Part shown: positions 1 through 54,595 of the stretch, in pieces | How positions within the stretch are numbered: the first letter of the stretch is position 1 | Layout of the letters: each line of letters begins with the position of its first letter | DNA from: Lobulomyces angularis | Taxonomy: Eukaryota; Chytridiomycota; Chytridiomycetes; Lobulomycetales; Lobulomycetaceae | Direction of reading: 5' to 3' | DNA: 54,595 bases | Assembly (NCBI GenBank): GCA_027604685.1 | Contig: JADHYX010000124.1 | Span: 1 to 54,595, forward strand | Translations under genes and position numbers: made by a program | Notes under the pieces: generated by a model | Database searches by the model: none | Told to the model about the DNA's origin: nothing | What the model saw: only the letters and a program-made list of their open reading frames with translations

Positions 1-329
1 TTTTTTTATTTTTTTAATTTTTTTAAAAAAAAAAAGAAAATAAGAAAAATATATTTTAATTAATAAAATTTTTTGTTTCTTTTTTTTATTTATTTATTTT
101 AAATATTATTTTTTTTTTTTTTTTATATAAACCGAAATTCAAAAACCAATGTTTTTTTTGTTATGGAAACTCAAAAAAAAAAAAAAAAAGATTTTTATTT
201 ATTATATGGTTAAAAAAAAAAAAAAAAAAAAATATTTATAAAAAATATTTTCTTTTTAAATACTTTTTTTTTTTTTTTTAAAATTTTATTTTCTTTTTTT
301 TAAACCTTTTTTTTTTTTTTAAATAATGA

Positions 330-396
330 AAAAATCAGCATTCTGATTTTTGAATGAGGCGCAGCCCCGAAAATGGACATTTTTAAAAATGCGCCT
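330..396. repeat. GC-rich double hairpin, possible structured RNA
   Basis: Two adjacent inverted repeats sit in an otherwise A/T homopolymer background. The first is AAAAATCAG (330-338) pairing with CTGATTTTT (343-351) around a CATT loop. The second is AGGCGCA (357-363) pairing with TGCGCCT (390-396), which encloses a smaller hairpin AAAAT/ATTTT at 370-383. Consecutive perfect stems and a local GC peak are typical of a small non-coding RNA, but I recognise no family. A transposon remnant is an alternative. Confidence 0.35.
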
Positions 397-925
397 TTTC
401 TTTTTTCCTTTTTTTTTATTTTTACTTTATTTTTTATTTTTTTTCACATGAGCGACACAGGCAAGGCAAAATAAAAATTTTTGTTTATTTTTTCTCCTCA
501 ATTTTTACATTTTTTTAACAATGAAAAAAAAAAAAAAAAAATGTTTAAAAAATTATCAATAAAAAAAAAAAAAAAAAAACAAAAAATTGAAAATTAGAAA
601 AAAAATTTTAAAAAATTAAATAAAAAATAAAATTTAAAAAAAAAAAAAAAAAATGATTCAACAAAGGCGAAAAAAAAAGAAAAAAAAAGAAAAAAAAAAT
701 ATAAAAAATTGAGTATCATCCCCTTAATTAAACTTTTAATATTTTTTTTTTTGGAAAAAGGTTTTTTTTTAGGGCTTAATTTTGGAAAAAAAAATTGTAT
801 TTTTTAGGCTTTAATGAAAATTATGGAGGCAATTTGGTGGCAATTTGAGCTGAGTGGAAGCCAACTTTTCTTTAATGTTTTTGTTTTTTGTTTGTAATTA
901 AGGAAATGAGTCAAAACAAGGATTA

Positions 926-960
926 TTTAGGGTTAAGGGATACGATTTAGGGTTTTAGGG
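926..960 (+). repeat. degenerate telomere-like repeat units
   Basis: Within 35 bases there are TTTAGGG (926-932), TTAAGGG (933-939), TTTAGGG (946-952) and TTTTAGGG (953-960). They resemble TTAGGG-type telomere repeats but are imperfect and few, so they may be an interstitial or subtelomeric remnant or chance in T-rich DNA. Confidence 0.3.
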
Positions 961-2520
961 ATGAAGTTTTATTTTTCAGTTGATTTGTGTTATCTATTAA
1001 TAGTCTATTAATATTCTATTGATATACACCAAAATACTCTAAAATACCTTAAAATACAATGAATGTTGTAAAATAACGAACAAATCTATGCTCTTTTTTT
1101 TTCTTACAGTTTAAGAATTTTTTATTAAATTTAGCAACTCAGAAACACTTTCAAAAATTAAATTTTTTCATTGCCTTTTTCTAAGGTTTATTTTGTTTTA
1201 AATTTTTCTTGTTTGGTTTTCTGTACGTCACATATTTTTTTTGTTGTAGAAATTTTTGTTAAATTTTTTCAGGCGATGAAATTCTACTCCTCCATAATTA
1301 TGGAGGTCAGAGTGAGATTAACAGGGCTAAAAAATTTAAAGAATGAATATTAATACACACATATTAACATTTTAAAAAATTAATGGTTATAAAAAAAAAA
1401 AGAGAAAAATATGGGTAAAAAAGGATTGAGGGATTTATTGAGGGGAGAAATTAATTTTATATTACTAATAGAAATCAGTATGTATTAGAGTGGAGTATCA
1501 GTGGAGAGTAAGTGAAGCATAAGTGTAAGTGGGAAAGTCACTTTTTGGAAGTAAGGGTAAAAATTGTGTAATATTTGTTTACATTAATTTTAGACACTAC
1601 ATTAGTAATTTTTCCGCATTTTACGTACACTTTAAAAGTTTCCAAGCAATTCCATGAACCAATAAATCAGTATCCCAAGTACTCCAAATAATAAACCATA
1701 CATAAAAAAAGCCTTAAAATGCCTTGAAAAGCCTCAAAATTCAACTATAAAATAGCAGAAAGGTAATAAATAATACTAGAAGCCAGTGAGCCAGTGTTGT
1801 AACAGAGACGCTACAGTGCCACTAGAGGGCCATTAGTGTGACTCATTTCATGAGAGCCGCTAAAACTTTGAGTCTGAGGTTGAGAAATTTAACACAGAAT
1901 TAAAGAAACCAACAAGAAATTTTTTAACATAGTATTAAAGAGAATAAAGAAATTTCATCATTATCACATTTAAAATTAAAACAAAAAAAAAAATTTATTT
2001 TTAATTGAAAATTAAAAAAAATCTTTAATAATTTTTAAAAAAAAATTTAAATTATAAATTCAAGAAAAAAAAAAAAAAAACCTTTTTGAAAAACTTAATA
2101 TTCCAGCCACTCACTGCCACACAAGCAAATGAGGTGTAAAAATTCTAAAAAAATTCTCCAGCATTTTTACCTTTGGAAATTCCAATTTCAAAATACTTTT
2201 TCAAAAAAATTCAAGAATTTTCAATCATTCAAAAACACACTCAACCTTAATCCTTATTTCTCTGATCCTAAATTATTATTCTAATCTCAAAATTGGTTTT
2301 TTTTTATTTTTTGAAAAAAAATTAAATAAATCATACATAAATTGTATATATTTTATGATTTTCAACTCCTATAAAATCCTGTAAAATTATTCTTTTTGTT
2401 TTTTTTTTTTTTTTTTTTGACAATTTTAAATATCTTATATTATATACAAATATTATTACAAGTAGTGTATAAAAACAACAATGATTCTTTTTATTTTTTA
2501 TTTTATTTTATTTTTTGAAA

Positions 2521-4960
<2,440 letters not shown>

Positions 4961-5296
4961 AACTTTGACTGCTTTTTTTTTTTTATTTAGTTTACTTTCT
5001 GTTTTTTATACAATTTAAATTATAATATTATCAAATGAAAAAAGATTGATCAATGAAAAACAGAAAAATTGAAAATAAATAATATAAAATAAAAAATAAA
5101 TAAAAGACAATATTGAATAAAAAATATATCCTTTATTGAGGGTTTTAATTAGTGTGTCCCAAAAATAAAAAATAGAAACCTAAGTTTTGTTCAACAAATT
5201 TGAACAATACTCAACTGGAGTTTTTTTCTGGAAGTACCTACCCTCATATCGACTTTTTCACCAGGAACTAACACATTCACACTATCAATAAATGAG
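4961..5296. promoter_or_regulatory. divergent intergenic region SNF1 / PIG-Y
   Basis: About 336 bp lie between two divergent start codons. It is AT-rich upstream of the kinase and less so near 5150-5290. It must hold both promoters, but I see no motif I would name. No RNA gene is visible. Confidence 0.4.
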
Positions 5297-5773
5297 ATGG
5301 ATTTGAAGGAGAGTTCGATCCTTCCCAGTACCAGGAGCAAGCTACCAAACCTTCAAATTAGATTGCCAAAACATATTGGTGAGCCAAAGATAAAAAAAAA
5401 TTATAATCTTTTAATTTATATTTTTTCAAATAAATGTTAATTTTAAAGATGCACCTCCCTCTCCCAGACCACTTCAAAAAAATTTACCACAAAATTTAGG
5501 TCATATTTTACTATTATGCACCATTTTATTTTTTCTTTTATCAATGTACACCGTTGTTTGGAGCAAATACTTTAATTACTCTGGAATTTGGGTAAAATTT
5601 TTTATAATTTTTTTTAGCTATTTCTTATCTTTTGAAATTTTTTGTTATTATAGATATTGGATAAAATTAAAGATGATGAATTTTTTTGTTATTTTATACC
5701 ATTATTACCACCAACTGCAACATTTTTCATTTTTTTGAATTGGCTTGGTTTGAAACTTTTTAAGCATAATTAA
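5297..5773 (+). CDS. PIGY: PIG-Y-like subunit of GPI-GlcNAc transferase
   Basis: Small membrane subunit of the complex that adds N-acetylglucosamine to phosphatidylinositol on the cytoplasmic face of the ER, the first step of GPI-anchor synthesis. Three exons join cleanly: 5297 onward (MDLKESSILPSTRSK), a second exon giving a hydrophobic helix (LGHILLLCTILFFLLSMYT), and a last exon with ILDKIKDDEFFCYF and a second helix ending NWLGLKLFKHN before TAA. The C-terminal signature W-x-G-x-K-L-F-(K/R)-H-N is what identifies the family; human PIG-Y ends almost the same way. The product is longer than the 71-residue human protein because of an N-terminal basic/proline-rich tail. The exact acceptor before the last exon is inferred from homology. 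Confidence 0.8.
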
Positions 5774-6333
5774 AACAAAAAATTCTGAGTAAATTATTTA
5801 TTTTTTTTTTTACCATGCAGTAAGTGAAGATTAACTTTTCAGGTTAATTTTAATTTTTTTTAGTTTTTCATACTCAGAAACTGCGTAATTTTTAAGTACA
5901 GAATTGCAAAAATTTTAATTCAGAGAAAAAAAAAATTACTGTTACCAAGTGTACAGCATGAAGATAAATATTGTAAAACAATGAAACTATAATAGCTTGG
6001 ATTTTATATCACATTGATTCTAGAAGTAAATATGATTCAAAAATGGAAATGTTTGTCTTTATTTTTGCAAAATGCATTAGAATCAGATTTAAATTAAATT
6101 GTTTATTGCCAAAATTTTGTTAATTTTATTGATCTTTAATTTAAATCATTTTTTTATGAGACCTTTTTACAGCTATCCATAGATAAATTATAATATTCTT
6201 TTGGAAGAATAACTCCCTTCAGATTTCAAATGAACTTAAGGTTCATCAACCAATGACTTGTTTAGGATTATTAAGAAATTTTCCTAAAATTTATTTTTTC
6301 CGCCAATTCAAAGTTTTCCGTTAAAATCTTCCT
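5774..6333. other. intergenic region PIG-Y / acyl-CoA synthetase
   Basis: About 560 bp of AT-rich sequence without a convincing exon, RNA gene or repeat. It contains the 3' end of the PIG-Y transcript and the promoter of the acyl-CoA synthetase gene. I see no recognisable element. Confidence 0.5.
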
Positions 6334-9098
6334 ATGATGGAATTTGATACTACTTCAGTTGCTTTATCTGCTTTTATATGCTTATCAGTTATTTACCTTA
6401 CTGTGTCTTCAAAAGAACCTGATATAAGTCCACATACGCTCGTCAGACAAGCTACAGTATCTCCTACTAGAAACAAGGGTGAATCAGCAATATATAGACA
6501 TCCTTCTACACCTTTTGGTACTCCTCTTACTGCTTCTCCTGATGGTGACTGTAAAACTGTTTATGGTGATGTGAACAAAATAAAACATCTTAACTTTTTC
6601 TAACGGATACAATTTTTTTTTTTTTACACTTTTCTTCTTGTTTAGATCTGTTTCAAAAAGGATTAAAAATCAGTCCTAATGGAAGATATTTAGGCACTAG
6701 AGTCAATGATGGTCCTTACGTTTGGCAAACTTACACAAAAGTTTCAGAGAGAATAAAAAATATTGGTTCTGGATTAGTAAAAAAATTTAATTTAAAAAAA
6801 GATGCAATGATTGGAATATTTTTTAAAAATACTGCTGGTACAAATTAAAGAAATAAAAAACCTTTTTTTTAATTCTATTGTTTAATTTTTTTTTTATATT
6901 TTTTAAAGATTGGATTCTCCTTGACCACAGTTCTGCACATTACAGTTTAATTACAGTACCAATGTACGACACTTTTGATCAAGACGCTTTAAGCTTTATT
7001 GTTAACCATACCGAAACTACTGTTGTTGCTGTTTCTTTAGCAAATTTGGAAAAGGTTTTTTCAATCGCTGGTTCATCTCCCAACTTGAAGGTAAAATTTT
7101 CTCTTTTTTTTTTTTTTTTTAACTGAATTTTTTTTTCTTTGAAGAATATTGTTTTGGTGGATGTTGAAAAAGTTTCCACAGAAATTTCTCAACGAGCTAA
7201 TGCAGTAAACGTTAATGTTTACACATTAAATGGAATTGAGACATTTGGCAAGGAAAATCCACAACCTGTTTCACCTCCTGCATCATTTGATATCTTTACA
7301 GTAAAATAAACTTTACATTACTAATGCATCCTTTTTATTTCCGTTTAGATTTGCTATACATCTGGAACCACTGGAAACCCAAAGGGTGTAATGATAACTC
7401 ATAAAAATGTATGTTCAGCTATTGCTGGTGTACTTTTACGTTTCCCAAAAGATAAACCTCTTTGTTCCACTGATGTTCATTTATCATATCTTCCTTTAAG
7501 TCACATGTTTGAAAGAAATGTCTCTTTAGCAATGACTTTTGTCGGCGGTGAAATTGGTAAATACTATTTTTTTATTTTTATATTTAACTTTGTTTTTTTT
7601 TTAATTAGGATTTTCAAGAGGGGATATTTTAAAATTATTTGATGATATCGTAGAATTAAGACCAACAGTCTTTCCAAGTGTTCCTCGACTTCTTTCTAGA
7701 TTATATGATAAAGTGATGCTAGGAATTTCTACTGCGGGACCTGTTAAAAAATTTTTATTCAATAAAGCTTTCAATTCAAAAAAAGCACTCTTGGAACAAG
7801 GAATTGTTACAAGAGATACTGTATGGGACAAACTTGTTTTTTCAAAAATTCAAGCTAGATTGGGTGGCAGAGTCAGATTGATGGTAATGTTAAATAGGTT
7901 ATTTTTAATTTTTTTTTTTTTTTTTTTTTGTTATGGCAGATCACTGGAGCAGCACCTATTAGTGCTGAAATTATTACATTTCTTCGAATTGCCATTGGAG
8001 TTAATGTTTTTGAAGGTTACGGACAAACTGAGGTACTCCTTCTTTCTTTTTGAATGATTAGTAAGCTTTTTTAGACTACTGCTGCAGGTACATTGACAAA
8101 TTGGGGTGATTATGCATTCCCAATGGGGTCGCACGTAGGTGAGGTTTAAATAAATTATCAAAAAATTGAACCATTTCCAAGGTGTGCCCTTCAGTTCAAC
8201 AGAAGTCAAATTAATTGATGTTCCTTCTATGAATTATTATGCTGAAGATACTCCTAATCCTAGAGGTGAAATTTGCTTCCGAGGAAATCTTAATATGAAG
8301 GGGTAAAAATCTTTTCAAATTTTCTTGAACTTTAAAAATGTTTAGTTATTATAAGGATCCAGCAAAGACTGCTGAAACTCTTGACAGTGATGGCTGGGTT
8401 CATACGTAAATATCTACTTTCTTTTCTTTATTTTAAACATTTCTAGTGGTGATATTGGAGAAGTATTACCCAACGGAACCTTAAAAATTGTCGATAGAGT
8501 AAAAAACATTTTTAAGTTAAGTCAAGGAGAATATGTTGCTCCAGAAAAAGTCGAAATGAAAATTAAAACTCCACAAGTTCTTCAATGTTTTGTATATGGA
8601 GATTCTTTAAAAAGTATAATCTATTGCAACTGCATAATAAAAAAAAATCTATATTTTTTTTTTTTTAATTACTTTAAATAAAATTACAGGTTGTGTTGTT
8701 GCTGTAGTTGTTCCTGACCCAGAAACTATAGTCGCTTGGTAAAAAATTTTTATTAATTTTTTTTTCTTTTTTGTCATTAATTTCTTAAAATTCTATTTTT
8801 ATTTATTTTTTTATTTTTAATTGTTTTTAGGGCAAAAGAAAAGGGCCACACTACGTCAAATGTAACTGAGTTCTGTAAAAATGCGGAATTAAAAAAGTTG
8901 TTACTGAAGGAAATAACAGAAACTGGAGTTCAAAATGGACTTCATAAATTTGAGATTCCTCGATTGATTCATTTACACGCTGATCCTTTTTCAGTTGAAA
9001 ATGGTTTGTTGACACCAACCTTCAAAATGAAGAGAAATCAAGTAAAAGAACTCTTTCAACTGCAGTTAAATGATATGTACAAGGAATTAAAAGAATGA
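6334..9098 (+). CDS. long-chain fatty acyl-CoA synthetase
   Basis: AMP-forming ligase that activates long-chain fatty acids to acyl-CoA through an acyl-adenylate. About ten short introns split a protein of roughly 650 residues. The N-terminus has a single hydrophobic segment (VALSAFICLSVIYLTV) that could anchor it to ER or peroxisome membrane. Diagnostic motifs are present: the phosphate-binding loop YTSGTTGNPKGVM, LPLSHMFER, the adenine motif GYGQTE, DGWVHTGDIGE, and the FACS signature around DRVKNIFKLSQGEYVAPEKV with its catalytic lysine region. The C-terminal NGLLTPTFKMKRN holds the usual second lysine. All catalytic motifs look intact, so the enzyme should be active. Two adjacent ATGs occur at the start (6334 and 6337). 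The gene is convergent with PIG-B, whose stop is 167 bp away. Symbols such as FAA1 or ACSL would over-specify the paralogue. Confidence 0.92.
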
Positions 9099-9264
9099 TA
9101 TATTTTTTTTTTTTTTTTTTTTTTTAATTTTTCAGTTACATCGTTTTTTGTTTTATCACTAATTATGGTATTGATAAGTTTTTTCTTTTTTTTTTTTGCT
9201 CAAAAAAAAGAAATTAAAAATTAAATACATTAATTATTAAATTAAAAGATACTTTTTTGACTAA

Positions 9265-11419
9265 TTATTTACAATAAACTAACACATCCCCCCGCCTCCT
9301 AGAATCATGGTGAAAGTGGGAGTTAAAAAACCTGTTACACTTTTAAATAAAAAAAAAAATTTAAGTTAATCAAATTTAAAAAATAAGATAAAAAATAACC
9401 TGTTTATAATTCTTTTCAGTTAAAATTTTAAAAAAATTCAAGTCGTTGTTGATTAAATCTTCAAAAAAAATTAAATGAGATGGCCAAAAATATTTTTTGA
9501 TTAAGTAATTTTGTCCTTTGGGTTTAACAAAAGTTTTTTCGTCAGCAAAATTGAAATTTACTCCTTTATTTTTTTTTTGGTAAAAATTTTTATTTTCCTC
9601 TTCTAATTGAGTTGCATTTTTTTCTTCAAAAAAGTATTCTTTAATAAATTGAGTAGTATTCAAATAAAATAAGTCAGATTCGTCTAAATATTTTTCAACT
9701 CCCAATCTTTTTCTAAACGAGAAAAAAAAAAAAATTTAAAATTAAAAAAAAATTAATTTGAAGGTTAAAATATTTAAAAACTACTCACTCTTCTATGGGA
9801 GGTTCACAAGTCAAAAACCTAAAGGAGACTTCATTACTGTGTAAAACGCTTTGAAATGGTGTTGAGTGGCATGGCATCAATATTAAAACACTATCTACGG
9901 GAATATTATATATTGCCATCAATCTATCGTTTTTACTTGATAATTCTTTTTTTTCCATAACTCTTCTTCTGAGCCAAAATATTACATCAACAACTCCTCT
10001 TTGATGTACCAGGCAAAAATAATATCCCATTAACACATTTGTAACTACTAAAACGAAAAGACCAATTCCAAGTTTATTAGATTTCTTTTCATTCAATTTT
10101 TTAATTTTTTTTTGGTTATTTTTTTTTGTCGATTTTGTAGAATCTTTTTTTAACAATTTTTCGCTCTCGTCTTCATTATTAACATCGGAATTTGAGATAT
10201 TTTTTGAAAACTTATATAGACAACATCCTGAATAGATTGAAATTATAGGCAGTAGTGTTGAAACAAATCGAAATTCCTTATGTGACAATAAGGAGTATGC
10301 AAAGGTTATCCAACAAGCAACGTGAAATAAACTTTTATCAATTAAAATAGCATGATGATAAGTGTTGTCTTTAGTTTTTCTAACAATCATTGGAACTCCT
10401 TTGAAAACACCTTTTTTGAAAAGTTTTTTAAATAAGGAAAAACATTAATTGATACCTAGAAACGCAAAAGGTAAGTGCGTAAATCCAACTAGTGGGATAC
10501 CCTGCGAGATGTACCAATGCCATGGATGGGTACCATAAAATGTTGACACTTTCTCAATCAAGTTAAACTTCAAAAAGTTCCAAGGCACAAAAGTTAATTT
10601 TTGGTAAAAACCGTAATCAATTAAAAGGGAAAAAAGAAAAGAAAGGGATCTAAAAAAAAAAAAAATTTCAGGATTACAAAACTTATGAGAAACGCACAAA
10701 ATTCCAGAAGAGACAGCAAAAATCTTTAACCACTGACCTAATTTGGAATTAAACAGTAAGTGTAGACCAATAAAAATCCATATTATAGCCGACGTAGGTC
10801 TAAATATACAGGAAATTGAAGCAAAAACCAAGGAAATCATGAAATCACTTTTTTTTTTAATTAAAAATTGTTGCTACTATGTTTTACTTATAATCAATTT
10901 TATCAATCAGGGTTGGCCATGGCCAACAATAAAAAGCCATTAATGTAAATAAAGTTTCCATGTTATTTGAGTAGGTTCTTGAACCAGAAAAAAAGTTAAA
11001 CCAAGAAGTTAAGGAACACAGTAACTTTACAAAAGCAGGGATTAATCACATAAATAATGCTTACATACAGCCCATTTAGCAGGTCCCTTTCCAAAAAACC
11101 TGTAAGCTAGAAAATATGTGTAAGAATCAGTCAATGCATTAAAAAATGCCTGAAACAATCTTGGAAACATAACAAATAAAGGTGTTTCATCCAAATGCAG
11201 TACATTTAAGAGACTATATCCATAAAAGAAAATATTTGGATATATAAAAGATCTCAATCCCATTGACCACTCCCAGGTTTTAAATCCATAGCCGTAGTAT
11301 TTAAAATGTGCTATTTCTTGTGACTGATAGTATTCATCAGGATCATGAAAAGTCTTAATTAGAATACTATTGATGATGCGAAAAATTAATAAAATAGGAA
11401 AAATTCTTAAGAAAAACAT
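9265..11419 (-). CDS. PIGB: GPI mannosyltransferase III (PIG-B / Gpi10)
   Basis: ER membrane glycosyltransferase that adds the third, alpha-1,2-linked mannose to the GPI precursor, using dolichol-phosphate-mannose. The first exon carries the family's lumenal acidic motif in FHDPDEYYQSQEIAHFKYYG, followed by KTWEWSMGLRSFIYP. Later exons give several hydrophobic segments, FYGTHPWHWYISQGIPLVGF, which is characteristic of PIG-B, then SLLSHKEFRFVSTLLPI. The C-terminal exon reads FFNSHFHHDSRRRGDVLVYC and stops at 9265-9267; it is joined after KNYKQ at 9400. An acidic/lysine-rich insertion occurs near 10080-10200. At least six introns are used. The start at 11419 lies only 60 bp from the divergent MCM3 start. 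PIG-Z and PIG-M are less likely because of the HPWHWY block. Confidence 0.9.
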
Positions 11420-11479
11420 TAATAAAAAAAAGTTTCATCTAAAACCCTTTAACCCCTGTTAACTATCCAAAACTTAAAA
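11420..11479. promoter_or_regulatory. 60-bp divergent promoter PIG-B / MCM3
   Basis: Only 60 bases separate the two divergent initiation codons, so both core promoters and both 5' leaders must be very short or overlap the opposite coding region. I see no clear TATA box or initiator. Confidence 0.5.
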
Positions 11480-14732
<3,253 letters not shown>

Positions 14733-14904
14733 TATAGTGTTTGGGCTTTGAGTCAAAAGTTTTTTTTAAAATTAATTGAATGACTCTACTTTAACGGGAA
14801 TAGTTAGGTTTTAATAATCATAATTTAATTTATGTGAAAATTCCGATAATAAAAATGTATACTAATTTAAGCATCTATTGACACTGATTCACAAATGAAC
14901 AGAA

Positions 14905-16205
14905 TTAGTCACTACTGGTCCCTTCACACTCTGCCATCCTTCGTAAGCGTGATTCCCAACCTTGTTTTATTTCTAAAAAGGTGGGTAAATAACTTTCCTG
15001 CAATATTTTAAAGTAAAATTCTATCAACACATTTCCAACACCAATTAAACTTTCGCATTTCAATACTTTCGATACCCAATCTTGCCTCTGCTTAGCCCAA
15101 TCTACCACCAAACTGTTCCTCTCAAAAGCCATTTCAAATAGCAGCAAAACGCTCTTAAAGTCGTGTACATGCTGTGCTCTTTCCACTCTTTGCCTCCACA
15201 TATCTGCAAACAAAAAATTAAATACATTAACTATTTATTTACCTCTCCCATCATTAAATCTTCGAACTTTGCAGTGAGGTTTAACGTGTTGCTAAAGGAA
15301 AAAATGATATATTACTCAGATACATAACAGTTATATAATACTACATTAAAAGTACAATAAAACACCAGTTAACTTACTTCAATCACTAGGAGACTTTCTC
15401 TAACTATGTTGATATTCAAATCAGCAACTACATCATAGACTGGTGGGCTGTCAACTACAACTGGAGCGTGATATGCGGGAGGCTCACTTGAGCTTGAAGC
15501 TAGCGGTATTAAATCATTCAAATTTCTTCTCTCTAATCTATCACTTCCAGAAACAGAATCCTGAACAAGACGGTGAACCTTTTTCTTATTCTCTAATTTT
15601 TGGAGAATTTTATAAATCAACGAGTTTTTGCTCAATAATCACCTTTTCCAGTGGTTTCTGCATGGTTGTGAGTTATCCGTGTACTCCTCTGTGGGTTTGT
15701 GCTTAAAAGGCCTTCTTTCTCCATAGCAGGAGTATTATTCACAACTGAATTTTGAGGCTCATCTGATATGGATCTAATTATCTCCTCTCCCTCGAATTCC
15801 TCAAATAAACTGTTCCTGTTCGGGTTACTCAAAGATAGATTTCTCGCCTCTTTAATTAATTCTCTAATCAGTAATTGATTTCGTGTTAATGGTGCCAAAG
15901 AGTCATAAATTACATTTTCATTTGCAGGAAATCTGACAGGAATTAACTCTAGGCCATTTTCGTCGGCAAGGGAAGGTACTGGGTAATCTGAGCATTTTGT
16001 AAACATTTATTTAAACATTAATTGAACCGATAAATATAATAATACCATTCAACATAAGTGTAGTAACATCAGGCAATAGTTTTCTAATATCACTCAAAAA
16101 AACTACTTCGGCATCTTTTATTTTTCTAATGGGAATGTTCACCAATGATGACTCACTGTGACTGGGAGATAAAATTATTTGATATTTAAATTTCTGTTGT
16201 TCCAT
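14905..16205 (-). CDS. unidentified acidic protein with W-R-x-x-V-x-x-A C-terminal helix
   Basis: Five exons join on the minus strand from MEQQKFKYQIILSPSHSESS to a C-terminus ending RRMAECEGTSSD. The N-terminal region (VVFLSDIRKLLPDVTTLMLN, then GLELIPVRFPANENVIYD) looks like a small folded domain. The middle (about 15380-15900) is low-complexity, with Glu, Ser, Asn and a proline/valine patch (EPPAYHAPVVVDSPPVYD). The C-terminus holds MWRQRVERAQHVHDFKSVL followed by EMAFERNSLVVDWAKQRQDW. This pattern, W-R near the start and a hydrophobic helix ending in a short acidic stretch, recalls segments beside PHD fingers in BAZ-type chromatin proteins, but the likeness is weak. It may equally be a lineage-specific nuclear protein. 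It is tail-to-tail with MCM3, with 172 bp between the stops. Confidence 0.6.
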
Positions 16206-16329
16206 ACTTAGATTTTGAAAATGATATTATTATATTTTTTTTTAATTTTTTTTTTGAAATAAAGTTGAAAAAAGATTTTTTTACACTTTGAATATTAATA
16301 AAAAAAAATATTTGCTATAAAAAAAAATT

Positions 16330-18070
16330 ATGAATTCTCCAGCACGAACAACACTATTGGGTTCAAGCATCCCATCCCCCAGGACAATCCGTAAGAAGAT
16401 GTATCAATCTAAACTTGAAAAAGCAAAAAAACTTAGGCTAGAAAATTCTTTTCAAAAAGTTTTATTTCATCAAGTAAAAAAAAATATCAAAAAAGGAAGA
16501 AAATTTTTTTCAAATTAAAATTTAATTTAAAAAATAAAAACTTAGATTTTAAATTGCAGAAAAAAAAAATGGAAAATTTCCATTTTTTTGTTATTTTATT
16601 TTATTTTATTTTTTTATTTTTATAATTAATTTTTTTTTTTAGTTTATATTTCTCTTCACTGGGTTAATATCAACTCTTGGAGCACAATGGCTAAAGTAAA
16701 AATGAAAATTGAACACTTCATTTTATTTTTTGTGAACAGTTATAGAAAAGCTGCAGATTCAAGAAGTCTTCTTACAGTGCTATGCACGTATCTAGGAATG
16801 ATACTTATAGTATTTTTACCTCTTGAATCGTCGGAAAACTACAAATCAACTCAGATTTCATTAAAAAACTTGAGTTCACCAGAAGAAAAAACTAAATCAT
16901 TACCACTTCCTCGTAAATCGGGAATTAATCATACCGGTGTTATTGCTGTTGCGTTGTTGGACGTTTTTGGACAAATCATTTTAACTGTTGGACTCTTTTA
17001 CATTGGAAGTGGGGTATTATTAAAAAAATGCTTGACATTTTTGAACAAAAATTCTAGTTTATTTTTTTTATTTTTTAATACATTATGAATCTTTATTTTT
17101 ATTTTTACAGCTTTATCAGGTTATTTACAGCTCTGTTATAGTATTCGCATCAGTATACAACAGAATTTTTTTAAAGAGAACCATGGATTTTAAACAATGG
17201 ATGGCGGTTATTACAATTACATTCGGTTTATCGTTAAATGCTCTAATAACTGACAATAAAAACCCCACAATGAATAAATTACAAGAATCATCGGATCAAA
17301 TTATATTGGGATTTATAATAACACTTGTTGGAACTAGTATTTATTCCGGGGTATATACATTAAATGACCATTTGATGACTTCAAAACAATCAAAAGCTAG
17401 TCCTAGAGATCAGTGTCTCTGGGTAACAAAAAAAAATACATTTCTATATTTTTTTTTTAATACTTACAGACTATAAGGTAGGTTTGTATTGTACTATATT
17501 TTGCTTTGTTATAATGTTGGGAATTAGTCTACCTGCTTTGGCGGCGATGGTATCTATTTTCAATTTTTTTATTATACTAATATATAATTTTATTTTGGCT
17601 CTAGCCACTTTCAGATCCTGACGTGATATTTGCTTACCTTGTTTTGACACTTTCTGCACTTGGTCACAACGTTACGTATTTTGAGTTAGTAAATTGTACA
17701 GGTAACAAAAAAAAGTTTTATTTTTATTTTTGACTTATGGAAGGAAGTCGTTTTTTAAATTAATTTTTCTTTAATAAAAAAAGGAGCTGTTGCTACTGGT
17801 GTTTTGCAGGCATTAAGAGCGGTGTTAGTTTTTTTTTTAAGTCACTTTTTTTTTTGTGATCAAGACGCACATCAATGTTTTACTTTTGGAAAAGGATTAT
17901 CAACATTTTTTGTGATATTGGGAGTTTTAGGTTTTGCCTATGCAAAATCACTAAAACTGAAGGAATATAAACAACTTTCCTCAAAAGGAAGTGAAGAAAT
18001 TTTTTTAAAAAAAAATGATGATGGTCTAACTGAAGAAAACTTTTTTGATAGTGATGAGGACGAAAATTAA
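16330..18070 (+). CDS. SLC35F6-like drug/metabolite-superfamily transporter
   Basis: Multi-pass membrane protein of the EamA/SLC35 superfamily, probably in an endomembrane or lysosome-type membrane; the substrate is unknown. Transmembrane segments appear as FIFLFTGLISTLGAQWL, VIAVALLDVFGQIILTVGLF, VIYSSVIVFASVYNRIFL, MAVITITFGLSLNAL, IILGFIITLVGTSIYSG, VGLYCTIFCFVIMLGISLPA, VIFAYLVLTLSALGHNVTYF and GLSTFFVILGVLGFAYA. The SLC35F6 pattern of a conserved serine/asparagine start helix and R-x-x-x-x-x-Q-W before helix 5 is seen. The tail is acidic (DSDEDEN). The first exon is uncertain: I join a basic N-terminal exon at 16330-16473 (MNSPARTTLLGSSIPSPRTI) in phase to the first helix at 16643. An ATG at 16569 is the alternative. 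The acceptor at 17477-17478 is inferred because the nearer AG gives a stop. Confidence 0.78.
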
Positions 18071-18223
18071 AAATAAAAATAAATGAAAATAAAAATAAAA
18101 AATAAATGCAAGTGAAAAATAAAATTTGACTAATTTATTGTAAAAAAATATATAGATATTTTTTTTACATTTTTATTTTTTTTATGAATTTGGTGAATAT
18201 CCCGTATAATGAAAAAACTGCTG

Positions 18224-19682
18224 TCACAAATTTTTGACTATATCCTTTAAGAAACTAGAAACTCTGTCAAAACTTAACCTATGATTGATGCCTAAACTCT
18301 GATTTTCTACACTATTTTCAACAGGGTCATTATTAGTCGCTGGACGACAAGACAAGAGCCTATAACTCCTCCTCCGTTTAGAAGATTCTATTGCAACAGA
18401 GTCAACGTTATCACTGGTGGCTTGCGAATAGGAAGAAGATCTGATGAGTTCTTCACTTTCTATTCATTTTGAAAAAATTTTTAATGTTACAAAATTTTTA
18501 ACAAGTTAACAACCACTCTTCCTTTTTGTTTTAGATGATATGAATTCTTCATTCTTTACCAAGGCTTCACCATCCCTATTATTAACTAATTAATCCAATT
18601 CTTTTTTTAATAATTTAATTAATCAACTAAATTTTCATATGTTGATGCTTTCACATTGTTAGAATTGTTAAAGTTTACCTACAATTGACATTCTTCCGCT
18701 GTAAATCACCTTCTTCTTTATTGAATTTTTTGCTGTTGACCTCCAAATCATGAATTTCACTGAAAGTAACGGATAACTGGTTAGAAATGAAAAATAGCTT
18801 CTGTTTCAATAAGTCCATTTTCTCATTTTCAGCCTTAATTTTTTTTTTTATTATATCGTCTTCCTTTTTTATGCAAAGATAATCTTTTTTTATTTCTTTT
18901 AACCCCGGTTCGTATTTCTTTATAGTTCTCTCAAACAAATTAACTTTATTTACCTTCTCTACAGTAAGTTTAAATACTAACAACTTTGCCAAAGTAAGTT
19001 ACCTTCAATTAGATTATTTATTTCAGGACTTATTAAGTTGTTTAATGAGTTGAAGTGGTTATTGTATTCATGAAGATTGGGTGCAGCAGAAAAAATTTCA
19101 TAAAATTCATTTGTAAAAGATATCGATTCATCATCTGAATTTAAATCAACGTCTTTTTCTGTAAATTAACTTTTAGAACAATTACTTTTAGGAAATAAAT
19201 ACCATCATCTTGAATAACGTTTCGCAACTTTTCTGGAGCATTACTAATTTTCTTACTATACGAATTCCGTTCATCTACTTCACAGCTGCCGACTTCGGAA
19301 TCAGAAGAAAGTGTGTTCTGACTGGAGTTGGAATTTTGGTGGAAATCTTCATCTTCAGAAGAACTTTCAAAGTTTTGATTTAGTAAGAGAGAAGTATTGG
19401 AGTTCACGGCTGTTAAATCAAGTTTTTTTGAAATTTCACTACTTTCATCCCTCCAAGCTACGGAAAGTTTAAAAACATAATAATATTAATAACACTATGA
19501 ACTTTTTTTTTGTTATATTTGAGACCTTGAGATGCGTTTAAAAAACTTTGTCGCTTTTTTCTCCTATTAAAATTAACTGATTTATTCTTTATTTCTATAT
19601 ATTACTTATTTTGTAAAATATTTTCTGGTGTTGTAGACGATGGTCCGTTATAGTCTTTTGCACTTAAATTAGAATCTCCCAT
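18224..19682 (-). CDS. serine/acid-rich coiled-coil protein of unknown function
   Basis: Multi-exon gene opening MGDSNLSAKDYNGPSSTTP, with a basic patch (KRKKRQSFLNASQ). A serine/acid-rich region follows (FESSSEDEDFHQNS, TLSSDSEVGSCEVDE), then DLNSDDESISFTNEFYEIFS. A coiled coil of about 90 residues comes next (EKVNKVNLFERTIKKYEPGL, KKIKAENEKMDLLKQKL). The C-terminus has RSSSYSQATSDN, SKRRRSYRLLSCRPA and LSFDRVSSFLKDIVKNL before TGA. The layout (disordered acidic N-terminus, central coiled coil, basic C-terminal tail) is common among kinetochore and cytoskeletal linkers, but I cannot place it in a family. Its start lies 108 bp from the divergent MED21 start. Several exon joins, especially near 18480-18660, are approximate. 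Confidence 0.6.
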
Positions 19683-19790
19683 GATAATCTTTTTAAGTTT
19701 GTATAGTAACTGTTTTGCAGTCTGTATAGGTATATTCGTTTGAACTGAATTTTTATAAAAAAAAAAATTTATAAATATTGTATTTTATGA

Positions 19791-20414
19791 ATGGGAGATA
19801 GAGTTACCCAACTCCAAGATTGTATAGACAAAGTACTCATTATTAAACTATTCAATATTAAAACTAACCGTGATGTAGTTAGCAGAAATATTGTTTACTT
19901 CTTTAGGTGTTTTACAGAGAGATGCACCATTATTGCAAATTAACAAAGATGTGCCCATAACTGCCTGGACATGTATAAATAAATTTCCTTTTAATTTTAA
20001 TACTAAATCTTTGTTAGCTGAACAAGTTTTAAAAAATAAACAAGATAGCGCAAGTAAGTCTCTTTAGGTAAAAAAATTAAAATTAATAAACATGCAGAGT
20101 TAGCAAAGGATTCGGCAAAAGATATAGTGGAAACGGTGAAAGTAATAGAATTTTTAATTGATAAACTCCCGGGTATCGATGAGACTGAACAACAACAGGT
20201 TCACAAATTGACTTTTTGTTAATTCACTATTAATAATTTTTTTTCATGATTTCCAAAGCTGGACCGCTTAAAAGAGCTGGAAGAAGAAAACCTCAATTGC
20301 GGTTTAGAAATGAGTGCAGAAATTGAATCTGCTGAGCTTTTATTAAGTGAGGTGCGAAATACCATTAATGAACTGATTAGTGATCAGACAGATTTATTCA
20401 GAACTGCGTTATGA
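19791..20414 (+). CDS. MED21: Mediator complex subunit 21 (Med21/Srb7)
   Basis: Middle-module subunit of Mediator, which pairs with Med7 and links activators to RNA polymerase II. The first exon encodes MGDRVTQLQDCIDK, nearly the same as the human N-terminus MADRLTQLQD. The second gives ILFTSLGVLQRDAPLLQ, matching the conserved G-V-L-Q turn, and a variable loop. The later exons give the long C-terminal helices AKDIVETVKVIEFLIDKLPG and LDRLKELEEENLNCGLEM. The predicted length of about 160 residues fits the family (about 140). Three or four introns occur. The ATG at 19791 is well supported by homology. An earlier exon-free ATG is not available. Confidence 0.88.
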
Positions 20415-20878
20415 GCTCTTTTGTTAATTCTTTATTTATAGTTGTATGATAAATTTGTAGACCTGTACAGTTATAAAAAACATTGTTTTATTCTTTTGTC
20501 GAAATTTGCTTTTAATGATCGAAAAGAAATACAGATGTCGGCATCTATATTTTTTCAACTATCGTAATGGTGCTTGCTGTGCTCATAACAAGATCGATGA
20601 TTGAGTTTTGAATTCTCCACCTCGACAGTTCTTTCTTCCATTCTTTTCTTTGTTACTCCCTACTCTTTTAATATAATAATTACTCTCAACGATAGCAATA
20701 CAACATATTAAGCAAAAAAAAGTATTTAGAATAATGGTTCTGAATTGTTTTAATGCACAAAAATTTTTTTATAGTTTTTTGATTCTAACTCTTTTTTGAG
20801 ACTGAAGATAGCCTTCTACAAAAAAAAAATTTGACATTGTGACACGAGGATTTACGTGCTTACACACCATTTGGATAA
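20415..20878. other. gene-poor stretch 3' of MED21 with possible element terminus
   Basis: After the MED21 stop there is no convincing gene until the Fanzor relic. A 29-base stretch at 20531-20559 resembles the terminal sequence of the two other Fanzor elements here (GATGTCGGCAT, then ATTTTTTCAAC). A 28-codon frame on the minus strand (20555-20641) contains CYEHSKHHYD but has no family I recognise. Confidence 0.35.
20531..20559 (+). repeat. possible right terminal sequence of Fanzor element A
   Basis: ACAGATGTCGGCATCTATAT followed by TTTTTTCAAC can be aligned, with small gaps, to TTAGTGCTGGGGCATTAT-TTTTTGGAAC at 54267. The match is approximate and the distance to the hairpin (about 320 bp) is much longer than in copies B and C, so this is tentative. 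Confidence 0.3.
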
Positions 20879-20894
20879 AGTAGCGAAAACTACT
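20879..20894 (-). ncRNA. 3' stem-loop of Fanzor element A (candidate omega-RNA part)
   Basis: On the + strand, AGTAG (20879-20883), loop CGAAAA and CTACT (20890-20894), followed by CAGGAA. The same loop, position and flank occur at 42313 and 54339, where the stem is AATAG/CTATT. The second base pair has changed from A-T to G-C on both sides, which is a compensatory substitution. It lies 3' of the Fanzor relic in the coding direction. The RNA role is inferred from the position of guide RNAs in TnpB/Fanzor systems. Confidence 0.5.
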
Positions 20895-21262
20895 CAGGAA
20901 GAGTCCTTTGAACATTCCTCCAAGGTTTAGGACTCTCTCTCCTCTTGGAAGTTTCCACCGTCTCTCCATCACACCCAGGACAAACTTTTGATGCCTTATA
21001 TTCATCCAACAGAACATCAAACCCATCCCTTCGAAACATATTCCTAAATTAGGTGATCATTATAATATTTTAATACCGAAATCCCTTCCCCTTGGTCATA
21101 ACCTGACCTTTTGGCGTATACTTACACGCTCGAATCCTAATCCCCCATGTTTACAGTCACTTGGCGACCACCTCCATAGCTCCCTTTGAACTTATTGATA
21201 AATTTCTCCTCTGATTTCTTGGTGTTGATGAAGATGCTGAATCGAAGTTTACGGAAGATTCT
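20895..21262 (-). pseudogene. Fanzor (TnpB-like nuclease) relic, copy A
   Basis: Decayed piece of a eukaryotic TnpB-family, RNA-guided nuclease. One open segment (21137-21262) reads RIFRKLRFSIFINTKKSEEK then FINKFKGSYGG and VTVNMGD, resembling the Fanzor block with K-x-x-x-x-x-N-x-Q-x-S-E followed by the hydrophobic-G-D-W strand of the RuvC core; here the W codon has become TAG. A second segment (20927-21036) reads FRRDGFDVLLDEYKASKVCP and GCDGETVETSKRRES. This is the (V/L)DE(F/Y)-x-(T/A)-S-x-x-C-x-x-C entry to the zinc ribbon. A frameshift then gives PKPWRNVQRTLPE, the usual R-P arm. The second zinc half and RuvC-III are missing, and stops and frameshifts separate the parts. It cannot make a working nuclease. 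It lies directly 3' of a transposase helix-turn-helix fragment. Confidence 0.75.
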
Positions 21263-21263
21263 T

Positions 21264-21575
21264 TCACCATAAAACAGAAACTGTTCGGTGTTTTATTTTG
21301 TTATTCAAATGGGTTGATGCATCTTCATTTGTAGCTGTTGGGTTAATGTTGAAAAAGTCAATTAATTCTTGTTTAGAATTTTGATCAAGAATCAATTTGC
21401 GACCGGTTTTCTTTAGTGGTTTAACACTTTTCGAACTATCCCATTGTTTTCTCCAGTTGTATAAAGTAGCTTGAGTAATTTTGTATCTGACGCATATAGA
21501 CTTGATTTGGTTCTCCTTTTCGAAAAGCATATAAATCACCCAACTTGAATTCTTCTGAATGATGCTTTTTGTTAC
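21264..21575 (-). pseudogene. IS630/Tc1-type transposase helix-turn-helix fragment
   Basis: Open frame with two successive DNA-binding units. The first has WVIYMLFEKENQIKSICVRY followed by KITQATLYNWRKQW. The second is the winged part, GRKLILDQNSKQELIDFF then INPTATNEDASTHLNN and KHRTVS. This order (first HTH, G-R-K/P linker, L-x-x-x-x-x-x-E-L, second HTH) is the N-terminal half of Tc1/mariner-IS630 DDE transposases. No DDE catalytic domain follows: the frame stops at 21264 and the Fanzor relic begins. This is a truncated transposase. Frame 21576-21830 is open by chance and overlaps the opposite-strand zinc-finger gene. Confidence 0.7.
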
Positions 21576-21686
21576 TTTGAAAATGAAATTCTTGAGGTAA
21601 AGAGTTGGACATTTAGGTGGCACAATTATCTTTGACGTCAAAATTATTTTAGCTGAAAGTTTAAAAAAAGATATTGCACAAGCACT

Positions 21687-22442
21687 ATGCAAGTGGAAAT
21701 TAATGAACAAAAAAGAAAACGAGTTGAATTTGAAATTGAAAATGAAGAAGTTGAAAAGGAAACATATCAAAAATACTTTAAAATTACCAATGAATCTGAT
21801 TTGGAAGTAAGGTACGCAACAATCATGCAACTATTATGACTATAAAATCAACACTTGTAATACTGTATTGACCACTTTTTTCAGATGTTTCGTTACAACA
21901 GAGTGCTCTTTTAAGCTGTTTGCCTCAGTGGAAGAACTGGAATTTCATAAACAAACTAAACATAATTTAAAGTGTGTGGAGTGCAATAAACATTTACACT
22001 CCAAAAATTTTCTGAATTTACACATCCAAGAACTTCATGATCCATTTTTTAAAATTCTAAAAGAAAATAAGCCGATGGTATTTAAATGAAATTCCTTTGT
22101 TTTAATTTGTTTATTCATTTAAATGGTTAATAGTACCAGTGCTTAATTGAGACTTGTGTCAGTAAAAAAAAAAATTTCAAGTCAATTTTTGAAAGAAATA
22201 AGCACATGGTTTCAAAACACGAATTACCGTATGAAAGCCAGGTGTATAGACTGCTGGGATATCCTAGAATTTCTGTGGACCAAAAAAAAAAAGTAGATAG
22301 TAAGATTGAAAAAGAACTGATTAATGAGAAAATTTTGGAAAGTAAAAAGTTACATGATCTTATATTGGGAATTAGTAATTTACAGTTACCTAAAGAAATT
22401 CATTTTGGAAAAAATGCGCAAAAGGGATTTGACAGAAAGTAA
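21687..22442 (+). CDS. ZNF511: ZNF511-like C2H2 zinc-finger protein
   Basis: Small nuclear-type zinc-finger protein of unknown molecular role in most species. Exon 1 (21687-) encodes MQVEINEQKRKRVEFEIENE. A GTACGC donor joins to RCFVTTECSFKLFASVEELE, then CVECNKHLHSKNFLNLHI and QELHDPFFKILKENKPM. The next exon (from 22132) continues YQCLIETCVSKKKNFKSIFE and RNKHMVSKHELP. Three fingers with C-x4-C, C-x2-C and C-x4-C spacing, and the central H-D-x-F-F-x-I-L block, match ZNF511 (human: EWHDSLFQIL, then MYQC). The lysine-rich C-terminal tail ends at 22442. Upstream, the first exon lies antisense to a frame that extends the transposase fragment, but the DNA-binding part of that fragment ends before it. 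Confidence 0.75.
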
Positions 22443-23172
22443 AAACCAGTATATTTTTGTTGTGAGCTTAATTGGTCTGGAGGCATTTATTATCTCTTCA
22501 AGAATAAAAAACAAATAAAAAATATACTTCTTTAACTGGCTTTGCGATGGAAAGCTAAAAAAGGATTTTTGCCCAACTCATCAAATAAAAAGAATATGAA
22601 AATTTTAGATTTAGCTAATATAGATTAGGATGTCAATTAGAACTAACATCCTTTTATCAAAAGTTTAATTACGGTTATCATCATTTTTGCAATAACACAA
22701 TACGTAATTTCTGAGTTATTAACAAAGAAAAATTTAATTTGATTAATGCACAATATATCCTGTTGTTATTGGGAGTCATCCAACAACTGGATATGGAAAA
22801 ATTTTCTCTGATTTACAAAATTCTTTGTTCACCAGAAAGATCATTTTTTACAAAAGCTGTCTTAACATCCTATTCCACCCACATTTAATTCTCGAAAATA
22901 CATCCATCTTCTTTGTTAATTTATTGTGAATTGTTTACATCGTTAACACTTTCTAAGCAGGAAATTTCTATATTTCCGTATCCTTGCATCTATCATTTAT
23001 CAATAAATCCCACATGAGTTCATTTACAAGGTTTTATGTAATTGTTTTTTTTTTTTTGGAAATCCACTTAAAATTTCTATTTACGAAACCAATCATCAAC
23101 AAAAAGGATAGCAATCAAAAAAAAAGTTAAATTTCACAAAAAAAAAAAAATTAATTAAGTTAAATAAAAATT
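22443..23172. other. intergenic region with possible retroelement relic
   Basis: About 730 bp without a supported gene. The minus strand around 22817-22881 has a short stretch resembling a copia reverse transcriptase. The rest shows stop codons in all frames and poly-A/T tracts just before the next gene. Confidence 0.5.
22817..22881 (-). pseudogene. possible copia-type reverse transcriptase fragment
   Basis: Reading the minus strand gives DVKTAFVKNDLSGEQRIL with stop codons close on both sides. Copia/Ty1 reverse transcriptases have (M/Q)DVKTAFL-x-G-x-L at this place, so the likeness to the first catalytic aspartate motif is good but short. No other retroelement domain could be read clearly around it. 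Confidence 0.3.
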
Positions 23173-24424
23173 ATGCAGATGTTAATACTTTGGTCATTAA
23201 TAATTCAAATGGTAGTAGGGGGAGCAGACGACTGTTGTTACATTGCATACCCTACATGGATGGAGCAAGGAAAATATGTCTTCAACATTACCAGTTTTAA
23301 TTATCAGAAAAGCTTGGTAAGATACCCCATTGAAGTTACCTTCCCTGAAGTATACGTTATACATTTAAATGGGAGTTTAAGCTCAACTTTTGTAAGCTGT
23401 GAGAAAGAAAAAAATGTTTTTAGTTGCAACGCTGATGACACGAGTAACCAAGTCAATCTTATTTTTAAGTAAAATTAAAAATACAATGAATTAATTTATT
23501 TAAATGAATTTCTTACAACACAGTGTCGAAAATAACGACACACCCACATTTAGTCAATTCAAATTAAATAATGGGCAGTGTAGGGGACCTATGTGGTGGT
23601 GTGGAAGTGAAGCAGCTCCTCAAGAAGAAAACTGGCTGCTCAAGACAGACAATATTGGCCTTTTGAAAAATGTTGTCAGGTAAAGCATTATAAATTCTAC
23701 TTTTATGAACTGGATTTTAAAAAGATGGCAAACAGTCACCGTGGCAGTAGCGTTAGTAATTACCTTAGCAACAGCTTTTTACTTTTATCAATTGAATGGT
23801 ACATTGGTGTGTTGTGGCAAGCAAAGGAAGAAGTCGAGAAAAGGTAGTATACCAAATGAAAATGGAAATAAAGAAGAAGAAGATAAAATTCCAATGTCAA
23901 GTCAGCCGACTATTGGAGGAAAAGGAACTTTGCTAGGAAAGAATAAAAGTAGCGATACAATCAAAGAAGGTACTCTAATTCAAGCTATATTAGATAAAAG
24001 CGCTGGAGGTCAAAAACGCGTAGATGTATTTAATGACTCAGTATGTTCACCTTCGCGATTTCAAAAATTTTCAAACCGAAATGTTGTTACTGATATTGAT
24101 TATCCATCTTCATGTAATCGAATTAAAAGACTGCCTAGGTTGAAAAGAACTGTTTTTCCTAAAAATCAAACCACTATAAACAAAATGGCATCAGGGCACA
24201 CAATTAATACCTCTGCTTTCAACTCTTTTAATAGATTTTCTCCAAGAAAGGAAGTTTTTATTAAAAATGACAGTGTTAGTGGTAATTTGGAATTGGTGAG
24301 TGTTAATTTATCTGTAAAAGAACAAAATCTATTGAAAAGGAGAAACTGTAAAATAGACAAAATTAAAAATTTTCCCTATTCCAGCACTGATTCTCTAAAT
24401 AGCTATACCACTCCCATAATTTGA
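23173..24424 (+). CDS. orphan type I membrane protein
   Basis: Three exons. The N-terminus MQMLILWSLIIQMVVGGADD is a good signal peptide. A compact extracellular/lumenal domain of about 160 residues follows, with cysteines in pairs (DDCCYIAYPTWMEQGKYVF, FVSCEKEKNVFSCNADD) and two or three N-glycosylation sequons (NIT, NGS). Exon 2 continues NNGQCRGPMWWCGSEAAPQE. A single transmembrane helix VTVAVALVITLATAFYFYQL leads to CCGKQRKKSRK and a long basic, serine/asparagine-rich cytoplasmic tail of about 200 residues ending TPII. Introns lie at about 23470-23522 and 23681-23725. I recognise no family. The WWCG core with surrounding cysteines could be a small disulphide-rich domain. A surface or secretory-pathway receptor-like role is only a guess. 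Confidence 0.7.
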
Positions 24425-24714
24425 GGTGCTTAAGGATTTATGGAAAGTAAAATGTATTTAATAAGAAGAAATGACAATGACTCTTTTTGTATAATTTCTT
24501 ATAAATATTTGTATTCTAAATTATCTGTTAGATAAATGAAGTCTATTAAATTAATTTAAATTTATAAAAACTAATATTTAATGAAAACATGAAGAGTCAG
24601 TCATATTTCTAAATTTCAGTTTTTTTTTGAACTGCGGGATTCACTTGCCTGATGTTAATATTTAATCTGCTTTCCAACAAGTATTCACCTAAATTTTCAG
24701 TAAACAACGAAAAT

Positions 24715-25800
24715 TTAAAATAAAATACCAAAAATGTCCCAGTCTTTTCTGGTTTGATTCCAACCTTCCTTCATCCGCAAAAGCTCCAAATCCTCTTTTA
24801 ATTTTGGTATTCTAAACATATCATTTACTGGATCCAAACTTTGTATGTACGTTTCCAATCTGTCTATACTCGGGTAAAATTCTAACGGTAAAGTATTTTC
24901 TAGAATTCGGGGAACCCCATGGAAACATCGTCTTGCTGGTCCATACATAATAAAGCAATCACCACTCTCCAATATAATTGGTATTGGTGTGTCTTTTCTA
25001 TCTTCAGTCCCTAAAAAGTATTTCAAAATTAAACAAAATTTATTGTCATTACCCACTAATAATATGCAAGAATGTCCAATGCTAAAAGAAACCAAAGGTG
25101 ATAGACTATCCTGTTCACTTCGGTCTTGATGTGCCATTAAAGTATCTTTCAACCCATAAAAATTTATAATGCCAGCTTCACTTTTATAATTTTTTGCTAA
25201 ATAATCAGTTTGACTTTCAACAGCTTTTAAAGCTTGCTCCACCAACTTTTGAATGTATTCTGGAACTGGTGGATCTATTAAATGGCTAGGAATTTCCGGT
25301 AAATCAGTGGAATTTTTATCGTAATAAGCTTTATTAGACCAATCATAACTCAATCCTAAGTTTACCCATCTAATCTGTCTAAATGCCTTTTGAATTTCAA
25401 TGTCTTTCAGTTTTTCATGAGGTTTTTTTAATTTTAAAATAGATTTTCTATTACTGTAGTAGTACTGCGAATAAGTTGGAAATAATCCTTCTGGGTGTGT
25501 TTCATAATACTTATCCAAGTTAGTTAAATTTGGCAATTTATTGAAATCGTTCATGCACAGTTTCGTTAGTTCCTTTTGTTGCTCTATTGACAAAAAGTTT
25601 TTTAATAAAATAATTCCTGGGTGCATGGTAGCTTCAGAGTAACTTTGTAAAATTTCATAGTTTATTTGCGGAATTTTGTCATTTTCGTTCACATATGTCT
25701 TTTTAAACTCACGCTCAACACTTCTGAAAGAACTCTGCTCCTTAGTTGGTAGATTGTCTGGATTCTGTAATTTACTAAGTAGCTTTGCTTTCCTCCCCAT
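24715..25800 (-). CDS. ALKBH1: ALKBH1-type Fe(II)/2-oxoglutarate dioxygenase
   Basis: AlkB-family oxygenase that removes methyl groups from nucleic acids; ALKBH1 members act on tRNA and some DNA methyl marks. It is one uninterrupted frame of 361 residues, near the human length of 389, which is unusual in this intron-rich window. Key residues are the metal ligands His224 and Asp226 in MAHQDRSE, His294 in CFHGVPRI, and Arg298 that binds 2-oxoglutarate. The ALKBH1 blocks RWVNLGLSYDWSNKAYY and EAGIINFYGLKDTLMAHQD are present, as are SFSIGHSCILLVG and SGDCFIMYGPAR. The N-terminal 30 residues are basic. ALKBH6/8 are less likely because of the W-V-N-L-G block. The next gene is divergent, 218 bp away. 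Confidence 0.9.
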   Translation of the reverse strand: MGRKAKLLSKLQNPDNLPTKEQSSFRSVEREFKKTYVNENDKIPQINYEILQSYSEATMHPGIILLKNFLSIEQQKELTKLCMNDFNKLPNLTNLDKYYETHPEGLFPTYSQYYYSNRKSILKLKKPHEKLKDIEIQKAFRQIRWVNLGLSYDWSNKAYYDKNSTDLPEIPSHLIDPPVPEYIQKLVEQALKAVESQTDYLAKNYKSEAGIINFYGLKDTLMAHQDRSEQDSLSPLVSFSIGHSCILLVGNDNKFCLILKYFLGTEDRKDTPIPIILESGDCFIMYGPARRCFHGVPRILENTLPLEFYPSIDRLETYIQSLDPVNDMFRIPKLKEDLELLRMKEGWNQTRKDWDIFGILF

Positions 25801-26018
25801 TTAAATCAAATCATACAGTTAATAATTAAAATTTTTTTTTTTTTTCAAGACACACAACTTTTAGAAGAATCAAAAATCTTATTGTAGTTGTTAATTTTGC
25901 AAGTGAATAAGACTCTGCTTTAACAACGGACGAATAATTTAATAATACTAAATCATTTTTCATTTAGTTAAAAAAAAATCAAACAAGTTGACTGTATATA
26001 AAAAACCATAGTACATAA

Positions 26019-27020
26019 ATGGTAATTCAAGTCAGACATTTCAATCTTATTTAATTATTAGTATTAAACAAGGAAAAGTCTTCTATTTCTGAAAAATTTA
26101 TAAAATTTTACAATTTGAATAATGTAAAAGAAAAAATAAACAATCTGGAGGCAGTTTGTGATTTAAAAACAGCTGCTGATACCTCTAATGAGTTACATAA
26201 TTGTTTGAAAGAAATAAATCCGGATTCATCTGTACTCTTCGAAGAAATTTATAACATTAAGTCTTTGTCAACGTTTTGTAATGGGTCTCCACTAAAGCAC
26301 TACCTTGAGTACGAAAATAAACCTAAAAATTCTTTGGCTAACTTATTTGCGAACTTTACTTTTATTTAATCTGTTCATTTGACTTTAGGAATTATATGGA
26401 CTTAAGGAAACAACAAAATGAAGCTTGGGCGCAAGAAACGTAACTTTACACAACTCCTGCATAGGTTAATTTTTTTTTTTAGTGTTAAGGAAGGCATTAA
26501 TCTGCTAAGAGAAGGTCAAATAGAGAAGGCAATTAAAAAGTACACAAATGCCATTGAGATTTCACCAATTTGTGCTGATGCCTTTGTAGCTCGAGGAGCT
26601 GCAGTATTTAATTCAAACCCTTTTTTACTAAAACAATTTTAGCTTGCAAACTTAGAAGATTACAAGAAAGCTATTACTGATTTCAAGATTGCTTTAAAAA
26701 TGAACCCAGATCATCCAAATGCCAAAAAATATTTAGAAACCACGAAAGAAAAAAAAAAGTTAAAAAAACAAGAAAAGAAAGCGTTAATGAAAGGTGATTA
26801 TGTTATGGTAATTTAATGTTGGTTTAACACAGTTCCTAACAAAATTTGTTAATTTTTTAACTAGGAAATTGATGCCCCAACAACTGCATTGAATTTGATT
26901 GTATCTGAGGAGAATAACTCTAAAAATAAATTTAAAAGTAATTCATTAAGTACTGAAGTCGAGGGAAATGAAAAAAACCGGAAATATGTAAAAAGACTAC
27001 GTTCAGATGATGGATACTGA
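26019..27020 (+). CDS. TTC14: TTC14-like tetratricopeptide protein
   Basis: Protein with a pair of TPR repeats. After NYMDLRKQQNEAWAQE comes VKEGINLLREGQIEKAIKKY then TNAIEISPICADAFVARGAA, and LANLEDYKKAITDFKIAL then KMNPDHPNAKKYLETTKEKK. TTC14 proteins share N-Y-(M/L)-x-L-R, A-L-x-x-x-P and P-x-H-x-N-A-x-K-Y. The S1 RNA-binding domain that precedes the TPRs in animal TTC14 is absent; instead there is a helical N-terminus of about 80 residues. The C-terminus is lysine-rich (KKLKKQEKKALMKGD). No in-frame ATG exists in the first long exon, so the start is inferred. ATG at 26019-26021 is directly followed by a GTAATT donor, and the acceptor at 26071-26072 joins to GAAAAGTC, giving MEKSSISEKF. 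Donors at CTTGA|GTACG and GCA|GTATTT are chosen by homology. Confidence 0.65.
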
Positions 27021-27194
27021 TGCTGTTTAAAAAGAAATCGATTTTAAGAAAATTAATAATTAACAGAATTAGAATTATAATAAATTTTCCCTTTTGTTTC
27101 AAATGTTATAGTTTAGAAAGAAAAAGTTGCATATATTTAATTTTTTTTAATATTTACTTCGGAGTTTGAAAAACTAAAAAAAAAAAAATTGTCA

Positions 27195-30100
27195 ATGAAT
27201 GATTCAGATGCAATTTGGAAAGAAATCTTCAAAAATGAATGCCAGTTGACAAATACCAGAAAGTTTGAGCCATTAGGAAGCGTTGTAAATCACAGACGTC
27301 AATCGTCATCTCCACAAAGACCATTAACCCAGTACCAAAGTGTAAACAACGTAAAGTGTCCTTATGAACTAAAACTGGAAAAGATTGAGCATTTTCCATT
27401 ACCTTCATTGCTTACTGATCAAAAAATTAGCACTATGAAAGATCTTAGATCCCAATTTCGGATAAGTTGGTTTGATGTTGAACGAGCCTCCTTTTTTGGT
27501 AAAACTTGGATATGCCCGGTAGAACTTCCGTTATTAAAGGAAAAAAGTGAGCAGCGTTTTTCAACTGCATCTACGGAATCATTGCGCAGGGAATCCATTG
27601 CAAAAATTTCGCAAAAGGAATCAACTCCAAGGGAATCTACTGCATCTGCTGGATGCTCAGAAGCAATGGATGTTTTATTTCCATTACGAATAAAAAATAA
27701 AATAAAAAAGAATAATGTTCCTTTAAAAGGATCTAAGAGAATCTCGAAATCGAAAAATAAGCGCATCATGTCGGAATCTTCAATTTTAAGTGACAGCTTA
27801 GATTCAAAAGGTGGGGAAGAAGATATATCTGAAGAAGACTCGTTTGTTGACAGCAATGATGATGAATCTTGCCATAATTCGGAAGATGATGAGGACGAGG
27901 ATGAAGAAGAGGAAGTCAGCGAGGAACAAAGTACAGAAGGAGAAGAGGAATTGGTTAAAGAAAGAAAGGATAGTGTCACCGAAATATCAAATTTCGGAAA
28001 ATATGTTAGTGGTCATAAAGTAACTGCAAAACTACGAGATCAAGTATTTATTTTTTTAATAAATTTTAATTAAAGCATTTATAATTTAGGCTGCGATATT
28101 GCATACAACAAGTTCAAGTCCTTATATTATAATAGTAATTGAGGTTGTTATAGTTTCAAGTAAATATTATTGAATCGTAAGTTTTTTAATTCTAATTACC
28201 TCAATAGTAAATGAAAATTTCCAGAAAGAGCTCATCTCCGCTGGTTGGACATTTTTTCACCCTTTTAATTTGGAAAAAAATGGATTGGATGTAACTTCTG
28301 TTTGGAACGACGATTCCTCAGATAATGAGGACTTTGAAAAGACAAAGACGTAATTACTTTTTATTAATTGAAGATTTTAACTAAAAATGAAAAATTATAA
28401 TTTGTAGGCTTCAAATATTTCAAGGAACACCAAGAGTTTTACCTTTTGTTGCGCCGTTACTAATGGCGTCGAATCAAGGATTTCCCGCTTTACATCCAAT
28501 TCCAGGTGCGCTTCTTAATTTGAAATTTTTTCCCAGAATAGATTTAAGATCTGTTTGCTATTTATGGCCGGAGACAGTTTTTGTAGGAGTGGGAAATTAT
28601 ATACCTGGTTTACGACTCGAGACTACTAATGATATTAGACATGTGCACATGATTCGCTCTACAGTATCGAAGGTGAATAAAAAAAATTCTTTGCATCCTC
28701 ATTTTTTTAGATTAGCATATCACTATACCCCACCATTAGACAATTTGAAGAACCATTATTGACAAAGGTTGCTAAGCTGTATTATCAAGCGCATCCGGAC
28801 TCAATTAAACTGGATCTGGATGGAAAACCGCCAGCTGCTGAAATTATTGAACGAAAAATTCACGTAGGAGTACACAACGGTCTAAACTTTGTACATAATC
28901 CGTTTACTACTACACTGCAACCAAATTTTGATGATGAAATAGGTGATGGTTTTGATTTGAATTTTGATGGTCACCTAGAACTCTCAAAAATAAATACGGA
29001 TGAAAAGGGTTTGGTAGTAGTGTTTTGTATAGAGTATAAAGTCAGAGTGCAAAAGAATGAACCATGCTCTCCAAAGAAGACAGGATTTAGTGCGATATTT
29101 GGAAATAAAAGTAATGATTTGGATATGAAAGTTGTAGACATTGACAAAGATGTATGTATTGGGTGGGGTTTCTGGTCGCCTTCCAATGGATACGGTAGCT
29201 TATAGATATATTTTATTGTTTTAATCTTGCCGATAGATACGGAATTAATAAGTGTTCCTATGAAATTTGACTCCTTATCACCAAACATCAGTGGTAGTGT
29301 TGTATATACGCCACCGTGTACTTACGAGGATGATAACGACGATGAAGAAAAAAGTTTACTGGAATTTGATGAGTATGGCAGACCTTGCGCTACAAAATCA
29401 ATGCCAGTTATAATCAGCTTTGAATTCACTGATAACGCATTAGAGAGCGGCCGCTGTAAAGCTACCTACAAATACTTTGCAATTTATAAATATCAATGTT
29501 AATAGGTTCGCCGGTACTCGATAGAGCTTTAAATCTAACAGAAAAGTCCAGAAATCTTCCAGAACAACCATTTCCGGTAGAAACAGTGGATGAAGCTCTC
29601 TCTCCAATTTTCAGTGAAGATGAAGAAGTCCCTGAGGAAATAACACCTAAAGTAGAGGAAATAGAAATAGATGAAGAAATTAAACCTCTTCCTATCAGTC
29701 ATGATTCATTTGGAATTTCTGCTAAGGGATTATCGTTTTCAAAGCCAAAGCTCCCTCTATCTAGACATGAAAGGGCAAGACTTGTAACAGCCGGATTTGA
29801 GGAAGTAAGAGATGCACAAGGTCATGTTGTACCATCTGTATCTGCAACTGATAGAGACAGCCTTCTGATTGATTATGAATTAGAACGAAAGGATAATTTA
29901 AAGGTTAACAGTATTTCCTTCTTGTTGATGGGAATTACGTTAAAGCCAGATATAAAAACAAGTAAATTACAATTTTTACCTTTATTTATGCTTTAAAGTT
30001 GGATACCCAACATCGGTTTATTTTACATTTCAGTTTTTCACTTTTCCTTATGTGACTACTAGTAGAATGGACGTATTCACAGGTGCATTACCGGCAAAAA

Positions 30101-33000
30101 GTCGGAGCGAAAAAAGTAAATTGACCAGGCTGAAAAATGAAGGGCAATCTGTAAATAAACATAGCAGAATTCTTTCAAATAAGCCGAAAATTGTTGGAAA
30201 TAGTGAACATATGGTAGAAGAGGAAATGCTATGGCCAGGGATTTTATACGACGTTAAAGACGAAGAACTTGATTGTAAAAAAATAAAATAATTTAATTTT
30301 TATCATATTTTTAATTTTAAAAGACAACTGCGCACCAGGATTAAAAATCTCATTTGAGATAGACGCAAATGATAGCGAAATTATAGATTATTTAAATGAA
30401 AATTATTTAAATATTGAAGTTTGGGATGGGTAGTTGTTATCAGCAATTTTTTAATTTTACAATTTTGTATATTATAGAGATTCCATGATGTATTTAGGAT
30501 CTTCATTGCTGCAGCTGAAGACTGCTCTAAGACAAGGAAAACCAGGAGTAAGTTATGAAGAGGATATTGAAATTGTAATGGAAGAGGTAATTTTTTGAAC
30601 GAAAAATGTTTTTACGTTAAATAAAACTTGCAGATATCTGAAGAACATCGAGGCAGGATTGCGAATTCCACATCTCACACTTCCGGTATCAATTTATTGG
30701 CTGCGGGCCCTCCAGCCTCAACCAATTTGACACCATCTGTTTGTGGTAAACTTCATCTGAGGGTATCCAATATAGGGTTGTTGGAAAATAAATGGAATGA
30801 GAAGTCCTTTGTTAAAACTGCGGATGCCGTCATAGTTTATGACTATCATTACTCATTAAAAAATAAACCATTAACTTTTTCGTTTCCGAAGAGGGTAATT
30901 AAAAATATAAATGAAATAATTGTATTAAATATAATTTTTTATTCAGATGCCTGATGTTGATGTGGAACTTTTTGAACTATTGTCAAAAACTTATCAAAAG
31001 CGAATATCGGAACGTAAAGAGGAAAGCACCACTGTTAATGTAAATAGTGCAGTTCAGCGAAAATTAGATAGAATAAAGAGATTGAAAGATAAAGAAAATT
31101 TAAGCTATATGATTGGCGATGTAAAAAAAGAAATTAAAATTTTGTATTTAATCTAAGTTTTTTCAAAATTAAGTTTAATAAACGTCCTATACACATGTAT
31201 CAAATGACACGGCAGGAAAGACAAAAAGATCTGCAAAACATTGACATATTTCGAGAAAGGTATTCTAAGAAGTTATGTTAAGTTAATTTATATTTTTTAA
31301 GAAAAAAAATTTTTGCAGTTCAAAATTTATTAAGAGAACAAATTACAACCAAGTGTACAATTACACCTTCATTTGGAAAAGCGTGTTATTTTGAATTTTT
31401 TTTTACTAACCCTCAAAGTAAGGAGCAAAATTTTGAAATAGTATGGGATGATGCTGAATTGAGGTAAAATTTCTATATATAAGTGTTATCCTTACCTTGA
31501 CTATTTGTTTTTTAAGGTTAGTTGTTGATGCTGGGGAATGGAAATACTTAAGACGCATTCACGGAGTAAGGATTGGTGTGGAGGAAAAGCTAATTACTCT
31601 TAATCCCAACGGCAATGCCGTTTTGTATATGATGCCCAATGAGACATTGGCAATTCCATTCGTTTATCAAAGTTTTTTGTCTGGATATAATTCCTACGGA
31701 ATTCTGGATGAAGACCTAATAAGAATGCAGCAAGTAAATTCAATTCCTGAAAGTTCTATTCAAGGAAGAACGATCAATGTATGTTACATTTAACTGAGTA
31801 AACTATAGTTGTCTTACTTTAAATTAGGTGTCGTTTATTAATAACAAAAAAATTCCTGTGGCGATGTTGGATATTAAGTTGAATCCGAAGAATTATTACG
31901 TTAGTAGATCCTTGAGACTCTTTAGAGCTGAAAACGAAAATGTAAGGAGAACTTTGAGATTTTCTGATTTGCCACCAAAGCAAAAGAAAGTTAAAGGAGA
32001 AGGCAATTCAACAATTTTTGATTCTGCAAACCCTCATAAGAAGTACTTGAGGTGTAATAAGGAAGACGTGGTGTGCAATATTACCGAAGGACAGAATGTA
32101 AAACAAAAAATCATATAATGAATTATATTAAAATTCAATTTTTAGAATTTAAAAGAAGTGAGCATCAAATTTAGAGTAGCTGCAGCTCCAGAAACACAAG
32201 CTATTTACTATTTGGTATATGATGACCCATATCACACCTCTCTTTCCGAAATTTGGAGGATTTTAGTGCACTCTTTGCATAGGTTTAATTTATTTACCTT
32301 AGTATTTAGAGTCAATTTAATTTTTTAGAATTGATGTCAACTGTGTTATGGGACAAACTAATGCAACAAATTTAGTGCTTCGTGGATCTTCTTTTACTAG
32401 AACGGTGCAGTGTTATACAGATCACACTAGTGAGCTAATGGTATAAACAATAACACCAAAATATTGAAACAATTTTAGGTTATGACCCCTTCTCCCTTCC
32501 TTTTAACTGCAAATAACTTGAATGAGTTAAGTATGATAATTCGTCCAAAAAATATCGATACATCAGAAATGATGCTGAACATTGTAGATGTTAATCAGAG
32601 GTGTATTGTCAGTAGTTGGAACATAGTTCTTCATTGCAGTCCTCCAATAGTAACAAAATCATTTGACATTTCTGTTCCTCGAGGAAAGCTTGTAAATAAG
32701 GTAAAAAAATTTGACAATGCGAATTTAAATAGAGTTTTATTTAATTTCTTTATTTAAATATAGAGGGTTTCGTATAAAAATCCTTATTCACTTAAAAAAA
32801 CATTTTACTTGAAAACAAATCATGCTCATCTGCTGCAGTTCAAAGACGAAATGTTAGATATGGGCCCAGGGGAAACACAGTATATAGGATTGAAATTTAC
32901 ACCATGTACTAACTTGCCATCAGTGTCTATGCTTATATTTTTAAATGACGAGACTGATAAAATAGAAGAATGTCTTAGTGTCAAAGTCTCCTACTATTAA
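27195..33000 (+). CDS. NPHP4: nephrocystin-4 (NPHP4), ciliary transition-zone protein
   Basis: Large scaffold of the flagellar transition zone, partner of NPHP1 and RPGRIP1L in animals and algae. The gene has about 20 short introns and codes for roughly 1,500 residues (human 1,426). The N-terminus starts MNDSDAIWKEIF and has a serine- and glutamate-rich insert at 27740-27960. FQGTPRVLPFVAPLLMAS follows. The C-terminal third is diagnostic: VHSLHRIDVNCVMGQTNATN then LVLRGSSFTRTVQCYT, FLLTANNLNELSMIIRPKN, IVDVNQRCIVSSWNIVL, VNKRVSYKNPYSLKKTFYL, then MGPGETQYIGLKFTPC and FLNDETDKIEECLSVKVSYY at the stop. These are the MSP-like repeats of the NPHP4 tail, including the N-K-R-(I/V)-x-Y-x-N-P-Y core. 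ATG 27195 is chosen over the upstream in-frame TTG. It is same-strand with the next gene, 273 bp downstream. Some middle exon joins are approximate. Confidence 0.88.
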
Positions 33001-33273
33001 TTTAAAATGTTTTGCTCTTTCACAATTTATTATTTATAATTTTTTTAGTATTTATTTAAACATTATTTTATTTATTTTTTAATCTATTTTTCATAAAATT
33101 GTACTTTCGTTGCCAAAAAAAAATTTTTTCGCGTTTAATGGCGGAGTTGAATGTGTTAAATACTTTGGTTTCATAATAAAAAAAATATATTAAGAATTAC
33201 CATTTAATAGAAAAATATCAATTGCAGTATTTAATTTATTAAATTCTAGCGTTTTCACCATTTCAGAGAAACT
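33001..33273. other. short intergenic region NPHP4 / coiled-coil gene
   Basis: AT-rich 273 bp with T and A runs. It must hold the NPHP4 transcript end and the next promoter. Nothing recognisable is seen. Confidence 0.5.
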
Positions 33274-36200
33274 ATGATTAGTAACTTTGCGACAAAATCA
33301 GCAAATGAATTATTGGGAATAAAAAGACAGGAATCGGGAGAAAATAGGCACAAACGCCTGAATAGTGTTTTGAATATCACTACAAAAGATGCAACTTCAA
33401 ATAATAATGAAAATCATGAGGAAGGTAAAAAAATTAATTCTTTGATTTTGATTTTACATTAGACTTGAATAAATATATTTAATTGTTTTAGATATAATTC
33501 GAAAACCTGGTAGAATAGAAGCAGTAAATAATATAAAAGCAATAGAAAATTTTGATATGAATACAGTTTCAGAGACAGCAAGATTAAATGTATTAAAAAT
33601 GATATCTGATACAAAATCTAAAGAAGACTTGAAATTCGAACCTACTTTAACGGTAGATTCTTCAGTTGAAGATTTCAGAGCAGCTCAAGATGCATTTACT
33701 CATCCTGGTATGATCTTAAACGTATTAACCGATTCAAACAATAAAAACGTCATAAACGAATTTGATGATCTCTGCAATGAAATCCTGGGCTGTTTAGGTG
33801 AATTAGAAACTTCGGTTGGATTTTTATTAAAGTTCTTATTTCCTTTATTTATTATTGTGATGGTTTTTTTTTTAGCTGGAAGAAATGACATTATGGAAAG
33901 ATGATTTTTTAAGGCAGTCGGCACCCTCAAATGTCAAGCTTCAAATGACGATGATGTTTGCAAAGTTATTTAGAAGGTTTTTTTTTTTTTGAAAAGCAAA
34001 GTTTGATTTTTTACAATGTTTCTACACATTCAAACATATTTTTAGTAAATCTGACTTTCACGAACCATTATTCGAACTAGTAAAACAAGTTAGGATGTAT
34101 TCACGACCCTGGATAAATAAAAAATTGTCCTTGTTAGAACTAGAAACTGATTATATTAGGTAAATGTTTAATAAGGAAGTTACTTTGTAGTAATATGATG
34201 CGTTTTTTCTTCTCCTTTTTTTTGATTTAAAGACAAAAGCATATTCTTGATGTAGCCATACGCAAACTAGAGCATCTCCATTTGCAGTTAAATAGATTAA
34301 AAAGTGACACACGTTCATCTTTATGGGAAAGACTAGCTAGAAGATTAATAGTAAAAATTTTTCATTTTATAATGTAGTCAAACAAAAAATTACTAAAAAT
34401 TGTTTTCTACTTATTTTTTAAAGTTAAAAGCTTGTGACAAAACTAAAGAAAAAACTTCAGCGAATTTTAAGAGGTAATTTTTTTTGCTAACCAGTACTAA
34501 CTATCAAATTTACATCAGCGACAGTTTTCAAGAGAATGGTTCCGCATTAGATAAGGAAAATCCCGCATACAACGAAGCTGCTCCTACCATGGAAAGAGAA
34601 CCTTCATTTTCTTTCAACAATAAGTATTCCATTTTGAAGACAAAAGGTGATAGTTCACAAAATTTTAATGTGAATTCTTCAAAAAATTTAAAAGGTATTG
34701 TAGCTAATGTCGAAATTTTACTAATATTTATTAAAATTTTTTTAGAAAACATCAATGAATACATTGCCACTGAAACACCAAGCTGGAAAAAAGATCAAAA
34801 AGAGACTGTAAAAAAATTTGCAAGACTTTTAAGAAAACAACATCCCGAAGTAATTAAGAATCTAAAGTTAATACATGATAAACAATTTAAATATAGTAAT
34901 TTTGATTCCACTAAATATCTTTCTCAAGAAAAAGGTTCTTATATTGAATCTAAAAACCCAGATAAAAAATTGAGGAAAAGTTGGTCTTTAATTGATTTAA
35001 AGACTGTAGAAAAATTGGAGGAAGAGGTTCGATCGAAATACCCGAAAGACAGTAATTTTGAAAAAAGCTACATCGCTAAACAATCTGCTGGAACAGAAAG
35101 AATTTTCGAAAATGCAATTCTAAATCAAAACACAGAAAAAGGAGAGGGGGAAGTAATTGCGTATCCAGAGAAACCAAATAAAACGTTGTTACGATGTAAC
35201 AGCTACAATGCAATTCATGTATGGAAAAATCCTAAATTAACAATTCCATTCGATTCAAGAAAAAATCAAAAGAAACCAAGTAAATCTGCACGTAAGGGCA
35301 GTAATATTTATGTACAAAGTGATGCACTAAATGCACAACTTTCAGATGCATCATCTTCGTATAGTAGTAGTAGTTCTGACGACAGTAGCGATTCTGATAG
35401 CCGTGACTACGAAAATGTAATAATAAAGCATTTAAAAAAGAGGTTATTAATTATTTTTTTTCTTTTGATTTTCTAGTATTTAACCGAAAAAGATCAGGTC
35501 TCATTACATAATACCATTGCCAAGTTTTTTGGAGCAGATAATCTGAAGTGGTATAATTTAAAAAAACAAATTCTTTTAACAAAGAGGTCAATAGGAACGA
35601 GGAAGAAATTTCTGATGATTTAAATACTAAAAAGCACGCTAAGGCGACGCATTTTTCAATGCAGGATGTGATGGAGATTACACTACTTCATGCGCAACAA
35701 ATGCAAATGATGAGTACACTATATGAGTACGAAAAATTTGAAAATTATCAATTAAATTTAATTGAAAAATAGGGAGAAAATGTCAGAAATGGAGTCGAAC
35801 TTTAAAGATTTGGAGGAAGAGAAAAACTTTTTGATTGAAGATTACAATTCACAACTAAGGATGGCCAATGAGCGAGCACAAAGGATGGCAGAGGAGATGG
35901 CGAATCTTGCTACACAGGAAGAAGACCGGGTACAAGTTTCCCTAAGCTTACCATCCACAAATCAGAACCACAGTGCTACAAGTAGTGCTTCTGCTAATAC
36001 TTTTGAGGCTAAGCAACTTACAGCATTGGAGGCAATTACAAGAGAACTTGAGGAGCATCACAAAAAGTACAAAAAAAATGGAAAAAAGAGTAAGCGAAGA
36101 ATGAAAAATTCTGTTCCAGTGTTTAAAACTAGGCAAATAATCCAAAAACATGAAAAAGTGAGTTAAAATTTTACTCAGTTGATTTTGATAAATAAATTAT

Positions 36201-36757
36201 CTTTAGGTTAGAAAGAAGCCAGTTTTCTTCGGTGAACAGTTTACATTGAATGTAAAAAAAATATGAAATTGACTAAATAGTGCTAATTTTTTTTTCGTCT
36301 AGTTCCTTGAAAGACTGCAATGGTTTACAAAAACAAAGCTAAACAACCATAGTGAATTATCCAAAAAGATTACCGAGATGGAAGTTAGTTCCAATGAAAA
36401 AAGATTACTGCAGACGGGATATATTTCTGAAAACGCAACTTCAAAAAATGCTAATTCCAACGGTAGTAGTTACTTTTAATATGGTTACCTTACTAACTAT
36501 TATTTTTTCTAGAATTAAGTGCAGAATTTATGCCACCACCAGGTAAAATCCCATCTGCAGCTAAAGACAGTTGGTTTGAGAATAGTAAGTTATTACCAAT
36601 TAAAGGATTTACCAATTTAATTATATTAGGTGTATTACCATGGGGTGGAAAGTTTCATTCACTCCCTATAACAAGAACACAAGATGTGAACATTTTAAAT
36701 TTATTTGAGGTTGCAACAATTATGAAAAAAAATCAAAAGGAAGAAAAAAATTTATGA
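33274..36757 (+). CDS. long coiled-coil protein of unknown function
   Basis: Multi-exon gene for a protein of about 850-900 residues. It opens MISNFATKSANELLGIKRQE with polar, asparagine-rich sequence. Helical blocks are QKHILDVAIRKLEHLHLQLN, EKKWK-type lysine-rich stretches, and a coiled coil SEMESNFKDLEEEKNFLIED then NERAQRMAEEMANLATQEED. Serine/aspartate-rich SYSSSSSDDSSDSDSRDYE lies near 35370. The C-terminus holds the conserved-looking EFMPPPGKIPSAAKDSWFEN and a hydrophobic stretch LPIKGFTNLIILGVLPWGG, which may partly be intron-derived. I do not recognise the family. Being just downstream of NPHP4 on the same strand does not by itself imply a flagellar role, but long coiled-coil proteins are common in basal-body and axoneme structures. 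Confidence 0.6.
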
Positions 36758-37250
36758 AGATTCCTTAAATTATTTTCCATGTTATATTCTTTTCAAAACA
36801 ACTTTTATTTTTTTTTTAGCTTAATCAATTTAACTTCATAGTAAAATTAATATTTATCTACCAAAAATTAAAAATTATATTGTATGAATAATAATATGAT
36901 ATTCTATTTATCCCAGTTAAAGAACATAACTTGAAAATTATAATTGTTAACTTTAACAATGGTGCTGCTTCTTTTGTAAGATTTTCGGCATTTATAATTG
37001 CGAATAATTTATGATCACAGTTTTTTTTTTAAAAGTTTCTTGTTCTCCATTTTCACGTCCTTTTTAAATAAAAATTTTGATTTGATTTTCATCACATCAA
37101 TAATAATAAACCAAAAAAAATAGCAATTTTATTATAAGATTTACCAGTAGCAATTTTTAAAACTAAAAAAGAAAGAAATTAAAAAAAAAAGAAGAAATTT
37201 TAAAAACAAATTTGATACAGCTTGAACTGGACAAAGAAAACTGATAAAAA
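36758..37250. other. intergenic region coiled-coil gene / linker histone
   Basis: About 490 bp, strongly AT-rich, with no exon-like frame and no repeat that I could match elsewhere in the window. It presumably carries the linker histone promoter. Confidence 0.5.
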
Positions 37251-38328
37251 ATGACCACTACTACTACTAAAAAAGCAAAAAGAGGGAAAGGGGTAAAAAA
37301 GAAAAAAACCTAATTACCTATTTTACATTCTTCCAAAAAATTTTTCTAATTTGTTATTGTAATTTTTTTTTTCAAAAATTTTTTACTTTCTGAAGAAATC
37401 TAGAGTTGCCCCAGGATGGATGTAAAAACAATAAAAATATAAATATAAAAAATATTTTGGATTATTATATTAATTTTAACTTTTTATTTTGTTTATATCA
37501 TCTTAGAGATATGATCAAGTATGTACTTCTAATGAAAAATTGTTTTTCTAATTTTTTTTTATAAACCTAAATACATAAATTACATAAATTACATAAAACA
37601 AAACTAATGATGTAGAAGTAAGTATAATTATTTCCAAATAACCTTCCAGTAAATTTTTAATATTTTTTTTACTATAAAGTTGCGATAGTTGAGTTAGCTG
37701 ATAAGCATGGAAGCTCAAGACAAGGTAAATGCTTAAGAGAAAAAATTATATTTTTTTAATTCTTTTTTTTTAGCAATAAAAAGGTATATTTTATCTTCCT
37801 TTGCTCAAAATCCCGAAGCAAATCATTATTTTAAAAATGCTCTGAAAAAAGGTATTGAACGTAAATGTATTTATTTACGATTTCAAAAATTACCTAGGTG
37901 TAACTGATGGCGTTATTACACAATCCGCTCAAACTTTTAAGTTGGCACAAAATGAGACTGTATTATAAAAATAACTTTTATCGCAAAAATAATATTTTTT
38001 TTTATTGTTCAATCTAAAAGAACCACTCTTACAGATCCACTAGTAGGGTAGCTAAATTAAAGCAGTTAGCAGAACAAAAGGATACGAGAAGAAGAAATCC
38101 TGCAATTAGAACCACGATAACAAGACAAAAAACTGTAGTTTCAAAAAGTAAAATTTCACCCAGCAAAGTTGGGAAGAGTAAAGGAACTACAAAACAACCT
38201 GGTGCGAGTAGTGATAAAACCAAAGTTAAAGATAGCGCAGCTGCCGTTTCTAAAGTAATTTTTACATGTTAAATTTTATTTTATATATATATGAATTTTA
38301 GGGTACCCGTTCTTCTTCAAGGCGGTAA
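37251..38328 (+). CDS. linker histone H1-like protein
   Basis: Small basic chromatin protein that binds linker DNA at the nucleosome exit. The globular winged-helix domain is clear across exons: VAIVELADKHGSSRQAIKRY, ILSSFAQNPEANHYFKNALK and KGVTDGVITQSAQTFKLAQN. GSSRQAIK is the hallmark of H1/H15 domains. The tail has lysine/arginine-rich sequence with S/T-P sites (SKSKISPSKVGKSKGTTKQP) and ends GTRSSSRR. I start it at 37251 (MTTTTTKKAKRGKG, then a GTAAAA donor). Two very short exons (about 37403-37420 and 37507-37522) seem needed to bridge to the domain as SCPRMD and RYDQV; those joins are tentative. It could be classified as a fungal H1 such as Hho1, but with only one globular domain. Confidence 0.78.
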
Positions 38329-38599
38329 TTTAGATATCAAATAGTTTTTTTTTTTTTTTGTAAATGATTTTCTTTATAACATTAATTTTCTTTTTTTAGT
38401 TTCTTTTTGTTTCTTTTACTTTTTTTTTTTCCTCAATAATAAAATCATCATAAAAATTAATTTATTTCAATTTAACATATAATTTAAGCTTTTGTAAAAA
38501 ATATATATTTTCTGATATGTTAATAAGTAAGTTCTAACATCCAGAAGGTTCTTCAATTTTTAACATCAGTAAATGGTATATATAATAGAAATCTTCGTA

Positions 38600-39746
38600 T
38601 TAAGCAATAGGAACTAAACTGTTATAGTGCTCTCCCAATCCGTAACTATGCCGATGGTAACTTGAAAAAAAAAATTAGCAGAGATTAAAATAGTAAAAAA
38701 AGTTACGAAATTTTTATTGGTTCAGAGCTTTCAGCATACTGTCCTTCACCTATTTTCAAAACAGGAGAACCCATTTGAACAACATGAATTTCTCTCTTAA
38801 AGTATTGTGACAAAGCGTTTATTTCAGGTTGACCACCCCAAACTGCTGTATCCTTTAAATCATTACAATATTTTTCAAATTCATCTATNNNNNNNNNNAA
38901 AAAAAATTAAAACAAAGTTGTAATTTTTAATTGAATAATTACCATCATTCAAAATTTCACCATTGTTATTTAGTAGAAAAGGTAAAAAATCTAATTTATT
39001 TTCATAAATAAATTTTGAGGTAATAGATCTCAGTTGTTTATAATCAAATTCAACTGAGTTGTTTTTGGAAATTGAAAGTTGGTGTATAATGGCATTATAT
39101 AAACAATGCCCATCTGGATCTATCTATTTTTGAAAATTCATAGAGCAATTAAATATTTGATCAATAGGATTTTATTTTACTTCTTTTATTTTTAACTTCA
39201 TTAGGCTTAACAAATCATTTATTGACTCCTGTTCTAGAGATCTATAATCAATTTGAGTTGATGCTTCATTCAAGGCTTCTTGATATATTTTCTCCTGTTC
39301 TGCTTTTTTTCTTAACTAAAAAAAAAAAAACCAGAAAAAAAGTTATAAATATATAAACAAAAAAAAGTAATACTTTTCTTTCTTGTTGTCTATTTTTCTT
39401 TTGTTTAAAACTAGGACTGTTATCATTAGAATTAACATCTGGTTCTAATTTTTCAACGTTAACATCTTCTATAGTTTTTTCAATTTTCAAGTCTTTCCAC
39501 TTCAATTCCAGTGCATTAAATTCGGCAATGTGTCTTTCTTTTATTTCATTTTCCATTTTATCTATTTGTTCTAACAATCCTTTTTTCTAAAAAATTTAGA
39601 TTTTTTTTGTGTTAAAAAAAAGGTTTTTAGTTTTTATTTAGAACCTTTTTTTTATCAGTAGATTTCTTCAATTTTGTTATATCATTTTGTAGTTGTTTCA
39701 ATTCTTTTTTTTGTTTTGATTTTAAATCTTCCAATTCTTCTTCCAT
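38600..39746 (-). CDS. OTUD6: OTUD6-type OTU deubiquitinase
   Basis: Cysteine protease that removes ubiquitin; OTUD6 members act at ribosomes/translation. The N-terminus is a charged coiled coil (MEEELEDLKSKQKKELKQLQ, LEQIDKMENEIKERHIAEFN). The OTU domain follows with the catalytic motif EIDPDGHCLYNAIIHQL (Asp-Gly-x-Cys), then FEKYCNDLKDTAVWGGQPEI and INALSQYFKREIHVVQMG. The catalytic histidine segment at the C-terminus is ISYHRHSYGLGEHYNSLVP. All three catalytic elements are present. An intron inside the OTU domain contains a 10-N assembly gap (38889-38898). It does not touch an exon: NNGEILNDD and EFEKYCND join cleanly across it. OTUD6B orthologues have this same coiled-coil plus OTU order. 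Confidence 0.88.
38889..38898. other. assembly gap of ten N
   Basis: Ten unresolved bases inside an intron of the OTUD6-like gene. The true length is unknown. The bases to one side are an A-run, which probably broke the assembly. Confidence 0.95.
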
Positions 39747-39829
39747 TTATGTCTAAACAATTTTTTTTTTTTGTGAAGAAAAAATAAAAAAAAAAATTTT
39801 AAAAAAAAAAAATATAAATATATATTTAA

Positions 39830-40708
39830 ATGCTGTTATTTACTTTACTGTCACTTTATTTCATATTAACTAGTATATCGGTTTTAATAATACTTTACCT
39901 TAATTCTTTCAAATTTTTACTAAATTATGGGAAGACTTTAAGTAAAAAATCAATTTGGCAACTTGAAAAAAAAAAGTTTACCCATTTTTATATTTTGGGA
40001 ACTCTCTGGACAACATTTTTACTTCTGGATCAATTAAATTTAATAAGTAACAGTTTTTCTCCAAAAAATTATTTTTTGAAAAACTTGCCTGGATTTAAGG
40101 AAAGGAATTTTACGGTAAACTGTTTACTGGCTTTGATCATGATGATGATGCAATGCTTAAGAAGATTATATGAGCAAGTTTACATTGTTATTTCAGAAGG
40201 TAGCGAACTTCATTTGGCACATTATTTAATTGGAATTGGCTTTTACCTCATCACTCCACTTTCTATTGCATTTGGCAACTTAGAACAAGTTTTTTTTACA
40301 ACCAACGAAGAAATTTCAGCAAGCTATTTTAAAAATTTAATTATACTAATTCTCTTTGGTTTAACACAGTACTGCCAATTTAAGTGTCACGTTGATTTTT
40401 CAAATTCAAAGAAATTAAATAAAAAAAATGGCTTACAAAAGTATTCTTTAATGGACAAAAATTTTTTTCGTTATCTACTCTTTCCGCACTATTTTTTCGA
40501 AATTTTAATTTACACTTGGATATTTTTGATTAATGCACCAACAAATGGCGTAGCAAGTTTATTTTTTTCAAGTCAACTGTACTGTTTGATTTGGGTTATC
40601 ATTGATCTTTCAGCTTCTGCTTATAATCAACGAAAATGGTACAATTTAAAGTTTAAGGAGGAGTTAAAATTGAAAAAAAAGTATAACATTTTTTATCTCA
40701 TATTTTAG
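39830..40708 (+). CDS. SRD5A3: polyprenol reductase (SRD5A3/Dfg10 family)
   Basis: ER membrane reductase that converts polyprenol to dolichol, the lipid carrier for N-glycosylation and for dolichol-phosphate-mannose used in GPI synthesis. It is one 292-residue frame without introns. Six or so hydrophobic segments are visible, starting with a signal-anchor-like MLLFTLLSLYFILTSISVLI. Family motifs are NYGKTL, MMQCLRRLYEQVYIVISEGS, ELHLAHYLIGIGFYLITPL, FKCHVDFSNSKK and the C-terminal steroid-reductase block YLLFPHYFFEILIYTWIFL. The (Q/E)C-x-R-R-x-(Y/W)-E and P-H-Y-x-x-E-I motifs distinguish SRD5A3 from the other steroid 5-alpha-reductases. The TAA lies at 40706-40708. It is divergent from the OTUD6-like gene across 83 bp. 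Confidence 0.9.
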   Translation: MLLFTLLSLYFILTSISVLIILYLNSFKFLLNYGKTLSKKSIWQLEKKKFTHFYILGTLWTTFLLLDQLNLISNSFSPKNYFLKNLPGFKERNFTVNCLLALIMMMMQCLRRLYEQVYIVISEGSELHLAHYLIGIGFYLITPLSIAFGNLEQVFFTTNEEISASYFKNLIILILFGLTQYCQFKCHVDFSNSKKLNKKNGLQKYSLMDKNFFRYLLFPHYFFEILIYTWIFLINAPTNGVASLFFSSQLYCLIWVIIDLSASAYNQRKWYNLKFKEELKLKKKYNIFYLIF

Positions 40709-40839
40709 TGGTTATATTTTTATCTCATATTTTATTGGTTATAGTAAATTTTGTTACAGATAATATATATATATTAATTATAAGAAGGAATTAAAATAAA
40801 ATCTAAATAGAAAAAAAACTAAAAATAACATTTGTTTAC

Positions 40840-41773
40840 TTACTTTTCAATTTCAGATTGAAAAATATATCCGGTATTTAATGGCAACATATTATTTCTA
40901 GCAACGATTGTATATCGAATAAGAAAATCCAGATTATTTTTTTTCAAACCAAGTACATTAAAATTTTTTGGAGCTTTAAAAATTTTAGTGTAAAGGATTT
41001 TCACATTAAACTTCTGCGACAGATCCATTAATTTTTCATTTGAATCTTCTTTATTAATAAAAATTAAATTAGGTTTTATTTCCGAAACTTTTAAGAGCAA
41101 TTCTAATGCGGCTAGAGAGATTCCCGAAACTCCAATCTAACAAAAATAATTCATTAAAATGTTGAATTGTATTTAATATGCTAAAAAATACATTTATAAT
41201 AAAGCCTTGCTTAAGAAGATTTTCAATTTCGTTCCAAACGGGTATAAAAATTGACATTTGCGAGTGAAGATTTCCATTATTCAAGTTATCATTTGATAAA
41301 CCATCCCAGTTAATGATTAAACTGTGTATGGTGGAATTTACACCTAGTTTCTTCAGGTATTCCCGAGCATCTCGGATGTAAGACGAATTAATATCATTCG
41401 GAATAAAGATTTCAACTATGATCAAAACAAACAAACAAAAAAAAAACAAATTTAGTAAATATTTCTATTCTAGTTTTTAAATTTTGTACCAATAGTGTCT
41501 AAATCGGAGTATGAAGAGCAGTTGTAGTCAATGAAGGACCAATTGCCAAACTGAGTGTCGTTTTTGTTGAAAAGTTTAGAAAAAGAATCTTGAAGATGTT
41601 CTATAATCTAATTAGGTTAATCAAGGAAAAAGAAAATATTGAAATAGTACATTACTGTTGTTCTGGGCGTGATAGTTGATGAGGTTTTCAGAAGAATAAG
41701 CGATGGTTTTAGTAGGAAATACAAGACATGGTCGTTTGAAAGGTTTTTCACAGCAGTCTTGAGCAAGTAGCAT
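40840..41773 (-). CDS. GCLM: glutamate-cysteine ligase modifier subunit-like (GCLM)
   Basis: Aldo-keto-reductase-fold regulatory subunit of glutamate-cysteine ligase, the rate-limiting enzyme of glutathione synthesis. The product starts MLLAQDCCEKPFKRPCLVFP at 41773. Later exons give IIEHLQDSFSKLFNKND, VEIFIPNDINSSYIRDAREY, LKKLGVNSTIHSLIINWDGL, IFIPVWNEIENLLKQGFI and IGVSGISLAALELLLKVSEI, then KPNLIFINKEDSNEKLMDLS. The W-x-x-I-E-x-L-x-x-x-G-x-x-x-x-I-G-V-S and K-P-x-x-x-x-N pattern fits GCLM. The catalytic tyrosine and lysine motifs of true aldo-keto reductases are not evident. A perfect GTAAGT donor overlaps the stop at 40840, so a short further exon near 40805 is possible. Product about 260 residues, slightly shorter than human GCLM (274). 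Confidence 0.7.
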
Positions 41774-42244
41774 AGCAGGAGAGAAAAAGCTTTAAAGAAT
41801 ACAAAGTAAATGAAGATTTGATAAGATTGAATTTGAAGAGATAAATAAATAGAGTGATCCGTTAAATGGTGATGGTTCAAATCAATTTATGTTTAGTGTA
41901 ATATAAAAAGTGAAGTAAAGTAGGAATAAGTTATAGGAGATGTGTTTATGTGAAAATGTGAATCAATTTATAGGAAGGGGGACAGGCTTACAAATCCCAC
42001 TTCGAATTCCTGGTGAAATAATTTCTCCGTGTTTTAGTTTCAACATCAGATTGTTTAGGTTTTCACTACTATTATATCACTGTCCAAGTAGCTGTATTAG
42101 TTCTCTGAACTTTAATGCATGGTAACTCGTTGACCATAGTCTCACTGGTTTAATCAAAAAAAGAAAAATTTTATTATCATTTGTCATCAAAAATTTCATT
42201 ACTAATTGTTTTTTTTTTTTGTAATACCCAATGTGAAGATTAAG
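41774..42244. other. gene-free stretch between GCLM and Fanzor element B
   Basis: No exon-like frame stands out. A segment at 41980-42005 resembles a tRNA T-arm (ACTTCGAATTCC) but has no matching acceptor or anticodon arm. The rest is AT-rich. Confidence 0.45.
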
Positions 42245-42263
42245 TTAATGTTTGGGTAATATC

Positions 42264-42288
42264 TTTTTGAACATTGAATATTCAAAAA
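42264..42288 (-). ncRNA. second 3' stem-loop of Fanzor element B
   Basis: On the + strand TTTTTGAA (42264-42271), a nine-base loop CATTGAATA, and TTCAAAAA (42281-42288). The same stem in element C is TTTTTGGA/TCCAAAAA, so one pair is A-T here and G-C there, changed on both sides. It lies 25 bp from the first stem-loop, as in C. Confidence 0.45.
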
Positions 42289-42312
42289 AAACCAAACACC
42301 AATTAAAATTAC

Positions 42313-42328
42313 AATAGCGAAAACTATT
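42313..42328 (-). ncRNA. first 3' stem-loop of Fanzor element B (candidate omega-RNA part)
   Basis: On the + strand AATAG (42313-42317), loop CGAAAA and CTATT (42324-42328), followed by TAGGAAAAAAA. It sits about 35 bp after the degenerate Fanzor C-terminus in the coding direction. The loop, flank and spacing repeat in copy C, and the loop and flank in copy A. Confidence 0.5.
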
Positions 42329-42362
42329 TAGGAAAAAAACATATGGTTTATCTTACTAAATA

Positions 42363-43375
42363 AATAGGTCTAACTGGTACAATAAAGTACTTTCGTAAAC
42401 ATCTTGTTTTGTTAAAAGTTTATTATCATTTTCTAATTTTCTTCTAATAAATTCATAATGTTTAGTTTCATGTCTTCTTTGCATTTGAGTATCTCTAAGT
42501 TTCTCATCATTCCAACCTTTGTAAAAGTATATTTCATAAATTTTAAATAATTTGTTTTAGATGATTTACCCAAACAATATAATAAATCTCTTTTATTTGG
42601 ATCAATGTAAACATGATTTTCCTTTAAAATATTGTCTCGAAAATTTTCTGAAGGTAATTCTTTTTTTTTGGTTTACCATGTTTAGGTTGTTCTCTTTATT
42701 GGTTTGCATGGTTGTTGTATCGTCTGGTTTTTTTCTTTTTTTTTCTTTTCTATTCTTTTTTTATTGTTTGTTGTATTGTCTTCTAAGCAAAGTGAAACTC
42801 CATCGGTTTCAATTGAACCTGAAAAAACCATTCCATTTCTTGATTTAATTGGTTTCTTTTCAAATTAAATAATTTGTTCCAATCTCTTCCAAATTATCTT
42901 TTACATTTAGAGTTCCCATTGTTATTCACTACCTAATCCTAATACCACTTTTATTAAAATGTTAGTGTCGAATCGAATATGTCTTGGTATAGTTGAAGTA
43001 GTTAATGGAAGAACATTAAATTGTCTTAGTTGATGTTGTTGATACAATAAACCAAGTTTATAATATGGTTCAAATATTTAAAACAACTATGAACATCATA
43101 AGGAATAGAATTTTTTCAATTGCTTCAAGTAATATATTTCATAAAAGATTAACAATACTAAGCTCATATTCATTCAACTCATTGCTAACTGTAATGTTTT
43201 TCAAAATTATCTTTTGCACTAGCCTATTTCTTGCTTATAAAACTTTTATCCAATCTTTTTTTAGCATGTTTTCAGGTATTAATGATAATTGTTTTTGAAG
43301 AATCAAGTTTGAAATAAATGTTTTTAGTTTAGGAACAAAATGTTCTTAGATGTTGCCAGTATAATTTGTAAACAT
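42363..43375 (-). pseudogene. Fanzor relic, copy B, with RuvC-I and C-terminus
   Basis: Broken TnpB-family nuclease gene; frames change several times. Recognisable pieces in order: MFTNYTGNI-stop-EHFVPKLKTF (from 43375), like the Fanzor N-terminal helix with N-I-x-E-H-F. LGLLYQQHQLRQFNVLPLTT then STIPRHIRFDTNILIK (42922-43056), like the Fanzor core before RuvC-I. GSIETDGVSLCLE (about 42780-42815). ENHVYIDPNKRDLLYCLG (near 42600), the RuvC-I strand with its catalytic aspartate. WNDEKLRDTQMQRRHETKHY (about 42440-42510), like the Q-R-x-x-E-T block. LLTKQDVYESTLLYQLDLF then stop, aligned in DNA to the C-terminus of copy C. RuvC-II and the zinc ribbon are absent: an internal deletion fused the RuvC-I part to the tail. 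At least four frameshifts or stops make it non-functional. Confidence 0.75.
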
Positions 43376-43855
43376 TTTATTAGCTTAATACAAAGCGATT
43401 TGATCAAAGTACTTGAAATTTTCTAGTATGTAGCCAAATTCAGTTTTATATTTTTCAATATACTCCTTTAGTAACTCAAATTATAGAAGAAGTTCCGGTA
43501 CTGGTTTTTATTGTTTTTATTGAATGCTTCAAAACTTGTATAATCTTGTAAAAAAAATCAACATTAATCATACTCCATTGTTTTGGTTAGGGTAGTTTAA
43601 AACAAAATACTTAAAAAAGTGAGTTGTATGAACAGTTATTCGATTTGCAGTTTAAATAAAATTTTCATTTTCTCATATTGATTAGATGTTCCAATAAATA
43701 CATTGGTAAACTTGGTTTTATTACAGGAATGTGTTTTCATTTAGTACAATTTCAATAAAAAAAAGTTTATTTTTTCTTCTCCATTTATAGTTTTTTTTAA
43801 AAATTTTGCAATCATGAAAAAAATATTTTTGTACATTCAAATGATGCCCCATATA

Positions 43856-44031
43856 AAATTTTCACTTTTACAAATATATTCCAAAAAGAAATTATCAATA
43901 AAATTCTTTTATTGTAAATAAACTTATTCTTAATAATAAAAACTCAATCTCTATTACGTAACACTATTTGGATCCCATGTGAATCTGGTTTCCCCATCCA
44001 ACTCAACTAAAAAACAATTATAGGTTAATAA
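43856..44031. other. intergenic, with possible last exon of the aldo-keto reductase
   Basis: AT-rich. On the minus strand at about 43965-44005 the sequence can be read LDGETRFTWDPNSVT, which looks like the C-terminal end of an aldo-keto reductase, but it does not join in phase to the upstream exon. Confidence 0.4.
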
Positions 44032-45123
44032 TTACTTAGTTTTCTTAAATTGAATAATACTGCTTGACAAAAGCGCCATTTCTTCTTTGGTAAATTTAAA
44101 AGTTAAGCAGTTGAAGTTTTCTAAAACTCTTTCTTTACTGCTCATTTTTGGAATTACTGGTATTCCCTGCTGTATTGAATATCTTAACAATACTTGGGCA
44201 ATAGTCATATTTTTTGTTTTTGCAATATATTCTACTGTAGGTATAGAAATAGATCCATTCAGTAACTTCCCTTGACCTAAAGTTGAATAACCCTGGACAG
44301 TAATCCCTTTAGATAATGTCAATTGTAAGTTCAACGACAAATTTCACAGATATGTAGAGAGAAAATACCTCTTTTTTTACAGAACTCAATTAATGACAAT
44401 TGTGGGAGTTGTATATGTACTTCAATCTGGTTTACTGTCGGTACACTTCTAGGGAATGCATCGATGAGTTTCGTTAAATGATTTTCATTAAAGTTTGAAA
44501 CTCCAATAAACTTTATTAAACCTTCATCCTTTGCTTTAATCATTGCTTGATATGTCTCCTTCCTTAATTCGGCATTTCTCAAATTCGTTACTGCCTTTCG
44601 TTTGTCAATAAATTTCTTTTAAGCAATAAATATAAAGTTACAATATTTGCTGCACCAGGCCAGTGAATTAAAACTAAATTCAAATACTTTAAGTTCAAAT
44701 TTTTTAATGAATTTTGTATGGATTTGTAGGCTTTTTCATATCCTTGAGATTTCGGAGAAATTTTGGTTGTTATCCACATTTCTTCACGAGAACACAAGCC
44801 AGTGTTAAAAACCTCATTTAAAATGACACCAATTTCTTCTTCATTTCTGTAGACTTCCGCCTTTTATGATTAAAACTGCTAAATTCGTAAAAATCCATTT
44901 TACTTACTGTGTCAATTAATCGATATCCAGTTTTAACTCCTTCAAAATGTCAGATTTATTATTTTTACAGTTTAGAAAATTACCTTCTAGTATTGCAGTT
45001 CTTAAATTTTCACCTTTTAGTTGAAAAGTGCCTATGCCGATAGCAGGTAAATTGATTGAGCCTAATTCATTAATAAAAAGGTATGTTATTTTAAAAACCA
45101 ACAACTGGTACAAAAACTCCCAT
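44032..45123 (-). CDS. aldo-keto reductase
   Basis: NADPH-dependent oxidoreductase of the (beta/alpha)8 fold; the substrate cannot be told from sequence. Four exons: MGVFVPVV then GSINLPAIGIGTFQLKGENL; GVKTGYRLIDT; AEVYRNEEEIGVILNEVF; and the later TIM-barrel part. The catalytic tetrad is visible: Asp in RLIDTAEVY, Tyr in the same motif, Lys in WITTKISP and His in LVLIHWPG. FIGVSNFNENHLTKLIDAFP and PTVNQIEVHIQLPQ are typical of the family, and IPVIPKMSSKERVLENFNCL corresponds to the NADPH-binding region. The frame stops at 44032. A downstream segment resembling the family's final W-D-P motif (43965-44005) is out of phase, so the last intron or the stop is uncertain. It is divergent from the TRAIP-like gene across 79 bp. 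Confidence 0.85.
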
Positions 45124-45202
45124 AATTTCTATTATTTTTAAACCCTACTTCAAAAAAAATCAGAGTGGAGCAGACTAGAATTGTCAACGTTCTAGCAATT
45201 TC

Positions 45203-46724
45203 ATGGCACATGATTTAAGATATGTCTCTGGTGTTTTAATCTAATTTTGTTGTTTTTAACTAATCTTCGTATATCTGTCAGTTTCTAAACAGGAGTGTAC
45301 TATCTGTTTAAATTTATTTGGTGAACCTTCAAGTTACAATGAAACGTCAAAAACGCTTGCAGTTTTAAATAATTGTAACAAATAATTTTTTAAGGAAGTT
45401 TTATTAACCTTCTTTCAGGTGCTCACATTTTTCATGTAGAATGTTTAAGAAAACTTTCAGCTTTTTCATGTCGTAAGTTAAAATTTAATGAAAATTAAAA
45501 TTTGTTATGTTCAGCAAATTGCAGAAAAAGTTTCAAAAAGGGTAACGGGTATACAGTACTTAAGTTTCTGGATTTTAGTGTTGTAGATTTCAAAGGTGTT
45601 AATTCTCACATTTTTCGAAGTGATCTGGGAAATGATGCAAATAACGAATCTAATATAAATTTAAGAGAGAAAACTTCCGATCTAGAACGCATTAATTTCA
45701 AAAATTTGCAAAAACAATACTTTGTATGTGCATAAAACAATACTAACTTTGATTATTAAATAAATTTCCATTTAGCAAGAAAAAAAACTTAATGAATCTA
45801 AAATTTTTAAAATTGAAAATGAAAGCAAAAACTTAGAAAATTCTTTGTTGGCATCCCAAAATGAAATAAAGTTATTAAAAAGACAAAGCAAATTGTTAGA
45901 AAAAACTTTGCAAACAAATTTAGCAATTATGGATGATACCAAGAACAAAAATTTAGAAGAATACCAAAAAATATTAAATTTGTTAGAAACCGAAAGATTA
46001 ATTAGTAAATCGTTGCGCATAGATTTAGAAAAATCCACTAAATTGCATTTAATTGCGGAAAATAATTTAAGAGATTCTCTTAATCAAGAAAAAAGAAATA
46101 ATTTAAATTTAATGATTGAACTAAACGCTTACAAATCTAATATAAAGTCGTTAAAAGAGGAACAAATAAAATTGCAAAACAAAGAAAGAGAGTATTTATT
46201 GAAGAGTAATTATTGCTCACGAGAAAATTTTGCCTCTAGATTGGAGATTTGTCAGAGTCAATGTTCCCCTACTAGTGAATCTGGTTTAAAGTGAAAATTT
46301 CTATTAAAATATTAATATAATTTTACAGCCGAGCGATACAATAAAGAAAAATTTTTGGAGTTAAAAAAGGAAAATCTAAATCTAAAAAATAAGTTTGAAA
46401 TAATGCAGAAGAGTTACGAAAAAGTTACAAGTAACACATTTAATGCAAACTGTGAAATTCCAGGTGGTAATATTCCGAGACAAAATTTGACTGCTCCACT
46501 GGAAAGTGAGGATTTCTTACTGGTTCCAGGGAGCTTTAAATCAAATAAACCTGGGATTATATCTAGGATCAAATCTAAAAAGGTAGGACAGTCAGTTAAA
46601 TTCTTAAAATACAATTTTTTTTTGGTTGTAGGAATTGAGCAGAAAAACTCCATATTTAAAATCCACCCCTCTACCCTTGAAAACTTTTTTTACTAATACA
46701 GAACGAAAGTTTAAAAGGTCGTAA
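45203..46724 (+). CDS. TRAIP: TRAIP-like RING E3 ubiquitin ligase
   Basis: RING-finger plus coiled-coil protein. TRAIP ubiquitinates the replicative helicase in mitosis and at crosslinks. A 21-bp first exon (MAHDLRY) joins to ECTICLNLFGEPSSYN. The zinc ligands continue C-x2-C, then LNNC-A-H-I-F-H-V-E-C, and FSCPNCRK; the A-H-I-F-H pair gives the RING-H2 centre. After the RING, TVLKFLDFS resembles TRAIP's K-L-F-F segment, and a coiled coil of about 170 residues follows (KLLKRQSKLLEKTLQTNLAI, EEYQKILNLLETERLISKSL, NYCSRENF). The C-terminus has SKKELSRKTPYLKSTPLPLK and RKFKRS, basic with S/T-P sites. The stop at 46722 overlaps a GTAAGC donor, so a further exon is possible. TRAIP is the best fit; other RING-coiled-coil ligases cannot be excluded. 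Confidence 0.7.
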
Positions 46725-47014
46725 GCAAGTTTCAAATTTACCGAAATTACATTAATCATATTTTCAGAGTTTTTTTTTTGTTTATTTATTGCATTTTTCC
46801 CGTACATTCTTTATTTAATTGCATACTTAAGTGTCAACAAGCGATTCTTCGGATTGTAATAAATTATATAGCTTCTCAACATATCCATAGTAATTAAATT
46901 CCTACAACAAAAGTTTGAATATTTTGCTTGAATTCAAAATTTATATTTTTTAAAAAATAAAAGTAATGAAAGTTTGTAATTTATGGTCAAGACACATTTG
47001 TTTAATTTTTTGGA
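46725..47014. other. intergenic region TRAIP / TRM3
   Basis: About 290 bp, AT-rich. If the TRAIP gene has an extra 3' exon it would start after the AG at 46767-46768, where a frame stays open for about 140 bp. Otherwise nothing is visible. Confidence 0.4.
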
Positions 47015-50000
47015 ATGGCAATCCTTGCAGAAACCACTGATGAAGCACCATCGGATTTAGTAATAGTATCCCTAATTAATTTTTTATCTATTGATGATTT
47101 TGAAACTACCCTTGATAACAGTTTTACATTCAAAAACTTGGATATGATTAAAACCATGTTTAAATGCCTTTCAGTTAATTCAAAGTTTCAGTCAGTGGTA
47201 ATAGGAAAATCTTTTATCTTTTATTGTGTAAACCATCTGAATTTAAGTCTTAACTACTCTCTTAAATTTTTTAGAAAGAGGAAAGTTTTAAAAAACTGGA
47301 TACTTTTGCATCTTCACAAATTGACTGCATGACTGATGTCAGTGACAACGATGATTGGTTAGCAACAGGCAATGCAACAGGTTTGAAAAATAAATTACCA
47401 AAAATCAATTTATTGCATAAAACTAGTGCTAAAATTTACTGTGGAATTAATTATACTCTTTCCAGACAAATTTGGAGTAAAATTTTTAAAATCACGTTTT
47501 AATACACTGTCTAAATATGATGCTGGGGTAAATATAAGCTCAACATTAAGAATTTTGTATGAGCTAATTTTAATGTTGAGTAATGATCAAAATCAGCTTC
47601 CTGAAGCCTACAATGAAATTAAACACTTTCTCAAACCAATTTTTAATGATCTATGCAAACTGTTAAAGAGTTCAATTTATTCCGTTAGAAAAATAGTTAT
47701 ACTTATTCTTCCTCTTTTTATTGAACATATAGTAAAATTTGACACTGAACTTAAAAAAAAATGTTGTAATGAAGTTTGGATTGTCTTGAAATACATTTCC
47801 GAAGATCAGCAACTTCATAGCATAAAAACGGAAATTCCCATGTTTTTTACGCGATTGATTGATGTGTTTCTTGGAGTTCGATATACAAAACAGGCACCTA
47901 CCAATATTTCAAAAAAAAAAAACAAAAAGAAAGTGAAAAAGCGAGAAATAGCTGAAAAATTTAAAACTGAAGAACAACAATTGAATTTGCAAAATGAAGA
48001 AGAAGCATCTATAATAGATTTCAATTATAGTTTTACTGGGGAAATTTTACTTGATGTTAGATTTGAACCATATTACTTTGAGGTAATTCAAGACGGTATT
48101 AGAGGAACAGACCCATTAGCTTACAAATACGCTGTGTTTTTATTGAAAAAAATTGTCGACTTCACTTTAAAATATGGAAAAATATCATCTCTGTCTTGGA
48201 CTAAGTAAGAAAAGATGAAATAGTTTGCTCATAAATGTTTATTCTTAAGATATTTTTCTTGGAAAGAGAATTCAGCAGTTGATTCATGGAAAGAATTTTT
48301 TGTGCTATTAGAAATCATAAGGGAAGCGCCTATACATATAGTTGAACCTGCGTTAAAAAAATTGTCTCCATTAATGTCACCAGGTTCAACTATACATTCA
48401 TCGTGGATAATTCTCGTCTTAATTCGCGCATTTTCTTCTCCAATATTGGCTGTTCGAAAAAAAAGCTTGGAATTTTTCCTCTCATATAAAGGAGAAGTTT
48501 CCTTTGTTAAGGACAACAGCTTCTTAAAAATAATTTTTGTTCATTTAGACCAACCGTTTTTATATTATTTGGAACGAAACACTGGTTTTGTGAGCCCCTT
48601 TGGTGAATTAGTGCGGTCATTCATTAAAATTCTTTTGAGTGCGGACAATTCCACTGAAGAGGATAGAATCGAATATTTAAAATGCATAATGAAGCAAAAC
48701 TTCGATTTCCAAATTGGAAAATTATTTATATATGAAGGAGTACTTGATTCTGAAGAAATAAAATGTCTTAATAGTGAAGATGTTCAGAACTTGTTTGTCT
48801 TTACAGAAGAATATCGTGGTGATTCAATTTGGAACAATACTAAAACTAAAATTTGGTTTCAGTATCTAGCTTTAAATTTAATAATTAAGTTTTCTGACAC
48901 TGGTTTCATTGACTTCAAAACACTTCTGCGGTAAAATAATAATAAAACCTGAATTACAAAAAAAAAATTATTGTAGATGCTTATCAACTTTCTGCAATGA
49001 AATTTTTTTAAAAGAAAATTCGGAGGAAAATTTAATACTAAAGAATTGGATACGTACAGGTTTTGCTGAAAAAACTGAAGATGGCATAGAGGTTTTAAAA
49101 CGAAAATTAAGTAATTTAATTTGTGATTATCTTTTAAATGGTATCATTTTTCTATTTTTCAAATTTGACGTTTTTATTAATGAATAGTAGAAGTTGCTGA
49201 AAATCCTAGAACTTTGGTAACAGCTTACATATTGCTGTACAGCTCTTTTGAAATGGAAGACGAAGTTATCAAATGCGTCTTAGCCACTTTGCGGAAGTGC
49301 ACATCCCATTACTCGTATATGCAAAAAGAGACAAAGCAACGTACAGTGCTTATATTAACCCAGTTTCTTGAGATACTCCCAACTAATAGAATCAATAATT
49401 TTATGGCTTTATTCAAAGATATGATTCAAAGTCTTTCTTCCTTTCTAATAGATGAAATCATAGAGGAAAGCAGCTCTAGAGTTTTGGGTACCTATATTTT
49501 CGATTATTTTTTGTCTAATATTTGTTTATGAACCTTTAGACGTAACTCTAACGAATACTTATATTTCGTTATTAAAGTCTTTTTTGATGCAATCTGACAT
49601 CAATTGTCAAGTAGCGCAAAAAATAGTTTTAAATTTGAAACTTAGGTCGCTTCCGGTATTGAAAAGGGATTGGTCTAAAAACACCGACACTATTGGTAAA
49701 ACTAGATGAAATTAAGACAGCCAAAATTTACTTTTTATTTGAATTTAGAGAAGCAGCTGGCATTTTATGGTTCTTTCTACCTCTTAGCTTTAGCATTTGA
49801 GCTAGCAAACTTCAAAAAAATGGATTTGGATTATCTAAATAAAAATTTAATTCAGGATGAAAGTTTTGAATTTTTGTTACAAAAAATTCAATTAGTTAAA
49901 GTTTTCGGCTTTGTAGAAAGTGGGCACTTCACATGGAATGACATTCAATCTTTTTTTACCGTAGCACAGTTCACTAGTCTTCACTCCATATACAGCATTA

Positions 50001-52573
50001 ATTCTTTAATGGAAAATTATAGAAAAGTATTTCAGTTTGCCCTAGACAACTTATTAGTGAGTGTGGATGCCACTGCACCTAAAATTTTAGAGTTGTTATC
50101 CATTGTTGCTAAAGCTGTTATTACCAATGATGGCGAAAATGTTTTTTCAGTATTTTCTCCTGCTGGTTAACAATATCTTAATTAATGCTATTTAATTTTT
50201 TGTTTAGTTATTTACATTTTATCGTTATTACAGGAAAATTGGGTAAATGTAAAAATTTTCAATAATATATATAAGTATTATGTGGATTTTTGTTTTCAAG
50301 AGTTTTTATTTGAAGTTTTACCAGCAAAGGATGACGAAAATCCAATAGTAAAGGTATTTTTTTGATTTTTTTTTTTGGATTTTTAATTATTATTTTCAAT
50401 TTAGTCTTTTGAAATTATAAAAAATTGGTCAGAATTCCGACCTCACCTAATGATCATTTTAGCCAAAAAAATTTTAAATCACTGGGATTCTCCCGAAAAA
50501 AGAATCAAAAACAAACTTAGTTCATATAAGAACATATTTGGGGATTTTCTACTTTTTGGAAATGTTAACGATTTAAAAATGCAAGATTACTTAAATCTTA
50601 AGCTAACTGGCCCCATGCAAACGTTCTTATCTGATGAAGGTATCGTGACAATGGAGGAAATGAATGAACTTGCTAGCACCGAATCATGGAATTTTGCTCA
50701 AAAAGATTACACTGTTCGGATCCGTGCTAACGTAATTTTACTTCAGTTACATAAAAGTGAATGCGAGTTGGGTTATGAACTATTATTATTTTTGTTCCAA
50801 ATTCACCACAAAAAAACCTATTTTGGGAATGAAAAAAGCATTGAACATCGAAAATTGGTAATTTTTATTAATAACATTTAATTGAAATCATTGTCGAAAG
50901 GTGAGACTTTGGAATTCCATTCATGTTGTACTTGATTTTGTGTCTTCAGAAGAGAGAGGTTTCCATATTGCAGAACTAATTTTGCAGTCTATTAAATTAG
51001 AAACAATTCAGTCCATTCGTTTCTACTGCGAGTGGGCGTTGATGCGTATCTGTATAAAATACTACTCTTGTTGCTCATTATTATGGAAGTAAGATATTAA
51101 TCTAGTAATTGTTTAATAAAAATTTGATTAGAAACTTAAGCGATTACACTAGTAAAGCTAATTTTACAGCTTCCCTATTGTCAACATCTATCCACATTGG
51201 TCACTGGTTAGAAGGAAAATTTCAGTTGGAGTACTATGAACGCTATGTTCCAGCTCTCTTACCGTGGCTTTCAAGTATAATAGATATTTTAATATTTTTA
51301 ATTAAACTTGTAAGGTAATAATTTCGTAACGAGATCTTTTTCTCAGTTTGCTCTCAAACTCGCGTTGACATACTGTGATAAGCATGAAAACCTAAAATCT
51401 GTTGTGAAAAATATGAATTTTTTGCATGATACCCTAGCATATATTGAAAGTGGTGGTTGCAATAAATTTATAGTAAAATGCGAAGAAAATTATTTTCTTT
51501 CTCCAGACACTTTTGAACCATTGAAACATGTAAACTGTGAATTTATATTTTCAATGTCAATGAAGGTATTTGGAATTTTAAGCAGCGAAAGAATACCCTC
51601 AATTTGCTTCAAAAAGTTAACTGAAAATTGTTTTGTTAACATACCACTTGAACATCCAGAAAATTGGAAAGTAAAATCTATTTCTTCATCGTAAGTAATA
51701 GAATTACGAGTAATTAAGAATTTTTGGCAGTAGCGAAAGGCAGACCACTGACACTGAGGATATTACCAATACAGCTCAATCGCAACAGCCAGTGCAACAA
51801 AAAATCGTTCCATGGGAAGCCTTAATGAAAGCTGAAGTAGATCTCTCAATGGAGAGGCATGACAGGAAATTTAAAAAAAGAAATCAAATTATTATTGTAG
51901 CCTCATTACTAGAAAAAATCCCGAATCTTGGCGGACTCTGTAGAACGGCTGAGATTTTTAACGCTGAAAATCTTGTAACAAAGTCTTCTTTCTGTGTGCA
52001 TTATTAATATTTTATTTAGGTTGTAAGTAATTTATCAATTAGAGATGACCCAAGATTTTTAAATACTTCTGTAACTGCTGAAAAGTGGCAACCTATGTCA
52101 GAAGTAATAATAAAAATTTTTGAGTTCCTTTTAACTATGTGTAGGTTAAAGAAGCGGACTTAGGCATATACCTCTTAAAGAAGAAGGCAGAAGGTAAGTT
52201 TTAATATATAGCTGTGCACTCAGTATTTAATTCGTATAGGTTACTCGCTGTGTGGTTTAGAGCAGGTCACAAACAGCATATCTTTGGAAAAGTTTAATTT
52301 TCCTGAAAAGATTTGCCTAATATTGGGAAAAGAAAAGGAAGGGTAAAATTTCAGCAATAAATAATTTTCTAATTTGTTAAAATTTTTTTCTTTTTTCAGA
52401 ATCCCTGCAACTATCCTTCCACTTTGTGATTTTTTACTGCAAATTCCACAATTTGGTATATACTTGTATTAATTGCGTTAATTTAATTTGATTTTTTAGG
52501 TGTGATTCGATCTTTAAATGTTCATGTGAGTGCTTCATTGGTGATTTGGCAATATGTTAAAAGTTTATTATAA
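47015..52573 (+). CDS. TRM3: tRNA 2'-O-ribose methyltransferase, TARBP1/Trm3 type
   Basis: SPOUT-family enzyme that methylates guanosine-18 ribose in the D-loop of tRNAs. The N-terminal ~1,200 residues are alpha-helical HEAT/ARM-like repeats, read across about 20 short-intron exons (FIHSSWIILVLIRAFSSPIL, ILVLKKILEYILNH-like helices, TVDVTAPKIL). The C-terminal SPOUT domain carries the three SpoU motifs: NLGGLCRTAEIFNAENLV (motif 1), LILGKEKEGIPATILPLCDF (motif 2) and LQIPQFGVIRSLNVHVSASL (motif 3, with the S-L-N-V-x-V-S-A-S knot). A lysine-rich linker occurs at 47920-47960. Length of about 1,500 residues agrees with yeast Trm3 and human TARBP1. The ATG at 47015 opens MAILAETTDEAPSD. Some middle exon joins are approximate. 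Confidence 0.9.
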
Positions 52574-52775
52574 TACATAAATTTTATTAAACGGAACAAA
52601 AGTTTAAAAAAATATAGATTAATTTTAAATGTCTGTTAGCCAAAATGTGAAGAGATTAATTTAATCTTTAAATAACGAAGAACAAAATGTTTAGAAAATA
52701 TATTAATTATTTCATAAAAAAATAAGAAAAAAGAAGATTTTCCAAATTGTATAAGTAATCGTAGTCACAAGTGTT

Positions 52776-53259
52776 TCAAATTTTTTTAATGTACTTTTCA
52801 ATTTCTGGTTCTTCAATAAGAAAATGTTAAAATTATTAGTTAAAATTTTTTAATACCTGCCGAAAATCCGTTAACTCTCTCTGCAAAAAATCTTCTATCC
52901 TCCTTCGTACAATAATCCCAATTTTCTGCTTCATAAATTAAACCATCTTTAAATGTGTATTGACCCTATAATCATATCATATTAGAATGCAATCTACTTT
53001 AAACTTTCACCTCTTGGGCAATTCCGTTAATCCATTCAGCTTCATATTGTCCACCAGTTTTAAAGTGAATTATGCCTTTTCCATGAAACTTTCCATCTTT
53101 AAACTCTCCAACATAGATGTTTCCAGATGGAAATGTATATTTACCTTTCCCTTCAATTCTACATTAAAAAATATCAATATGATAAAAAAATAAATGCCAT
53201 ATTTGCTTGTACCGTTCATTTTTTTGCTCAGCCAGAAATGGACTACCATAAAATGCCAT
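52776..53259 (-). CDS. MORN5: MORN5 homologue
   Basis: MORN-repeat protein found with motile cilia and sperm flagella. The first exon gives MAFYGSPFLAEQKNER. Then come repeated MORN units: GKGKYTFPSGNIYVGEFKDG, KFHGKGIIHFKTGGQYEAEW and INGIAQEGQYTFKDGLIYEA, followed by the MORN5-specific tail WDYCTKEDRRFFAERVNGFS and EPEIEKYIKKI. The Y-C-x-x-x-D-R-R-F block after the repeats distinguishes MORN5 from other MORN proteins. Four exons. The stop TGA is at 52776-52778 and the start at 53257-53259. About 125 residues, somewhat shorter than human MORN5 (161). Confidence 0.85.
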
Positions 53260-53640
53260 TTGTATTATTTAAAGCTTAAATAAAAAGTTTTTTTCAGCAA
53301 CCAATCACGCGCGTACTGCAGCCAAATTTCAAGACATACATGCATTAAGACTTAATCATCCTTCTATGTTTGTTGAGTTGAAAAGAAAACTTTATTTCTT
53401 TAAATTACTAATTTGCATGTTGCAACTTGGTACTCCGTTTTCGTGTTTTTTTGCATATTTTTTTCTTAAAGAAAATTTTAGAAGGATTGAAATGAACTAC
53501 TCACCAACAGAATAAATTGGAAAAATTTGAGATTGAATTATTTTTTGTTATAAATAGAGGTTAATTCAGTTTAAAAACTAACAAAATCATAAAATTTATT
53601 AAGAAACTTTGTAAACTTTCCAAAAAAAAAAAAAATTTAA
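53260..53640. other. divergent intergenic region MORN5 / small HSP
   Basis: About 380 bp between divergent starts. AT-rich with T and A runs directly before the heat-shock gene. I could not find a clean heat-shock element (inverted GAA units spaced by two bases); TTCTTAAAGAAA at about 53464 has the wrong spacing. Confidence 0.45.
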
Positions 53641-54090
53641 ATGCCATTAATCCTTCACTCTGTTGCTTCTGACAATTTGTTAACTGACATTTTAGAAAAT
53701 ATTTTAGAGGTTGAACAGCAGCAACCAGAGACTAAGACTTCTTTAAAAAGGCCAGTAAATAGTATCCCACAGTTGAATGTCAGTGAAAATGAAGCAGAAT
53801 ACTACGTCCAAGTTGATTTACCTGGAGTATCTAAGGATCAAATCGATTTGAGTATGAATGCAGGCAACATTTTGATTCTTAAAGGTGAAAGAAAAATTAC
53901 CTTGGAGCAGAAAGATACCGACAAATACCACATAAGCGAAAGAACATTTGGGAAATTTGAAAGAAGATTAAGGCTCCCTAACTGCATAAACTTGGACGAT
54001 GTTGACGCTTCATTAGAAAATGGTGTTTTAACTTTAAGATATGCCAAGAAAAGAAAGATTGACGAAAAAAAGAAAATTTTGATAAAATAA
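53641..54090 (+). CDS. small heat-shock protein (Hsp20/alpha-crystallin)
   Basis: ATP-independent chaperone that holds unfolding proteins. It is one uninterrupted frame of 149 residues. The alpha-crystallin domain is clear: EYYVQVDLPGVSKDQIDLSM, ILILKGERKI, ISERTFGKFERRLRLPNCIN and VDASLENGVLTLRYAKKRKI. The G-x-L dimer/oligomer motif appears as NGVLTL, and F-x-R-x-x-x-L-P is typical of class I sHSPs. The N-terminal arm (MPLILHSVASDNLLTDILEN) is hydrophobic/acidic, and the C-terminal extension is basic (IDEKKKILIK), with ILI as the likely I-x-I docking motif. Intact. Confidence 0.95.
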   Translation: MPLILHSVASDNLLTDILENILEVEQQQPETKTSLKRPVNSIPQLNVSENEAEYYVQVDLPGVSKDQIDLSMNAGNILILKGERKITLEQKDTDKYHISERTFGKFERRLRLPNCINLDDVDASLENGVLTLRYAKKRKIDEKKKILIK

Positions 54091-54284
54091 TTTCCTTCAA
54101 ATTAGTAGCATATTTTTACACTTCAATTTACATAGTAAAACTTTTTTTAATTCAATTATTTTTTTTCTTTCAAATATAATATTTTCTTTGTATTTTAAAT
54201 AAAAAAGTTTTTTTTTTTTTGTTACCTTCCTCATTATACTATTATATTATACATTAATAGTGATCATTAGTGCTGGGGCATTAT

Positions 54285-54311
54285 TTTTTGGAACATTAAA
54301 ATATCCAAAAA
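54285..54311 (-). ncRNA. second 3' stem-loop of Fanzor element C
   Basis: On the + strand TTTTTGGA (54285-54292) pairs with TCCAAAAA (54304-54311). The stem extends outward as ATTATT/AATAAT with one bulged T, about 13 pairs in all. Copy B has the same stem with an A-T instead of a G-C pair. Confidence 0.45.
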
Positions 54312-54338
54312 AATAATACAACAAACACCAACTGAAAA

Positions 54339-54354
54339 AATAGCGAAAACTATT
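54339..54354 (-). ncRNA. first 3' stem-loop of Fanzor element C (candidate omega-RNA part)
   Basis: On the + strand AATAG (54339-54343), loop CGAAAA and CTATT (54350-54354), extended by one more A-T pair. It lies about 70 bp after the Fanzor stop codon and about 27 bp before the second stem-loop. Confidence 0.5.
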
Positions 54355-54398
54355 TAGGAAAAAAATTACAGTCTAATCTATCTACTTAAATAAACTGG

Positions 54399-54475
54399 TC
54401 TAACTTTATGCAACAAAGTTGTACTACAACTTTGTTGCATAAAACCCTAGTCTAACTCCATGCAACAAAGTTGTT
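54399..54475. repeat. 18-bp palindrome and direct duplication in the Fanzor 3' end
   Basis: TTATGCAACAAAGTTGTA (54406-54423) is followed after one base by its exact reverse complement (54425-54442). A third copy of the core, TGCAACAAAGTTGT, lies at 54461-54474, preceded by the same TCTAACT as the first. The arrangement suggests a local duplication with inversion. Copy B lacks it and reads straight through (TTGTACCAGTTAGACCTA), so it was inserted or created in copy C. Confidence 0.85.
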
Positions 54476-54594
54476 TCTACAACATCTTTTAGATTTAATG
54501 TTGCTACATCATCCCTGTTCCAAAGTCTCTGAACTAATTTTCCATTCATCATTTGCTTACATATTTCGTTTTTGCAACGTAGCAATCCATGAAT
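54424..54594 (-). CDS. Fanzor nuclease C-terminal end, copy C (partial)
   Basis: Open frame of 56 codons entering from the window edge and ending with TAG at 54424-54426. It reads IHGLLRCKNEICKQMMNGKL then VQRLWNRDDVATLNLKDVVE and TTLLHGVRLGFYATKL. HGLLRC-x4-C is the second half of the zinc ribbon, and W-N-R-D-x-x-(A/V)-x-x-N is the RuvC-III motif with the catalytic aspartate, as in TnpB and Fanzor. No stop or frameshift occurs up to the edge, so this copy may be complete outside the window. The original tail was probably GVRPVYLSR, judging by the sequence after the palindrome and by copy B; the duplication has given it a new end. Only the C-terminus can be judged here. Confidence 0.8.
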   Translation of the reverse strand: MHGLLRCKNEICKQMMNGKLVQRLWNRDDVATLNLKDVVETTLLHGVRLGFYATKL

Positions 54595-54595
54595 T

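Follow-up and report, generated by a model that had tools for sequence, protein, structure and literature searches.

Fanzor1 remnants and stem-loops in the window

The window, a stretch of 54,595 nucleotides from Lobulomyces angularis (contig JADHYX010000124.1), contains three Fanzor fragments. All three lie on the minus strand, and each is followed on its 3′ side, on the same strand, by the same stem-loop, SL1 (Table 1). The fragment proteins matched SpuFz1 (8gkh, E 6.8e-34) and PpFz1 (9cf0, E 3e-24); these being the best solved relatives of two of the fragments, the associated protein is assigned to Fanzor1. NCBIfam gave one weak, unrelated match for two of the three proteins, and Rfam gave no match in the window at E values up to 0.5. 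The part of a transposase helix-turn-helix (HTH) upstream of copy 1 matched HTH_Tnp_1 at E 0.001, which is under the curated cut-off of that profile.

Table 1. Positions of Fanzor1-related features in the window
Feature	Position	Strand	Remarks
Copy 1 leader + SL1	20878..20900	-	other subfamily; outer triplets GAG/CUU
Copy 1 SL2-region remainder	20836..20869	-	folding z -2.43; 3′ terminus kept in relatives absent here
Copy 1 Fanzor1 C-terminal half	20914..21289	-	tblastn; split across frames
HTH part, Tc1/mariner-type transposase	21267..21581	-	immediately upstream of the copy 1 Fanzor remnant and on its strand
TIR-like stretch TAGTGCTTGTGCAATATC...	21659..21688	-	candidate 5′ end of copy 1 element; loose match
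Copy 2 UUCC(U) leader + SL1, predicted omega-RNA	42312..42334	-	outermost pair broken
Copy 2 SL2	42246..42301	-	internal arm UGGUGUUUGG pairs with element 3′ terminus CCCAAACAUUA
Copy 2 putative guide, 15 nt flank	42231..42245	-	element end from alignment; length by analogy with PMC10432273 (excerpts)
Copy 2 Fanzor1 remnant	42359..43065	-	tblastn; partly out of frame
Copy 3 UUCC(U) leader + SL1	54338..54360	-
Copy 3 SL2 including element terminus CCCCAGCACUA	54268..54330	-
Copy 3 Fanzor1 C-terminus (GLLRCKN...)	54442..54594	-	tblastn; truncated by contig end

The three copies look dead, with their genes broken or cut and copy 1 devoid of the RNA 3′ end. Copy 2 lacks about 560–590 bp between position 42391 and its 3′ region, as deduced from other copies, in which query positions 1–30 are further upstream by that amount. 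The stretches read contained no intact Fanzor gene.

On the gene strand SL1 reads UUCCU-nnnUAG-UUUUCG-CUAnnn. The initial annotation had read the stem-loops on the plus strand, which has to be corrected because gene and RNA are both on the minus strand; its placement of the CGAAAA loop and YAGGAA flank at 20879, 42313 and 54339 was accurate. In plus-strand letters, AATAG-CGAAAA-CTATT occupies 42313–42328 and 54339–54354, and AGTAG-CGAAAA-CTACT occupies 20879–20894, each followed by YAGGAA, so that both stem versions were found where they had been reported. As to the pair switch drawn from them, copy 1 does differ, but the drawn stem is identical in copies 2 and 3. One pair outside this 5-bp stem, copy 2 has a mismatch (AAA/TTG) and copy 1 a G-U. 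The 3′ regions of copies 2 (42246–42339) and 3 (54268–54364) folded with z scores of -4.24 and -5.20, respectively.

Copy number and pairing of SL1 in the genome

Since CGAAAACTA occurs three times in the window and this number was reached by 1 of 100 shuffles, the repeat is only mildly improbable when judged inside the window alone. This leaves room there for chance pairing in AT-rich sequence (28.8% GC, with many poly-A/T runs), copied by a repeat family whose differences would be random drift. A genome-wide search was run with TCCTNNNTAGTTTTCGCTA, a pattern in which the three outer SL1 pairs were left free. With at most one mismatch it yielded 88 places, against none for the reversed control. 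Twenty of the 88 lay outside the read set, and the outer triplets were scored in 60 distinct copies. They were Watson-Crick paired at all three positions in 40 of these: AAA/TTT in 25, GAG/CTC in 13, and GAA/TTC and AGC/GCT in one each, the last three combinations being matched triplets that speak against chance. Over the 24 distinct triplet combinations, 43 of 72 pairs were Watson-Crick versus 27.6 in shuffles (p 1.1e-4).

AAA/UUU and GAG/CUC behave as subfamily markers, and the compensatory switches lie between subfamilies. Of the 20 copies whose triplets fall short of full complementarity, 11 depart from one or the other marker on a single side. This agrees with the earlier proposal that the pair switches precede decay.

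The pairing was also evaluated on 36 chosen rows, where SL1 consisted of six pairs plus a U-G in 32. Stem cells were paired in 95.2% of cases, compared with 23–67% in slid registers, and none of 500 shuffles attained the observed percentage; cells changed on both sides numbered 23 versus 7.2 in shuffles, with 0/500 reaching 23. On the same rows, the number of pairs with both-sided change (three, reached by 103/500 shuffles) and the number of pair types (seven, reached by 158/500) were not above shuffles. With a tree-based null, mis-registered control pairs (5a-3c, 5c-3a) exceeded the null just as the true pairs did, which is some comfort to the drift explanation. The failure to separate registers is due to AAA and GAG being identical read either way, and registers are told apart by few combinations alone (GAA/TTC, AGC/GCT and GGT/GCC). 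Folded singly, 21 representatives gave the full SL1 in 14 cases, a partial one in two and none in five (L076, L080, L055, L021b and L079). Taken together, the genome-wide count with its empty control, the matched triplets and the shuffles of percentage paired make chance pairing exceedingly improbable. As judged from the copies aligned, SL1 pairing is kept through both-sided changes between families.

The SL1 pattern also turned up in seven stretches of viral contigs, which were taken as chance. Outer triplets were fully complementary in one of the seven (L114) and wobble-paired in one more (L113), and tblastn with the Fanzor proteins used in the analysis gave a match at none of the seven loci.

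Concerning the association with protein-coding remains, PF07282 matched 25 places in the genome, and SL1 lay about 205–245 bp downstream, on the same strand, of 10 of them; it was downstream of none of the five places over the cut-off, which have the look of TnpB/Fanzor2 (L041–L045). RuvC-I and WNRD are names used for Fanzor motifs.

SL2 and the element terminus

The second stem-loop of the initial annotation, TTTTTGAA...TTCAAAAA (42264) against TTTTTTGGA...TCCAAAAAA (54285), is present with its A-T to G-C difference. It makes up the distal portion of a longer hairpin and occurs in the annotated form in two of the three window copies; copy 1 no longer has the 3′ terminus seen in its relatives. 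At the base of this larger hairpin, SL2, an internal arm is paired with the 3′ terminus of the element, TA target duplication included. The terminus was paired in the fold of the 3′ region of all five family A copies tested (z -3.4 to -6.6). Among the 21 representatives folded alone, 11 formed the SL2 base with the terminus, two an alternative and eight neither. When 38 family A copies were aligned with MAFFT, RNAalifold predicted zero pairs, a result attributed to indels in T runs.

When ends were predicted from the arms in advance, three of three ends examined were of the GUAC class predicted, one exactly and two with one mismatch. In swaps that covered 26 copies and counted G-U as paired, CAC-group arms reached 0.92 with GUAC ends and 0.91 with their own ends, while GUAC arms paired with CAC ends at 0.65 and with their own at 0.87. 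Because CAC arms pair equally with both end classes, the arm-end coupling is visible in one direction only.

Element ends and transposon class

The 3′ end was kept in 38 of 43 aligned rows; 34 of these 38 end in TA, and the flanks are unrelated. The same terminal repeat, in the same orientation, was found upstream in L023, L024, L029, L030 and L064, so that these elements carry TAGTG... repeats at both ends, with a putative TA target duplication. Their lengths are about 2.4 kb (L029), about 2.2 kb (L030) and 538 bp (L024, without a full Fz gene). The window HTH had 27 matches in the genome, and those on C276, C280, C288 and C89 are near DDE_3 matches. From their ends and coding remains, the elements are classed as Fanzor1 transposons with Tc1/mariner-type ends. 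AT precedes TA at four of the five candidate 5′ ends, and a guess at a TAM on this basis is too thin to claim.

These ends bear on whether the stem-loops could be subterminal palindromes, bound by transposase or extruded as cruciforms and kept at the DNA level for transposition only. One SL2 arm is part of the terminal inverted repeat and is thus conserved for a DNA reason too, and the 5′ end of L024 shows its own TTTTTGAA...TTTCAAAAA pairing. The last 11 nt were complementary to the interior at no fewer than eight positions (G-U allowed) in 32/38 3′ ends, yet in 1/5 5′ ends too; with another window, 9 of 11 were reached at 2/4 5′ ends. SL1 behaves otherwise: it lies about 65–100 nt inside the element, no SL1-like motif lay within 150 nt of any of the five candidate 5′ ends, and it matches nucleotides of the SpuFz1 omega-RNA that contact the protein (excerpts of PMC10432273). 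A role as DNA ends only is therefore quite unlikely. The arm shared with the inverted repeat makes the second stem-loop weaker evidence than the initial annotation took it to be.

The location noted at the outset was borne out, as the region is 3′ of the Fanzor1 coding remains and stops at the element border. Were the structure instead to belong to the 3′ UTR of the Fanzor mRNA, as a stability or processing signal rather than a guide scaffold, this would accord with the start of the predicted RNA some 10–30 nt past the Fanzor stop codon where the frame is kept. Such a role is nevertheless very improbable, since the structure stops at the border and takes in the target duplication, like the Fanzor1 scaffolds in the published excerpts (PMC10711439, PMC10432273).

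Comparison with known guide RNAs

The closest counterpart of the predicted omega-RNA scaffold is the SpuFz1 omega-RNA of the Spu-1 element of Spizellomyces punctatus, for which excerpts of PMC10432273 name individual nucleotides. The comparison covered 14 named nucleotides, with an offset chosen by us; in register, 7–10 of the 14 matched in the eight copies scored. Ten matched in L079, L081 and L090, nine in L073 and L086, and fewer in family A (L002, 8/14; L032, 7/14) and likewise in L067 (7/14). Nine or more are matched at 0.05% of window positions and seven or more at 1.7%.

The same excerpts describe further likenesses: a chytrid host, an element of about 2.1 kb (about 2.2–2.4 kb here), inverted repeats of about 30 bp (a likeness by length), an RNA between stop codon and 3′ end with two stems and a linker, a scaffold ending in A (here the A of TA), and short elements without a full Fz gene, as the 538-bp L024. 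The spacing of 14 nt from the UCC leader to the loop G is that of the reported C6-G20 pair. A U-G pair closing the SL1 loop was set aside as the main reading because in SpuFz1 this G, equally spaced, pairs with a leader C. Differences are the several scaffold sequence families in one genome here and the 4–7 named nucleotides that are unlike, depending on the copy. The SpuFz1 RNA is described there as being without the pseudoknot common in TnpB.

In the parts of PMC10711439 considered, Fanzor1 reRNA scaffolds include the TIR and the target duplication, as here, with three stems predicted against two here. The first stem-loop of a Fanzor1 omega-RNA has seven base pairs and contacts RuvC/TNB (PMC11423790, in part); in SL1 the seven are counted as six pairs plus a U-G, and the contact is putative. 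PMC3627910, from 2013 and likewise used in part, places Fanzor1 in Tc/mariner elements with TA duplications and mariner-type ends, including Fanzor-only elements and others carrying a transposase; it proposes a methyltransferase role, instead of which an RNA guide is proposed here. TnpB omega-RNAs of IS200/IS605 share the border-defined scaffold, the 3′ position and the flank as guide (excerpts of PMC10711439). Clydaea vesicula has close relatives of these Fanzor loci, with a protein relative at 88%. One search of open-licence literature returned nothing about Fanzor in either Lobulomyces or Clydaea.

Interpretation

The omega/fRNA reading of the initial annotation is supported by the both-sided pairing of SL1, the position at the border and the match to the SpuFz1 layout with half or more of the named nucleotides (excerpts of PMC10432273). 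Thus, the stem-loops are very probably the 3′ scaffold of an omega-RNA (fRNA) of Tc1/mariner-type Fanzor1 transposons of L. angularis. As far as the sequence comparison goes, RNAs of this kind have already been described in a related chytrid. SL1, with UUCC leader, stem and UUUUCG loop, would be the part gripped by the RuvC/TNB surface of Fanzor. SL2 is closed where its internal arm pairs with the terminus of the element and the TA target duplication; the transcribed and processed scaffold would therefore stop at the border, leaving flanking genomic sequence to serve as guide. While the elements were active, the ribonucleoprotein would have cleaved the corresponding empty site, which would have helped the element to persist.

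A more tentative idea, which we regard as possible but doubtful, was suggested by the functional ghost omega-RNAs of Spizellomyces. The Fanzor1 families read may have a single SL1 recognition code in common, made up of the UUCC leader, UAG/CUA as inner pairs and the UUUUCG loop, with outer pairs and terminal stems that differ between families in a matched way. In that case the many gene-broken copies could form a pool of trans-acting guide RNAs, each bringing the guide of its own insertion site to a surviving Fanzor1 protein.

A single genome thus provides a multi-family natural alignment of one Fanzor1 guide scaffold, which separates near-fixed positions (UUCC, UAG/CUA, UUUUCG) from those that mainly need to pair. 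Less firmly, the results suggest that the terminus stem follows changes of the terminus, transposon ends and guide scaffold thus co-evolving.

Pairing in the stem-loop that follows the Fanzor1 remnants

The initial annotation had taken paired stem-loops 3′ of the Fanzor copies as an omega-RNA or fRNA under selection before decay. The stem-loop after each copy (SL1) reads, on the gene strand, UUCCU nnn UAG UUUUCG CUA nnn. With no constraint on the outer triplets, this pattern occurred at 88 places genome-wide and its reverse at none. The triplets were tallied at 68 of the 88 places (60 distinct sequences): AAA/TTT 25, GAG/CTC 13, GAA/TTC 1 and AGC/GCT 1, while 20 carried at least one wobble or mismatch. 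In eleven of these 20, a single side departs from AAA/TTT or GAG/CTC, which matches the expectation for decay. Outer triplets matched in 43 of 72 pairs versus 27.6 in shuffles (p 1.1e-4; 24 distinct combinations).

Among 36 rows selected across several families, pairing was present in 95.2% of the SL1 stem cells, versus 23–67% in slid registers, and 23 cells were changed on both sides, versus 7.2 in shuffles. The number of pairs with both-sided change in these rows (3/7) was equalled or exceeded by 103 of 500 shuffles. Under a phylogenetic null, independence of the SL1 pairs was rejected, yet two mis-registered control pairs rejected it too. The argument for the exact register therefore comes from folding and from the copies with GAA/TTC, AGC/GCT and GGT/GCC. 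Folded alone, 14 of 21 representatives formed the full SL1 and five lacked it, the rest being partial.

A further family has the loop UUUUCA and other outer pairs (L055:1821-1938, L021:4006-4053); SL1 was missing from the predicted fold of both copies. L041–L045 are the genome's five top-scoring matches to Cas12f1-like TNB. None of the stretches read around them contained SL1; by eye, their finger motifs resemble TnpB/Fanzor2 rather than Fanzor1. A sequence loosely resembling SL1 (up to 3 edits) stands at L047:2022, on the same strand as a weak TNB match and about 400 bp downstream from it.

Fanzor remnants and element borders

The assembly comprises 20.76 Mb in 533 contigs, of which the window is C124 (window GC, 28.8%). 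A protein search gave two proteins of Lobulomyces angularis and, as the next closest named species, Clydaea vesicula (88% identity). Several Fanzor copies sit at contig ends (e.g., window 54595, C273, C415, C212), as if the assembly broke there; the copy numbers given are lower bounds. In copy 2, about 560–590 bp present in other copies are missing where its upstream part meets the 3′ region. Copy 1 falls into a different subfamily; its relatives there keep the 3′ terminus, which it has lost. The longest Fanzor-like open frame among the loci read has 333 aa (L058); SpuFz1, the Fanzor1 of Spizellomyces punctatus, is given as 638 residues (PMC10432273).

Features of the window and of loci (L) on other contigs (C)
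Feature	Position	Strand	Size	Remarks
Fanzor copy 1	20914-21289	minus		tblastn with same-genome Fanzor pieces; several frames
Fanzor copy 2	42359-43065	minus		same search; several frames
Fanzor copy 3	54442-54594	minus		same search; cut by contig end
Transposase-type HTH reading frame	21267-21830	minus		joined to copy 1 remnant
TIR-like stretch	21659-21688	minus		within 21267-21830
L041, TNB match	C78:34796
L042, TNB match	C123:50757
L043, TNB match	C247:31646
L044, TNB match	C189:3585
L045, TNB match	C107:42652
L023, element			~1.3 kb
L024, element			~0.54 kb
L029, element			~2.4 kb
L030, element			~2.2 kb
L064, element			~1.0 kb

For the 3′ region of copy 2, the genome held 76 candidate places; 40 of them were scored, and these 40 match. 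An alignment of 43 rows, with copy 1 as the final row, showed the border ...CCCAA[AG]CACTA followed by unrelated flanks. With the five rows without an end excluded (L014, L016, L025, L026, copy 1), TA stood at the terminus in 34 of 38. Upstream in L023, L024, L029, L030 and L064, the 30-bp terminal sequence recurs as an inverted copy, in the same orientation in each. The first listing of 5′ ends was ordered by absence of the SL1 motif; checked separately by position, none of these five candidate ends carried it. These ends, together with the TA, fit Tc1/mariner transposons. The helix-turn-helix stretch adjoins copy 1 upstream and has relatives near DDE_3 matches at C276, C280, C288 and C89; together with copy 1, it is possibly an internally deleted mariner that once carried transposase and Fanzor. 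The 538-bp element L024:3595-4132 retains its two ends and the omega-RNA region but not much of the gene; in size it comes close to the 'ghost' Spu-1 elements, for which about 550 nt is reported.

The second hairpin and the terminus

In single-copy folds that also formed SL1, the base of the larger hairpin (SL2) paired UGGUGUUUG with CAAACACUA, the last bases of the element, TA included. Fold z values were -4.24, -5.20, -3.40, -5.58 and -6.61 for five copies of family A (3′ regions like those of copies 2 and 3); copy 1, which lacks the end, gave -2.43. The SL2 base formed in 11 of 21 representatives folded alone, was absent in eight and partial in the rest. In another family (L081), the arm is UGGUACUUAA and the terminus UUUAAGUACUA. 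Termini of four further copies were predicted from the arms before the ends were read, and three ends were obtained: AGUACCA (predicted AGUAC[UC]A) was exact, while GAGUACUA (GAGUUC[UC]A) and AUGUACUA (UUGUAC[UC]A) had one mismatch each. L079, L081 and these three copies all fall into one broad group, so the three outcomes do not count as independent. Among 26 copies scored, the arm-terminus coupling was one-directional only, with G-U allowed.

SL2 alone is no proof of RNA, because its 3′ arm is also TIR sequence. The last 11 nt had an interior complement of at least 8 at 32/38 3′ ends versus 1/5 5′ ends; this asymmetry is no more than suggestive, since two of four 5′ ends reach 9 once the interior window is changed. 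A subfamily (L009, L013, L018, L021, L022, L027) has a longer SL2 loop (like TCACCTAGCGGTTAATG) with unchanged arms.

Comparison with published Fanzor1 RNAs

In the SpuFz1 omega-RNA, U5, C6 and C7 form the leader, stem-loop 1 contains a C6-G20 pair, U35 and G37 belong to stem 2, and A72 and A75 touch the protein at its end (PMC10432273). At offset 3, a register picked by us against the nucleotides named in that paper rather than the full RNA sequence, the Lobulomyces leader UCC and loop G correspond to U5, C6, C7 and G20, and the arm UGGU of family B, another scaffold family, to positions 35–38. Of the 14 nucleotides named for positions 5–37, L079, L081 and L090 share 10, L073 and L086 nine, L002 eight, and L032 and L067 seven; 0.05% of window positions on both strands reach nine matches and 1.7% reach seven. 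Fanzor1 scaffolds are predicted to contain TIR and TSD (PMC10711439). The present scaffold agrees with all of these descriptions.

The interpretation stands that the stem-loops are the guide-RNA scaffold of Fanzor1 elements, on which selection acted before the copies decayed, and we infer a guide-RNA function in Lobulomyces angularis. Several scaffold families in one genome provide a useful multi-family alignment of an already known kind of RNA.
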